DNA from: Natrialbaceae archaeon Tc-Br11_E2g14
Lineage (GTDB): Archaea; Halobacteriota; Halobacteria; Halobacteriales; Natrialbaceae
Assembly (NCBI GenBank): GCA_001564275.1
Contig: LKND01000002.1
Span: forward strand, 23,456-87,455
Reading direction: 5' to 3'
Length of the DNA stretch: 64,000 nt
Shown: one piece after another, positions 1-64,000 of the stretch
Layout of the letters: each line of letters opens with the position of its first letter
Numbering within the stretch: the stretch's first letter is position 1
Program-made: the position numbers and the translations under genes
The notes under the pieces: generated by a model
Told to the model about the DNA's origin: nothing
The model's input: only the letters and a program-made list of their open reading frames with translations
Database searches by the model: none

Positions 1-691
1 GCAGGAAGAGTTCGCCCACGATCCCGCCGAGACAGAACCGATCGACGGTGTCCTCGACACCCTCGATGACGGGGATCAGGTCCTCGGCTTTCGTCCCCCC
101 GAGAACCATCGTCACGGGACCGTCGAACTCGCGATCCTGGATCGACGAGTTGGCGGTGTACTCGGCTTCCATGACCGGACCGGCGTAGGCGGGGCACACG
201 AGCGGAAAGCCGACGAGCGAGGCGTGTGCGCGGTGGGCCGCCGAGTAGGCGTCGTTCACGTAGGCGTCCACGTGGGGGGCGAGCGACCGGACAAACTCGC
301 TTTCGGCGTGTTCCTCGGGTGCTTTTTCGGGCAGTTCGTCATCGCACATCCGAACGTTCTCGAGCAGGAGGACCTCGCCTGCCTCGAGGGCGTCGACGGC
401 CTCGAGGGCCGCCTCGCCGTGGGTGTCCGGGACGAATTGCACCACCTGATCGAGGTGGTTCGCGAGGACGTCGGCGTGACTCTCGAGTGAAATGAACGAA
501 TCCCGGCCGGGGCGGCCCTGGTGGGCCAGGAGGACGACGGCGTGGTCGTCGGCGAGCAGTCGGTCGATCGAGTCGGCGTGCCGGGCGAACCGGCGCGTGT
601 CCTGGGCGCGCCCGTCCTCGACTGGGGCGTTGACGTCGATGCGAACGAGCAAGCGCTGTCCAGCCTCGAGGTCGCTGACGGTGTTGAACAT
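1..691 (-). CDS. pgk: Phosphoglycerate kinase, N-terminal part (3' end beyond window)
   Basis: Minus-strand open frame from ATG at 691: MFNTVSDLEAGQRLLVRIDVNAPVEDGRAQDTRRFARHADSI...VLLAHQGRPGRDSF; PGK motifs (RxDxNxP, HxGRP). Runs off the window edge, so it is missing from the ORF track. Confidence 0.93.
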   Translation of the reverse strand, partial: MFNTVSDLEAGQRLLVRIDVNAPVEDGRAQDTRRFARHADSIDRLLADDHAVVLLAHQGRPGRDSFISLESHADVLANHLDQVVQFVPDTHGEAALEAVDALEAGEVLLLENVRMCDDELPEKAPEEHAESEFVRSLAPHVDAYVNDAYSAAHRAHASLVGFPLVCPAYAGPVMEAEYTANSSIQDREFDGPVTMVLGGTKAEDLIPVIEGVEDTVDRFCLGGIVGELFL

Positions 692-986
692 GTCCGTACA
701 GGCGCGGCGCGGGCGCTTAAATCGGGTGGATGCACATCAACGTATCGGACGTGGGGGAGCCCGACGTCCGGGTTCGGGCTGGCGTGGTGGGGACGTCCCT
801 CGAGCGGGTTCGGTGACTCGAGGGCCCACCGATGGGAACGGGTACCCGGTGGATCGAGCAGGCGATCGTCCTCGAGTCCGGGTCCTAAACTTTGAACTAT
901 GAAGTAAAACACTTCGACTTCGGTAGGTAGAGGGTGAGACCCCCGTTTGGCCCAACGTTCTTGTCACCTCGGATGAACCCTCAGGT

Positions 987-1787
987 ATGCCCGCCGAGGC
1001 CTGCTATCGACTCAATACCGCCGTCTGGACCCTGGATTACAGCGCCGCGACCCAGTTGCAACAACCCGGGGAGCCCTACCCCGGCTGGTGTCCCTGTTAT
1101 CTCCTCGAACACCCCGAGGGGTTGGTGCTTTTCGACACCGGTGTGAGCCAGGAGATGGCCACCGATCCCGAATCCTACGGGCCACAGGGTGCGCCTCACA
1201 TGGCCGACTTCGTCGACACCCTCGATCTCTCGGCCGGAAAACCACCCGTCGAACACCTCGCCGACCTTGGCTACGAACCCGAGGACGTCGACGTGATCGT
1301 CTGCTCACATCTCCACACCGACCACGCTGGGAACCTCGACGCGTTCCCCGAGGCGACGGTCATCGTCCAAAAGGAGGAACTGCGCTACGCCTTCTATCCC
1401 GACGGTCCCCAGCGTCTGTTCTACCTCGAGGGGGACTTTCACCACCTTCGCCGCCTCGATGTGGACGTGCGGGCGATTACGGGCGAGTACGACGTCTTCG
1501 GTGATGGCTCGATCGTCGCCTTCCCGACACCGGGGCACACGCCCGGTCACCAGTCACTCGCGGTGACCCTCGAGTCGGGGACGACGATCCTGGCGGCCGA
1601 CGCCGCGAACAGTCGGGTTGGCTACGAGACCGATCTCGTGGCGTCGTTCGCCTGGTCGCTCGAGGCGTCGATCGACTCCATCCGCACCATCGAGGAGCGG
1701 GCCCGGCGGACGGAGGCGGACGTCATCATCCATCACGATCCCGAGGATCAAGGGCGGCTCCCGGATCCGCCGGCAGCCCTCGAGTGA
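987..1787 (+). CDS. MBL-fold metallohydrolase, N-acyl homoserine lactonase-like
   Basis: VIVCSHLHTDHAGN (HxHxDH), PGHTPGH, AADA motifs. Confidence 0.85.
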   Translation: MPAEACYRLNTAVWTLDYSAATQLQQPGEPYPGWCPCYLLEHPEGLVLFDTGVSQEMATDPESYGPQGAPHMADFVDTLDLSAGKPPVEHLADLGYEPEDVDVIVCSHLHTDHAGNLDAFPEATVIVQKEELRYAFYPDGPQRLFYLEGDFHHLRRLDVDVRAITGEYDVFGDGSIVAFPTPGHTPGHQSLAVTLESGTTILAADAANSRVGYETDLVASFAWSLEASIDSIRTIEERARRTEADVIIHHDPEDQGRLPDPPAALE

Positions 1788-1872
1788 GCGGGCCGTCGCT
1801 CCGGAGTGTATCGACGGCGACCCCCCTGCCACCGACGGCCCATTGATATGCCTCCAGTGAGAATCCGGGACA

Positions 1873-2568
1873 ATGAGTCGAGAGCGACCCGACGTGGAAC
1901 CGTCAACAGCGGCCCCCACCGGCGACGCTGTAGGACCTGGCCTCGAGGCTGATGGGGGCGAGGAATCGGTCGATATCGAGGCCGTTCTCGAGCAACTTGA
2001 CCGCCTCGAACAGACGGTCGACGATCCGAACGAACGCCAGGAGGTCCAGGAGACCCGGTCGATGGTCACCGGTCTCGATTCCGGTGGCTCGTCGCTCTTT
2101 GGTAACCGGATCAGTCGGTACACCACGCGTGACGTAGCGGAGACATTCGTCGGCGGCGTGTTGCTCTCGCTGCCGCTGCTCGTCGAGGACGGCGTCTACG
2201 ACATCGCGGATCACTTCGCCGCCGTGACGCCGGGGGGGATTCCGATCTTTTTCGTCGCCAACGTCCTGTTCATCGTGACGATGGCTGCCATGTTGCTCTA
2301 CTGGACGGACATTCAGCGCGTCGAAAATCACAACCCGATTTTCGGTATCGTCCCACGACGACTGGTCGGCGTTCTGGTCATCTCGTTCGTCGTCGCTGCC
2401 GGGCTGATGACGCTGTGGGGTCGCGTGGAGGGGTGGTCGGAACCGGACATCGCCATCTACCGGATCAGCGTCATCTGGGCGGCCGCGGCGTTCGGCGGTG
2501 CCCTCGGTGACATCCTCCCCGGGGTGAGCAGCGGCACCGAAATGAGCACCGTCCTCGAGCGTGAGTGA
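1873..2568 (+). CDS. Haloarchaeal membrane protein of unknown function
   Basis: Long ORF, acidic/coiled N-terminus, about 4 hydrophobic segments. Confidence 0.7.
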   Translation: MSRERPDVEPSTAAPTGDAVGPGLEADGGEESVDIEAVLEQLDRLEQTVDDPNERQEVQETRSMVTGLDSGGSSLFGNRISRYTTRDVAETFVGGVLLSLPLLVEDGVYDIADHFAAVTPGGIPIFFVANVLFIVTMAAMLLYWTDIQRVENHNPIFGIVPRRLVGVLVISFVVAAGLMTLWGRVEGWSEPDIAIYRISVIWAAAAFGGALGDILPGVSSGTEMSTVLERE

Positions 2569-2651
2569 CGCCCAAATCCAGGGAACCGGTCCGTTAGCTT
2601 CGATCGGCAATCACCGACATCCCTTTGCTCGACCGCGTGTCATCACCACGC

Positions 2652-4355
2652 ATGAATCACGCCCGTGGGCCACTCTGTACCATCGACCTCGGCGATCGAA
2701 CCGCGACAACGACCGACATCGACGCCGTCCTCGAGCGCTACATCGGCGGCCGGGCGGTCGGGACGGCGCTCGCCCACGACCGAATCCCGTTCGACGCGGA
2801 GCCACTCGGGCCGGACAATCGTCTCTACTTCGCCACCGGTCCCCTCCAGCACTCCCGGATGAGTTTCACCGGACGGATGTCCGTGACGGGACTCTCGCCG
2901 CTCACGAACGGATTGCTCTCCTCGAACGCGGGCGGATTCCTCTCGAGGAACGTCACGGCGACGGGATACGGGGCCGTCGAACTCGTGGGTGAAAGCGACG
3001 AGCTCGTCATCGTCCACCTCAGGGACGCCGATGCGGACGGTCGGCCGCGCGTCGAGTTCGAACCCGTCCCGGATCTCGCCGGCGCGGAGACCAGCGACAT
3101 CTGTGGATACATCGAAGCCGAACACGGTCTCTCGGCCGAACACACCGTCACCATCGGGCCGGCGGGCGAGAACCTGGTTCGGTTCGCCTCGATCATGACC
3201 TCGAGGGAGCGCGCGTTCGGCCGTGGTGGCCTGGGAGCGGTCCTCGGGGCAAAGAACGTGAAGGCGATCACGTTCGACGGCCAGTCGACCCGCACGGTCG
3301 ACATCCCGCCGCTGCAGATGGACGTCCACCGCGAGGCGGCTCAGTCCGATCACATCATGAAGCGACAGGGCACGTCCTCGATGACGGAGTTCGCGGACGC
3401 GGTCGAGGCGCTGCCGACACGGTACTTCTCGGATCGCTCGTTCGAGGGGGCAACGGGCATCAGCGGGGACCGCGTCGAGGAAAAGAAGTACAAGAAGGGG
3501 ACCTGCTCGGCCTGTGCGTTCGCGTGTAAACTGCCGACACGAGACGACGAAACGGGACTCGAGACCGAGGGGCCGGAGTACGAGACGGTGATGGCGTTTG
3601 GCTCGAACGCGGGGGTCGACGACATCGTCGACGTGATGCGATCGAACAAACGGTGTGACGAACTCGGAATGGACACCATCTCCTCTGGGGACGTCGTCTC
3701 GGCGTATCTCGCGAGCGAGAATGCCTTCGGCGACGTGGACCTGATCTCCGATCTCATCGAGAAGATTGCCCATCGCGAGGGGATGGGCGACACACTCGCC
3801 GAGGGGATCGATCGCTGTCACGACGACCTCGGCGTCGAGAACTGGTCCGTCAAGGGCCTCGAGTTCGCCGCCCACGACGGCCGGGCACTCAACGGACAGG
3901 GACTGGCCTTCGCCACCTCGAACCGCGGGGCCGATCACATGTACGCCGAGTTCTACGCGCTCGAGTACCCACTGGTCGGGGAGGATCGGGCCCTGGATAA
4001 GGAGGGACTCGAGGGCAAACCACCGAAGGTGGTTACCAAGGAGAACCTGAACGTGATCAAGGACAGCGCGGTACTGTGTAAGTTCTCGCGGGATTTCGTG
4101 GACGCCGACCGCCTCGAGACCCTGCTCGAGGCCGACTACGACGATCTGCTCGCGATCGGTGGTGAGATCGTTGCGATGGAGCGTCACTTCAACAACCGGC
4201 GAGGGATGGATCGGGCCGACGACCGACTCCCGTACGACTTGCCCGGGTTCGAGGGGGCACTCGACGCGTATTACGCCGAACGGGGCTGGAACGACGACGG
4301 GACGGTGCCTGCGGACGCGCTTGCAGCGCCACCGGTGCCGACGCCCTCAGATTGA
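2652..4355 (+). CDS. aor: Aldehyde:ferredoxin oxidoreductase family (tungsten enzyme)
   Basis: RxGxGGLGAVLGAKNVKAI, CSACAFACKLP cluster motif, C-terminal CKF; start M at 2652. Confidence 0.9.
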   Translation: MNHARGPLCTIDLGDRTATTTDIDAVLERYIGGRAVGTALAHDRIPFDAEPLGPDNRLYFATGPLQHSRMSFTGRMSVTGLSPLTNGLLSSNAGGFLSRNVTATGYGAVELVGESDELVIVHLRDADADGRPRVEFEPVPDLAGAETSDICGYIEAEHGLSAEHTVTIGPAGENLVRFASIMTSRERAFGRGGLGAVLGAKNVKAITFDGQSTRTVDIPPLQMDVHREAAQSDHIMKRQGTSSMTEFADAVEALPTRYFSDRSFEGATGISGDRVEEKKYKKGTCSACAFACKLPTRDDETGLETEGPEYETVMAFGSNAGVDDIVDVMRSNKRCDELGMDTISSGDVVSAYLASENAFGDVDLISDLIEKIAHREGMGDTLAEGIDRCHDDLGVENWSVKGLEFAAHDGRALNGQGLAFATSNRGADHMYAEFYALEYPLVGEDRALDKEGLEGKPPKVVTKENLNVIKDSAVLCKFSRDFVDADRLETLLEADYDDLLAIGGEIVAMERHFNNRRGMDRADDRLPYDLPGFEGALDAYYAERGWNDDGTVPADALAAPPVPTPSD

Positions 4356-4439
4356 CTCCTCGCGGGGGCTGTGGGTGCGGACGTCGTTGGTCACCATTCC
4401 AGTCGATCACGTGGCCGCCAGCCGCCTCGGTCCCGACCG

Positions 4440-5675
4440 TCACCGTCCCCAGTCGATCACGTGGGCAGCAGCCGGATCGAACCCCACCGTAACCTCGCCC
4501 TCGAGTGGGTCGTGGGTACGCAGCAGAATCTCCTGGTCGGCCCACTCGAGGTGGACGCGGGTGGTCTCGCCGAGGAACTCCGCACTCTGGACCGTGGCAG
4601 TGAACGCGTTCGTGGCCGGGTCGCGCTCGAGGTGCTCCGGACGGACACAGAACGTGAGCCAGTCGCCGGGGTCGGGTCGGGGCCCACCGGGCTCGACGGG
4701 AGTGTCGACTGCGAACTGGGCGTCGGCGACGGCGACGCGCAGGCGGGTCGGTGTGGGTTCGGCTCCGGTCCCTGTGCCTGTCCCAGTCCACGTTCCCGTT
4801 GTCGTCTCTCGAGGGGTCCCGTCACCCGGATCGACGGCCACCACCTCTCCCTCGAAGACGTTGTTGTCGCCGACGAACTCGGCGACGAACCGAGTTGCTG
4901 GACGGCGATAGATATCCTGCGGTGGGGCGCTCTGTTGTGGGCTCCCCTCGCGCATGACTGCGACGCGATCGGAGATGGCCAGCGCCTCCTCCTGGTCGTG
5001 GGTGACGTAGATCGTCGTGATCCCCAGCTGTTTTTGGATCGCCTTCACCTGCACCCGCAGACGCTCGCGAAGCTGGGCGTCGAGGGCGCTCATCGGCTCG
5101 TCGAGCAACAGGACGTCGGGGCCGGGGGCCAGTGCACGGGCGATCGCCACCCGCTGTTGCTGGCCGCCCGAGAGTTCGTCGGGGGCTCGATCTTCCATGC
5201 CGGCGAGGTCGACCAGCTCGAGCAACTCCGCGACCCGTGCTTCGGTGGAGACGCCCCCCGGCGGGTCGGCGAATTTGAGTCCGTAGGCGACGTTCTCGCC
5301 GACGGTCATGTGCGGGAACAGGGCGTAGTTCTGGAAGACGACGCCGATGTCCCGGTCCTCGGGCGGGACGCCGGTGACGTCCGCGTCCCGAAAGCAGATC
5401 GTGCCGGTCGTGGGTGATTCGAAGCCGGCGATCAGCCGGAGGGTGGTCGTCTTGCCACAGCCCGACGGGCCGACGAGCGTAAAGAACTCCCCTTCGCGAA
5501 CGCGAACGGTGACGTCGTCGACGGCAGTCGTGTCCGCGTACCGCTTCGTGACGTCCGCCAGCTCGAGGGCGACGGGGACGTCGGTGTTCTCACGTGAGGA
5601 TCTGGTCGCCTCGAGTGCGGCTTCGAACTCGCCTGCCGCCGGGGGATCCGGTTCCTCAGAGCCCAACGCTCTCAC
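4440..5675 (-). CDS. ABC transporter ATP-binding protein (thiamine/spermidine type)
   Basis: Walker A GPSGCGKTTTLR, LSGGQQQRVAIARAL, LLLDEP; overlaps the permease gene by 20 nt. Confidence 0.92.
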   Translation of the reverse strand: MRALGSEEPDPPAAGEFEAALEATRSSRENTDVPVALELADVTKRYADTTAVDDVTVRVREGEFFTLVGPSGCGKTTTLRLIAGFESPTTGTICFRDADVTGVPPEDRDIGVVFQNYALFPHMTVGENVAYGLKFADPPGGVSTEARVAELLELVDLAGMEDRAPDELSGGQQQRVAIARALAPGPDVLLLDEPMSALDAQLRERLRVQVKAIQKQLGITTIYVTHDQEEALAISDRVAVMREGSPQQSAPPQDIYRRPATRFVAEFVGDNNVFEGEVVAVDPGDGTPRETTTGTWTGTGTGTGAEPTPTRLRVAVADAQFAVDTPVEPGGPRPDPGDWLTFCVRPEHLERDPATNAFTATVQSAEFLGETTRVHLEWADQEILLRTHDPLEGEVTVGFDPAAAHVIDWGR

Positions 5676-7548
5676 CCCCGAGGCGGTCGATGATGACGAA
5701 ACTGATCGAGGTGACGACGAGCAAGATCACGCCCATTGCAGTCGCCGGTCCGAGCCGACGCCCGATGAATCGTTCGATGGCGACCGGCATCGTGTACTGG
5801 TCGGTGCCTGTCGCCAGAATCACCGTCGAGGAGAACTCACCCATCGAGATGGCGATCGCGAAGGCCGCCCCGGCGACGACGCCCGGCCAGACCAGCGGGA
5901 GTTCGACGTCGAGCAACACCCGCGTTCGGGAGGCCCCAAGCGCCCTGGCGGACTCGAGCAGGCTCCGGTCGATCGACTCGAGGCCGGGGGCGACCGTGCG
6001 GACGACGAACGGGTAACAGCTGACGGCGTGTGCCGCGACGATGGCCACCGCGCCGGCCACCGTGATCCGGTAGCTCCCGATCTCGAGGCCGAAGACCGGC
6101 CCCCGAAGGAGGCCGATGCCGACGATGATGCCCGAGACGGCCAACGGGGCCATCGCAACCGCATCGATCACTTTTCGGCCTCGGTACCGCCGGGTCGTCA
6201 GCACGGAGACGGCGATCCCCATCGGCAGCGAAATCGCGAGCGCGGCGGCGGCGAAGCTAAGCGAGTTGCGAATGGCGGGCCAGGGTCGAACCTGGAACGC
6301 CGCACCCCCGGCCTGTCGATCGAGGAGGAACTGGTAGTGCGCCAGGGTGAGCCCGCCCCCAGGATCGGCGACGCTTCGGTAGAGGAGACTCGCCACGGGG
6401 GAGACGAACACAAACAGCGCGACAACGGCGTAGACGCCGATCCCGGCGCGGGGGAGCAGGTCTCGAGCCGAGCGAGTTGGAGGCCGGAGCGATTTTCTGG
6501 GAAGCGGTCGGATGCCCCGCGCTCTGACGGTGTGTGTGGCCTCGTAGCGGAGGTAGCCATAGAGGACGGTCAGGGAGATCATCAGTTCGATGATTGCGAG
6601 GGCGGCGGCCTCGGCGTAGTTGAGGTCCTGAACCAGCTGGTAGACGAACACCTCGACGGTGGCGAGTTGGATGCCCCCGAGTGCGAGGACGATGGGGAAC
6701 GTACCGAAGGTGAAGACGAACGTCAGGGCTCCACCCATCAACGCGGCGGGGTACAGTTGCGGGGCGACGACGTCGCGGAACGCCCGCATCGGACCCGCAC
6801 CGAGGCTGCGGGCCGTCTCAACCGCGCTCGCGTCGACTGACTCCCAGGCCGCGGTCGTCACCCGGGCGACCAGCGGCGCGTTGTAGAACGCGTGGGCGAT
6901 CAGGATGGCCTCGAGGCTGAACATGAGCGAGACGGTCGGCAGCCCGAGCGCCGAGAGGACGGCGTTGAGGGTCCCGTTCTGACCGAAGGTGGCGACGAAG
7001 CCGACGGCGACCATGATCGAGGGCATCACGAACGGCAGGATGGTCAGCGACCGGATCGTTCGCCGGCCTCGAAACTCGTAACGGGCAAGGACGTACGCGA
7101 GTGGAAGACCGAGGGCAAGCGAGAGGAGCGTCGAGAGAAACGCCTGGTAGGCGGTGAAGCCGACGATGCCGAGCCGTCGGTCACTCGAGAGCAGGTCGGT
7201 ACCGACGGCCAGGGGCGACTCTCCACGGACGAGGCGGGCGAACTCCCCGAAGTAGAAGGGATCCCGAAGGAGCTCGAGGAAGATAGCCGCGGTGAGTGCG
7301 CCCTCGACGACCACCGATTCGACGAAGACGGTCGCGACGGGCCAGTAGAACATCACCACGAGGAGTGCCGTGGTGGCGATCGCCGCCAGCACGATGGCAC
7401 GGCGCTCGAGGCCGTCGCGGATGCGGTGGGTGTGTCTTCTTCCACCGTCGTCGGCCCCACCCTGCCCGACTTCCGCTTCGCTGTCGGCGTCAGTGGACGC
7501 CGGGCCGTCGGGTGTCGAGCGCGAGGGAGTTGGGCCGGGCGCACTCAT
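5656..7548 (-). CDS. ABC transporter permease, two fused permease domains (ThiP-like)
   Basis: About 12 hydrophobic segments, two EAA-type loops (ETARSLGAGPMRAFRDVVAPQL; ESARALGASRTRVLLDVELPL). Confidence 0.9.
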   Translation of the reverse strand: MSAPGPTPSRSTPDGPASTDADSEAEVGQGGADDGGRRHTHRIRDGLERRAIVLAAIATTALLVVMFYWPVATVFVESVVVEGALTAAIFLELLRDPFYFGEFARLVRGESPLAVGTDLLSSDRRLGIVGFTAYQAFLSTLLSLALGLPLAYVLARYEFRGRRTIRSLTILPFVMPSIMVAVGFVATFGQNGTLNAVLSALGLPTVSLMFSLEAILIAHAFYNAPLVARVTTAAWESVDASAVETARSLGAGPMRAFRDVVAPQLYPAALMGGALTFVFTFGTFPIVLALGGIQLATVEVFVYQLVQDLNYAEAAALAIIELMISLTVLYGYLRYEATHTVRARGIRPLPRKSLRPPTRSARDLLPRAGIGVYAVVALFVFVSPVASLLYRSVADPGGGLTLAHYQFLLDRQAGGAAFQVRPWPAIRNSLSFAAAALAISLPMGIAVSVLTTRRYRGRKVIDAVAMAPLAVSGIIVGIGLLRGPVFGLEIGSYRITVAGAVAIVAAHAVSCYPFVVRTVAPGLESIDRSLLESARALGASRTRVLLDVELPLVWPGVVAGAAFAIAISMGEFSSTVILATGTDQYTMPVAIERFIGRRLGPATAMGVILLVVTSISFVIIDRLGGESVGL

Positions 7549-7734
7549 GATGGTGATGACGAACGGGGCTCGGCCGATTCGTCGGGGCCGGTGGCACCTG
7601 CACCGTGGGGGTCAATGAGACCTGCATCGTGAGACCCCTGCCCACTCGAACCGACCGGTTGGCCGGTCGAAACCACCCGCTGGCTCCTCCAGAAATCGGT
7701 ACTCCTAATCGCCTGGTGGACGTCCAGCCGTCCA

Positions 7735-8045
7735 TGACCGTCTTTGCACTGCTCAGAGTTACGCCCGTCACCGAAGACGATATCACGGCCGACGTGGCCG
7801 CCGCCATCGATGCCCTCGAGGAGTTCGACGTCAGCTACGAGACGACGCCGATGGCGACGACGCTCGAGGCCGAGGACGTTCAGGAACTGTTCGCGGCTTG
7901 TGCGGCGGCCCACGAGGCCGTCGATCGCGGGCACGTCCAGACACTCGTCCAGGTCGACGACAAACGCGAGGTCGAGATGCGAGCGAGTGAGAAAGTCGAC
8001 GCCGTCGAGGGGGAACTCGGCCGGGACGCCCGGAGCGACCGCTGA
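7735..8045 (+). CDS. MTH1187/YkoF-like thiamine-binding family protein
   Basis: MTVFALLRVTPVTEDDITADVAAAIDALEEFDVSYETTPMATTLEAEDVQEL; resembles UPF0045/MTH1187 family. Confidence 0.8.
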
Positions 8046-8156
8046 GTCTGGTGTCACCTCCGCCGCAGGCGGGGACTGCCGGTCGATCACCGCCGCCACG
8101 AGAGACGGTGACCGGTCGACCCACACGCCGACTCGTCGACTCGGGGTTGCCACGGC

Positions 8157-9287
8157 TCAGTTGCCGACGACGCGACGACCCCAGTCGTCGAGCCAGCCCG
8201 AGAGGTTGCCGTGCATGTCGTCGTAGCCGTAGAAGACGGCCTCTTCGGGCTCTTCGGCGTACTCCTCGTAGACCTCCGGCAACTCGGTTTGCTCGTTCGT
8301 TGGGCCGGTGACGTTGCGCTCGGCGACGACGGCTTGCACCTCTGGCTCGAGGACGAAATCGATGAAGTCGTGCGCGAGGTCGTCGTACTCACTGTCCGCG
8401 AAGCGGACGATCCCGGAGTAGTTGGCGAACGCCTGATCGTTCAGCAGCGACACCTGATGTTTGTCGAGGTCGTTGCCGAAGCGTTTGGCGTAGACGCGGT
8501 CGTTCGAGTAGGAGACGACCACCGGGATCTCCTCCTCCTCGAATTGGGTGTAGACTTCACTCCAGGAGTCGAGGACGCGCGCGTCGTTCTCGAGGAGATC
8601 CTCCCAGTAGTCGAGGTAGGTGTAGTCGCCGTCTTCACCGAACTCCTCGAGCGTCCAGAGCATGAACAGGAGACCGGTTGTCCCGCGCTGGGGGTTCGAC
8701 AGGGCGATATTCCCCTCGTATTCCGGCTCGAGGAGGTCCTCGAACGTTTGCGGTTCGTCGACGTTGCGGCCGTCGTAGACGATGGCACACAGGCTCCGGT
8801 AGGTCGGAATAACCCGGCCCTCGGGATCGAACTCGTGTTGCTCGCCGATGTCCTCAGCGTTCGAGAGGACCGACCGGTCGGTCTCGACGAACATCCCGCC
8901 GTCGGTGTTCTCGTCGACGCGGACGAGTTCGTGTGGACTCAGGCCGTAGTAGAGCTCGGGCTCGATATCTTGCCCGTCGTTGTACCGCTCGACGTAGTGA
9001 TTGACCTCCTGTTCGGGCGTGTGCCACTCGAGGGTGGCGTCGTAGCGGTCCTCGAACTCGTCTTTGATCCACTCCCCCGGGCTGTCACTCGGGGCGTCGA
9101 TGAAGGAGTTGTAGGTGGCGACGTGGAGCGTATCGGTTCCATAGCCGTCGGTTTCGTCGGATTCATCGTCACCGGTGCTGTCGTCGTCGGTCGTTCCCGT
9201 GGCGTCGTCGGATGTATCCTCGATACAGCCAGCGAGCCCGATCACCGTGCCGCCAGCCGTCGCTTTCACGAACGTACGTCGTTTCAT
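8157..9287 (-). CDS. ABC transporter substrate-binding lipoprotein (TbpA/ThiB-like)
   Basis: MKRRTFVKATAGGTVIGLAGC signal/lipobox; VVVSYSNDRVYAKRFG...NYSGIVRFADS; next to the permease and ATPase genes. Confidence 0.85.
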   Translation of the reverse strand: MKRRTFVKATAGGTVIGLAGCIEDTSDDATGTTDDDSTGDDESDETDGYGTDTLHVATYNSFIDAPSDSPGEWIKDEFEDRYDATLEWHTPEQEVNHYVERYNDGQDIEPELYYGLSPHELVRVDENTDGGMFVETDRSVLSNAEDIGEQHEFDPEGRVIPTYRSLCAIVYDGRNVDEPQTFEDLLEPEYEGNIALSNPQRGTTGLLFMLWTLEEFGEDGDYTYLDYWEDLLENDARVLDSWSEVYTQFEEEEIPVVVSYSNDRVYAKRFGNDLDKHQVSLLNDQAFANYSGIVRFADSEYDDLAHDFIDFVLEPEVQAVVAERNVTGPTNEQTELPEVYEEYAEEPEEAVFYGYDDMHGNLSGWLDDWGRRVVGN

Positions 9288-9410
9288 TACTGTGTGGTCG
9301 TAGCCGGTGGTACGTAAGTGGCACGGTCTTGCAGTCGTCTGTTGCCATGACACACAGTCCGAAGGGACACAATCACGTCTCGTGGCCACCCTGGGCCCTC
9401 GAGCGATCGT

Positions 9411-9490
9411 GGGGTTTGCCGTCGCCTCTTCAGGGTGATTGTTGACCCGATACGGGCATCACCGGAAACCGGTTACAGCAAACCGTGTCA
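9411..9490 (+). repeat. F2 hairpin repeat, copy 1
   Basis: ggtttgccgtc...GGTGATTGTTGACCCGATACGGGCATCACCGG...ttacagcaaaccgtgtca; same layout as copies at 11504 and 31551. Confidence 0.75.
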
Positions 9491-9685
9491 GTGAGCGCTA
9501 GCGCCCTGTGGTTCGTCCCCGCTGAGGGCGATGACGAAGCCCATGACGCTGGTCATGACGACCGCCGCTCCGCCGATGACGAGCGCCATTTCGCCGTCCA
9601 TCCAGACGCCACTGAGGAGAATAGCCATACCGGTGAGCAATCCCAGGAATCCCACGTTGATGGCGGTACTGTCTTTCATACCCAA
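9488..9685 (-). CDS. Small two-TM membrane protein
   Basis: MGMKDSTAINVGFLGLLTGMAILLSGVWMDGEMALVIGGAAVVMTSVMGFVIALSGDEPQGASAH; two TM helices; opposite-strand frames are not convincing. Confidence 0.75.
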   Translation of the reverse strand: MGMKDSTAINVGFLGLLTGMAILLSGVWMDGEMALVIGGAAVVMTSVMGFVIALSGDEPQGASAH

Positions 9686-9762
9686 CGCTGGTTGGAGTGG
9701 CTACATAAATCGATCGGACCCCCTTAACTGGTCGCTCCCGGCTCAGTCTCGAGCGATCGGCG

Positions 9763-9885
9763 TCACTACAGTAGCCACTGACCGTCGTTGCACAGACCCC
9801 CACGATACCATGGCGCAGAACCGGTTTGTCACCGGTTCTGCGCCGACTCGCTGTGAGGGGGCGTAAATCGGCTTCACTTGTCACT
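9763..9885 (+). repeat. F1 MITE-like nested palindrome, copy A
   Basis: gtagccactgaccgtcgttgcac...GGCGCAGAACCGGTttgtcACCGGTTCTGCGCC...gtgagggggcgtaaatcg; aligns without gaps to the reverse complement of 28003..28133. Confidence 0.85.
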
Positions 9886-9954
9886 GTCGGCCCGTTCGGG
9901 GCTCGAGACTCGCGTGGCCCTAGGATTATTTCGACGGCCTGCGTTGGCCCCGTC

Positions 9955-11400
9955 GTGCGACTCGTGCAACTGTCGGTCCCAGCGGGAAAGCGAGAGACCG
10001 TCCGGGACGTGCTCGAGGAGGAGGGGATCCCGTACGTCGAGACGGACGAGACCAGCGATCGTGAGTACGAGGCGGTGATCTACATGCCGCTGCCGGCTGG
10101 GATGGTCGAATCGACCCTCGACACGCTCGAGGCTCGCGGGGTCTCTGAAGGGGCTTACACTGTCGTGATCTCCGCCGAAACGGTCATCTCCGAGCAGTTC
10201 GATGCCCTCGAGGACGGCGACGAGGACGATGCCGTCGAGTCCTCGCGCATCTCGAGACAGGAACTCCAGGCTGAGGCCGTCTCGCTCACGCCGCCGTTCA
10301 GCGTCTACGTATTGATGACGGTGGTGAGCGCCGTCGTGGCGACAGCCGGGTTGTTGCTCGACTCGCCGGCAGTCGTCGTCGGTTCGATGGTGATTGCGCC
10401 ACTGATCGGGCCGGCACTCGGTGCGAGCGTTGGGTCAGTGATCGACGACAACGAACTCCTCCTCGAGAGCGTGAAATATCAGGCGCTGGGGGTCGGGTTG
10501 GCCATCGCCGCAGCGGCGGCGTTCGCGTGGCTGGTTCGACTCGGGAACGTCGTGCCACCGGGGCTCGTGATCGCCGAGGTTGGCGAAATCGAGGAGCGAC
10601 TCACGCCGGATCTACTCTCGCTGGCGGTGGCCCTCGGGGCCGGCGTCGCTGGCGTGGTCAGCATTGCGACCGGCATTTCGGTGGCCCTGGTCGGCGTGAT
10701 GATCGCGGCCGCCCTCATCCCGCCGGCCGCCGCGGCCGGTATCGCCATTGCCTGGGGGGAACCGGCAGCCGCCATCGGGTCGACGGTCCTCGTCTTCGTC
10801 AACGTCCTCTCGGTCAATCTCGCCGGCCTGATCACCCTCTGGTATCTGGGCTACCGCCCCGAACGGCTCTTCCAGCGCGACCGGGCATTCCGGCGCGTCC
10901 GCAAGCAAGTGGTCGGCCTGGTGGTCGTTGTGCTCGTCTTCTCGACGTTCCTCGGGGCAATCACCTACGGTGACTTCACCGCGGCCACCTTCGAAGAGGA
11001 CGCTCGAGGCGAGGCCGAGACACTGCTCGCGACCGAGGAGTACGCCGCCTACGAACTCATCGACATCGAGGTGCGGTTGGACGACAACTTCCCGTTCCGT
11101 AGCCCCGAGCGGGTCGTGGTCACGATTGGGGGACCACCCGACGCGGCCCCCGTCGGTATCGCCGCCGAACTCGAGGCGCGCATCTCGGCACACACCGACG
11201 CGCCGGTGGCCGTCGAGGTGCGGTACGTAGCGGTCATCTCGATCGAGGGGGCCGAGAGCGAGGCCGTCTCGAGTGCGTCCGTGGACGAGGCCGTCTCGAG
11301 TGCACCACCGGATTCCACGACGGCAATGGGGGCCGCCACGCTCTCGGGGATCGTTGCCACCACCCCTCCCTCCGATCGAGGGCCGACAGCCGACCGATAG
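9955..11400 (+). CDS. DUF389/TIGR00341 family membrane protein
   Basis: VRLVQLSVPAGKRETVRDVLEEEGI...; multi-TM core SPAVVVGSMVIAPLIGPALGASVG; GTG start at 9955. Confidence 0.85.
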   Translation: MRLVQLSVPAGKRETVRDVLEEEGIPYVETDETSDREYEAVIYMPLPAGMVESTLDTLEARGVSEGAYTVVISAETVISEQFDALEDGDEDDAVESSRISRQELQAEAVSLTPPFSVYVLMTVVSAVVATAGLLLDSPAVVVGSMVIAPLIGPALGASVGSVIDDNELLLESVKYQALGVGLAIAAAAAFAWLVRLGNVVPPGLVIAEVGEIEERLTPDLLSLAVALGAGVAGVVSIATGISVALVGVMIAAALIPPAAAAGIAIAWGEPAAAIGSTVLVFVNVLSVNLAGLITLWYLGYRPERLFQRDRAFRRVRKQVVGLVVVVLVFSTFLGAITYGDFTAATFEEDARGEAETLLATEEYAAYELIDIEVRLDDNFPFRSPERVVVTIGGPPDAAPVGIAAELEARISAHTDAPVAVEVRYVAVISIEGAESEAVSSASVDEAVSSAPPDSTTAMGAATLSGIVATTPPSDRGPTADR

Positions 11401-11503
11401 CTCGGTCCAGTGACGACGGTCTCACCTGGGTCGTTCTCCTCACACCGTCGATCGTCCGCTATGGGGTCGGCGATCGGCACTACACAGGGGCAAGCCTCCC
11501 ACT

Positions 11504-11587
11504 CATACGGATTGCTGTAACTTTTTACCGGTGATTGCCGACCCGGTATGGGCAATCACCGGTAAGAGACTACAGTAAACCGTATCA
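11504..11587 (+). repeat. F2 hairpin repeat, copy 2 (best conserved)
   Basis: catacggattgctgtaactttTTACCGGTGATTGCCgacccggtatgGGCAATCACCGGTAAgagactacagtaaaccgtatca; 15-bp perfect inner arms (11525..11539 / 11551..11565) and near-perfect outer arms. Confidence 0.92.
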
Positions 11588-11833
11588 ATCGTCACTAGTG
11601 ACGGCCCAGTCGAACGTCAACGTAACCGTCTCGCGTTTCTTTTTCAACATCGGTGACCGTTCTCGCACGTCTACCTCGTAGGTCACCTCGTCGGCTGGAG
11701 AGAGCGTCACCTGCTTGTTGCCGACCGGAACGGTCGCCTGTCCATCACCGCGCATCTGGTGGGCAAGCTCCTCGAGTCGGTCTGCCACCTCGTCTGGGGG
11801 GAGCGTTTCCTTTGCGGTCGTCTTTTCGCCCAT
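11585..11833 (-). CDS. amphi-Trp domain protein
   Basis: MGEKTTAKETLPPDEVADRLEELAHQMRGDGQATVPVGNKQVTLSPADEVTYEVDVRERSPMLKKKRETVTLTFDWAVTSDD; start reassigned to 11833. Confidence 0.85.
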   Translation of the reverse strand: MGEKTTAKETLPPDEVADRLEELAHQMRGDGQATVPVGNKQVTLSPADEVTYEVDVRERSPMLKKKRETVTLTFDWAVTSDD

Positions 11834-12140
11834 GGCTGATCTCCCACCGACTGCCGACAAAAAACCCCTACCCGTATGCTGGTGTTGTCTCCCGTTATGG
11901 TGGCCTTTCTCGGGGCGACCGTTCCCGGATGCGTTCTCATCCGCCTCGAGGCCGACATCCGAATCGGTACCCCTCGTCGCGACGGTTTCCGTGCGGCGTC
12001 TCACACCGAGTGCGTCCTCGCCAGTCGCCACCGGTGGGATGCGGTGTCGGTGAGGACGCTTCGATCACTGCTTCCAGTGGAGGCGGAACCCTCTGGAGAC
12101 GAAATCTTCAAGATGCTGACTTGCAATCGCAGAGTAGAGC

Positions 12141-13304
12141 ATGCACCCCGAGAAGGGGACCCGAGTGGCTTCCGACGAGCGAATCACCAGATTGCACGAG
12201 GTCGTGCCGGAGTTACAGTCGGCGTCGACGGACCGGGAGGTTTTCGAGGCAATCATCGACGCCGCGGTCAAGACGCTCGGCTTCGATTCGTGTGCCGTCT
12301 CCGTCCCCGACGACGACGTGTTCGACGAACGTGTCGTGTCGGAGTCGGCACCGTTCGACGAGGGGACCCGCTCGTATCGACTCGACGAGGGACTCATCGG
12401 GAAGGCCTACCAGGAGGGCGATAGTATCCTCGTCGACGACGCGTTCGAAAACGAAGATGCAAAGCCCAGCGACGAGTCGATCGTCTCGGGACTTACCGTG
12501 CCACTCGAAGAGCGGGCCGTCTTCCAGGGATACGCCAACGAGGCCGGCAGGTTCGACGAGAGCGATCTGGAGGTGGCAGAACTGCTCTGTGCGCACGCAG
12601 CCGCGGCACTCGAGCGCATCGAACGGGAACAGAAGCTGCAGCGAAAGAACGAGCAACTCGAGCAGTTTGCGGACTTCGTCAGCCACGACCTCCGGAACCC
12701 GCTAAACGTCGCCGAATTGCGGCTGGAACTCGCTCGAGAGGAGTGCGATTCAACCCACCTCGAGGACGTCACGTACGCCCTCGAGCGAATGGAGACGCTG
12801 ATCGAGGAATTACTGGCCCTCGCCAAGGCGGGGAGCCAGCTCAACGAAGTCGAGCCAATCGCCCTCGACACGCTCGCCACCGCCTGCTGGCAGACGGTCG
12901 ATACCGGGGACGCGACGCTCGTTGTCGGGACGACACAGACGGTCAAGGCGGATCGGAACCGGCTGCGTCAACTCCTCGAAAATCTCTTTCGAAACGCTAT
13001 CGAACACGGTTCCGTGGATCCCGATTCGGTACCGGGCGGAGACGGTGCTCGGGACGCCAGTTGTGGTGGACCCGTGACGATCACCGTGGGCGATCTCGAG
13101 GCTGACGGATTTTTCGTCGCTGACGACGGTCCGGGGATCCCTACAGCCCACCGGGAGACGGTGTTCGAGAGCGGTTACTCGACGGCCACCGATGGAACTG
13201 GCTACGGGCTGGCAATCGTCGCGGAGATCGTGAAAGCCCACGACTGGTCGGTGGCGCTCACAGAGAGTGCAGCCGGAGGCGCACGGTTCGAGATCTCGAC
13301 TTGA
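12141..13304 (+). CDS. GAF-domain sensor histidine kinase
   Basis: GAF region; H-box FVSHDLRNPLNVAELRL; N/G boxes NLFRNAIEHG, DDGPGIP, GTGYGLAIV. Confidence 0.92.
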   Translation: MHPEKGTRVASDERITRLHEVVPELQSASTDREVFEAIIDAAVKTLGFDSCAVSVPDDDVFDERVVSESAPFDEGTRSYRLDEGLIGKAYQEGDSILVDDAFENEDAKPSDESIVSGLTVPLEERAVFQGYANEAGRFDESDLEVAELLCAHAAAALERIEREQKLQRKNEQLEQFADFVSHDLRNPLNVAELRLELAREECDSTHLEDVTYALERMETLIEELLALAKAGSQLNEVEPIALDTLATACWQTVDTGDATLVVGTTQTVKADRNRLRQLLENLFRNAIEHGSVDPDSVPGGDGARDASCGGPVTITVGDLEADGFFVADDGPGIPTAHRETVFESGYSTATDGTGYGLAIVAEIVKAHDWSVALTESAAGGARFEIST

Positions 13305-13395
13305 CGCTCGCCAGCGTCGACCCGTGGAGCCCGTGAGCGGCGTCGTGAGTGCAGCCACGATCGATGATCGGCCTGCACGCCCAGCCCCGGCCCCT

Positions 13396-13479
13396 CGATG
13401 CCCGGTCTCTACCGCTCACTCTCCAGTCTCTGAGCTTCAGTGTCCGGTCTCAACTGCTCAGTCCTCAGTCTCGAGCCCT
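13396..13479 (+). repeat. Degenerate tandem repeat, 2 x 42 bp
   Basis: cgatgcccggtctctaccgctcactctccagtctctgagctt / cagtgtccggtctcaactgctcagtcctcagtctcgagccct, about two-thirds identical by eye. Confidence 0.5.
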
Positions 13480-13557
13480 CGACGCCCTGCGGTCACGTCT
13501 CACCCGAGCTCGGGGGACAGAACGCTCGATCAAGGATCAAAACAGCCGCCGTACGCC

Positions 13558-15027
13558 TCACTCGAGCGCGCCGGCGACGATGGCCTGCCCGGCCTCGAGC
13601 AACTCGCCAACGCGACGCTCGCTCTCGGCTTCGGCGTACACCCGAAGGACGGGTTCGGTACCGCTGGGACGCACGAGCACCCACGAACCGTCCGCGAGGG
13701 CGAGTTTGAACCCATCAGCAGCGTTGATGCCCTCGACGGCGGTGCCCGCGACCGAATTGGGGATCTCGGATTCGAGTGTCGCCAGCACCTCGGCCTTTCG
13801 CTCATCGGGACAGGGAACGCTCGTCTTCTCCTGCACGACGGTGCCGTGTGTCTCGAGCAACCGGTCGACACGCTCGTCGATCGCCTCCCGCTCGTGCATG
13901 CAGGCCGCAAGCAGAGCGATCATAACGCCGTCTTTCTCCCGGACGTGGCCGCGGACGGTGAACCCGCCGGACTCTTCACCGCCGATGAGGGCATCGTGGT
14001 CGGCCATCGCCTCGGCGACCCACTTGAACCCGACGGGCACCTCGTGGACGACCTCGCCGTGGGTGGCGGCGATCCGATCGAGCAGGTAGGTCGTCGACAC
14101 CGTACGCACCACCGCTCCGGCGTCGTTGTCGAGCAGGAAGTCATAGAGTGCGGCGAACAGCAGGTTCTCGTCGAGATAGCCCCGCTCGGGAGTGACGACG
14201 GCGATGCGGTCGGCGTCGCCGTCGTTGGCGATCCCCAGGTCCGCCCCACCCTCGGTGACGGCCTCGATCAGTCCCTCGAGGTGTTCGGCTGCCGGTTCCG
14301 GGGCCCCGCCACCGAATGTGGGGTCTCGTTCACACCGCAGGCGCTCGACGGACGCGCCCGCTCGTTCGAGCAGGGCGTCGGTAGTGTCCCGGCCGCTACC
14401 GTGGATGGCGTCGTAGGCGACGGTGACCTCCTCGAGGGGTGGTGTCCCGGGTCCACCCCACCTCGTGGTGGCGTCGCTGACGTCGTCCCGGCCGTCGACG
14501 TCGGTTCCGCCCTCGGACTCCGTGTCGAGGAGGTGCCCGACGAGGGATAGGCAGGCCGCCGCGTGGTCGGTCACGAGGTCGACTTCCCTGACGGTCCCGT
14601 GGTCGGCTTCGGGGAGCGCCGTCGGCTCGGCCAGGTTGTCCGCCACTCTGTCCATCACCCCGGGGAGTGCCGGCGCGCCGTCGTGTGGGATGAACTTGAT
14701 CCCGTTGTACGACGGTGGATTGTGCGAGGCCGTTATCACGACGGCACCCGAACAGCCACGGTCGACGACCGCGAAGGCACACAGCGGCGTCGGTCGGTCG
14801 CGATCGCTCAACAGGACGTCGAAGCCGTTCGCACAGAGGACTCGAGAGACCTCCTCGGCGAACTCGAGGCTGGTTTCTCGGGCATCGTAGCCGACGACGA
14901 CGGGTTCGGTGTGGCCGTCTGCACGCAGGGCCGTCGCGATGCCCTGTGCCACCGCACGCACCCGCGGTGTGGTGAACGTTTCGAGGGGGGCTCGCCAACC
15001 GTCGGTGCCGAAGCTGATCGCATCCAT
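13558..15027 (-). CDS. Phosphohexomutase (phosphoglucomutase/phosphomannomutase family)
   Basis: MDAISFGTDGWRAP; ITASHNPPSYNGIK; NDGDADRIAVV; GGEESGG; RPSGTEPVLRVYAEA. Confidence 0.93.
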   Translation of the reverse strand: MDAISFGTDGWRAPLETFTTPRVRAVAQGIATALRADGHTEPVVVGYDARETSLEFAEEVSRVLCANGFDVLLSDRDRPTPLCAFAVVDRGCSGAVVITASHNPPSYNGIKFIPHDGAPALPGVMDRVADNLAEPTALPEADHGTVREVDLVTDHAAACLSLVGHLLDTESEGGTDVDGRDDVSDATTRWGGPGTPPLEEVTVAYDAIHGSGRDTTDALLERAGASVERLRCERDPTFGGGAPEPAAEHLEGLIEAVTEGGADLGIANDGDADRIAVVTPERGYLDENLLFAALYDFLLDNDAGAVVRTVSTTYLLDRIAATHGEVVHEVPVGFKWVAEAMADHDALIGGEESGGFTVRGHVREKDGVMIALLAACMHEREAIDERVDRLLETHGTVVQEKTSVPCPDERKAEVLATLESEIPNSVAGTAVEGINAADGFKLALADGSWVLVRPSGTEPVLRVYAEAESERRVGELLEAGQAIVAGALE

Positions 15028-15190
15028 ACACGAGTCTCATGGGGAGGTGGCAAAAACCCGGCGGGACCGGTGTCCGGTTGCAGTGGGTCGGTTTCGCCTG
15101 CGTGGAGCACCCGAAGCAACGGCGCTGACCCCCGAAGCCCAATCCGTCGGAACCCGAGATGGTTTTACAGGTGGATACGATAGATCCGGT

Positions 15191-15781
15191 ATGAGTTCGA
15201 CACCCACTATTCTCGCCGTCTCGGGCAGTCTCCGCGACGAGAGTTACACTCGGACGGCCCTCGGGTACGTCCTCGAGGCGGCGGCCGACGCGGGTGCCGA
15301 CACCCGACTGCTGGACCTTCGGGAGTACGACCTCCCGCTGTACGACCCAGACGTAGACGACCAGGGTGACGGCGCCGAGGTGAAACGTCTCACCCGCGAG
15401 GCTGACGCTCTCGCTCTTGGGACTCCCGTCTACCACGGCTCGTACTCGGCGACCCTGAAGAACTACCACGATTACTGCGGTTGGGACGAGTACGAGGACA
15501 CTACCGTCGGGCTGCTCGCGACTGCCGGCGGCGGCAGTTACGGGTCGACGCTGGACCACCTCCGGATCACCGTTCGTGGGGTCCACGGATGGGTCCTCCC
15601 CCACCAGGTCGGCATTCGCAAGGCCTCGAAGCGGTTCGAACACGAACCGGATGCCATCGACCAGCGTGCGTTCATCGACGAGAAACTCGAGGAGCGTACG
15701 CGAAAGTTGGGACGGATGCTCACCGAGTACGCCTTCATCACCCCGGACGTCACCTCGCCGCGGACGGCGGCCAACGATTGA
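15191..15781 (+). CDS. NADPH-dependent FMN reductase family
   Basis: ILAVSGSLRDESYTRTAL; LGTPVYHGSYSATLKNYHDY. Confidence 0.9.
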   Translation: MSSTPTILAVSGSLRDESYTRTALGYVLEAAADAGADTRLLDLREYDLPLYDPDVDDQGDGAEVKRLTREADALALGTPVYHGSYSATLKNYHDYCGWDEYEDTTVGLLATAGGGSYGSTLDHLRITVRGVHGWVLPHQVGIRKASKRFEHEPDAIDQRAFIDEKLEERTRKLGRMLTEYAFITPDVTSPRTAAND

Positions 15782-15924
15782 AACGGTTCGGAATGCTGAT
15801 CTATCACGTAGATTTAGGAGGGGTTCCGAAGGGAGGCCAGCCAGGCATATGCGGTTGCTCGGCACCGTGGGCGACGATGACCTCGAGACCAGCGTCAATC
15901 GGCTAAAGCCCCGTTCTCCCCCGA

Positions 15925-16182
15925 TTACGACTCGAGGTCGACCAATCGCTCCTTCTGTGGACGGCGCAGTTGCTTGATCTCGTACTCGCGAGCCATCGCC
16001 GTCGATCGGTCACCGTAGCGTTCCCGGTGGACGACCCTGACTGGCGTTCGCCCACGGGTGTACTTCGCGCCGGTGCCGGCGTTGTGTTCCTCGACCCGTC
16101 GCTCGAGGTCGGTCGTGTAGCCGGTGTAGAGGCTCCCGTCGTCACACTCGAGCACGTAGACGACGTGGTCGTCCGTGGGCAT
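15925..16182 (-). CDS. GIY-YIG nuclease domain protein
   Basis: HVVYVLECDDGSLYTGYTTDLERRVEEHNAGTGAKYTRGRTPVRVVHRE. Confidence 0.92.
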   Translation of the reverse strand: MPTDDHVVYVLECDDGSLYTGYTTDLERRVEEHNAGTGAKYTRGRTPVRVVHRERYGDRSTAMAREYEIKQLRRPQKERLVDLES

Positions 16183-16288
16183 CGCTCGTGGGTACGGGTG
16201 GCGACGTCAAAAGTGCTAGTCGTGGGGTCCGCCGGGGGCTCCGGTCCGTCGCACTGGTACAGTGGGCGGTACGGGTTTCGGGTAGCGG

Positions 16289-16438
16289 TCAGGTTCCGCG
16301 GGCGCGTTCTCTCGCGACTTCCGCGATGCCTGCGTTGGCCGAACAGCTGATACACGCGTGGATGTCTCCGTTTTCGTCGGCGAAGACGCGTGCGAACCGT
16401 TCGGAGACGTGCGCGCCGCAATGATTACACGTTGGCAT
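16289..16438 (-). CDS. 49-aa zinc-binding small protein (haloarchaeal CxxC...CxxC; DUF7563-like)
   Basis: MPTCNHCGAHVSERFARVFADENGDIHACISCSANAGIAEVARERARGT; below the 60-aa cutoff of the track. Confidence 0.8.
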   Translation of the reverse strand: MPTCNHCGAHVSERFARVFADENGDIHACISCSANAGIAEVARERARGT

Positions 16439-16564
16439 GGTGTCGCCGGTGTGCCCCGGCATTTCATACTACATGGAGTCCACATAAATAGGCTTGCCCA
16501 AACGCTGTTAACTTTTCCACTATCGGAAGATTTTCTTACCCTGTTCAAATCAACTCTTTCCAAT

Positions 16565-17338
16565 TCACGCACCGTTGATCGCTCGAGCGATGAGCGTCGC
16601 CTGCGCGCCCGCGACGAATCCGGCGTCGATGTTGACCGCCGTGAGGACGGTACAGGACTGCAAAAGCCCCGAGAGTGCGGCCTCACCGTCCCCACCGTGT
16701 CCGTAGCCACTCGAGACCGGCAGCCCGATCACTGGGGTATCCACCAATCCAGCGACGACCGTCGGCAGTGCCCCCTCTCGACCGGCAGCGATAACGAGCA
16801 CGTCCGCCCCCCGGAGCACCTCGAGGTGGTCGATGACGCGTGCCAGCGAGGCGACGCCGACGTCGTCGATTCGCTCGACGTCGAGACCGGCGTCGAGACA
16901 GACGAGGTGGGCCTCGTCGGCGACCGGGCCGTCGACTGTGCCCGCGGTGACGATCCCGACCGTCGCTTCGAGCGAGGGGCGTTCGTATGCGGCCGCCCTC
17001 GCGAGGAGGGTGCCGGCTCGTCGGTCGACGGCGATCGGCCCCTCGCCGTTCTCGCCAGGGATTTCGGCGGCCGCGAGAAACTCCTCGAGGGCCGCGGCCG
17101 CGTCCGTCTCCAACCGGGTCACGAGTGCCCGCCCCTCCGTCTCGAGGGCGGTCACGGCGAGTTCGCGCACCTGGTCGGTGGTCTTTCCCTCCGCGAGGAT
17201 GGCCTCCGGGATCCCCCGGCGGCTCGTCCGTGCCGCATCGAAGCGCCCCGCCTCGCCGGTCGCGTACCCCGTGAGTTTGGCCTCGGCCGCCGCTGGCGAG
17301 CACTCGCCCGCGGCAACGGCCTCGAGTATGTCGCGCAT
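16565..17338 (-). CDS. larB: LarB / CpmA-like nickel-pincer cofactor biosynthesis carboxylase
   Basis: MRDILEAVAAGECSPAAAEAKL; VGIVTAGTVDGPVADEAHL; DVLVIAAGREGALPTVVAGLVDTPVIGLPVSSGYG. Confidence 0.88.
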   Translation of the reverse strand: MRDILEAVAAGECSPAAAEAKLTGYATGEAGRFDAARTSRRGIPEAILAEGKTTDQVRELAVTALETEGRALVTRLETDAAAALEEFLAAAEIPGENGEGPIAVDRRAGTLLARAAAYERPSLEATVGIVTAGTVDGPVADEAHLVCLDAGLDVERIDDVGVASLARVIDHLEVLRGADVLVIAAGREGALPTVVAGLVDTPVIGLPVSSGYGHGGDGEAALSGLLQSCTVLTAVNIDAGFVAGAQATLIARAINGA

Positions 17339-17439
17339 GGTTGCTATCGACGCCGAACCCACTCGAATGCGTCGCTCGCCGCCGCCGTTGGCCCGGGGTT
17401 TCGCCGGCCTTATTTCGCTGCCCCCGGAATCACCGACCA

Positions 17440-18555
17440 GTGACTCCGTGGAACCAGGCTCGGGGTGACGAGCGCAACACGGCCGTCCTCGCGTCTCGAG
17501 GCGATTTCGAGGGGCCACAGCGTCCGCCTTCGACCGCCTGGACCACCGAGGTCCGTGGCTCGATCGACTGTCCACTCGTCGTCGATCGGGATACGGTCTA
17601 CGTCGGCACCAGCGAGGGAGAACTCACGGCACTCGACTTCCAGGGCCGTCGGCGCTGGACGTATCGGATTGACGTCCCCACGGTCGATCCACCCGCGGTA
17701 TCGGGCCACCGTCTCGTCTGCCCGTGTCGCGACCACCTGCTCGCCATCGACGCGCCCTCGGGGGACCTCGAGTGGGAGCGATCCGTCGATGGCCTCTACA
17801 CGACACCGCCGACTGTCGACGGCGACCTCGTGCTCGTCGGTGACAACCGCGGCCTCACCGCGTTACACGCCGAGACCGGCGGCGAAATCTGGCGAACCGA
17901 CCTCGAGGGACCGCCGGTCGGTGCCCCCGCGGTCGACGACGAGCGGGTCTACGTCGGCACCCGGGAGGAGACGGTCCAGGCGCTCGAGTTGGGTTCGGGC
18001 GAGGAGGTCTGGAGCGCGCCCACCGACGGCACGGTCGTCGGCGGACCGACTCGTGCCGACGATCGAGTGTACGTCGCCGACGACGATGGCACGGTGCTCG
18101 CACTCGGTGCCGAGACGGGCCAGACCTTCTTCACCCACCAGATTCGCGGGGCGTTCGCCGGTGCGCCGACGGTGCTCGAGGGCGAGGACACGCTGTACGT
18201 ACGCGGTGTTGACGACACCCTCCACGTCACCGATACGACCTTCGGCAACCGGAAGGTTCGGGGCCTCCTCTTTTCGAAGCCGGGCCTCTCGCTGGACGCG
18301 CCGGCGACGACCGACCCGATCGTCGTGGGGACCGTGGTCCTCGTCGCGGACGAACGCGGCGGCCTCTACGGTATCGACGCCCTCGACCCGGATTTCGTCT
18401 GGCATACCTCGCTCGAGTCGGCGATTTCGGGAACGCCGGCCCTGGAGGCTCAGGTGACGGCGAGTGGCCTCCAGGAGACGGGTCACGCCGAACGGGGGCG
18501 ACTCTTCCTCGGCGATACAGCAGGTGCTGTTAGCTGTCTGAACTGGGGCGAGTGA
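17440..18555 (+). CDS. PQQ-like beta-propeller repeat protein
   Basis: Repeated VYVGTSEGELTALDFQGRRRWTY / VYVADDDGTVLALGAETG blades; probable GTG start at 17440. Confidence 0.85.
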   Translation: MTPWNQARGDERNTAVLASRGDFEGPQRPPSTAWTTEVRGSIDCPLVVDRDTVYVGTSEGELTALDFQGRRRWTYRIDVPTVDPPAVSGHRLVCPCRDHLLAIDAPSGDLEWERSVDGLYTTPPTVDGDLVLVGDNRGLTALHAETGGEIWRTDLEGPPVGAPAVDDERVYVGTREETVQALELGSGEEVWSAPTDGTVVGGPTRADDRVYVADDDGTVLALGAETGQTFFTHQIRGAFAGAPTVLEGEDTLYVRGVDDTLHVTDTTFGNRKVRGLLFSKPGLSLDAPATTDPIVVGTVVLVADERGGLYGIDALDPDFVWHTSLESAISGTPALEAQVTASGLQETGHAERGRLFLGDTAGAVSCLNWGE

Positions 18556-18628
18556 GCTCCAGCAGGCGATCCGTCCTGTCAGATGGGGCACCCGACTTTT
18601 CAAGTGTTGTGACTGTCTCTGCTTCGGT

Positions 18629-19702
18629 ATGTACAGTGGGGACGAATCCGACGATTTGATCGCCTACCAGGTTCGCCGTCGCCTGGCTGGCATCATGGGT
18701 CGGACCGAACTCCTCCTCGAGGGCGAACTCGGTCCGCTGGCTGCGGAACAACAGCGTGCCCTCGAGCAGATCGAACGCGATGGTTACGAACTGACGGCAA
18801 CACTCGATGCCGAACCGGCGGCGGCCGCGTCCGGTGTCGCGGCGGCCACGGACCCGAGTACCACTGGTGCCCTCGAGGAACCGGCTGAAGGCCCCGTCGA
18901 CCACCTCCTGGTCGCCAGCAACCGGCCCCCGTTCCTCGAGGCACTGGAACGCGAGACGGCACCCGCAGGCGCGGAGGTCACGGTCGTGACGACGGTGACG
19001 GACGCACTTGCGGCTGTTGAAACGAACGACGTCGATCGCCTCCTCGTCGACGTGTTGTTCGACGATCGCTTCGGGCTCGATGTCGTCGATCGGCTGGCGA
19101 GCGACGCCGACCTGGACGTTCCGTTCGGTCTCCTGTCGACCGTCCACGTCGCTTCCGAACCTCCTCGGGTCGGCGTCAGTGCCGTGGTGTCGACCGACGT
19201 TGGCCACGAGGGGCTGGGGGCCGCCCTCGAGTTCGCCGCGGGTACTTCAGCTGCCGAAACGGGCCGCACGGTCGGCCTGCTGGGCGGTGATGCTGTTTCT
19301 CCCCTTCGACCAGCCCTCGAGCGGTGGTGTTCGCAGGTCGTCTCCGTCGACGGGTGGTTCGAGCACGACTCGGCCGACAGCGAATGCGGGCCTCTCGAGT
19401 TGGGGTCCGAAGCTATCGATATCGTCGTCACCGACTTCGAGTCCTTTCGGCAACTCGAACCCGCCGACATCGACGCACTTAGACGGCGTGATGGTGTTTC
19501 ACGGCCGCTGGTACTCGCCGCGTCGACGGCGGCGGATCCGGTCGACCGAGAGTGGATTCCGTTGCTCGGTGCCCCACAGGACCCGAGGCCGATCGACCCA
19601 GTCGGTCTGATCGGTGACGCCCTCGCCAGTCACGGCCACGAGCGGCGCTGGGGGCACGGCTCTGACGAGGCCATCCCGACGGCACCGGGTGATCGACGAT
19701 GA
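18629..19702 (+). CDS. HisKA-like (His-less) N-terminus plus receiver-like domains
   Basis: AYQVRRRLAGIMGRTELLLEGELGPL; receiver-like VDHLLVASNRPPFLEALERET...DRLLVDVLFDDRFGLDVVDRL; second Rossmann-like segment. Confidence 0.65.
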   Translation: MYSGDESDDLIAYQVRRRLAGIMGRTELLLEGELGPLAAEQQRALEQIERDGYELTATLDAEPAAAASGVAAATDPSTTGALEEPAEGPVDHLLVASNRPPFLEALERETAPAGAEVTVVTTVTDALAAVETNDVDRLLVDVLFDDRFGLDVVDRLASDADLDVPFGLLSTVHVASEPPRVGVSAVVSTDVGHEGLGAALEFAAGTSAAETGRTVGLLGGDAVSPLRPALERWCSQVVSVDGWFEHDSADSECGPLELGSEAIDIVVTDFESFRQLEPADIDALRRRDGVSRPLVLAASTAADPVDREWIPLLGAPQDPRPIDPVGLIGDALASHGHERRWGHGSDEAIPTAPGDRR

Positions 19703-20136
19703 GTGTCGATGATGACCAGCGGGGTGACGGTGGTGACACTGCCACGAGTACAGCTGTCGATGCTGGACACTCCCTCGAAATCTTGATCGTCGAGGACGAC
19801 GAGAGCGTCGCCGATCTCATCGCATTCAAATTCGAGACCCAGGGGTACGCCACTCGAGCGTTCGACAACGGCGCGGACGCCCTGGCACACCTCGAGGACG
19901 CCGAGGCCCTGCCGTCGGCCATCGTTCTCGATCTCGTCATGCCGGGCCTCGACGGCATGGCGGTGCTCGAGCGTATCGCCGATTCGACGCGACTGTCGGC
20001 GATTCCGGTGATCGTCCTGACCGGACGACAGGATGACGACGTCGTCACGCGTGCGTTCGAACTCGGTGCCGACGATTACGTAACGAAACCGTTCAGTCCC
20101 GCAGCACTGGCCACCCGCGTCACCCGATTCTGCTGA
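19699..20136 (+). CDS. CheY-like response regulator receiver domain protein
   Basis: ILIVEDDESVADLIAFKFETQGY; AIVLDLVMPGLDGMAVLERI; VIVLTGRQDDDVV; GADDYVTKPFSPAAL. Confidence 0.95.
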   Translation: MSVDDDQRGDGGDTATSTAVDAGHSLEILIVEDDESVADLIAFKFETQGYATRAFDNGADALAHLEDAEALPSAIVLDLVMPGLDGMAVLERIADSTRLSAIPVIVLTGRQDDDVVTRAFELGADDYVTKPFSPAALATRVTRFC

Positions 20137-21296
20137 TGGTGGCCACACTCGTTATCTGGGTGGCCGCGTTCGTACTCATCGGCGTTTTCCTCCTCTCGGC
20201 CGGCACCGTTGGTCTCGCCGTTCGCCACCAGCGAAGCGACCGTTGCCGGGACGAGGTCACCCGTTCGGTTCGCCGGGAACTCTTCGATCGATTCGGGCGA
20301 GCGGATCCGGAGTGGGAGGCCTGGGTCGCCTCGCTCGACGCCGTCGAACGCCGTGCGCTTCGGTCCCTGCTCGATCGCTATCTCCGGACGATCAGCGGCC
20401 AGGAACGCGGGTCCTTTCTGGTGCTGGCGCGCGCCATGGGCCTCAGGCGGCGGGCTATCGACTCGTTGCAGGATGGGTCGGTGTCGGAACGCCTACGAGC
20501 GCTGGCGTGGCTCGCGCTGCTCGACCGACGGGTGCCAGCCAGACTCCTTCGAACACACTGCACGGATCACCGCCGGCTTCGCGAGGCTGCTGCCAGCGTC
20601 GTCCTCGCCCATCGTGAGGCCTACACGGACGGCGACGCCCTGGGCACCGAGTTACTCATCCACGACGGACAGGAGGTCCTCACCGTGTACGGCCTCGAGA
20701 CCCTGGCTAGGCTGAACGAACGCGGGTCGACACCGCTACTGGAGCGGGGTGCCGATGCCGCGGAGTCCTGGCGCGCTGACTTCCTCGTGCAGGTACTGAC
20801 GGTCCTCTCGGAGTGTCAACTCACTGACCCTGACGAGGCACTCGAGTGGGTGCTTCCACTGTTGAGACACGACGATGCCACGGTTCGAGCCACCGCGGTG
20901 AGCGTGTTCGAACAGGCTGGCTGGCGTCGCGGCCTGCGCGACCGACTCCCCATCGAGGCAGTCACGGACGACCCTGCGCCCGCCGTTCGCCGTTCGGCGT
21001 TCGACCTCCTCGCGGCGTGGGGTGACCGCCGGTCGCGCGAGCGCTTGCTCGAGGCTGCCCAGCAGGAGCCCGACGAACGGACTAGACTGTCGGCCTACCG
21101 GGCGTTCCTTGCGCTGGCGGACAACGACACTGTCGACGAAGCCGCGGTCGACGATCCGCTGTGGGCCTGGGCCCGTCGCGACGACCAGGACCAAGACGTC
21201 GGGACCGTCCTTTCGTGGTCCGAGACGACGGTTCCCTCACCGCCGAGCCTCGAGCTCGACCCCACTGACACAGTCACGGGTGAGACGGATGAGTAG
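20136..21296 (+). CDS. Membrane-anchored HEAT-repeat protein
   Basis: N-terminal TM; repeated LRALAWLALLDRR / VRATAVSVFEQAGWR / VRRSAFDLLAAWGDRRSRERL. Confidence 0.85.
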   Translation: MVATLVIWVAAFVLIGVFLLSAGTVGLAVRHQRSDRCRDEVTRSVRRELFDRFGRADPEWEAWVASLDAVERRALRSLLDRYLRTISGQERGSFLVLARAMGLRRRAIDSLQDGSVSERLRALAWLALLDRRVPARLLRTHCTDHRRLREAAASVVLAHREAYTDGDALGTELLIHDGQEVLTVYGLETLARLNERGSTPLLERGADAAESWRADFLVQVLTVLSECQLTDPDEALEWVLPLLRHDDATVRATAVSVFEQAGWRRGLRDRLPIEAVTDDPAPAVRRSAFDLLAAWGDRRSRERLLEAAQQEPDERTRLSAYRAFLALADNDTVDEAAVDDPLWAWARRDDQDQDVGTVLSWSETTVPSPPSLELDPTDTVTGETDE

Positions 21297-22686
21297 TCCA
21301 GCGACCGTTGCATCGGTATTTTTCATCGGCTACTTCCTGCTGATCAACGGCAGCTACCTCGCGATCAACGTCGCCGCGCTGGTGCAACTCCGCGATCACC
21401 TCGATCGGCAGGGCTACGAACCCGTCGGCAACCGGACGGGCAACCCCTTCGTCCCGGGTGTGGCCGTCGTCGTTCCCGCTTACAACGAGGCGGCGGTCAT
21501 CGTCGACAGCGTTCGATCGATGCGCTCACTGGAGTACCCCAACTACGACACCATCGTCGTCAACGACGGGTCGACCGATGGCACCCTCGAGGCATTGATT
21601 GACGCCTTCGATCTCGAGCGCGTCGGCGATGGGTCACCGTTCGACCTTCCATGCCAACCGGTTCGCGCCATCTACCGCCAACCGGAGCGCGATCTGATCG
21701 TCATCGACAAGGAAAACGGTGGAAAAGCCGACGCGCTCAACGCCGGTCTCTACTACACGGACCAGCCGCTTTTCTGTGCGGTCGACGCCGACTCGCTCAT
21801 CGAACACGGTGCACTCTACGACGTCGTCGAACCGTTCCTCGAGCGGCCAACCGAGACGGTTGCGACGGGTGGGGCGGTTCGTCTTGCCAACGGCTGTACG
21901 TTCCGCAACGGTATGGTCGACCGGATCGACCTCCCGACCAATCGACTCGTCAGGTTCCAGGCCGCCGAGTACCTGCGGGCGTTCCTGTCGGGTCGCATTG
22001 GGCTCAGCCGTCTCGGCAGTCTGCTCGTCATCTCCGGCGCGTTCGGCGTCTTTCGGACCGATGCCCTCCGAGAGATCGGCGGCTACGACACGACCAGCAT
22101 CACCGAGGACATGGAGATCGTCGTTCGCCTCCACCGTCACCTCATCGACCAGGGCCGGGCCTACGACGTCACGTTCCTCCCCCGTCCGGTCGTCTGGACC
22201 GAAGTCCCCGAATCCCGGGCGGTGCTCTCCAGGCAGCGCCGACGCTGGTTCCGGGGTCTCCTCGACACGCTCGTCAAGCACCGGGGCGCGATTGGGCGAC
22301 GAAGATACGGCGTTGTCGGCCTGTTTGCCCTGCCGTACTTCCTGATCATCGAGATGGGTGGCCGGCTGATCGAGGGGCTCGGGTATCTCCTCATCCCCCT
22401 GCTCTTCTTGACCGGCTACCTCGACGTCACCTTCTTTCTCGCGTTCATGCTCGCCGCAGCCGGACTCGGTGCCCTGCTCTCGGCCGTGGCGGTGCTGATC
22501 GAGGTCCTCACCTACCGTCGGTACGACGACCCGAAAACCGTCGCCGTCCTGCTCGGCTATGGGCTCGTCGAGGCCGTCTGGTACCGGCCGTGGAAGGCCC
22601 TCCAGGCCTGGCGTGGCCTCATCGAATACGTCCGGGGCGACCGATCCTGGGGCGAGATGACCCGGGTCGGATTCGACCTCGAGTGA
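21289..22686 (+). CDS. Processive-type family 2 glycosyltransferase
   Basis: VVVPAYNEAAVI, VVNDGSTDGT, ENGGKADALNAG, AVDADS, TED, RQRRRW (Q(Q/R)xRW-type); TM segments. Confidence 0.92.
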   Translation: MSSPATVASVFFIGYFLLINGSYLAINVAALVQLRDHLDRQGYEPVGNRTGNPFVPGVAVVVPAYNEAAVIVDSVRSMRSLEYPNYDTIVVNDGSTDGTLEALIDAFDLERVGDGSPFDLPCQPVRAIYRQPERDLIVIDKENGGKADALNAGLYYTDQPLFCAVDADSLIEHGALYDVVEPFLERPTETVATGGAVRLANGCTFRNGMVDRIDLPTNRLVRFQAAEYLRAFLSGRIGLSRLGSLLVISGAFGVFRTDALREIGGYDTTSITEDMEIVVRLHRHLIDQGRAYDVTFLPRPVVWTEVPESRAVLSRQRRRWFRGLLDTLVKHRGAIGRRRYGVVGLFALPYFLIIEMGGRLIEGLGYLLIPLLFLTGYLDVTFFLAFMLAAAGLGALLSAVAVLIEVLTYRRYDDPKTVAVLLGYGLVEAVWYRPWKALQAWRGLIEYVRGDRSWGEMTRVGFDLE

Positions 22687-22928
22687 GACCCCTCCCCTCG
22701 TCGTGGGCCGCCTTGCCAATCGGGTGCCGACTCGAGGCCAACCCCCGAGTTGGGCCGGCTCCGCGTGAGGCGCCTCGATAGTCACCGCCGGGCCGGTTTC
22801 TTTCGTCCCCTTCCGGTGGCTGTCGACCCGTGGCGAGGGTTCTGCGGGACGTGACGATACCCGCCTTCTCCACACGTGAGGAGGGGTCCGGCACAACACG
22901 TTTCTGCAATCGCTCTGCAGAGGGTAAT

Positions 22929-24119
22929 ATGGACGCGAAGACCGCCGACCTGGTGGAGACGAAACTGGACCAGGCCAGCGCCCGACTCGAGGCGCTCGAT
23001 ATCGACTGCTGGCTCACGTTTGCCCGCGAGACGAGTGAAATACCCGAACCGGCGCTGGCGCTGATTCTCGGCGCGGACGTCGTCTGGGAGAGTGCGTTTC
23101 TCCTGACCCCGAGCGGTGATCACCACGCGATCGTCGGCCGGTACGACGCCGATCCAGTCGAAGCAATCGGTCGCTACGAGGTTCACCCGTACGACGAATC
23201 CATCCGTGACCCACTTCGGGATGTACTCGAGCGTGTCGATCCCGACCGAATCGCGATCAATTACGCCGAAAGCGAACAGGTCGCAGATGGGCTGACGCAC
23301 GGGATGTATCGCCGGCTCTGTACGCTCCTCGAGGGGACCGACTACCCCGACCGATTCGAGTCGAGCGCGCCCGTGATGGGGTATCTTCGCCACTCCCTGA
23401 CCGACCTCGAGCGGTCGCGGATGGCTCGTGCCGCCGAACTGACCGAGGCGTTGCTTGCCGAGGCGGTCGACGCGTGGGAACCCGACTGGACCGAAGCCAG
23501 GTTCGCCGATTTCCTCCACGATCGAATGCGTGCGGACGGGCTCGAGAGCGCCTGGAGCTGGGACGGCTGCCCGGCCGTCGACGCGGGTTCGGCGGCCCCT
23601 GTCGGGCACACGCATCCGGGCGACCGAACGGTGCCACCAGGAGAAGTGTTACACGTCGACTTCGGGGTACGCTACGAGGGATACGCGTCGGACATCCAGC
23701 GACTGTACTACCGGCCCCGCAACGGCGAGTCGCCACCAGCTGGCTTACAGACCGCGTTCGAGGACGTGCGGGCCGCCATCGAGGCCGGAAAGGCCGTCCT
23801 CGAGCCTGGTGTCGCCGGCCACGAGGTCGACGCCGCGGTCCGGACGGCGATCACCGACCGTGGCTGGCCGGCGTTCGAACACGCAGCCGGGCACACCGTC
23901 GGCCGAAACGCCCACGATGCCGGCCCCCTGCTCGGACCCCGCTGGGACCGCTACGCTGATCGGCCCGAGCGCACGGTTTCGGCGGGCGAGGTGTACACCC
24001 TCGAGTTGGGCGTCGAAACGGAGTGGGGATATCTCGGCCAGGAGGAACTGCTCGCGGTGACCGACGACGGCGCAACGTACTTTTTGCCGCCCCAGACCGC
24101 CCTTCGGACGCTCGAGTGA
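22929..24119 (+). CDS. M24 family metallopeptidase (Xaa-Pro peptidase-like)
   Basis: VGHTHPGDRTVPPGEVLHVDFGVRYEGYASDIQRLYY; AGHTVGRNAHDAG; YTLELGVETEWGYLGQEE. Confidence 0.9.
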   Translation: MDAKTADLVETKLDQASARLEALDIDCWLTFARETSEIPEPALALILGADVVWESAFLLTPSGDHHAIVGRYDADPVEAIGRYEVHPYDESIRDPLRDVLERVDPDRIAINYAESEQVADGLTHGMYRRLCTLLEGTDYPDRFESSAPVMGYLRHSLTDLERSRMARAAELTEALLAEAVDAWEPDWTEARFADFLHDRMRADGLESAWSWDGCPAVDAGSAAPVGHTHPGDRTVPPGEVLHVDFGVRYEGYASDIQRLYYRPRNGESPPAGLQTAFEDVRAAIEAGKAVLEPGVAGHEVDAAVRTAITDRGWPAFEHAAGHTVGRNAHDAGPLLGPRWDRYADRPERTVSAGEVYTLELGVETEWGYLGQEELLAVTDDGATYFLPPQTALRTLE

Positions 24120-24368
24120 GAACGGGGACCCTCGTGTTTCGGGGACCGTGGTAGTGACCGAACGGCATTGTATACATCTACGGGGATCGCTACACTCGTA
24201 GCCCTCACGAGGACCGTTGCACCCAGCTCCCATCGCCGACTCGTCCGTGCACCTACTGGTATAGAAATCATAGGAATTCCTTCTGGTTGACCCCGACGCT
24301 GGCTTGCACTTTCACTTCCACAATGGTGTTAACGAGGGTTTATACGGGGTCCGGCACAACGACCGAGT

Positions 24369-25400
24369 ATGCCTACAGTTGATCTCGAGACGCTCCCCGG
24401 CGTGGGGCCGGCAACGGCGGACAAACTCTCGGACGCGGGCTACGACTCCTTCCAGAGTCTGGCCGTCGCCTCTCCCTCGGAACTCTCCAACACGGCGGAC
24501 GTCGGCGAGTCGACCGCGAGCGACATCGTCCGTGCCGCTCGCGAAGCCGCCGACATCGGTGGCTTCGAGACGGGATCGGCCGTCCTCGAGCGACGGAATC
24601 AGATCGGGAAGCTCTCCTGGCACATCGACGAGGTCGACGACCTCCTCGGTGGCGGGATCGAAACGCAGTCGATAACCGAGGTGTACGGCGAATTCGGCTC
24701 CGGGAAGTCCCAGGTCACCCACCAGATGGCCGTCAACGTCCAGCTCCCCCGCGAGGTCGGCGGCCTCCACGGGAGTACCATCTTCATCGACTCCGAGGAC
24801 ACCTTCCGTCCCGAGCGGATCGACGACATGGTTCGTGGTCTCCCCGACGAGGCCATCAACGCCGCCCTCGAGGACCGCGAGATCGAGGGCTCGGCCGACG
24901 ACGAGGAAGCTGTCGACGAACTCATCCAGAGCATGCTCGAGTACATTCACGTCGCGAAGGCGTTCAACTCGAACCACCAGATGCTCCTGGCGGAGAAGGC
25001 AAACGAGATCGCGGGCGAACACGAGGACTCGGAGTATCCCGTTCGCTTGCTCTGTGTCGACTCCCTGACCGCACACTTCCGTGCGGAGTACGTCGGCCGT
25101 GGCAACCTCGCGAACCGACAGCAGAAACTCAACAAGCACCTCCACGACATCGACAAGGTCGGCAACCTCCACAATGCGGCGGTCATCGTCACCAACCAGG
25201 TCACCTCCAACCCCGACGCGTTCTTCGGCGACCCGACGAAGCCCATCGGTGGCAACATCCTCGGGCACAAGTCCACGTTCCGGATCTACCTGCGCAAGTC
25301 CAAAGGCGATAAGCGGATCGTCAAACTCGTCGACGCGCCGAACCTCGCCGACGGGGAGGCCGTCATGCGCGTTCAGGACGGCGGCCTGAAACCCGAGTGA
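24369..25400 (+). CDS. radA: DNA repair and recombination protein RadA
   Basis: HhH domain [67 protein letters not shown]. Confidence 0.98.
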
Positions 25401-25440
25401 CGGCGCTGACGATCCTTTTCCAAACTGTGTGAGCCAACGG

Positions 25441-25737
25441 TCAGAGCGGAAACCGCTCGCGAATCCAGTCGATCAGGGACTCTTCCTCGTCTAAGTCCTC
25501 TGGGCTCGGGACGACCCGTTCGTCCGGTTTGATTCGCGCCCGGCCGTGATTCGTCTCGACGACGATGAGGCGGTCCTCTTTCAGCGTCGCGAGCGCGTCC
25601 TCGAGCTCGTCGATGTCGACGGCGACGGCTGCCCGAAGTTCGAACACCGTCATCCCCTCTTCGCCGCGATTGACCAGGGCGTCGAGGACGGCCACCTCGG
25701 TCGAGGGTCGGTCACGGTACTCCCGTTTGGCTCGCAT
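25441..25737 (-). CDS. Small winged-helix-like haloarchaeal protein (DUF6432-like)
   Basis: MRAKREYRDRPSTEVAVLDALVNRGEEGMTVFELRAAVAVDIDELEDALATLKEDRLIVVE. Confidence 0.8.
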   Translation of the reverse strand: MRAKREYRDRPSTEVAVLDALVNRGEEGMTVFELRAAVAVDIDELEDALATLKEDRLIVVETNHGRARIKPDERVVPSPEDLDEEESLIDWIRERFPL

Positions 25738-25908
25738 TCGTCCGTACGTTCGTGATGCCGGGATTTGACGTTTGCCGTTGCACGGGTTGGGACGAGGTGG
25801 TCACCCGGCGGCAGAATCACGACGCCCGTGATCGACTCGAGAGGCACATGCCTGGCGGTGTGTGGTCGTCGGTACGTTTTTTATCCCCTGCCTCGGAACG
25901 ATGGGGTA

Positions 25909-27123
25909 ATGGCCCTGCGATGTTCGCTGCTCGGACACGATTTCGGCGAGCCCGAAGTCGATCGTGAGCGCGAAGAACGGGGAAGCGAGGTCGTCGTGAC
26001 CGTGACGGAGTTCAAACGGTGCGATCGCTGTGGCAAGCGGAAGGTCACCAGCGAGAACACCGAGATCACGTCCGCGCGAAGGAACGACGAGCCCGATACC
26101 CCAGACCAGTCCGTGCCCGCACCCGAGGAGTCATCCACACCCGCATCCGAGTCCAGTGATGAGGTGTCAACGGCGACGAGTGACGCCGGCGACGGGCAGC
26201 ATCCCGTCGATCTCGACAGCGGTACCCACGTCGATGCCGATCCGGCACTCGAGGGAGCGGACGCGACGATTATCGACGGTTCGGACGACGGCGAACCGGA
26301 CCAGCGCGCCGAACCTGACCCTGGCGCACCGTCTGGGGACGCTGGGGATGGGAGTGTGCGACCCGGTGCCGACCCCGAAGCCGAGCCGTCCGCTGGGCAG
26401 AAACCCGACGCGGTCGAGACAGCGGACGCGCTCGAGGAGGACGGGCCGATCACTGACGACGCGGAGATTCTGACCGACGACGAGATGCCCGAGGGCGATC
26501 GGGGCCACGGCGAGTGGCCCGAGACGGACGACGTCGGCCCGCCGGTTGGGGCCGACAACGAGCCAGCGGCGTGGCCCGAGAGCGAGGACCAGGCCGACTC
26601 CGAGGATCCAGCGCCGGATGCAGAGAGGCCCTCCGCGTCGGGAACCGAGGCGTCGGGCGTGGCCGACCCGGCGGACCAATCTGAAGGGCAGACTCACGAG
26701 GCGGACACGGCGGAGCCATCGGCTGGTGAACTGACCTTCGAGGAGGACCAGGGTGCGGATCACGGGGGTCACGAGCGTGCCTGGGAAGGAAGCGAAAGCG
26801 AGGATCACGACCAGGACTCGGGCCAGGGTCCGGGTCCGGACCACGATCAGGTCACCGACGACGCCGAATTCATCGACGGTACCGATGAACACGCAGAGGG
26901 CTCCCGAGCGTCCGACGATAATTCGACGGGCGAACTCGATACCGGTATTGCCAGCGCGGGATCGGCACCGGCGCCGGGCGAGGCTGGGACACAGCAGGGG
27001 GCGTTCACCGAGTTCTTTTGTCCGCAATGTTCGTTCGTCGCGCCGGGGGACCGAGGTTCCCTCCGTGCCGGTGACATCTGTCCCGAGTGTCGGAAGGGAT
27101 ATCTGGGCGAGCGAGACCGGTAG
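25909..27123 (+). CDS. Split zinc-ribbon protein with a long acidic linker
   Basis: N-terminal CSLLGHDFGEPEVDRE...CDRCGKRK; C-terminal FFCPQCSF...CPECRKGY; acidic low-complexity linker of over 300 aa. Confidence 0.8.
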   Translation: MALRCSLLGHDFGEPEVDREREERGSEVVVTVTEFKRCDRCGKRKVTSENTEITSARRNDEPDTPDQSVPAPEESSTPASESSDEVSTATSDAGDGQHPVDLDSGTHVDADPALEGADATIIDGSDDGEPDQRAEPDPGAPSGDAGDGSVRPGADPEAEPSAGQKPDAVETADALEEDGPITDDAEILTDDEMPEGDRGHGEWPETDDVGPPVGADNEPAAWPESEDQADSEDPAPDAERPSASGTEASGVADPADQSEGQTHEADTAEPSAGELTFEEDQGADHGGHERAWEGSESEDHDQDSGQGPGPDHDQVTDDAEFIDGTDEHAEGSRASDDNSTGELDTGIASAGSAPAPGEAGTQQGAFTEFFCPQCSFVAPGDRGSLRAGDICPECRKGYLGERDR

Positions 27124-27381
27124 GTCACGGTCGGCCCTGACCCGCTTTCGGAAATCGACCACCGACTCGAGACACGGTCGTCCGTTCACTCGAGGAGGCG
27201 AACACCGGCGGTCGTGGGGGGTCGGCATCGTCACGTCCCGATCAGGTCGCCGGGGTAGTCCCTGACCGGTGAACAGGGAGACGGCCCCGCTCGATATCTC
27301 GGATTGACGCTCAGCCAGCGCCCCTGCATCGGCTGGCAGTGATGAAAAGAGGTAAACGCTCGCCCCGTATAGTGGTGGCCG

Positions 27382-27765
27382 ATGAAGGAGTACAAGATGC
27401 GTCGCGGTGAACATCTCGAGGATCGCATTCCCGACATGAAAGCCACGATCGAGGACTACTTCGGCCCGACGACGGGAACGGAGGAATTCAAGGGAAGCGA
27501 CCTCTACGTCATCGACGAACCCAAGAACCCGGTCTTCGAGCGCATCACTGCAGGGGCGGTCCAGTACTCCGGGAAGAAAGACACGCTCGCGGTCGATTTC
27601 GTCGAGCGTGATCCGACCGAACTCGGACCCGACGAACTCGAGGCTGCGGGTGAGGCCGTGTCGGCGAAAAACGAGTTCCTGCTCGAGGCGACGGGTCGGG
27701 ATGCGAAGTCCCGCCGGGAGTCGTTGAAGCGTGCGGTCGAGGACGACCCGGATCACGATTTCTGA
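27382..27765 (+). CDS. DUF5611-like haloarchaeal protein
   Basis: MKEYKMRRGEHLEDRIPDMKATIEDYFG...; compact ORF. Confidence 0.8.
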   Translation: MKEYKMRRGEHLEDRIPDMKATIEDYFGPTTGTEEFKGSDLYVIDEPKNPVFERITAGAVQYSGKKDTLAVDFVERDPTELGPDELEAAGEAVSAKNEFLLEATGRDAKSRRESLKRAVEDDPDHDF

Positions 27766-28002
27766 GGATTGCAATCGATCGGTCCGGTGGGTCGCGTGTC
27801 GCCGAGTTCTCGTGGTCACCTACTTGTCCTCGAGCGCACGCCGTCGATTCCTCGAAACTCGGTCTTGAGGATCCCGAGACCTCCCGAACCGACCCCGTCG
27901 GTGATCGGTACTCTCGAGCGCTCTCAGAGACAGCCTGCCCTCCCCCGTCGACCGCGGCGCTCGCAGTGCTCGCGACGCGATCCCGGCCGTGGACTCCTGA
28001 TC

Positions 28003-28133
28003 GTGGCTATAGTAACAATTGAAACGATTTACACACCCTCACAACGAGTCGGCTCAGAACCGGTGATAGACCGGTTCTGAGCCGTGGTATCGTGAGGGTG
28101 TGTGCAATGACTTTCAGTGGCTACTATAGTCAC
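28003..28133 (-). repeat. F1 MITE-like nested palindrome, copy B (131 bp, intact)
   Basis: Termini GTGGCTATAGTA / TACTATAGTCAC (11/12 inverted); arms acacaccctcac 28031..28042 / 28092..28103; inner 14-bp arms 28051..28064 / 28070..28083 with 5-nt loop. Confidence 0.92.
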
Positions 28134-28185
28134 CCCACTCGAGTGTCGAGCATCGTGTATTGCCCAGGCCGACCGACCATACTGT

Positions 28186-28671
28186 TCAGCTGTCCCGGTC
28201 GTCCCGACGCGTTTCGACCTCGAGTAGGCCAATCCCGTCGTCGCTCGAGCGGACCTCGAGGACGTCGCCGACACGGCAGTCGTTGAAATCGTCGGTGAGG
28301 ATCGACACCTCGCGACAGCCACTCGCCGCGTCGGGGTCGTTCAGCGGTGCGGTATCACAGATCGTCGCGTGGAGCGTGACGTCCAGGTACGCGGCCTCGA
28401 GTTCGCGGGCGAGTTCTTCTTCGAAGACCAGTGGCTCGTCGTCGTCGAATCGGCCCTCGAGATCGTCGTGAACGTCCTCGTAGGTGGGGCCAGCGGTCGT
28501 CTCTCGCCGGGCGATGAGGGTGATGCTGCGCTCGGCTTCGGCCTCGAGGTCGAGTTCGGTCGCCTCGATGCGCTTTTCCGTGAGGACGACGCGATCGGTC
28601 AGCCCCAGGGTGCGGAGACAGCCGGCGAGGGCGAGTGTGGGCAGGGTCGCGAGGAACGTCCGGCGGTACAC
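28186..28671 (-). CDS. Putative secreted lipoprotein
   Basis: Frame after GTG at 28671: (V)YRRTFLATLPTLALAGCLRTLG...; lipobox-like LAGC. Confidence 0.7.
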   Translation of the reverse strand: MYRRTFLATLPTLALAGCLRTLGLTDRVVLTEKRIEATELDLEAEAERSITLIARRETTAGPTYEDVHDDLEGRFDDDEPLVFEEELARELEAAYLDVTLHATICDTAPLNDPDAASGCREVSILTDDFNDCRVGDVLEVRSSDDGIGLLEVETRRDDRDS

Positions 28672-28792
28672 GGGTACACTCGTGGGTGTGGGGTGGAAGA
28701 CCGAGTACTTTTCCACCGCGGGCGGACAGACCGGGGTGATGGGCTCGAGACGTGCCGAAATTCCTAAGCCTTCGCCGTCGAACCCACCCACA

Positions 28793-28990
28793 ATGGACCT
28801 CCAGACGTTCCTCGTGGCGACGCTCACCGCCCACATCGGGTTTGCGATCTTCGTCACGGCGCACGCGAAACTCACCGGCAGAGAGCCGGGGAACTGGCCG
28901 CTTCTCACCCTCGTCTTCGGCCTGGCGGGGGTCGCTGGCTACTTTTTCTACGACAAAACGGATGCGGGGGCCGACGTGGCGGGCATGTAG
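28793..28990 (+). CDS. Small two-TM membrane protein
   Basis: MDLQTFLVATLTAHIGFAIFVTAHAKLTGREPGNWPLLTLVFGLAGVAGYFFYDKTDAGADVAGM. Confidence 0.75.
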   Translation: MDLQTFLVATLTAHIGFAIFVTAHAKLTGREPGNWPLLTLVFGLAGVAGYFFYDKTDAGADVAGM

Positions 28991-29088
28991 GGCTCGACCT
29001 CACGCCCAGTTCCCAACCGCTTTCTGTCGGCCGGTGTCTTCCTCGAGTGACTCCCGAACCCCGTCAACAGGTGCGTTCGGAGCGCAGT

Positions 29089-30582
29089 TCAGGCCAGAAA
29101 GACGTGTCGGGGCCGGTCGGCCAGCACGTCCCGCCCCCACTCGACGGTCTCCGAGAAGGCGTCGCTTCGGAAGAACGCCATGGCGTCCTCGCGGCTGTCC
29201 CAACGGCTGGCGATGAACATGTCGTTTTCGTCCTCACGGTTGGCCAGGAGGGCGGTTTTCCGGTGGCCGTCCATCTCGGCGAGCAGGTCGCCGACCTCGG
29301 CGAAGGTCTCGACGAAGTCTTCGCGGTGCTCGGGCTTGATGGTGTAGAACATGCCCATTGTCCCCCACGTCGTTGAATCGTCGCCTGGGTCGCTGTCTCC
29401 GGCCTGGCGCACGATCTCTGGAAGGTCGTTGAGGAAGCCGGCTGCCGTGGTGGCGGCGCGGTCGGTCTCCCAGAGGCTCACGACGGCGGCCTCCTCGTCG
29501 TCCGTGTTGGCGTAGACGGCCGTCTTGACGTGGCTGTCGTAGTGCTCGAAGTTCTTTCGCAGGCCCTCGACCTCCTCGAATAGCTCGTCGACGTCGGCAG
29601 CCGAGTAGAGGACGACCGCGTGGACGTCCTCGCCGTGGGGCTGGCCCGCGTAGACGTCGAGGTCCGCGAGTTCGTCGCGGATGCCGGCGTCGCTCGAGTC
29701 GTCGTGGCGGTCGCCGGATTCGTCGGGCTGGTCGCCGGCGTCGCTCGAGTGGGCATGTCCGTGTCCACCGCCATCGTGGCCCGCGGACACGTCCTGGGAC
29801 ACCGACTCGCCAGCGAAATAGGCCTCGAGGTTCTCGGGGGCGAACCGTCGACCGAATCGGAAGCGCCCGAACTCGCCAAAGCGGGAACTCGAGGGATCAA
29901 AGCGCATCTCGTAGAGCAGGTCCTTGATGTCAGCGGGGTCGTCGGCGAAGAGGGTGACGCCCCACTCGTGGTCGTCGAGGCCGACGCTACCGGAGATGAT
30001 CTGGGTGACCTTGCCCGCGTACTCCCGGCCGATGTCGCCGTGGGCGGCCATGTACGACTTGCGCTCGTCGAAGGGCAGGTCGTACCAGTTCCACTCGGGG
30101 TCGCGGCGCTTGTCCATCGGGTAGAAGTTCACGTACTCGGCGTCGGGAATCTCGGGTTTGAGACGGGATTCGATGTAGGTGGCGATGCCCGATTCCGCTT
30201 CCCCACCCTCCTCGAAGTACTCCTGAGACATGTATCCCGACACCTCGGTCACCGAGAGGTAGGAGTCGGTCTGCTCGGTGAACGCCGACAGTGGGGTCTG
30301 CTCAAACCGGCGCTCGAGGACCTCGAGGTCCGCGATGGTCGGGCGCAGGTGGACGATCATGAGGTCGGCCTCGTGGCCGACCATCGCGAACGTCGCGGAG
30401 TCGCCCGCCCCGCCGTCGATGATCGACAGCGATCGGGCGTCGGTGAAGTAGTCGACACCGGACTCGAGGGCGCGCTCGCGTCGGTACTCGGGGGCGTCTC
30501 GCCAGGCGTCCCAATCGATCGACCGGAAGTCGTGTAAGACGTACCAGCCCTCCTCGGTCTGTGGCGCTTGTCGTCGTTCCAT
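29089..30582 (-). CDS. Chlorite dismutase-like (HemQ/PitA) domain fused to antibiotic-biosynthesis-monooxygenase-like domain
   Basis: GWYVLHDFRSIDWDAWR...SGYMSQEY...YVNFYPMDKRRDPEWNWYDLPFDERKSYMAAHGDIGREYAGKVTQIISGSVGLDDHEWGVTLF; His-rich linker GHDGGGHGHAHSSDAGD; C-terminal ABM-like repeats; start reassigned to 30582. Confidence 0.9.
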   Translation of the reverse strand: MERRQAPQTEEGWYVLHDFRSIDWDAWRDAPEYRRERALESGVDYFTDARSLSIIDGGAGDSATFAMVGHEADLMIVHLRPTIADLEVLERRFEQTPLSAFTEQTDSYLSVTEVSGYMSQEYFEEGGEAESGIATYIESRLKPEIPDAEYVNFYPMDKRRDPEWNWYDLPFDERKSYMAAHGDIGREYAGKVTQIISGSVGLDDHEWGVTLFADDPADIKDLLYEMRFDPSSSRFGEFGRFRFGRRFAPENLEAYFAGESVSQDVSAGHDGGGHGHAHSSDAGDQPDESGDRHDDSSDAGIRDELADLDVYAGQPHGEDVHAVVLYSAADVDELFEEVEGLRKNFEHYDSHVKTAVYANTDDEEAAVVSLWETDRAATTAAGFLNDLPEIVRQAGDSDPGDDSTTWGTMGMFYTIKPEHREDFVETFAEVGDLLAEMDGHRKTALLANREDENDMFIASRWDSREDAMAFFRSDAFSETVEWGRDVLADRPRHVFLA

Positions 30583-30787
30583 ACGTAGGGCTTCGCCTCG
30601 AGCGCTGAATAACGAACGGTTTCGATTGCGGTCGGTGTCGGCCGGTGGGTTGGACCCGACGCGGCAGTGGGTCACTCGGGCACGCTCGGCGTCTATTCGC
30701 GGACGGCCATCGCAGTTCAAGGCCCGAAGCTTTGGAAATTGAAGTGTGTAACTTCGATTCCCGTTGTTTGCTGCTACCGATTTTGAA

Positions 30788-30883
30788 GTGGCATCGTAGC
30801 CACTGGAAGTCATTGCATACCCGATCACCAGACGGGTCGGCGATCAAGGGGTGACTCGTTTCGGTTGGTACTGTGGGGTCACT
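30788..30883 (+). repeat. F1 MITE-like element, degenerate copy C
   Basis: gtggcatcgtagccactggaagtcattgcatacccgatcaccagacgggtcggcgatcaaggggtgactcgtttcggttggtactgtggggtcac; ends match copy B, centre diverged. Confidence 0.7.
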
Positions 30884-31382
30884 GCAACTCGATCGAGCGG
30901 ATGAACGGCAGGTCACGAATCTCGGTAATAACCTCACCGGGGAGGTCCTCGTCGGTGACGAGGTGGAGCCGGGGGTCGTCGGTGAACTCCGGATCCTCGC
31001 TGATGGTCTGTCGGATCGTGATCCCGTGATCGGCCAGGACCCCCGTCACCGCCGCGACGATTCCCTCCTGTTCGGCGTCCGCCACCTCGACCGAGAGGAC
31101 GGTGAGGTCGAGGACCGGCGCGAGGTCCATCAGGCTCGGCACCTGGGAGATATTCTGGAAAATCCGGCGCAACTCGGGGTCCTCGAGGATGGCTGCCGTC
31201 GTCGAGTCGACCACCCGGCGGTCGATGTCGATCTCGCGAGCGATACCCGTGTTCGGAATCTCGATACCCCCGGAGACGACCCGCCCGTCGTCGTTGACCG
31301 AGAACCCGCGCTCGAGCAGGAGGCGAATGACCGCCTGCTGGCTGGGCGACCCCTCGAACTTCTCCATGATCTCGTCGAACAT
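30879..31382 (-). CDS. ACT-domain regulatory protein
   Basis: MFDEIMEKFEGSPSQQAVIRLLLERGFSVNDDGRVVSGGIEIPNTGIARE...TVLSVEVADAEQEGIVAAVTGVLADHGITIRQ. Confidence 0.85.
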   Translation of the reverse strand: MFDEIMEKFEGSPSQQAVIRLLLERGFSVNDDGRVVSGGIEIPNTGIAREIDIDRRVVDSTTAAILEDPELRRIFQNISQVPSLMDLAPVLDLTVLSVEVADAEQEGIVAAVTGVLADHGITIRQTISEDPEFTDDPRLHLVTDEDLPGEVITEIRDLPFIRSIELQ

Positions 31383-31550
31383 CGTCGATGCTGGCTCCGT
31401 GTACGGGGCCCGACGTATAATATGGGTGGTCTGTCGGCGACGCACTGGCCAGGCCTGAGCGCGACGCCGTCACGCTTCACTATCGTCGCTTCAGGGTCAT
31501 CGCTCACGCAGTGTGGGCACGCACCGGGAACACGGCAAAGGCACCCGACT

Positions 31551-31634
31551 CATACGGTTTAGTGTCACTGTTTACCGGTGAGTGCCGAACCCGGGCTGGC
31601 ACTCACCGGGAAGAGACGACACTAATCCGTATCA
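31551..31634 (+). repeat. F2 hairpin repeat, copy 3
   Basis: catacggtttagtgtcactgttta CCGGTGAGTGCC gaacccgggct GGCACTCACCGG gaagagacgacactaatccgtatca. Confidence 0.92.
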
Positions 31635-32003
31635 GGGGTTGAGCACGCCACCGACTGCCCCGGCGATGGCGCTCTCGAGTGCCAGCACGAAGGCGATGAC
31701 GACGGCTCCAAGGAAGATACCCGCACCCACGAGCGTCGAGACGGCCCCACCGGCGGGGCCGAGGGTCCAGCCGGCGACGCCGATCACGAGCGCCAGCAAC
31801 ACGCCGGCGATGATGCCCCCGAGCGCACCGGCGAGAAGGCCGTGCCAGGTTCCCGAGAGGAGGCCGCCACCGGCGAGATAGCCGGCCAGGAAGCCACCGA
31901 CGAGCCCCGCGGTCAGCTGTCCGAAGGGCGGGATCACGACACCCACGACACTGATGACGATCATGACGAGAAACCCGATGCCGACGGCACGCCAGTCTGT
32001 CAT
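31632..32003 (-). CDS. DUF5518-like 4-TM membrane protein
   Basis: MTDWRAVGIGFLVMIVISVVGVVIPPFGQLTAGLVGGFLAGYLAGGG...; glycine-rich TM helices. Confidence 0.85.
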   Translation of the reverse strand: MTDWRAVGIGFLVMIVISVVGVVIPPFGQLTAGLVGGFLAGYLAGGGLLSGTWHGLLAGALGGIIAGVLLALVIGVAGWTLGPAGGAVSTLVGAGIFLGAVVIAFVLALESAIAGAVGGVLNP

Positions 32004-32083
32004 GGTCGACCAGAGACTCCAGACGCTGAAATAGTCATCGCGTATCGAACGACCTTTTACCGCCGGGCCGTGTAGTACAGGCT

Positions 32084-33052
32084 ATGATTTTCGAAGACCT
32101 TCCGACGACGCCCACGTCGGAAGAGCTGATCGACAAGGCGTTCTCGCGGGCGTCACGAACCGGACGGGCGAAACGGGGCCTCGAGGCCCAACAGTCGATG
32201 TTACAGGTCGCCGCCAACATCATTTCGGACAACCTCGAGAACGTGGTGACGTCGTGGCCGGACTTCGAGTACGACGTCGACCCATTCTACGTCGAACTCG
32301 CCGACGCGATCGTGGATGTCGACCGCCTCCGACAGAGCCTCTCAGAGGTAACGTGGGCCAGCCGGAAGGCTCGTGAGATCCACCAGGAGTACCAGCCGAA
32401 ACTGCGCAAGACGGACGTCGACACCGCTCGGAAACACCGCAAGCAGGCCTTCGCCCGGCTGGCCGACATCGTCGAGCAGGTCGCGGACGAGCTCCTGTAT
32501 CTGAACGAGTCGCGAAACGACCTCCGTGACCTCCCCGACATCGATCCCGACGAGCCGACGATCGTGGTCGCGGGCTACCCGAACGTGGGCAAGTCCTCGT
32601 TCGTCAACGCGGTCACGAACGCCCGTGGGGAGACCGCCTCGTACCCGTTCACGACCAGAGGGATCGGCCTCGGACACTTCCACGCCGGTCACATCCGCCA
32701 TCAGATCGTCGACACCCCTGGGCTGCTCGACCGGCCACCACAGGATCGAAACGAGATCGAATCACAGGCCGTCAGCGCCCTCGAGCATCTCGCCGACTGC
32801 GTCCTGGTATTCGTCGACGCCAGCGAGTCCTGTGGCTACCCCCTGGCCGATCAACTCGAGTTGCGCGATGCCATCGCGGCCCGGTTCGCGGAGGTGCCCG
32901 TCTTCACGGTCTGCACCAAGGCCGACCGCTCGCGAGACGTCGAGGCCGATTACTACATGAGCGTCGAGACGGGTGCGAACGTAAAGCAGGTGCTCGACGT
33001 CGCCGTCGAGGCGATCGATTTTGAGCCCGCGTTGCCCTCGAGAGATCGATGA
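32084..33052 (+). CDS. NOG1-family GTPase
   Basis: GYPNVGKSSFVNAVTNA; TTRGIGLGHF; DTPGLLDRP; CTKADRS. Confidence 0.92.
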   Translation: MIFEDLPTTPTSEELIDKAFSRASRTGRAKRGLEAQQSMLQVAANIISDNLENVVTSWPDFEYDVDPFYVELADAIVDVDRLRQSLSEVTWASRKAREIHQEYQPKLRKTDVDTARKHRKQAFARLADIVEQVADELLYLNESRNDLRDLPDIDPDEPTIVVAGYPNVGKSSFVNAVTNARGETASYPFTTRGIGLGHFHAGHIRHQIVDTPGLLDRPPQDRNEIESQAVSALEHLADCVLVFVDASESCGYPLADQLELRDAIAARFAEVPVFTVCTKADRSRDVEADYYMSVETGANVKQVLDVAVEAIDFEPALPSRDR

Positions 33053-33182
33053 CCGATTCCGAACGCCTGCGGCGACGTGGAGGCCACCACGGCTCAGCGA
33101 AGCCCGCGGGAGACTCCGCGACGCCGCCGATATCGGCCGGAAGTGACAAGACTTAATGGCTGCATGCGATTAGAATGTGCCA

Positions 33183-33713
33183 ATGGCTTTTGAGGACCTG
33201 CTCGAGGATCCGGTCATCCAGAAGTACTTACACGAGCTCGTCGGTCCCAAGGGGATGCCCGTCGCGGCGGCACCGCCCGACGGAGAGGTCACTGACGAGG
33301 AACTCGCCGAGGAACTGGATCTCGAGTTGAACGACGTGCGCCGGGCGCTGTTCATCCTCTACGAGAACGACCTGGCGACGTACCGCCGGCTGCGCGACGA
33401 GGACTCGGGTTGGCTCACCTACCTCTGGACGTTCGAGTACGACAACATCCCGGAGAATCTCGAGGAGGAGATGTACCGTCTCTACGACGCCCTCGAGGAT
33501 CGCCGCTCGTACGAACAGGATCACGAGTTCTACCTCTGTGAGATCTGTTCGATCCGGTTCGAGTTCGGGGAGGCGATGGACTTCGGCTTCGAGTGTCCGG
33601 AGTGTGGCTCGCCACTGGAGTCGATGGACAACGCTCGGCTCGTCAGATCGATGGACGACCGACTCGACGCGCTCGAGGACGAACTCAACCTCGACGTGAG
33701 TGCGGATCTCTGA
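33183..33713 (+). CDS. tfe: Transcription factor E (TFIIE-alpha homolog)
   Basis: wHTH N-terminus and C-terminal zinc ribbon LCEICSIRFEFGEAMDFGFECPECGSPLESMDN. Confidence 0.95.
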   Translation: MAFEDLLEDPVIQKYLHELVGPKGMPVAAAPPDGEVTDEELAEELDLELNDVRRALFILYENDLATYRRLRDEDSGWLTYLWTFEYDNIPENLEEEMYRLYDALEDRRSYEQDHEFYLCEICSIRFEFGEAMDFGFECPECGSPLESMDNARLVRSMDDRLDALEDELNLDVSADL

Positions 33714-34399
33714 TGGTCGTCATCGCCACGAAGATCTACGTCGAGGGGGACGCTCGCGAGCGGGCACTCGATTCCCTTCGCTCGCTGGTCGACAACGATA
33801 TCGGGGGCCTGGAGGTCGCGTTCGATCTCGGGATCAGACACGACGACTTCCCCTCCGTCACGATCGATGGCGAGGACGCCGTCGTCGCCCGCAACGTCCT
33901 TCGCGAGACGTGGGGCGAGATCGTCCCCGACCTCGAGGCCGGCGAGACCTACGTCGGCACCCTCGAGTCCTGGGACGAGGACGGCTTCGTCCTCGACGCC
34001 GGGACTGGAGACGGCGTTCGAATCCCGGCGGGGGAGCTCGGACTGGGACAGGGGACCCCCGCCCAGATCCGCGAGCGCTTCGGGCTGGTCCAGCATCTGC
34101 CCATGCAATTCGTCTACCAGGGCGACGACGGCGAGAGCCAGTCGCGGCTGGCCGACGCCGAGCGCGATCGTCTGTTCGAGTGGACCCGCGGTGACGGGCG
34201 GCTGAACGTCAACTGCGCCACGCGAGCGGAGGTCCGGGCGACACTGAATCGGGCCGGCCACGCCCAGGATTACGTCACCGTCGAACGATTGGGGCTGCTC
34301 GAGCAGAGCGTCATCTGCACCGAGGACACCGATCCACCGGGCCTACTCTCGAGCGTCGGCTCGTACCTGCCCGCGGAGTTGCGATGTGTGGTTCCTTAA
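33713..34399 (+). CDS. DUF2110 family protein
   Basis: ATG at 33713 next to the tfe stop; MVVIATKIYVEGDARERALDSLRSLV... Confidence 0.85.
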   Translation: MVVIATKIYVEGDARERALDSLRSLVDNDIGGLEVAFDLGIRHDDFPSVTIDGEDAVVARNVLRETWGEIVPDLEAGETYVGTLESWDEDGFVLDAGTGDGVRIPAGELGLGQGTPAQIRERFGLVQHLPMQFVYQGDDGESQSRLADAERDRLFEWTRGDGRLNVNCATRAEVRATLNRAGHAQDYVTVERLGLLEQSVICTEDTDPPGLLSSVGSYLPAELRCVVP

Positions 34400-34460
34400 A
34401 ACTGGCTGACACTTGCTGCTGTTGCTCTTCGAGGGGGGTGGCAGTCGCCGCCCGTCAGGG

Positions 34461-34554
34461 GCTCGGTGCTAGTTCATCGCTGCCCTCGTGGGCCCCACGT
34501 TGGTGTATCGCCGACTCTGAGGGACTCGATACTGGTTCATCGCCGACCGTGAGG
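34461..34554 (+). repeat. Degenerate tandem repeat (3 partial units)
   Basis: gctcggtgctagttcatcgctgccctcgtggg / gttggtgtatcgccgactctgagg / gactcgatactggttcatcgccgaccgtgagg. Confidence 0.45.
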
Positions 34555-34585
34555 CTGATACCGCTCCCCCCACAACGTCTCGGCA

Positions 34586-35368
34586 GTGACCGTCAACCGC
34601 CGTCTGGTCCTCGCGACCGTTGTCGTCTCCCTCCTCGTTTTGACCGCCGGGTGTGCGATGATCTTCGGCGGCATCGACGACGAAACCCTGGACGAAGACC
34701 AGGAGTACGATGATCTCAAGGAGTTCGACTCGAACGTCACCATCGAAATCGAGGACGGTTCGATCATCAGCGGAAGTGAGTACCGCGCGGTGTACGATCT
34801 GAACGGCACCGAGGAACTCACGCTGTACCGGTCGACGTTCTACACAGAGGTCGCCCTCGACATCCGGGCCGTTCGCTACTGGTATCCGAACGGGACCGAA
34901 CTCACCGGCTCGGAGATCCACGTCGACCAGGGCCGCTCGAGCACGGAGGTGCGGGTCCCCGACGGGAACGGGACCCTCGCCTGGACCGGTGACGGTGATC
35001 GTCGCTCCTTCAGCATCGAACCGTTCGTCCATGGCTCCTACACCGTGATCCTGCCCGAGGGCCAACGCACGACGAACTTCCTGTTTGGCTCGGCGAATCC
35101 CAGTGGGTACGACCGCGAGGTGATCGATGACCGCGAGCACCTGACCTGGGATCACGTGGATAGCACCGTCGGGCTCCAGTTCTATTCGGCTCGCAACATC
35201 CCGATTTTCGTCGGGGCCGTGTTCGTGGTGGTCACCTTGGGCGGCGTCGGCATTCTCTACTATCGCCGTCAGGTCAAACAGCTCGAGGCCCAGCGTGAGG
35301 AGATGGGGCTCGACGTAGAGATCGAGGACGATGACGACGATCGGAAGGGGCCACCCCCAGGGATGTGA
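34586..35368 (+). CDS. Membrane-anchored lipoprotein (DUF5803-like)
   Basis: GTG start; TVNRRLVLATVVVSLLVLTAGCAMIFGG lipobox; C-terminal TM and charged tail. Confidence 0.82.
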   Translation: MTVNRRLVLATVVVSLLVLTAGCAMIFGGIDDETLDEDQEYDDLKEFDSNVTIEIEDGSIISGSEYRAVYDLNGTEELTLYRSTFYTEVALDIRAVRYWYPNGTELTGSEIHVDQGRSSTEVRVPDGNGTLAWTGDGDRRSFSIEPFVHGSYTVILPEGQRTTNFLFGSANPSGYDREVIDDREHLTWDHVDSTVGLQFYSARNIPIFVGAVFVVVTLGGVGILYYRRQVKQLEAQREEMGLDVEIEDDDDDRKGPPPGM

Positions 35369-35455
35369 CCGGCTGTCTCGTCGTCTACCGTGTCGGGCCC
35401 TGACCGACGACGGGAATCAGCAACCCTTAGCACCCGCGACCGAGAGTGCTCGCAC

Positions 35456-36748
35456 ATGAACGATTCCGAGCGCGATGACGAGGACGACGGGAGGGGCGAA
35501 CTCGACGTCGAGGCACTCCTCGAGGCGCTGCGTGCGGGCGAACTCCGGTTGCACGAACTCGAGGACCACGCCGATGCGGACGTCGCGACGGCCGCCCGGC
35601 GACGCTGGCTCGAGGGCGAGACGGCGGCCAGCCTCGGGACAGTCGGTGAGTACGCCTTCCCCGCAGCACGTGCCGAGCCCAACATCGAGAACATGATCGG
35701 GGCCGCCCAGGTGCCGATGGGTGTCGTTGGGCCAGTGACGGTCGACGGCGGGGCTGCCTCGGGTGCCTACCACTTGCCACTGGCGACGACCGAAGGGGCG
35801 CTGCTCGCGTCGGTGAACCGCGGGCTCTCGGTGATCGAGGCCGCTGGCGGGGCGGCGGCACGGGTGACGAAAAACGGCATGACCCGCGCCCCCGTATTTC
35901 GGGTCGAGGGCGTCGTCGAGGCAGCCGAGACCGTCGAGTGGGTCGGCGAGCACCTCGAGGAACTGCGGGCGGCTGCGGAGGCGACGACGAGCCACGGGGC
36001 GTTACTCGATGTGGAGCCGTACGTCGTCGGTGACTCGGTCTACCTCCGGTTCGCCTACGACACCAAGGACGCTATGGGGATGAACATGGCGACGATCGCC
36101 ACGGAGGCGGCGTGTGCAGTCGTCGAGGAACAGACACCTGCGTCGCTGGTTGCGCTCTCGGGGAATCTCTGTTCGGATAAGAAGCCGGCGGCGATCAACG
36201 CCGTCGAGGGGCGGGGACGATCGGTAACTGCTGACGTGGTGATTCCGGGCGAAATCGTCGAGGAGCGCCTGCACACCACGGCCGAGGCTATCGCCGAGGC
36301 CAACACGCGAAAGAACCTCATCGGCAGCGCGAAGGCCGGTAGCCTCGGATTCAACGCCCACGCGGCGAACGTCGTGGGAGCGGCATTCCTCGCGACGGGT
36401 CAAGACGAGGCTCAGGTCGTCGAGGGGGCGAACGCGATCACGACCATGGACGTGCGGCCGCGAGATGGTGACGATGGGACAGCCGATCCGGACAAGTCCG
36501 GTGACCTCTACGCAAGCGTCTCGCTGGCCTCACTCGAGGTCGGGACCGTCGGCGGCGGCACGAAACTCCCGACCCAGGCGGAGGCCCTCGAGGTGCTCGG
36601 CCTGCGCGGCGGTGGCGATCCGCCGGGCTCGAACGCCGATGCGCTCGCGGAGGTCATTGCGGTCGGTGCGCTGGCAGGCGAACTCTCCCTGCTTGCGGCC
36701 CTCGCCTCGCGACACCTCGCGAGTGCCCACGCGGATCTCGGGCGTTGA
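35456..36748 (+). CDS. hmgA: Hydroxymethylglutaryl-CoA reductase
   Basis: ENMIGAAQVPMGVVGPV; DAMGMNMATIATEA; GTVGGGTKLPTQ; LAGELSLLAALAS. Confidence 0.96.
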   Translation: MNDSERDDEDDGRGELDVEALLEALRAGELRLHELEDHADADVATAARRRWLEGETAASLGTVGEYAFPAARAEPNIENMIGAAQVPMGVVGPVTVDGGAASGAYHLPLATTEGALLASVNRGLSVIEAAGGAAARVTKNGMTRAPVFRVEGVVEAAETVEWVGEHLEELRAAAEATTSHGALLDVEPYVVGDSVYLRFAYDTKDAMGMNMATIATEAACAVVEEQTPASLVALSGNLCSDKKPAAINAVEGRGRSVTADVVIPGEIVEERLHTTAEAIAEANTRKNLIGSAKAGSLGFNAHAANVVGAAFLATGQDEAQVVEGANAITTMDVRPRDGDDGTADPDKSGDLYASVSLASLEVGTVGGGTKLPTQAEALEVLGLRGGGDPPGSNADALAEVIAVGALAGELSLLAALASRHLASAHADLGR

Positions 36749-36823
36749 GGATTCCGGCGCATTCGCTCGTCACGTGATTCTCTCGTCGGTCGAAACGCCA
36801 CCAAAGCGATGCCCTCGGGGCGT

Positions 36824-37219
36824 TCACTCCAGACTGATGTCCGAGGAGCGTTCAGCCGGTTCGAAGACGACCTCGAGCACCCCATTGTTGTACGTTGCCG
36901 AGGCGGTGTGTTCGTTCACGCGTCGAGGGAGGGAGACGCGCTCGTCGTACTCGCGGTGGTCGCTGCGAGCGGAGATGGTGAGGGTCTTGCCGTCACACTC
37001 GAGTTCGATGTTCTCCTTCTCGACGCCCGGCAGATCCGCGATGACGCGAACGTCGTCGCCGGTGTCCTGAATATCGACGTGTGTGTCTGCACCAAACCCG
37101 TTGTCGACGTTGCCCGGTGACCCGACGTTGAGGTCGCTTCCGCTCATCATCTCGTTCATCATCCGCTCGATCTCGCGGAAAAGATCGTCGAAGGGTTCGT
37201 CGCGGTCGTCTCTGGGCAT
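36824..37219 (-). CDS. Hsp20/alpha-crystallin family protein
   Basis: VRVIADLPGVEKENIELECDGKTLTISARSDHREYDERVSLPRRVNEHTASATYNNGVLEVVF. Confidence 0.9.
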   Translation of the reverse strand: MPRDDRDEPFDDLFREIERMMNEMMSGSDLNVGSPGNVDNGFGADTHVDIQDTGDDVRVIADLPGVEKENIELECDGKTLTISARSDHREYDERVSLPRRVNEHTASATYNNGVLEVVFEPAERSSDISLE

Positions 37220-37347
37220 GCCGGAGGGTAGGGATGGCACCGGCAAAAAGGTGTTCCCCGTCTCGTGGCGGTGAGAGCGACGCTCGAGGGACGAGGTTCG
37301 CGTCGGAGATCGGGCGTCGTCGGTTCAGGTCCGTGGTGAGGGGCGGA

Positions 37348-38415
37348 TCAGTCCGCCGCTGGCTCCTCGAGCCGTCGGATCGCTCGATCGTCGAGGTGGC
37401 CAAAGCCGATGCCGAGGGTCTCGTTGGTGAGTGACCGGCTTTCGGGCCCCGAGAGGTGTCCGGAGATCGCTCGCAGGGCGTCGACGTTCTCGGGGACGAC
37501 GTCCGCCTCCTGGTGGATCGCCTGCATGCAGTAGAGATCGTTGCCCTCGAGCGTGATGGACTCGGCCCAGATGCAGTTCTCCCAGATATCGCCGCGTGGT
37601 CGACCGGCGTCGAGTGCGAGGTCCTTGAGCGTGCCAGCGCCGTCGATTCGGGCGTGCTCGGGGACCATCACGGTGCGATCCTGCGCGGCGAGTAAGTCAC
37701 GGACATCGCGGTCGTCGTCGGGCGGATTCTCGAGGGTGACGTTGATCGTGTGGACGTGCATCATCGTGGTCGGGACCTTCAGGCCGATGGTGTCGATTGC
37801 GAGGTCGGGGAAGATGGTCTGGACGTCTGGGCCGTGGTGGGACGGAATCGACACGGGATCGGGGACGGCGTCGTTGATCGGGCCGCGACCGGTTTGACTG
37901 GGGTCGCCACCGCGTCGGATCAGGGTCGCGCGCACTTTCTCGATGCCGTAGGCCGCCTCGAGGGGAGCGACGAGGCGGGAGAGCCCGGTCGTGTTACAGG
38001 AGACGACGCGGACGTAGTCGGCGTCGGTGGCCTCGTCATAGTTGACGCGGGCGTTGAAACTGACCTCGGCGACGGTGGCATCCTCGCCGCCCTGAAAGAT
38101 CGTGGGGGTCTCGTGGCGTTCGTACAGTGGACGGTTCTCGGCACCCACGCCGGAGGGAGTGGCGTCGACGATGACGTCGCTGTCGGCGACGAGGTCGTCG
38201 ACCGTGCCGGCGACCTCGAGGCCCATCTCGTGGAACGCGTCGGTACGCGAGCCGTCGACGGCGTAGAGTGAATAGTCAGCCTCGGCCGCGCCGATCGCGA
38301 CGTAGTCTGGGCTGACCTTGGCGACGCCGCTGACGGTCATGTCCGGCTGTGCCCGGACGGCGTCGGCGACGCGTTTTCCGATGGTTCCGTACCCGTTGAT
38401 TCCGACCCGAAGCAT
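37348..38415 (-). CDS. Type II (archaeal) glyceraldehyde-3-phosphate dehydrogenase
   Basis: [53 protein letters not shown]. Confidence 0.94.
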
Positions 38416-38472
38416 ACAGGTTCCCCTCCCGCACCGACGGGCATAATAGTTCCGGATAAGTTGATAGATGTT

Positions 38473-38488
38473 AACTCGTAATTGAGTA
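38473..38488. promoter_or_regulatory. TrmB-like motif upstream of the type II GAPDH gene
   Basis: AACT-cgtaatt-GAGTA, one mismatch to the TACT-N7/8-GAGTA consensus; palindromic ACTC/GAGT. Confidence 0.5.
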
Positions 38489-38558
38489 GTGTAGAGAAAA
38501 AACGCAGTACGTGATCTTGATTAACTAGTCCTTTTTACCAGATACTGAATGTTCGGTC

Positions 38559-38581
38559 GATGGTATGTGTGTCATACCATC
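38559..38581. promoter_or_regulatory. 9-bp perfect inverted repeat in the GAPDH intergenic region
   Basis: GATGGTATG-tgtgt-CATACCATC. Confidence 0.6.
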
Positions 38582-38687
38582 TCGTGGCTCGTGTTCTCAC
38601 TCGAACTTCGTGGATCGGGTGCTACAGCCGACGCTGGCCTCGCCACGTTTGCACAGGTGGTAACTACTTTAACCGTGGATGGCGTAC

Positions 38688-38703
38688 TACTCACATATGA
38701 GTG
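38688..38703. promoter_or_regulatory. TrmB-like motif over the start codon of the type I GAPDH gene
   Basis: TACT-cacatat-GAGTG, one mismatch to TACT-N7/8-GAGTA; TATA-like ctttaa about 30 bp upstream. Confidence 0.5.
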
Positions 38704-39749
38704 AACATTCGTACACGGAAGACGGTTCAGTGCGGGTCGGTCTCAACGGGTTCGGGCGCATTGGCCGCAACGTCTTGCGGGCCTCCCTCGAGGACGACAA
38801 CGTCGAAATCGTCGCGATCAACGACGTCATGGACAACGACGACATGGCGTACCTGCTCCAGTACGACTCCGTCCACGGACGCCTCGATGACGTCTCCCTG
38901 GACGGTGACACCCTCGTCGTCGAGGGCCAGGAGATCCAGTTGCTCTCCGAACGCGACCCGTCTCAACTGCCGTGGGACGACCACGACGTCGACGTTGCCT
39001 TCGAGGCCACGGGACTGTTCCGGAGCTACGACGACGCCGCTCAGCACCTCGAGGCCGGTGCCGAGAAGGTCATCATCTCCGCCCCAGCGAAAGGGGAGAA
39101 GCCGGTTCAGACGATCGTCTACGGCGTCAACGAGGACGATTACGACGGCGAGGACGTCATCTCGAACGCCTCCTGTACCACCAACAGCGTCGCACCCGTC
39201 GTCAAGGTGCTCGACGAGGAGTTCGGTATCGAGTCCGGTCTGTTGACGACGGTCCACGCCTACACTGGTACGCAGGCGCTCATCGACGGCCCCCAGGCCA
39301 AGCGCCGCCGCGGACGTGCCGCCGCCGAGAACATCATCCCGACCACGACCGGCGCGGCGATCGCCACCACCGAAGTGCTCCCCCAGCTCGAGGGGAAACT
39401 CGACGGGATGGCGATGCGTGTTCCGGTCCCGAACGGCTCTGTCACCGACCTGACCGTCGACCTCGAGGCCGACGTCACGAAGGCGGATCTCGAGGCGGCG
39501 ATCCGCGAGGCCGCAGACGGCGAGCTCGCTGGCGTGCTCGGGTACACCGACGACGAGATCGTCTCCCGGGACATCGTCGGCCTGCCGTTCTCCTCGTACG
39601 TCGACCTCGAGTCCGCGATGGTCCTCGAAGGCGGCCTCGTGAAGGTGCTGACCTGGTACGACAACGAGTACGGGTTCTCGACTCGGATGCTCGATCTGGC
39701 GACGTACGTCATGGCCGAGGCCCACACTGAGACCGAAGCGACCGCGTGA
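38697..39749 (+). CDS. Type I (bacterial-type) glyceraldehyde-3-phosphate dehydrogenase
   Basis: VRVGLNGFGRIGRNVLRA; SNASCTTNSVAPVVKVL; WYDNEYGFSTRM; start M at 38697. Confidence 0.96.
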   Translation: MSEHSYTEDGSVRVGLNGFGRIGRNVLRASLEDDNVEIVAINDVMDNDDMAYLLQYDSVHGRLDDVSLDGDTLVVEGQEIQLLSERDPSQLPWDDHDVDVAFEATGLFRSYDDAAQHLEAGAEKVIISAPAKGEKPVQTIVYGVNEDDYDGEDVISNASCTTNSVAPVVKVLDEEFGIESGLLTTVHAYTGTQALIDGPQAKRRRGRAAAENIIPTTTGAAIATTEVLPQLEGKLDGMAMRVPVPNGSVTDLTVDLEADVTKADLEAAIREAADGELAGVLGYTDDEIVSRDIVGLPFSSYVDLESAMVLEGGLVKVLTWYDNEYGFSTRMLDLATYVMAEAHTETEATA

Positions 39750-39994
39750 GGAGACTCGGCCCCTTCCCGACCGTGGACGACCGAGTGGCGGGTGGCGGTT
39801 GCCGAACCGCGACGACACCCCATCCGACGAATTGACGAGGTGCTACTGATCGTCGGTGTCTCCCCACGACGCCGTGACCAGGACCTGTCTCTCGCCGTGA
39901 AGTCGTGTCGATCCATTCTTGCGGTTTGGCGTGCCGGTTTCGTGGCGATCGCGAGCCGGTAAGAGACGACGGGAAAACCCGCTTGTCCTGGCCG

Positions 39995-40135
39995 TCACCC
40001 TCCGTGGTGCAGCGTCAACTCGCTGGCCTCGTAGATGTTCATGAGCTCGGTGATCAGTTCGTCGTACGATTCGTCCTCGATTTTGAGCGCGTCGAGGCGC
40101 TCGATCGTCTCTTCGTCGAGTTCTACTCGTGGCAT
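39995..40135 (-). CDS. 46-aa small protein (DUF7557/antitoxin-like)
   Basis: MPRVELDEETIERLDALKIEDESYDELITELMNIYEASELTLHHGG; below the track cutoff. Confidence 0.75.
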   Translation of the reverse strand: MPRVELDEETIERLDALKIEDESYDELITELMNIYEASELTLHHGG

Positions 40136-40433
40136 GCGCTACTGTTCTACGCCAGGCAAGTTATAGTAGCCACCGGGGGCGTAAGAGTCGTTGGCAATAT
40201 GACCGAGGTTTATACTCAAATCCGCACCAATTGTGCCCGGAACGCCAATGTACGCGTTCCGACTCCAGTAAAGAAAATCGAATTGCCAACAACTGGTAAC
40301 ACCCTTACGCGACACCTCGGCCCAGAACCGGACACACCGGTCTGTACCGTCACACTTGAGAACGCTGTGTTGGGGGTGCCCGTCGTCGCCCCCAGCCGCA
40401 ATGGCACGTCTCGGCCTGTCGACGGCGCATCGG

Positions 40434-42050
40434 TCACGTGACGTCGGCCGTCTCGAGCCGGTAGCGGGCGTATCGATACCCTCGCCGGCCGAGAACGCCG
40501 GCAATGGCCACCGTGGCCAGGGCGGTGGTGATCGCGCCGGCGGGCGACGCGACGGCGCCGGTGGCAAAGCCTACGATCAGGGGCGCGGTTGGTAGCGATA
40601 ACGCCAGCAAAAACCCGAACATGCCGTACAGTTCCGGAGGGGATAGGGAAGCGTCTGTCGGCCCCTCGAGGTTCGGCAGGTAGGCTCCGACGGCGAGCGA
40701 GAGGCCACAGCCACCCGCCGTAATGGCGAGTGCCGACACCACGAACGCCACCGCGACCGGTGGCGGCATGCCGGCGACGAGTGCCAGGAACAGGGCGATC
40801 CCCCCGGCGATCGGCAGTCCCGGGACGAGGGCAGCGAGCAGGTGCCCTCGCAGCGCGGTATCGACGCCACCAGGGGTCGTGCGAATCAACGCGAGCGCGA
40901 CCCGCTCGTTACCCAGGGGATTCAGTGTGGTCCCGAGACCGACGGCCCCGGCAACGTAGAGGACGAGCAGCGGCGGGACGATGGTCGGGCTGGTGCTCGC
41001 GACCTCAAGCGTGACGGGGCCCACGAAGGCCAGCGGGAGCACGACGTACACCATCGCTCGGGGTGAGCGTCGCATGCGTCGCCAGACCGTCCGGGTGGCG
41101 TGACTCGACGGTCGGCCCGCGACTCGCACGAGGACGGCTCCGAGGATCCGTCCGAGGGACCCAGGTTCGTCGTCGACCGTCCCGTCGTCGAGGACCGTTT
41201 CGGCGAACCAGAGCGATCGTCCGCCGACGATCACCGTCCAGATGGCGAGGGGAATGGCCATCGCGGTGAGGAGGAGGGCGAATCCGGCGCTGGTTCGGTT
41301 GGCCTCGATGCCGGGCGTACTCCAGAGCAGGAGATCGCCGTACCAGCCAAGCGGGGTGGCCGCGAGCGCGGTGCCGGCGGTTCGACTCACGGCGAGGCCC
41401 ATGAACACCACGAATATGAGCGTGACGCTCAGGGCGTATCGCGCGGCGTACAACCGTGGCGAACGTCGGATCGCGGCCCGAAACGCGACCCCTGTGGCGG
41501 TGCCCGACAACAATCCGGTCAGCAGTACGGCGACACCACCGACGGCGGCTCCCATGGCCGTCCGTGGGTCGCCTGTGCCGACCGTGAAGGCGAGTGCGCC
41601 ACCGGCGACGACGGGACCGACGAACCAGCCACTCTCGAGGAGTTCGTCGCCGAGGATGCCGACGATGGCGGCGGGAAGTGGGATCGCGGTGACGACTTCG
41701 ACGGGCGGTTGCTCCCAATCGTCGCTGGTCGTCGCCCCCAGCGCACCGAGGGCCGCCGTGGCGACGAGGACGATGGCGGCGAGTTCGCGGGTGCGTGCCA
41801 GGACGGCCGCCCCATCGCTGTCGACGACGGTTCCGTAGTGATACGCCCCAGGCTCCGGCCAGATCGCCTCCAGTCCCCGGAGTGGTACCGTCCCGACGAT
41901 GAGAACTGTGCCGAACGCCGCCCCGAGGACGACCGCTGCCAGCAACTGTGGATGTCGCCGACGGCGGCGCAGTTCGACGCGGTGACGGACGGCCGCGATC
42001 AACCGAACCCACTCGAGGGCTCTCGCGAGGCGGCCACGGCGCATCGTCAT
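40434..42050 (-). CDS. Polytopic membrane protein (ABC-type export permease-like)
   Basis: About 12 hydrophobic segments; start/stop well placed. Confidence 0.7.
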   Translation of the reverse strand: MTMRRGRLARALEWVRLIAAVRHRVELRRRRRHPQLLAAVVLGAAFGTVLIVGTVPLRGLEAIWPEPGAYHYGTVVDSDGAAVLARTRELAAIVLVATAALGALGATTSDDWEQPPVEVVTAIPLPAAIVGILGDELLESGWFVGPVVAGGALAFTVGTGDPRTAMGAAVGGVAVLLTGLLSGTATGVAFRAAIRRSPRLYAARYALSVTLIFVVFMGLAVSRTAGTALAATPLGWYGDLLLWSTPGIEANRTSAGFALLLTAMAIPLAIWTVIVGGRSLWFAETVLDDGTVDDEPGSLGRILGAVLVRVAGRPSSHATRTVWRRMRRSPRAMVYVVLPLAFVGPVTLEVASTSPTIVPPLLVLYVAGAVGLGTTLNPLGNERVALALIRTTPGGVDTALRGHLLAALVPGLPIAGGIALFLALVAGMPPPVAVAFVVSALAITAGGCGLSLAVGAYLPNLEGPTDASLSPPELYGMFGFLLALSLPTAPLIVGFATGAVASPAGAITTALATVAIAGVLGRRGYRYARYRLETADVT

Positions 42051-42278
42051 CGGTGTCCACTCCGTGGTCGGGCCTCATAGAGGGATTGATCGACTCGAGT
42101 CACAGGTCCACTCCAGGTGAGTGGATCGCTGTCCTCGCCGCCAAGGGCCGACACCGTGGCGGGGGCGCTGGTGGAATCGCCCCGACGCACCGATGAACGG
42201 ACTGGTCGCCGTTGGTTGGACGAGGTGGTGTGTGCTGACCTTCGGCCGTCCTCGCTCGACATCCGTCACCCGCCACGG

Positions 42279-42944
42279 TCACTCACCACGAGCCAGCCGG
42301 GTCCCGATGCGTTCGGGCAAGCCTGCCGTCCGAACTGCCTCCTGGACGCGCTCGATATCGTAGGCAACACGGTGGGGCTCGACGGTGAGTTGATCCAGAT
42401 CGAGGACGGCGAAGGCCGCCTCGGGGTCGCCGTCCCGGGGCTGGCCAACGCTCCCGGGATTGACGACGACGCCCTCGGCGTAGCGCTCGATGTGCTGGAC
42501 GTGGGTGTGTCCCAACACGAGCACGTCCTCGTCCCCCAGAAGTCGTGGCGAGAAGTCCTCGGGGTAAGTGTACCGGTCCGGGTCCTCGGGGTGGCCGTGA
42601 ACCAGCTTCACGCGCCCCCCGAAGACCGTGCGTTCCTCAGGCAGTGGGGCCAACCACTCGCGTTGTTCGTCGGCGAGATGCTCGAGGGCGTACTCCACCC
42701 CGGCAGCCGCCATGCGGTTGAATCGGAACGCCGTCTCGCTGACGACCGCCCTGTCGTGATTGCCCATGACCGTCGGCACGGCACGCTCGCGGAGCCGATC
42801 CACGCACGCCCCGGGCCAGGGATTGTACCCAACGACGTCCCCGGCACAGACGATCGCGTCGATATCTTCGGCCGCGAGTGCTTCGAGGACGGCCTCGAGG
42901 GCCGGCTCGTTTCCGTGGACGTCCGAGATGAGTCCGACTCGCAT
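42279..42944 (-). CDS. Metallophosphoesterase (YfcE/MJ0936-like)
   Basis: MRVGLISDVHGNEPALEAVL; VCAGDVVGYNPWPGACVD; MGNHDRAV; LVHGHP; LGHTHVQ; start reassigned to 42944. Confidence 0.92.
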   Translation of the reverse strand: MRVGLISDVHGNEPALEAVLEALAAEDIDAIVCAGDVVGYNPWPGACVDRLRERAVPTVMGNHDRAVVSETAFRFNRMAAAGVEYALEHLADEQREWLAPLPEERTVFGGRVKLVHGHPEDPDRYTYPEDFSPRLLGDEDVLVLGHTHVQHIERYAEGVVVNPGSVGQPRDGDPEAAFAVLDLDQLTVEPHRVAYDIERVQEAVRTAGLPERIGTRLARGE

Positions 42945-42956
42945 ATCGGTGGGCAG

Positions 42957-43039
42957 TACGGGCTGCTGTCCCTTTTTAGCGGTGGTTGCCGACCCGGATC
43001 TGCGCAATCACCGTGCAGAGACGACAGCAGGCCGTCCGA
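42957..43039 (+). repeat. F2 hairpin repeat, copy 4 (diverged)
   Basis: tacgggctgctgtccctttttagcGGTGgTTGCcgacccggatctGCGcAATCACCgtgcagagacgacagcaggccgtccga. Confidence 0.7.
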
Positions 43040-43161
43040 GGGTGTCGGATCCGTGTCGGTGTGGCCGACTGACCGCCAGCGGCGATTTGCACCAGATGCG
43101 ACTGGCCACAACCCTGAAGCCGAAAGCGCGTGATACGCAGCCAACAGTTCGCCCGAGGATC

Positions 43162-43872
43162 ATGAACGTGGACAATCCAGGCGCCGTGACGGCCCCTGCA
43201 AACGTGTTGTTCGTCCACCGGGGCCGCGGGACGCTACCGGGATGTGACGAACGGTGGCACGGAACACGGCCCATTGCCGAAATCAGAGTGTCCTACGCGG
43301 GAAGCGCGGCCCACTTCCAGCCTCGAGCGCGTTCGAATGGTGGCCCGGACAAGGTGGGCATCATCTCCGTTGGCGACGTCCTTCGGGGTGCGGACGTCGA
43401 CACCGCCCCGGACGACGACGCGTCCGTCGCCGTCGAAGCGGTCAACGATCCAACGAACCTCTCGACACTGGGCGTGCACATTAGCGAGTTCTGTGAACGG
43501 TGGGGTGACGACCACCACCTTCGGTGTCGTTTCGAGTCCCTTGATGTACTCCTTCGATACGCTGCACCGGAGACGGTCTTTCAGTTCTGTTATGTCCTCA
43601 CGAAACGGTTCACCGACGTCGGTGCCATCGCACACTTTCACTTCGATCCCGACGGTCACGAGGACCGTGTGACCGCGACGTTCGGCGCCATCTTCGACGA
43701 GGTGATCGTCACCGAGGCGATCAACGCCGACCGCGAGGAGGCGACCGACGACGACGTGGCGGCGGTTCTCTGCGAGTTCGATGGTGGTGGCCCCCACGAG
43801 TGGGCGAACGAGTTGCCGACGGTGTCTCAGGAGGCTACTGACGACGACCTCGCCCGATTGTTCGGCGAGTGA
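43162..43872 (+). CDS. Haloarchaeal RecA/RAD55-like degenerate protein (DUF7504-like)
   Basis: ANVLFVHRGRG...VGIISVGDVLRGA...NLSTLGVHISEFCERW...CRFESLDVLLRYAAPETVFQFCYVLTKRFTDVGAIAHFHFDPDGHED. Confidence 0.7.
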   Translation: MNVDNPGAVTAPANVLFVHRGRGTLPGCDERWHGTRPIAEIRVSYAGSAAHFQPRARSNGGPDKVGIISVGDVLRGADVDTAPDDDASVAVEAVNDPTNLSTLGVHISEFCERWGDDHHLRCRFESLDVLLRYAAPETVFQFCYVLTKRFTDVGAIAHFHFDPDGHEDRVTATFGAIFDEVIVTEAINADREEATDDDVAAVLCEFDGGGPHEWANELPTVSQEATDDDLARLFGE

Positions 43873-44270
43873 TTTCGGGAACTTCCCTTTAAGTGGTTCT
43901 CGTCACAAGACGAAGATACGAGGCGCTTTTTCCGTGCGGTGGTGGGCAGACGACTACTGCTCGGTCGGCAGTATCCGAGTCGATACACGGCAACCATCCG
44001 CGTACTGGGACCCACCCTTGCCGGCTCACTCGAGTCGTTAGCCCGCGGTATCCTGACGTGTCCGCTCTCGTGGGTACCAGCCGCGCAGACGGTCTGCGGT
44101 GGCGTATTCCCGGTGATTGGCGACTCGGGACGGGAAATCATCGGTGAAAGATGGAAGGAAAGCGTACCGCTGGTGAATGTGTACCGACCCGGTCCCAACA
44201 GGAACCAATCGCCACCGACAGCACACCGATGACGACGAGACTAAGGGCGTGTGGTGTCTACGTTCGGCGA

Positions 44271-45761
44271 ATGAGTACGCCGGCGCTCGAGATCGTAGAG
44301 TTTCTGCTGACGACTCGCGTGTATTCAAACGACCGGTCGCTCGACGAGAACGACCTCCCGCCGGCGATCCGCCGGGTGTACTGGACCGGTGGTGGCGGGG
44401 ATGGAACGGGCGACGAGGGTGGGGATAGTGACGACGGCGGATCGCAGGACCATGGCCACGGCCAGCCGAGCCAGAGTCAGGACCCCCCCGGTCGCCACCA
44501 CCGTGGCATCTCGCGTCCACTCACCGCAACGAACACCACCGCCAGGGACGCGACGAACGTCGATCGCCCGTGGAACGCCGTCAGCGACCTCATGTTCACC
44601 GAGCGTGATGACTTTACCGGCGCGATGTCGATCACCGACCCCGAACTCGCCGAACGGTGGTACCTCGAGCGCACCGACGAGGAGCGCCTCCACGAGAATC
44701 CGGCCCTCGCAAAATACGTCGCGACACGACAGGAGGCGGGGGATCTTCCCGTCGACCTCGACTTCGTGGTCGACTACGAGGCGGCACGCGAGCGGAACCG
44801 ACCGATCCAGGCCGACCGCGTCTGGATCGACGGGCTACTTGAGGAGTACTTCGCCGACGAGGACGAAGAGGAAATGTTGGACCTCGTCGAGGTCCGCTCA
44901 CCCGAAGAGATCGAACTTACGCTCGACGACCTGGTGTTGACCGCGGATCAGGAGGCCGAGATCGAAAAGATCGCGAAGGCGATCGAACACCGGGATTACC
45001 TGGCTCAGATCGGGCTCCGTGAGATCGGCAAACTCCTCTTCGTGGGACCACCGGGAACGGGGAAGACCTCCACGGCGAGAGCGCTGGCTCGCGACATGGA
45101 CCTCCCGTTCGTCGAGGTCAAACTCTCGATGATTACCAGCCAGTACCTCGGGGAAACGGCGAAAAACGTCGATAAGACCTTCGAGGTTGCCAAACGCCTC
45201 TCGCCCTGTATCCTGTTCATCGACGAGTTCGACTTCGTCGCCAAGACCCGCCGCAGCGACGAACACGCCGCGCTCAAGCGGGCGGTCAACACCCTGCTCA
45301 AGAGCATCGACAACGTCTCGCTGATTCAGGACGACGTGCTGTTGATCGGCGCGACGAACCACCCCGACCAGCTCGATGCCGCCGCCTGGCGACGGTTCGA
45401 CGAGATCGTCAACTTCCCCAAACCCGACACCGGAATGCGCGCGGACATCCTGCGGGTCATCACCCGTGCGATGGACATCGACGAGTTCGACCCCGCGGCC
45501 GTCGCCACCGCCACCGAGGGCATGACGGGGTCGGACCTCCGGATGGTCCTCCGGGAGGCTGTCCTCGAGGCCCTGACCGAAAATCGGACGGCACTCACCC
45601 AGGACGACCTCCTCGAGGCCGTGGCGGGCTTCGAGGAGCGGGACAACTTGAAGAACATGGACATGATCGACGGCGACCACGAGGCCCTCGTGGCCGGTGG
45701 CGATATTGGGGCGGCAAGCGATGGTGGGCACGGCCACGATCACGGCCACGAGCACGACTAG
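44271..45761 (+). CDS. AAA-family ATPase
   Basis: VGPPGTGKTSTARALARDMDLPFVEVKLSMITSQYLGET; CILFIDEFDFVAK; GATNHPDQLDAAAWRRFD; His-rich C-terminus GGHGHDHGHEHD. Confidence 0.93.
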   Translation: MSTPALEIVEFLLTTRVYSNDRSLDENDLPPAIRRVYWTGGGGDGTGDEGGDSDDGGSQDHGHGQPSQSQDPPGRHHRGISRPLTATNTTARDATNVDRPWNAVSDLMFTERDDFTGAMSITDPELAERWYLERTDEERLHENPALAKYVATRQEAGDLPVDLDFVVDYEAARERNRPIQADRVWIDGLLEEYFADEDEEEMLDLVEVRSPEEIELTLDDLVLTADQEAEIEKIAKAIEHRDYLAQIGLREIGKLLFVGPPGTGKTSTARALARDMDLPFVEVKLSMITSQYLGETAKNVDKTFEVAKRLSPCILFIDEFDFVAKTRRSDEHAALKRAVNTLLKSIDNVSLIQDDVLLIGATNHPDQLDAAAWRRFDEIVNFPKPDTGMRADILRVITRAMDIDEFDPAAVATATEGMTGSDLRMVLREAVLEALTENRTALTQDDLLEAVAGFEERDNLKNMDMIDGDHEALVAGGDIGAASDGGHGHDHGHEHD

Positions 45762-45823
45762 TCGCCTCCAGCACCCACCCGCTCAACGGACCACTTTTTA
45801 CTCGTCCCACCCACCTCCAGGGT

Positions 45824-46240
45824 ATGCCATCCGACCGGAACGTCTTCGGCGAGGACCTCGAGCCGTGTTCGCGGGATCCGATGACTGGCTACGTGCGCGA
45901 CGGTTGCTGTCGGCGCATCGAGGGCGACCGCGGCCGTCACGAGCTCTGCGCTGTGATGACCGAGGACTTTCTCAGCTTCTCGCGCGCACAGGGAAACGAC
46001 CTCGTGACGCCCCAGCCGGCCTTCGAGTTTCCCGGCCTCGAACCAGGCGACCGCTGGTGTCTCTGTCTCGGCCGGTGGATCGAAGCCCTCGAGGCTGACG
46101 TCGCGCCACCGGTGATCCTCGAGGCCACCCACGAGGCCGTCTTACGCGACGTCGACCCCGACGTCTTGCGCGAGCACGAGTACGACGGGGAACGCGAGAC
46201 GGCGGCGGATGACCCGGACGACGGAGGACCGAAGCCGTGA
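45824..46240 (+). CDS. DUF2237 family protein
   Basis: NVFGEDLEPCSRDPMTGYVRDGCC...GNDLVTPQPAFEFPGLEPGDRWCLCLGRWIEA. Confidence 0.92.
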   Translation: MPSDRNVFGEDLEPCSRDPMTGYVRDGCCRRIEGDRGRHELCAVMTEDFLSFSRAQGNDLVTPQPAFEFPGLEPGDRWCLCLGRWIEALEADVAPPVILEATHEAVLRDVDPDVLREHEYDGERETAADDPDDGGPKP

Positions 46241-46283
46241 GGGCCCGCGTCGATTGTCCCGCACGACCTGAGGTGAGGCCCGG

Positions 46284-47108
46284 ATGCACGTGACCCTGCT
46301 CGGAACCGGCGATACGACCGGGACGCCGACTGTCGGGTGTGACTGTGGTACCTGTGAGACCGCCCGTGAGCGCGGCATCGAGCGAACTCGGTTTTCCGTT
46401 CACGTCGAAAACGAACGCACGGGGGAATCGCTGTTGATCGACGCCAGTCCAGACTTTCGTTATCAGTTTCTCCGCGACGGGGTGGCGCTCCCTGACGCGG
46501 CGATCATCACCCACATCCACTTCGACCACCTCGACGGCCTGGGGAACGTTTTTCGACTCCTCGGTGACCTCGACGTCTACGCCGCCGACGAGACCGACCC
46601 CGAGACTGGCGAAAGCGTCGCCGAGACGGTCGCAAACGATTACGACTATCTTTCGGCGGTTACCGTCCGTCCACAGACGCCACTCGAGTCCTTCGAAGCC
46701 TGTGGGCTCGAGATCACGCTCGTCCCGGTGGTGCATCCGCCGCTGGTCTGTTACGGGCTCGCCATCGAGGACTCCGAAACGGGTGCGAAGCTCTCGATCA
46801 CTGGCGACACCTCCTATGACATTCCCCGTGACTCACGGGCGGTGCTGGCGAACCCGGATCTCCTGCTCGCCGAGGCCATCGTCCCCGCCCATCTCGCCGA
46901 CAGGCACCCGATCGGTGGCCGTCACCACGGCCCGGACGGCGTGGCCAGGACCTTCGGCACGAAACACATGACTCGCGAGGGGGCACTCGCCCTCGCCGGG
47001 GAACTCGAGGCCGAGCGGACCCGGCTGGTACACGTCGCCCACTTTTATCCCCCGGGGGAAGCGTTCGCGGAGCCGTTGGCTGTCGACGGTGAGCAGTACA
47101 CGTTGTGA
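46284..47108 (+). CDS. MBL-fold metallohydrolase (PhnP-like)
   Basis: LLGTGDTTGTPTVGCDCGTC; ITHIHFDHLDGLGN. Confidence 0.9.
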   Translation: MHVTLLGTGDTTGTPTVGCDCGTCETARERGIERTRFSVHVENERTGESLLIDASPDFRYQFLRDGVALPDAAIITHIHFDHLDGLGNVFRLLGDLDVYAADETDPETGESVAETVANDYDYLSAVTVRPQTPLESFEACGLEITLVPVVHPPLVCYGLAIEDSETGAKLSITGDTSYDIPRDSRAVLANPDLLLAEAIVPAHLADRHPIGGRHHGPDGVARTFGTKHMTREGALALAGELEAERTRLVHVAHFYPPGEAFAEPLAVDGEQYTL

Positions 47109-47305
47109 CCCACGTCGACCAGGACCCCCAGCGACCACAGTCGAGGGAGACGTTCCTCGGCCGACTGGGTGTCGACCCGCAGTTTCGGGAGCCATGACGT
47201 TCCGGTTCGAAAACAGCGCTCCCGTGAGTCACATATACCGATCTGCTAGCCCCGGCTCTCGATGGCGCGAACCGTTCGAACCCACCCGTCCTGATGGTGC
47301 CTTAC

Positions 47306-47908
47306 TCACAGCTGTTCAATGCTGCCGTCGCTCGAGCGCTCGCGGAACACCTGTCCCTCGAACAGCGTGACGACGACGTCGTCGTCCTGCCAGGCGTTCG
47401 GTGGGAGCCCCGCCTTGCGACAGGTTCGGTCGAGATACTCACGCTCGCTCCAGTCGTTTTCGATGGGAATCGTCGGATAGAGCCAGCCTGAGTTCCCGCC
47501 GCCGTCGACGGCGACGCCGTGGGTGCCGAGTTCGAGGTCGGCGAGTGGATCGTCTGTCAAGAGCACGTTTCTGACGGTACAGACCGAGACGGTGAGGTTC
47601 GACAGTTCCGAGGGGGTGACCTCCGAGCCACACGAGTCCTCACTTGCAGCCTCGATGGCGGCGTCGACGATGACGTGACCGAGCTGTTCGCCCGAACGGT
47701 AGCCACCGGCACAACCCCGGAGGCTGCCTCGCCCGCGTGTCGACTCGAGGCGGACGAAGGCACCGGTGCGCTCGTAGAACGTTTCGCGCATGCTGCCTGG
47801 GTGTTCTCGTTGGCCATGCCGGACGAAAGATTCGACGGATTCACGCGCGAGTTCGACTGCCCGCGCCCCGTCTTCGTAAGAGAGGTCTGCGCCCTGTCGC
47901 TGGGACAT
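47306..47908 (-). CDS. AMMECR1/TIGR00296 family protein
   Basis: GAFVRLESTRGRGSLRGCAGGY...LGTHGVAVDGGGNSGWLYP...YLDRTCRKAGLPPNAW. Confidence 0.92.
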   Translation of the reverse strand: MSQRQGADLSYEDGARAVELARESVESFVRHGQREHPGSMRETFYERTGAFVRLESTRGRGSLRGCAGGYRSGEQLGHVIVDAAIEAASEDSCGSEVTPSELSNLTVSVCTVRNVLLTDDPLADLELGTHGVAVDGGGNSGWLYPTIPIENDWSEREYLDRTCRKAGLPPNAWQDDDVVVTLFEGQVFRERSSDGSIEQL

Positions 47909-48289
47909 ACGAGTATACAATGTGGTTGGGCCTCTAAAGCGCTTTCATTGGCGCGTTCTTGCTAGTAAATTCGTAATTTCAGTTGTTATTGCCTGGTTAC
48001 TCACAGGGAATCTTCACATACGGGGCCGACGCGTCACGCCGAGTCACCAGAATACCCGACACGGCATGCCGGGACAGCAGGGTGACCGACGCCACGCAGA
48101 GTCAGGGAAAGACTGCGCCTCGAGAAAGCGACGAAGTGCTCGATCACTCGAGTGCCTGCATCTCCCCCGAGTCCTGGCGAGCCCGTGGGTGTGACACGGT
48201 TGATTCGGTGCATCGTGTTTCGGTACCGACTATCGGCGCGATCACCCGCATGCGGTAGCGGTTTGTCGACGCGCCGCGTGGGTCATGGT

Positions 48290-49039
48290 ATGTGTGGACG
48301 GTACACCCTCTTTCTCGAGCAGGCGGCCCTCGAGCAGCGGTTCGACGCCTCGTTCCCGGCCGGGAATTGGTGGGCCCCGCGGTACAACATGGCTCCTGGA
48401 CAGGACCTTCCAGTGATCACGGACGCCGATCCTGACCGCTTCGACCGCCTCGAGTGGGGGTTGGTTCCCCACTGGGCGGACGACGACAGCGGCGGAGCGA
48501 TCAACGCCAGGGTCGAAACCGTCGCCGAGAAGCCGAGTTTCGCGCGGGCCTACGCTGCCGACGACGAAGCACGTGCGGTCGACGGCACGCGAACCGCGGG
48601 TCGGTGTCTGGTTCCCGCCAACGGATTTTACGAGTGGGTCGAGACCGACCGGGGGAGCCAGCCCTACCGCGTCGCCTTCGAGGACGATCGAGCGTTCGCG
48701 ATGGCCGGCCTCTGGGAGCGATGGGAACCCGACGACTCGACGACGCAGACCGGTCTCGACGCCTTCGGCGGCGGCTCGAGCGACGCCGAGGACGACCCGA
48801 ACGGTCCGCTCGAGACGTTCACCGTCTTGACGACCGAGCCGAACGATCTCGTCGGGGAGCTCCACCATCGAATGGCGGTGATCCTCGATCCGGATCAGGA
48901 ACGGGAGTGGTTGACGGCACCCGACCCAAGTGGGCTGCTGGAACCGTACCCAGGTGACGATTTCGAGGCCTATCCGGTCTCGACGGCGGTCAACTCGCCG
49001 GCGACTGACGACCCCTCACTGGTGGCCCCCCTCGAGTGA
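48290..49039 (+). CDS. SOS-response-associated peptidase YedK/HMCES family
   Basis: MCGRYTLF (Cys2), RYNMAPGQDLPVI, INARVETVAEKPSF, RCLVPANGFYEW, HHRMAVIL. Confidence 0.96.
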   Translation: MCGRYTLFLEQAALEQRFDASFPAGNWWAPRYNMAPGQDLPVITDADPDRFDRLEWGLVPHWADDDSGGAINARVETVAEKPSFARAYAADDEARAVDGTRTAGRCLVPANGFYEWVETDRGSQPYRVAFEDDRAFAMAGLWERWEPDDSTTQTGLDAFGGGSSDAEDDPNGPLETFTVLTTEPNDLVGELHHRMAVILDPDQEREWLTAPDPSGLLEPYPGDDFEAYPVSTAVNSPATDDPSLVAPLE

Positions 49040-49258
49040 GCGAGGATATCAAACTCGAATGTGGTTCGGTGGAGGGGCCCGACGCCGACTACCGATGGCC
49101 ACCCTCTCACACGCATATAAAAGACTGATTGTGCATCTCCCTCCCGGCGACCTGGCTGCGTTACTGTCTACCAATGACACACCTTGTTCGGACTGCTTGC
49201 TGGTGATTTCTCCACACCACTGGGCCAGTTGCCGACTGACGTTCGATGGGTCGCCAAC

Positions 49259-49274
49259 GGTATATTTATATAGA
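49259..49274 (+). promoter_or_regulatory. TATA element of the thermosome gene
   Basis: ggtatatttatatag about 28 bp upstream of ATG 49300, consistent with a near-leaderless transcript. Confidence 0.6.
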
Positions 49275-49299
49275 AGGACAAACAATGATTCGTTTGTCT

Positions 49300-50964
<1,665 letters not shown>

Positions 50965-51214
50965 AAGCGGCGGCTTCACTTCCCCAAGAGGACCGAACGG
51001 GATCCTGATCGATTTTTTGCTGTCTACTGAACACAAATTGTGCCACTCCAGAGGACGGTAAACACGTCACGGACCGACCCTACGTCCCTGCTCTGTGGGG
51101 TCTCGAGCAACTCGAGGCCATCGTATGATGCGGTTTCTCCGGGTTGATCGCCCGTCGGTGGCCCCACTTACAGACGCACAAGACGAGTGCCTCGGGGCTT
51201 GACGCCGGGGCAGT

Positions 51215-51844
51215 TCACTCGAGAAGCCCGACGTCACTCATCACGCGCTCGACAACTCCCGAGAGGTGTGCCTGGCCGAACGTGGCGACGAGGACGGCAC
51301 CGAGGGTGTTGAACATCATGTCTCGGACGGTGTCGTCGATTCCGTGCTGGGAGAGAGGCATGGCGATCCCCGTCCCGTCGGCCGCGAGATCGAGACCGAA
51401 CTCGAACAGTTCCCAGACGACACCGAAGGCCATCACGGTGATGACGATGAAGACGAACGCGAACCGCCTCGGGATCGAAATCTCATCGTGGTGGAGGTCA
51501 ACGGCTCGAGCGAACGTGTAGCCGATGGCCGCGACGACCGAAGCCGACATGGCGTGAGTGAGGTGATCCCACCAGCTGATCGCGCCGTAGAGACCAGCCG
51601 ACCCCATCGTGTGCAAGAAGACCGCGAGCGTGATCCAGAGGCCGAGCCACGGGTCCAGGGGCACCCTGTAGTTGCGCTCGAACAGGGCTGGCGCGAACGT
51701 GATCGCCAGCGCGAGCGACCCGTTGGTGATCGCTTTCGGCTCCGAAAAGGCAACTCCGTAGCCGATTATCCCCAGGAGAAGGGCCTGCATCCCCCGGGTC
51801 ATGTGGCGCTGGGTGCGGACCGACGGACGGGGCAGGAGTCTCAT
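51215..51844 (-). CDS. DUF2238/YjdF-like membrane protein
   Basis: WWDHLTHAMSASVVAAIGYTFARAVDLHHDE...VWELFEFGLDLA...DDTVRDMMFNTLGAVLVA. Confidence 0.85.
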   Translation of the reverse strand: MRLLPRPSVRTQRHMTRGMQALLLGIIGYGVAFSEPKAITNGSLALAITFAPALFERNYRVPLDPWLGLWITLAVFLHTMGSAGLYGAISWWDHLTHAMSASVVAAIGYTFARAVDLHHDEISIPRRFAFVFIVITVMAFGVVWELFEFGLDLAADGTGIAMPLSQHGIDDTVRDMMFNTLGAVLVATFGQAHLSGVVERVMSDVGLLE

Positions 51845-52497
51845 CGGCGGATCACCCGGCGAAGTCGCCGCCGGAGCCGTCGATCGCGGCGTCTGAAGTA
51901 GGCGTCGAAGGTGATGCCGGCGGCGAGGCCAGCGAGCGTGATCCAGCCGAACTCGACCATCAGGGTCGCGTTGGCCGTATCCTGTGAGACGCCGGGTTTG
52001 AGGATGAATTCCGTGCCCACGAGTCGATCCATGTTCCAGCGCACGACCGCCCAGGCAGCGCCCGAGGCCAGCGTCGTGAGGACGACGAAGAGGACGGCAA
52101 ACCAGTGGGTCACCCGGAGCGAGGTGAACATGTGGAGTTCGACGGTGATGAGCAGGGCCAGCCCGGCGACCGAAAAGTAGTAGCCGAAGGTCCCGAGTTC
52201 GCCGCCAAACAGCGCCCGCACGAGGATGGGAAGCAAGGCGACAACGAGTACCTCCCAGGGAAGCATCACCCGCCACTCCCGGTGGCTGACCGGCGGCAAG
52301 AGTACGACCGCCGCGGTGACCATCACGAACATGATCCATAGCCAGTCGAGGTCGACGACACTTTCGAGCAGCACCAGGCCGAGTGCCCCGACGAGGAACC
52401 ACGCGATGATGGCGTTCACACGGCTGCTTCGGAACAGTTGCTCGAGGAGGTCCTCGTGCTCCTCGCCCTGATAGACGTCACTGCCTGATTCTCCCAT
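51841..52497 (-). CDS. Polytopic membrane protein
   Basis: MGESGSDVYQGEEHEDLLEQLFRSSRVNAIIAWFLVGALGLVLLE...; about 6 TM; overlaps the next gene. Confidence 0.8.
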   Translation of the reverse strand: MGESGSDVYQGEEHEDLLEQLFRSSRVNAIIAWFLVGALGLVLLESVVDLDWLWIMFVMVTAAVVLLPPVSHREWRVMLPWEVLVVALLPILVRALFGGELGTFGYYFSVAGLALLITVELHMFTSLRVTHWFAVLFVVLTTLASGAAWAVVRWNMDRLVGTEFILKPGVSQDTANATLMVEFGWITLAGLAAGITFDAYFRRRDRRLRRRLRRVIRR

Positions 52498-52590
52498 TGG
52501 TGAGGAGATTATATCCCACCCAATTAAATCTGGCTGGCTCCCGGCACAACACTACTGACGGCCACTTGCTGCCACACTCTTGGCGATCGC

Positions 52591-53193
52591 TCACGCCCGA
52601 TACCGCTCGGGGACGTATCTCGAGAGCCAGTCGGGCGCGTACCCGAACACGACGGGTGCGAGGTCCGCGAGCCAGCGTCGAAGGCCGACGTAGACCATCC
52701 CGACGGCGATGGCCGCGGCGACGATCCCGCGAAAGACCCCCTCGAGAACGACGAGCAGTGGGAGCGCGAGTGCAATCAGTGCCAGCAGATCCCCGGGCGA
52801 CCCGTCGTAGGCGATCCAGCGTTTCGGTTTGCGCCACTGCCCACGGACGTGGTCGTAGACGGCCCGTTCGGAGGTTCCCTCCCACGGGCGCAACTCGAGG
52901 CCGCCGCCGTAACGGTCCATCCGACAGTGAACTGCGGCACCGGCGAGGAACGCGGCGGCCCCCACGGCGAGGAGGTGCTGGCTAACCAGGCCGATCCCGA
53001 CAGCCGGGATCGCCAGAAGCGTGTACACCGTTGGGTAGTGGAGCGTCCTCCGGTGGCCGGCGTACAGGTCGAGGTCGGGAACGATACTCCCGAGCACCGC
53101 TCCCCAGAGGGCACCTGGCGCGAGATCCGGCGCCAACACCACCAGCGGAGTGGCGAGTGCCAACCCGGTGACGGCGTGGGTGGGAAGCATCAT
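52591..53193 (-). CDS. Membrane-bound metal-dependent hydrolase-like protein (DUF457-like)
   Basis: MMLPTHAVTGLALATPLVV...LGSIVPDLDLYAGHRRTLHYPTVYTL. Confidence 0.85.
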   Translation of the reverse strand: MMLPTHAVTGLALATPLVVLAPDLAPGALWGAVLGSIVPDLDLYAGHRRTLHYPTVYTLLAIPAVGIGLVSQHLLAVGAAAFLAGAAVHCRMDRYGGGLELRPWEGTSERAVYDHVRGQWRKPKRWIAYDGSPGDLLALIALALPLLVVLEGVFRGIVAAAIAVGMVYVGLRRWLADLAPVVFGYAPDWLSRYVPERYRA

Positions 53194-53376
53194 GTGTGCG
53201 TGCACAGGATAGTTCCGTTCGGAATATATACGCTTCGCAGCGACCCTGCTAGCCGCCACCAACGGATCGTGGGGCGTCTGGCGGGGACTTCCTCGAACGC
53301 GTTGGACCCACTCGAGAGGCGGCATGGGGGTGTTGGCAAGCAGGCAATCTAAGTCCCAGGCCGTCGGACGGCGACC

Positions 53377-53517
53377 ATGACGTACCAGACTACCATCGGT
53401 TGGTCGGTGTTTTCCTCGGGAGTGGTGACGCTCTGTTTGATCGCCCTGCCGGGTGACTCACTCTGGTGGGGGCTTGCCTTGCTCGTCCTCGGTGGGGCGA
53501 TCCTGTACGCCCGGTAG
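53377..53517 (+). CDS. 46-aa hydrophobic small protein
   Basis: MTYQTTIGWSVFSSGVVTLCLIALPGDSLWWGLALLVLGGAILYAR; below the track cutoff. Confidence 0.6.
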   Translation: MTYQTTIGWSVFSSGVVTLCLIALPGDSLWWGLALLVLGGAILYAR

Positions 53518-53691
53518 CGTGGACCGTAGAGTGGCAGCCCCTGGCTCTTTCCGGACACCGACTGAAGTTGGCGATTACAGGTTGATCGGGACAACGATCA
53601 ACTCACTGCAGGCCACGGAAGACACCGGTCCCTTCGAACGCTTCGCCGTAACCACACACCATTTACGGTTCGAAACGGTATCGATCCGTCA

Positions 53692-55617
53692 GTGAGCACG
53701 CAGGAGGACGAGACACCGTTCGACGAGTACCGCGACGAGGTCGACCGCCCGCTCTCGAGGCTCTTCCTCGAGTACGGGCCGGGTCGACTCCACTGGTTCG
53801 CGATCGGGATGGTCGCGAACTTCGTCGCCCAGATGTCGTCGTTGCTGCCGCCGCTGATTCTCGGCGCGGCCATCGACGCCATCTTCACCGGCGGCGGCGA
53901 GTACACGCTCCCCCTGATCCCCGACGTCTGGCTCCCGGCGGCGGAGGCGGGTCAGTTCTGGTTCTCAGTGGGAACTATCGCGGCCGCGTTCATCCTCGTC
54001 GGCGTCTTCACGTGGATCTACGGCGTCTCCGCGAACCTCTTCGCCCACGACGTGATGCACACCGTCCGGGTCGATTGCTTCCGGAAGATGCAGAACCTGG
54101 ACATGACCTTCTTCGACGACAAGCAAACCGGCGAGGTGATGGCCGTCCTCAACAACGACACCCAGAACCTCGAGATGTTTCTCGACAACGCCCTCGTGAA
54201 CTCCCTGCGGCTGTTGGTGATGGTCGGCGGCATCACGGCCATCCTCTTTTTGTTGAACTGGCAACTCGCGTTCGTGACGCTCGTAGCCATCCCCGCGATG
54301 TTCGCCTTTACCTACTGGTTCATGGTGACCGTCGAGCCCCGGTACGTTCGCCAGCGGGCGGCCGTCGGCTGGCTCAACACCCGACTCGAGAACAGCCTCT
54401 CGGGGATGGGCCTGACGAAGACGACGAGCAGCGAGGACTACGAGGTCGGGCGCGTTCGGAAAGCCTCCAAGCGATTGTTCGACGATACGATGGCGGTCCT
54501 CAAACTCTCCTACGTCTACCGACCGGGGATGGAACTGCTCGCCGGTATCGCCTTCGCCGCGACCTTCCTCGTCGGCGGCTGGTGGATCATGATGGACACC
54601 GCACCTGGGCCGATGACGGGTGACCTGCAAGTCGGGGAGTTCGTCACCTTTCTCTTTTTGACCCAGTTCATCGTCGCCCCACTGGCCGAGGTCTCGAACA
54701 TCGTCGATCAGTACGAGAACGCCAAGGCCTCGAGCGAGCGCGTCTTCGGGCTGATGGATATCCCGGCGTACGTGACCGACCCAGCGGACCCGGAGCCGCT
54801 CGAGGACGTGCGGGGTCACGTCGAGTACGATGGGGTCTCGTTCAGTTACAGCGCAACCGAGGCCCGTGCCGTTGGTGAGGACCTCGAGGGCGACGAGGAG
54901 GTCGTCGTCGAGGACGTCTCATTCGAGGCCGAACCGGGAGACACCGTGGCCCTCGTCGGACCGACGGGAGCGGGCAAATCGACCGTCTTGAAACTCCTCT
55001 TACGACTGTACGACGTCGACGAGGGGGCCATCCGCGTCGACGGACACGACGTTCGCGACGTGTGCGTGAGCGACGTGCGCGGGGCTGTTGGTTACGTCAG
55101 TCAGGAGACGTTCCTCTTCGACGGCACCATCGCGGACAACATCCGCTACGGTCAGTTCGACGCCCCGATGGCGGACGTGCGCGAGGCCGCGAGAGCCGCC
55201 CAGGCCCACGAGTTCATCACCGATCTCGAGGAGCGCTACGAGACACGGGTCGGCGAGCGTGGGGTAAAACTCTCCGGCGGGCAACGCCAACGGGTGGCTC
55301 TGGCCCGGACGGTGCTCCAGGATCCCGAAATCCTGATCCTCGACGAGGCGACGAGCGCCGTCGACACGAAGACGGAACTCATGATCCAGCAGTCGATCGA
55401 CCGACTCACCGAGGGTCGGACCACCCTGGCCATCGCCCACCGACTCTCGACGATTCGGGAGGCCGACCGGATCCTCGTCCTCGAGGGGGGCCGCGTCGTC
55501 GAGCGGGGCGATCACGACACCTTGCTCGAGGCCGACGGCCGGTACGCCACCCTCTGGGCAGCCCAGGCGGGGAATCTGGATCACGCCCTCGAGACGCTCG
55601 CCGACGGTGGGGAGTGA
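53692..55617 (+). CDS. ABC exporter, fused permease and ATPase
   Basis: GTG start; 6-TM domain, GPTGAGKSTVLKLLLRLYD, LSGGQRQRVALARTVL, ILDEATSAVD. Confidence 0.95.
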   Translation: MSTQEDETPFDEYRDEVDRPLSRLFLEYGPGRLHWFAIGMVANFVAQMSSLLPPLILGAAIDAIFTGGGEYTLPLIPDVWLPAAEAGQFWFSVGTIAAAFILVGVFTWIYGVSANLFAHDVMHTVRVDCFRKMQNLDMTFFDDKQTGEVMAVLNNDTQNLEMFLDNALVNSLRLLVMVGGITAILFLLNWQLAFVTLVAIPAMFAFTYWFMVTVEPRYVRQRAAVGWLNTRLENSLSGMGLTKTTSSEDYEVGRVRKASKRLFDDTMAVLKLSYVYRPGMELLAGIAFAATFLVGGWWIMMDTAPGPMTGDLQVGEFVTFLFLTQFIVAPLAEVSNIVDQYENAKASSERVFGLMDIPAYVTDPADPEPLEDVRGHVEYDGVSFSYSATEARAVGEDLEGDEEVVVEDVSFEAEPGDTVALVGPTGAGKSTVLKLLLRLYDVDEGAIRVDGHDVRDVCVSDVRGAVGYVSQETFLFDGTIADNIRYGQFDAPMADVREAARAAQAHEFITDLEERYETRVGERGVKLSGGQRQRVALARTVLQDPEILILDEATSAVDTKTELMIQQSIDRLTEGRTTLAIAHRLSTIREADRILVLEGGRVVERGDHDTLLEADGRYATLWAAQAGNLDHALETLADGGE

Positions 55618-55756
55618 GGCGGCACATCACCGTCACCGCTCCGTTGTGGTAGGCACATCGTACACCCCTCCGTTACCCTGACAGTCACGAATCAATGGTT
55701 AATTACTGGCTAAACTCGAGGGAAACATATTAGTCGCGGATCGAGTACTCGCCTCC

Positions 55757-58618
55757 ATGCACCGACGAGGCTACCTGGTGGGGGCAGCCACGAGTCTCGG
55801 GGTCCTCGTGGCGGTCACCGGCGGAAAATCGGCTACCGTCGCCGCCTTGGACGTCGCGATCCTCGAGACGAACGAGCCGGTCCCGGCGGGGGGCGAACTC
55901 AGCGTCGACGCCGAAGTCACCAACGTGACCGACGGCTCGATCGACGTCGAGGCAGTGATGCATATCGGGGAGGAACCGGTGGGTGGCCGACGTCACTTCA
56001 CGCTCGAGGCGGGGGACAGCCGCGTCCTGACGTTCGGGCATCGCACGTTCCCAGTCAGAAGCGACGTCGAGTTTCCGGTCCAAATCGCTACCGACGACGC
56101 GGTCGACGAGCGCACCGTCACCGTCACCGGCGTCGACGACCTCGAGGCCGCCGCCACCCACCCCGACTCCGAGGTAACAATCGCCCCCGGAACCACGGTT
56201 CGGTTCGAGGTCGAAACCGCCGCCGAGTATGGGGGGGTCACACACTGGTACCTCGAGGGCGAGTACGCCGGCTGGTCGATGGGGCCCTGGAACGCCGAGT
56301 ACGCCAGCCGAACGGGTCGTGATTACTGGTCGTACACGTTCGACGACCCGGGGTCGTACACCGTTCGCGCGGCCGTCGAGGGCGACGGCGAGGTGGCCAA
56401 CGCGACAGCCGAGTGGTCCGTCACCGTCGACGGAGGCGCGGCGGGCCCTCCCGCCGTCGAAGCGACCGCGCCAGCGGCCGGGTCACTCGAGGTCCCTGCG
56501 GACCCCGACGGGAGCGTCACGCTCGACGTCGACGTCGCCGATCCCGAGGGCGAGCTCGCGTCGGTCACCTGGTGGCTGGGTCACGCCGACGTGATCCTCG
56601 GCCAGGCTTCGGTGTTGGGCGAGACGGACACAGCCACCCTCGACATCGAATCGGCGCTCTGTCACGGCTGTCCGATCCACGTCTGGGTGTCCACGACCGA
56701 CGGGCGAACGACCAGCACCACGCCATGGACCGTCACCGAACCGGACGGCGGTCCAGTCGCCATCGCGATCACCGACTCGAACGACCCCCTCGAGGCGGGC
56801 GACACCCTCCTGTTCGACCTCGAGGTGACCAACGAGGGGGCGTCGGCAGCCAGCCGTGACGTGTCGATGGTCGTTGGCGGCGAGGTGGTCGACCACCGGT
56901 CGGTCACGGTCGAGGGCGAGACGACTGAATCGCTCGAATTGGGGTATGAAACCTATCCCGTCCGGACCGACGTCGCGTTCCCCGTCCGAGTCGATGCCGG
57001 TGACGATGCCGAGAGTCGGAGTGTCCAGGTGTTCGCCGATGGCGTCACGGCCCTCGAGATCGACATCACGGAGACCAACGCGCCCGTGGGAGCGGGAGAC
57101 GAACTCGCCGTGACCGCGGCCGTCGAGAACGTCGGGACGGATCCGCTCGAGGAGACGGTTCACCTCGTGGCGGGCGACCGCGTCGATTCGGCACCCATCG
57201 ACCTCGGAGCTGGCGACTCGACCACACTCGAGTTGGCCTACGAGACGTACCCCGTCCCGCGGAACGTCGAGTTCCCGGTGACGGTGAAAACGACGGGCGC
57301 GAGCGCTCACGAGACCGTTCGGGTGTACGCCGACTATCCACCCGCACTCCGGCCGTCGATCGTCGCCACGAACGACCCCGTCGATGCGGGCGATCGCCTC
57401 GAGGTCGACGTTGAGGTGAGGAACGCAGCTGCTGAAAGCGAGCGTGGTGACCTTGTACTCCTGGCCGGGGGCGACGTCGTCGACGACAAATCGGTGACTG
57501 TCGACGGTGACGACGCGGAGACGGTCACACTGGGGTACGACACGTATCCCGTTCAGCGAGACGTCGAGTTTCCGGTGACGGTCGAACTTGACGGCGAAAC
57601 TGACGAGCACACGGTTTCGGTGTTTGGCATGGAAGATACAGACGACGAGGAAGAGCCTGATGACGATGACGAGGACACCGATCCGGACGCCCTCGAGGTC
57701 GACTTCGTCGACTGCTCACGGGTCGAGGTCAGCGGGTCGTTCGCGGACGGCGACACCATCGCGGCCCACACGATATTCAACACCGAGAGCGGCGTCGGCA
57801 CCACGACCGGCGAGGATTTCATCACCATCGGCGACGAGGTCTCCACCCCCTTCGAGGGAACGGTGGTCTTCGAGGTCGGGGACGACGCCGGCGTCACCGG
57901 CGACGACTCGAGTGTCACCGTCACCGTCGCGAATCGCGGCGTCTTCGGGACCGCGATCACGGGAATCACGGAACCGGACGCCGTTCCGGGCTCGACAAGC
58001 CACAGCAACCCCGCAGATTGCACAGCGGCTATCGCCCCCGAGCTCCCCTCGCTCTCGGTCGACGCTGCAACTGGTGAGGGCGACAGCGTCGCCGTCACCT
58101 TCGGCCACGAGAACCCGAACGAGTCGGCGCTGGTGGCCAGCAGTTCGTTCACCCAGGGAACCGCGAGCCAAGACCCGCCGAACGAGCTTCCGCCGGGATC
58201 GGGGAGCTTCGAGACCACCTGGCATCCTGACGACGACGGCGCGGTCCTCGAGTGGACCGTCGACCTCTCCGCGTTCGGCCTCGAGGAGTCCGTGAGCGTA
58301 GCGACCGATCCGGCCAGTGCGTACCTCGAGGACGACGTCGACGAGTCGGCAGATGCGGAAACTCCGAACGACGACGACGTCGAGGAGGACGATGAAACGG
58401 CAGCTGAGGAAACCCCGAACGGCGACGATGTCGCTGAAGACGACGTGACAACCGACGGCGAGACGGCAAACGGCGATGACGCTGCGGAAGACGACCAGGA
58501 AGACGAGGGGCCAGCGGACGATGCCGAAGGAAATGACGAGACCGCAAACGATGGGACCGACGACGACGGAACCAGCGACGAGGGCGATACCGATGGGGAC
58601 GGCAACGAAACCGAGTGA
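55757..58618 (+). CDS. Tat-exported surface protein with four CARDB-like repeats and an acidic tail
   Basis: MHRRGYLVGAATSLGVLVAVTGG signal; repeated L(E/T)LxYxTYPVxxDVEFPVxV; acidic C-terminus. Confidence 0.85.
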   Translation: MHRRGYLVGAATSLGVLVAVTGGKSATVAALDVAILETNEPVPAGGELSVDAEVTNVTDGSIDVEAVMHIGEEPVGGRRHFTLEAGDSRVLTFGHRTFPVRSDVEFPVQIATDDAVDERTVTVTGVDDLEAAATHPDSEVTIAPGTTVRFEVETAAEYGGVTHWYLEGEYAGWSMGPWNAEYASRTGRDYWSYTFDDPGSYTVRAAVEGDGEVANATAEWSVTVDGGAAGPPAVEATAPAAGSLEVPADPDGSVTLDVDVADPEGELASVTWWLGHADVILGQASVLGETDTATLDIESALCHGCPIHVWVSTTDGRTTSTTPWTVTEPDGGPVAIAITDSNDPLEAGDTLLFDLEVTNEGASAASRDVSMVVGGEVVDHRSVTVEGETTESLELGYETYPVRTDVAFPVRVDAGDDAESRSVQVFADGVTALEIDITETNAPVGAGDELAVTAAVENVGTDPLEETVHLVAGDRVDSAPIDLGAGDSTTLELAYETYPVPRNVEFPVTVKTTGASAHETVRVYADYPPALRPSIVATNDPVDAGDRLEVDVEVRNAAAESERGDLVLLAGGDVVDDKSVTVDGDDAETVTLGYDTYPVQRDVEFPVTVELDGETDEHTVSVFGMEDTDDEEEPDDDDEDTDPDALEVDFVDCSRVEVSGSFADGDTIAAHTIFNTESGVGTTTGEDFITIGDEVSTPFEGTVVFEVGDDAGVTGDDSSVTVTVANRGVFGTAITGITEPDAVPGSTSHSNPADCTAAIAPELPSLSVDAATGEGDSVAVTFGHENPNESALVASSSFTQGTASQDPPNELPPGSGSFETTWHPDDDGAVLEWTVDLSAFGLEESVSVATDPASAYLEDDVDESADAETPNDDDVEEDDETAAEETPNGDDVAEDDVTTDGETANGDDAAEDDQEDEGPADDAEGNDETANDGTDDDGTSDEGDTDGDGNETE

Positions 58619-58781
58619 GCGGTAACCGGATAACAGTTTGCCGCCGAGTGCTCACGGCGGTGTCGGTGCTCGGCGGTTCGTGACTGCAACGGGCCAATCA
58701 ACGCTCTAGTTCCTCGAGGGAGACTCTCTTTCGAGTCGATGCTCAGGTTCCAAACTGCGCCACTATCGAAAGCAAAGCGAT

Positions 58782-58802
58782 ACACTACGAAACCCGTAGT
58801 GT
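58782..58802. repeat. Short perfect inverted repeat
   Basis: ACACTACG-aaacc-CGTAGTGT. Confidence 0.7.
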
Positions 58803-58875
58803 TGGCGCTCACCCCCTCTTGACGGCTACACCTGTCCAGCCACAGCCACTCGAGTCCGGGACGCCGAAGACGGCC

Positions 58876-59166
58876 ATGGTTCAGCTCGGGAGCGGCTTCG
58901 AGACCGCCCACCATCCCCGAACGAGACGGCTTCACCACACGGCAGCGGCGCGATTCGACGTCGTCGTCGACACACACGGGGCGCCCCTCGCGGATATCAC
59001 GGTCGCCATGGGCTCCGGGACGATCCGGATCGCCTTCGAGGACGAGCGGTATCGCGAACGGACCCTCTCCCCGCCGAACGAGGAGCTCGCCTTTGGCGAG
59101 GACCGCACTGCGACCTACCGCAACGGCGTCCTGACGGTCTCCGTTGGCCTCGTCGAACGCGACTGA
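58876..59166 (+). CDS. Small protein with alpha-crystallin-like C-terminus
   Basis: RERTLSPPNEELAFGEDRTATYRNGVLTVSVGL resembles the Hsp20 C-terminal beta strands; rest uncertain. Confidence 0.5.
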   Translation: MVQLGSGFETAHHPRTRRLHHTAAARFDVVVDTHGAPLADITVAMGSGTIRIAFEDERYRERTLSPPNEELAFGEDRTATYRNGVLTVSVGLVERD

Positions 59167-59265
59167 CGCCCAGTCGGTCCACCCGGATTTCTGTCTCGAG
59201 CGGCTGGCGATCGGCGAGTGTCGGCGTTCGGAAAGAGCTTTCAGCGCGCTCGAGACAGTAGACGT

Positions 59266-60216
59266 ATGTCCGACCTCCGTTCACCCGCCGAAACGGCGAT
59301 TCGACAGTGCCTGGCCCTCGAGGCCGAGGAGGCCTGTGCGATCGTCACCGACGACAGCCGAGTCGACATCGGCGAGGCACTGTACGACGTCGCGAGCGAG
59401 ATCACCGACGACGCCGTACTCACTCGGTATCAACCGGGGCCGACCCACGGGAGCGAACCGCCCGCCCCCGTTGCCGCCGCGATGGCCGACGCTGACGTCG
59501 TCCTGGCTCCAACCACCAAGAGCCTGAGTCACACCCGCGCACGAGGTGCGGCCAACGAAGCCGGCGCTCGCGTCGCCACCCTCCCGGGGATCACCGAGGA
59601 GGTGTTCGTCACCGGGCTGGACGCCGACTACGAGACCATCGCCGCCCACTGTGGGGCCGTCCGCGAACAGGTCGACGGCGCTGCGGAAATCCGGGTCACG
59701 ACGCCTGCGGGTACCGACATCACCTTCGATATCGGCGAGCGGGAATTCCTCTCCGACACGGGCATCGTTCACGAGCCCGGACAGATGTCGAACCTCCCCG
59801 CTGGCGAGGTGTTCGTCAGCCCCGAAAGCGCCGACGGTACCTTTGTCGTCGACGGGACGATGCGCCCCCACGGCCTGCTTGCCGAGGGCGAGACCCTCGA
59901 GTTCGACGTCGAAGACGGGCAGGTAACGCGCATCTCCGACGACGAGATCCGGGAGACCGTCGAGACGGCCGCCGCGGACGTCGGCGACGCCGCCCGGAAT
60001 CTCGCAGAACTGGGTATCGGGACCAACGTCGCCGTGACCGAACTCGTCGGGAGCGTCCTCCTCGACGAGAAGGCGGGCGGCACGGTTCACATCGCGATCG
60101 GCGACGACGCGGGGATCGGCGGCAACGTCGAGGCACCGATCCACCTCGACGGCATTCTTCGCAACCCCACGGTGTACGCCGACGGCGACCCGATCGAGTT
60201 ACCCGGGACCGAGTGA
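59266..60216 (+). CDS. M29-like aminopeptidase
   Basis: STKSLSHTRARGAANEAGARVATLPGITEEVF; NLPAGEVFVSPESADGTFVVDG; HIAIGDDAGIGGN; start reassigned to 59266. Confidence 0.85.
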   Translation: MSDLRSPAETAIRQCLALEAEEACAIVTDDSRVDIGEALYDVASEITDDAVLTRYQPGPTHGSEPPAPVAAAMADADVVLAPTTKSLSHTRARGAANEAGARVATLPGITEEVFVTGLDADYETIAAHCGAVREQVDGAAEIRVTTPAGTDITFDIGEREFLSDTGIVHEPGQMSNLPAGEVFVSPESADGTFVVDGTMRPHGLLAEGETLEFDVEDGQVTRISDDEIRETVETAAADVGDAARNLAELGIGTNVAVTELVGSVLLDEKAGGTVHIAIGDDAGIGGNVEAPIHLDGILRNPTVYADGDPIELPGTE

Positions 60217-60278
60217 TCTCGAGAGCCGACACACTCGCTTCAATCGTCTTTTACGGACGGAGCCTGTAGTAACGGGCC

Positions 60279-60932
60279 ATGAGCGATTCCCAGGACCGGC
60301 TCCCAACGCCCTGTCCGTCGTGTTCGCCGGACCTCGAGACGGTCCACGAGGTGCTGTCACCCGGCGGTGGCAGCCTCACCGTCCGCTGTTCCGAGTGTGG
60401 ACACGTCCACAAAATCCAGCCCGAAGCCGAACGCGAGGTCACCCTCGACGTCGTCGTCTCCCAGGACGACGAATCGTTCACCGCGAACGTGACCACGCCC
60501 GCCGAGGAGACCGTCGAACTCGGCGACGAGTTCTTGCTCGAGACCGAGGACGTCCTCGCGACCGTCCGGGTCACCAGCATCGAAATCGGCGAGATGAAAC
60601 GCGCCGACTCGGCTCCGGCCGAGGAGGTCGAGACGGTCTGGACCCGGGAGGTCGACAACGTCTCGGTGAACGTGACGGTCCACCCGCAGGACGGCCGCCA
60701 GGAGGACAGCCGTTCGATCACGGTCTACGTCCCCGGCGATTACGAGTTCACCGTCGGCGAGACGGACAGCTTCGGTGACGACGAGTTCGAAATCGATGCT
60801 TTCGTCGTCCGTGGCGATGCCGAGGGCTACGAGCGTGATCGCTACGAACAGCCCGGCGACACCGTCCTGGCGAAGGACGCAAAACGCGTCTACGCCTACG
60901 ACGAGACGACTCGAGCCTGGTCGGCCTGGTAA
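60279..60932 (+). CDS. HVO_0476-family zinc finger protein
   Basis: TPCPSCSPDLETVHEVLSPGGGSLTVRCSECGHVHKI. Confidence 0.9.
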   Translation: MSDSQDRLPTPCPSCSPDLETVHEVLSPGGGSLTVRCSECGHVHKIQPEAEREVTLDVVVSQDDESFTANVTTPAEETVELGDEFLLETEDVLATVRVTSIEIGEMKRADSAPAEEVETVWTREVDNVSVNVTVHPQDGRQEDSRSITVYVPGDYEFTVGETDSFGDDEFEIDAFVVRGDAEGYERDRYEQPGDTVLAKDAKRVYAYDETTRAWSAW

Positions 60933-60968
60933 GCTCGACCGACCCGAAAATCCCAACCCCAGCGGACC

Positions 60969-61634
60969 ATGACCCCATCCGATTCCCCGTCGAACGGACC
61001 CCCCGAACGCCACGAGGAACGACGACGCATGGCCGAGTCGGTCGCCCGCCGAACGGGCGTCGACGATCGTGTCGAGGCAGCCCTCGAGGCCGTTCCCAGG
61101 CACGCGTTCGTCCCGCCGGCCCGTCAGGGAACTGCCTACGCCGATCGTCCCTTGCCCATCGGCGACGACCAGACGATCAGCGCGCCACACATGGTGGCCA
61201 TCATGGCCGACCACCTCGATCTCTCGCCGGGCGATCGAGTCCTCGAGATCGGTACCGGCTGTGGCTACCACGCCGCCGTCACGGCTGAACTCGTCGGCCC
61301 CGACTGCGTTTATAGCGTCGAGTACAGCACTCGACTCGCCGAGCGTGCCCGCGATATGCTCGCCGACCTGGGCTACGACGACATCGCGGTCCGCGTCGGC
61401 GACGGCCGCGAGGGGTGGCCCGAACACGCCCCGTTCGACGCCGCCTACCTCACCTGTGGCGCCGCCGACTTTCCCGAGGCCGTCGTCGAGCAGGTTCGTC
61501 CCGGCGGTCGTCTGCTCGCGCCCCTCGGGTCCGACACCGGCGTCCAGACACTCACCTATGCCCGGAAACGGGCCGACGGCTCCCTCGAGCGACGCAAAGA
61601 AGGTGGCGTTCGGTTCGTTCACATCCGCGGGTGA
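60969..61634 (+). CDS. pcm: Protein-L-isoaspartate O-methyltransferase
   Basis: PIGDDQTISAPHMVAIM; VLEIGTGCGYHAAV; GGRLLAPLG. Confidence 0.94.
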   Translation: MTPSDSPSNGPPERHEERRRMAESVARRTGVDDRVEAALEAVPRHAFVPPARQGTAYADRPLPIGDDQTISAPHMVAIMADHLDLSPGDRVLEIGTGCGYHAAVTAELVGPDCVYSVEYSTRLAERARDMLADLGYDDIAVRVGDGREGWPEHAPFDAAYLTCGAADFPEAVVEQVRPGGRLLAPLGSDTGVQTLTYARKRADGSLERRKEGGVRFVHIRG

Positions 61635-61707
61635 GTCGACGACGCCAGTGCCCCTCCAGGTGCGCCAAACAGCTGCCTTTTCGAGGCGCTGGTCCCGTTG
61701 ATTAGCC

Positions 61708-62652
61708 ATGTCAGTCGACCACCCGTCGCTCGAAACGCTTCTCTTGCTTCGGGCCGCCAGGAAAACCGGCGCGCTCGAGGCGTTGATGACCACGGCCGAA
61801 ACGCCCGCCGACCTCGCCGCCGAGACCCGACTCACTGAGCGCACCGCTCAGGTACTGATCGTCGCTCTCGAGCGCGAAGGCTTTCTTACAGCCGTCGACG
61901 GCACGCTCGAGCCCACGAACCGGTCGCTCGGGTTTCTGGCCAAACGCGACGTTCGGTCCATCGGCTCGCTTCCACACCGCCTGGACCTGCTCGATCGGGG
62001 GCTCGCTCTCCCCGAACCGCTCGAGGGTGCGCCACCGATGGCGACCGTCGCGGACACACGAAACCGCCTGGGTGCGGCGGCCGCCCGCGAGGAGGCTGCC
62101 GTTCGGGCCACCGTGACCGCCGTCCATCGTCTGGCACCCGACGCCGGCCGGCTCCTCGAGATCGGCGGTGCTCCGGGTCGTCACGCCCGAGAATTCGTCG
62201 CTCGCGGTTGCTCGTGTACCCTCGTCGACACCGGCGACCGTCTCGAGGCTTCCGACGCGCTCCTCGCCCACAGCGAGGTGGACACGCTCGCGACCCCTGT
62301 ACCGTCGGACCTGAGCCTGGCGCTCGGTGACGGTTCGACGGCTGCCGACCGTTTCGACCTGATCGTGTCGATCGACCACCTGCACCGCGTTGGGCCTGCT
62401 GGCAATCGGCAATTCTTCGCCGACGCCATCGACCATCTCTCACCAGATGGCTGGATTGCCGTCGTCGATCGCTTCGAGGGATCGGCCGCCACGCGGGCTG
62501 CCGTCGAGGCACTCCTCGAGACGGCTGCCGGACGCGTCCACGACGCGGAGTGCTACCGCGAGTGGCTCGAGGCGGTCGGCTTCCACGAGCCCGTTGTCGA
62601 ACCCGTTCCCGGGACGGACCGCCATCTCGTGGCCGCCCGCCGGGAATCGTAG
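61708..62652 (+). CDS. SAM-dependent methyltransferase-like protein with N-terminal wHTH dimerisation region
   Basis: TPADLAAETRLTERTAQVLIVALEREGFL; LLEIGGAPGRHAREF; FDLIVSIDHLHRV. Confidence 0.78.
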   Translation: MSVDHPSLETLLLLRAARKTGALEALMTTAETPADLAAETRLTERTAQVLIVALEREGFLTAVDGTLEPTNRSLGFLAKRDVRSIGSLPHRLDLLDRGLALPEPLEGAPPMATVADTRNRLGAAAAREEAAVRATVTAVHRLAPDAGRLLEIGGAPGRHAREFVARGCSCTLVDTGDRLEASDALLAHSEVDTLATPVPSDLSLALGDGSTAADRFDLIVSIDHLHRVGPAGNRQFFADAIDHLSPDGWIAVVDRFEGSAATRAAVEALLETAAGRVHDAECYREWLEAVGFHEPVVEPVPGTDRHLVAARRES

Positions 62653-62712
62653 ACCTATCGGCCCGAGTTCCACAAGCGAGGCGTTGATAACCGTCGCCAC
62701 GATAGCACGCGT

Positions 62713-63456
62713 ATGGACCTCGCGGTGCTTCGGGAGGATATGGTCGACGGGCTCAGCCACGAGTCCAAGGGCGTCCTCGAGGACGATCGACTGGCCGTGG
62801 CGATGCGAGAGGTTCCGCGCCACGAGTTCGTCGACGACGAGCGACAGGCCTACGCTGACCGAGCACACGAGTGCCTCGGCACGCGCGTGCTCGCCCCCCG
62901 TACTGTCGCCCGCCTCCTCGAGCCCCTCTCGGCCCAGCCGGGGGACGCCGTGTTGATCGTGGGGAGTGGCGTCGGTTACACTGCGGCTGTGCTGGCCGAA
63001 CTCGTCGGCGAAGCGGGCGTTCACGCGGTTGACATCGCCAGACCGCTCGTTTACGAGGCCCGGACCAATCTCGAGGCCGCGGGCTACCCCGGCGTCCTCG
63101 TCGATTGCCGCGACGGGGCTGACGGGCTCGAGGCGTACGCGCCGTTCGATCGGATTCTCGTCGAGGCCGCCGTCGTCGCGCCCCCAACGTCGCTGGTCGA
63201 CCAGCTGGCGGCGGGCGGCCGACTGGTCTATCCCAGGGGGAGCCAACCCCAGGATCTCGTCGCCGTTTCAGCTGAGGGGACGACCGAACGCTTCGGCACC
63301 GTCTCGTTCGAGCCCTTGCTGGTCGAGGGTGAACAGCCGGGTGCCCTCGAGCGAAACCGCATGGCTCGCGAGGATGTCGAGCACGCTCGGTCGCGCGCCC
63401 AATCGCGAAGCGGCTGGGAACGGGACTGGATCGAGTGGGAGTCTACGACTCGATGA
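62713..63456 (+). CDS. Divergent PIMT-family methyltransferase paralog
   Basis: VPRHEFVDDERQAYADRAHECLGTRVLAPRTVARLLEPL; VLIVGSGVGYTAAVLAELVG; lacks the canonical QTISxP. Confidence 0.85.
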   Translation: MDLAVLREDMVDGLSHESKGVLEDDRLAVAMREVPRHEFVDDERQAYADRAHECLGTRVLAPRTVARLLEPLSAQPGDAVLIVGSGVGYTAAVLAELVGEAGVHAVDIARPLVYEARTNLEAAGYPGVLVDCRDGADGLEAYAPFDRILVEAAVVAPPTSLVDQLAAGGRLVYPRGSQPQDLVAVSAEGTTERFGTVSFEPLLVEGEQPGALERNRMAREDVEHARSRAQSRSGWERDWIEWESTTR

Positions 63457-63925
63457 CGACGATCTCGTTGTTCGCCTGTTCGTTCACGTAATCGGTGTCA
63501 GCTGGGGGAACGATGTCGACGTGGAGCGTCCCCGTTCGTTGGCCCTGTCTGAGCTCGGGCTCGAGATCGAGTGAGACGTCCCCACCGCCGTCGGTTTCAC
63601 CCTTTACGGCACCGTCGAGCGTTGCCTCGTCGGTCGTGACGATGACCGTCGCTCCCTCGACGGTGTTGCCGTCGTCACCGATGACCGTGAGCTGAACCGT
63701 CGTTTCGCTCCCGGCGTCGATGGTCGTTGGATCGGTCTCGACGTCGACTTCGGTTTCGCCGAGCGTGCCGATCCCGCCGAGCATGCTCATCATGATGGCG
63801 AGACTGGCCACGCCAACGACTAGCGCGATTATCAACCGGATCGGCAACCCTTCGATTGCCCGTTCGTCCGTGCCGAACCGTGTTCGTGATCGCTTCCCCA
63901 CGCGAGGTGGTCTCCGTGATCGCAT
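63443..63925 (-). CDS. Pilin-like / membrane-anchored Ig-like protein
   Basis: RAIEGLPIRLIIALVVGVASLAIMMSMLGGI hydrophobic segment after a charged leader; Ig-like STTVQLTVIGDDGNTVEGATVIVTT. Confidence 0.75.
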   Translation of the reverse strand: MRSRRPPRVGKRSRTRFGTDERAIEGLPIRLIIALVVGVASLAIMMSMLGGIGTLGETEVDVETDPTTIDAGSETTVQLTVIGDDGNTVEGATVIVTTDEATLDGAVKGETDGGGDVSLDLEPELRQGQRTGTLHVDIVPPADTDYVNEQANNEIVVIES

Positions 63926-64000
63926 GGACATCCTGGCCCCCTGATGGTACATAAACTCTCGAGGAACACCGGAAGCTACCGGGTTGGTCTGGGGGGAAAA

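Follow-up and report, generated by a model that had tools for sequence, protein, structure and literature searches.

The DNA considered here (the window) is a stretch of 64,000 nucleotides from Natrialbaceae archaeon Tc-Br11_E2g14, in which copies of a hairpin-forming repeat lie exactly against the stop codons of unrelated minus-strand genes, and the question raised by this locus is how such an alignment arises. A sequence-only reading had proposed that the repeat supplies the TGA stop of three genes, as an element or RNA 3′-end module whose boundary would be set there by target preference, by selection on termination or by replacement of native stops. The evidence collected below makes it very probable that we are dealing with a palindromic, MITE-like, non-autonomous element that inserts into a palindromic TNA target with a 3-bp duplication, and that its position at stop codons reflects the target sequence combined with survival.

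On the minus strand, from 31634 to 31550, the first copy reads TGA-TACGG...CCGTA-TGA, in which a near-perfect palindrome of 79 bp (TACGG...CCGTA), with arms of approximately 34 bp, is enclosed by two identical triplets (Table 1). The TGA belongs to the host and recurs in direct orientation on either side of the repeat, outside it; the repeat does not supply the stop as had been supposed. The assignment of this TGA as the stop of a minus-strand gene holds for the Pfam-supported DUF5518 and Amphi-Trp genes, the former encoding a protein of 123 amino acids that covers positions 1-116 of the 116-position Pfam model. It is weakly supported for the third gene, which adjoins a degenerate copy and encodes 63 amino acids with only a sub-threshold Pfam match, making its stop less certain.

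Table 1. Copies of the palindromic element, adjoining genes and a second repeat family in the 64-kb window (strand "." denotes features without strand).
Feature	Position	Strand	Remarks
Palindromic mobile element, copy 1, 79 bp	31553..31631	.	arms ~31553-31586 and ~31598-31631; extended span 31552-31632
Left 3-bp target duplication, copy 1	31550..31552	.	TCA on the plus strand, TGA on the minus strand
Right target duplication, copy 1	31632..31634	-	TGA stop codon of the host's DUF5518 gene; ortholog stops coincide
DUF5518 gene	31632..32003	-	PF17647, full-length match
Element, copy 2	11506..11584	.	palindrome with extended span 11505-11585
Left target duplication, copy 2	11503..11505	.	
Right target duplication, copy 2	11585..11587	-	TGA stop of the Amphi-Trp gene
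Amphi-Trp gene	11585-12031	-	PF20068
Element, copy 3	about 9410..9487	.	degenerate (TGACACGG)
Flanking triplets, copy 3	9407-9409; 9488-9490		TCG (one base altered); TCA
Small membrane-protein gene model, 63 aa	9488..9679	-	weakly supported; stop 9488-9490
Old degenerate copy	42956..43037	.	approximate ends; without clear target duplication
Old degenerate copy	44087..44167	.	approximate ends; without clear target duplication
Second repeat family (TATAGTAGCCAGTGAAACGATGTACACACC...GTGTGCAATGACTTTC)	28087-28127	-	
Second repeat family	9770-9808	+	
Second repeat family	30796-30817	+	

Among 149 copies with clean boundaries, collected from this and related genomes, 137 carry the same TNA triplet on both sides, nearly always TGA or TCA, the middle bases of the concordant pairs being G and G in 69 copies, C and C in 67 and A and A in one; a TTA pair also occurs (L264). 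Only five of the 149 present discordant G/C or C/G triplets. A direct TNA repeat is not an inverted extension of the palindrome, which predicts the opposite flank pattern. The flanking bases themselves form a palindromic target, approximately CGAC-TSA-GTCG, and for two copies in a genome that is apparently Natronosalvus hydrolyticus (G004) the orthologous empty sites in the congener N. amylolyticus (apparently G001) are intact and hold a single TGA. A further site (L069) has AGA in place of the triplet. The TGA is, then, the 3-bp target-site duplication of a mobile element, and of the options offered by the sequence-only reading it is target preference that is borne out. At the N. amylolyticus site orthologous to L075 (L285), an apparent remnant of the element (TGATACGGTTTGCTGTCC...) follows the same stop, which suggests deletion of an ancestral copy. 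The second repeat family of Table 1 has many copies in the congener G001 (loci L285-L303), and one copy of the palindrome (L079) is apparently inserted at an internal TGA of that family.

The draft assembly of the source genome (3.16 Mb in 136 contigs) contains approximately 40 or more distinct copies of the 79-81 bp palindrome. The congeners G001, G003 and G004 give 8 to 28 matches each, where one copy may match on both strands, and G002, G006 and G007 give none at E<=0.001; this patchy presence counts in favour of a mobile element. In a wider sample of the order, 35 of 151 genomes and 19 of 56 genera have the end motif; a reversed control pattern produced a single match overall. The family extends across several haloarchaeal families, with end matches numbering up to about 180 per strand in a single genome. 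In a genome that is apparently Salinadaptatus halalkaliphilus (G018), identical element sequences occupy many unrelated sites, including loop-less 60-nt forms, and such identity shows recent movement. The loop-less palindrome derivatives (L110, L139, L143 and L153) retain intact TGA/TCA duplications. Searches of viral contigs and phage records gave no match to the element, and the papers searched yielded no description of this repeat family.

Several copies depart from the common form. One locus (L310) is a remnant of two fused element ends (TGATACGGTTTACTGTAATCCGTATGA), and the central loop apparently faces either way with respect to the asymmetric arms (L050 and L056, among other copies), which suggests loop inversion within the palindrome. 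L033, L073 and L074 carry TG on their left side and CA on their right, so that both ends read TGA inwards, and at L033 and L074 the right-hand gene likewise stops exactly at the element; these few cases may reflect chance, mutation or recombination between copies. At L307 (G018:C7 near 76334) an element end adjoins sequence resembling an IS200/IS605-type transposon end, possibly the result of an insertion into the palindrome.

The alignment with stop codons is beyond chance. With gene ends taken from a simple codon-usage gene caller, the TGA of a called gene lies exactly at offset 0 in 52 of the 137 concordant copies, against approximately 18-25 expected; three pairs of these copies are apparently orthologous between G001 and G004 and hence not independent. 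RefSeq annotation, which is independent of the codon-usage caller, also places copies at offset 0 in plasmids of Halomicrobium mukohataei, N. amylolyticus (a copy also counted in the 137) and Natrialbaceae archaeon AArc-T1-2. The target profile for the null was trained on non-stop copies only, an earlier null trained on all copies (39.5% expected at stops) having been rejected as circular. Under this null 17-19% of non-coding TGA targets are expected to be stops, so that the observed excess is about twofold. None of the 137 copies is spanned by a called gene, where about 65% of targets would be coding without selection. When the surroundings are divided into zones, 51 copies are found at stops (23.8 expected), 30 within 1-60 bp downstream of a gene end (19.3 expected) and a single one within 30 bp upstream of a start (11.3 expected). 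The other 85 of the 137 copies lie away from stops; 21 are placed between divergent genes, and all gene arrangements are represented.

Survival is the simplest reading of this zone pattern, gene ends being the safest targets. It is perhaps not the whole story given the twofold excess over the target-weighted null, and a modest extra preference for stops may exist. A bolder reading is a stop-codon safe-harbour strategy: an element with no detectable parent transposon would be moved by a transposase whose palindromic C-TGA-G target restores itself on insertion, and would favour stops beyond what survival explains; we regard this as rather unlikely. Active targeting of gene ends or stops by the transposition machinery, for instance through a DNA structure linked to termination and beyond any sequence preference, is distinctly improbable. 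The 52 of 137 copies at offset 0, set against the 17-19% remaining after target weighting, and the similar placement in other haloarchaeal families speak for such targeting, but the first 60 bp downstream are enriched as well and the enrichment of the stop class does not differ significantly from that of the downstream class (p=0.18). The gene arrangements around non-stop copies are, moreover, near expectation, and survival accounts for the absence of copies near starts and within genes.

Creation of stops by the repeat, through truncation of longer genes or substitution of native stops, can be judged from element-free relatives and is extremely improbable, even though a duplicated TGA is in frame one time in three. 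For eight stop-linked copies the two flanks were joined and searched for within the genus; six genes gave informative orthologs, named here from our reading of their C-terminal sequences where we call them RpoF-like, rubrerythrin-like, halocyanin-like or glutaredoxin-like. All element-free orthologs stop at the same codon for the Rpb4/RpoF-like (7/7), rubrerythrin-like (7/7) and DUF5518 (6/6) genes, as do six of seven for the gene at L164. For the halocyanin-like gene three element-free orthologs are exact and two homologs extend further; of seven orthologs of the glutaredoxin-like gene, two are exact and the others are displaced by one or two codons. The coinciding stops are usually TGA, and sometimes TAA or TAG. 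Most relatives without the element thus share the stop position, and the stops of the genes tested were neither made nor provided by the element; for these genes the idea that it replaced native stops is refuted. The full coverage of the Pfam model by DUF5518, and the presence of only about five called gene ends inside the element over all copies, likewise stand against truncation. By comparison of these six genes, the element landed on existing stops, its duplication keeping a TGA beside the coding sequence.

A functional RNA 3′-end module, acting as a terminator or mRNA stabiliser and held at stops by selection, is the remaining proposal, and its attraction is evident from the strength of the fold (-47.1 kcal/mol, z -7.3), the joint changes of paired arm positions between subfamilies and the excess of copies at stops and in the sequence that follows them. 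In stop copies, however, G-U mismatches (93) and A-C mismatches (92) are equally frequent on the sense strand, as a DNA palindrome would predict and selection acting on a transcript would not. The bias in arm orientation at stops is not significant (p=0.11), RNA pairing at the 3′ ends of genes shows no strand-specific conservation, and a scan of Rfam returned only chance-level matches to miRNA families, none credible. Copies away from stops form the majority and occur in all gene arrangements, and fewer than about 1% of genes would carry the repeat if some 3000 genes per genome are assumed. Selection on termination thus finds no support, and an RNA module is very unlikely; a terminator side effect at some genes is possible.

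The mobile-element reading may be put as a sequence of steps. A transposase provided in trans would join the TACGG ends to the palindromic target, duplicating the central TNA. Because haloarchaeal genes often end in contexts such as GAC-TGA, many of these targets are stop codons, and insertion there is harmless because the duplication restores the TGA in place. Copies entering coding sequence or the short stretch before a start would be lost. We infer both the transposase acting in trans and the purifying selection against other insertions.

A search for the mobiliser itself was negative in each of the sets covered. The element's ends enclose not one of the 30 PF01609 loci, and inverted end pairs 100-4000 bp apart yielded no autonomous partner. 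The intervals at L146 and L120 were rejected as autonomous elements, containing only ordinary host genes, as was a 2.2-kb end pair in G117, which proved to be two ordinary copies. Over eight genomes, only eight ends lack the inner arm of the element, where a pattern of slightly smaller breadth counted about 900 end matches, and no autonomous element was found among them. The parent transposon may have been lost, may reside elsewhere, or may share only shorter ends.

A simple target rule, a duplicated TNA that is mostly TGA or TCA, can thus bring a mobile repeat harmlessly to the exact ends of unrelated genes, and a perfect alignment with stop codons need not signify an RNA module. The family offers a test bed for locating the transposase that is missing and for studying how palindromes are maintained.

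Comparison with known systems places the element more closely. A DDE transposase is suggested by the 3-bp TNA duplication, a feature of TNA-type elements of the IS5 family; among these, IS1031-type insertion sequences combine the duplication with short inverted ends. The element shares both features, and the relation serves as a lead only, its ends being linked to no transposase here. REP sequences carry a GTAG or CGTC tag, and their transposition by RAYT (Y1) enzymes is not known to make a target duplication; the present element resembles REPs and REPINs in being palindromic, intergenic and of high copy number, but differs in its 3-bp duplication and TACGG ends. The small mobile repeats (SMR) of Haloquadratum walsbyi, described as lacking a target duplication (PMC3119063), are similar in size (about 80-110 bp), in their inverted terminal repeats, in having no known parent transposon and in their targeting preference, whereas the element described here duplicates 3 bp of its target. 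It displays several of the features that define MITEs, being short, non-coding and multicopy, with terminal inverted repeats and a target-site duplication, and haloarchaeal MITEs such as those of H. walsbyi (PMC3119063) share these features, with a short target duplication, and need a transposase in trans, as proposed for this element. Unlike them, it is almost entirely a single palindrome, and a parent transposon with matching ends was not found. Its characteristics place the element between the MITEs of haloarchaea and the Haloquadratum small mobile repeats, and it is a new family of a known kind of mobile repeat.
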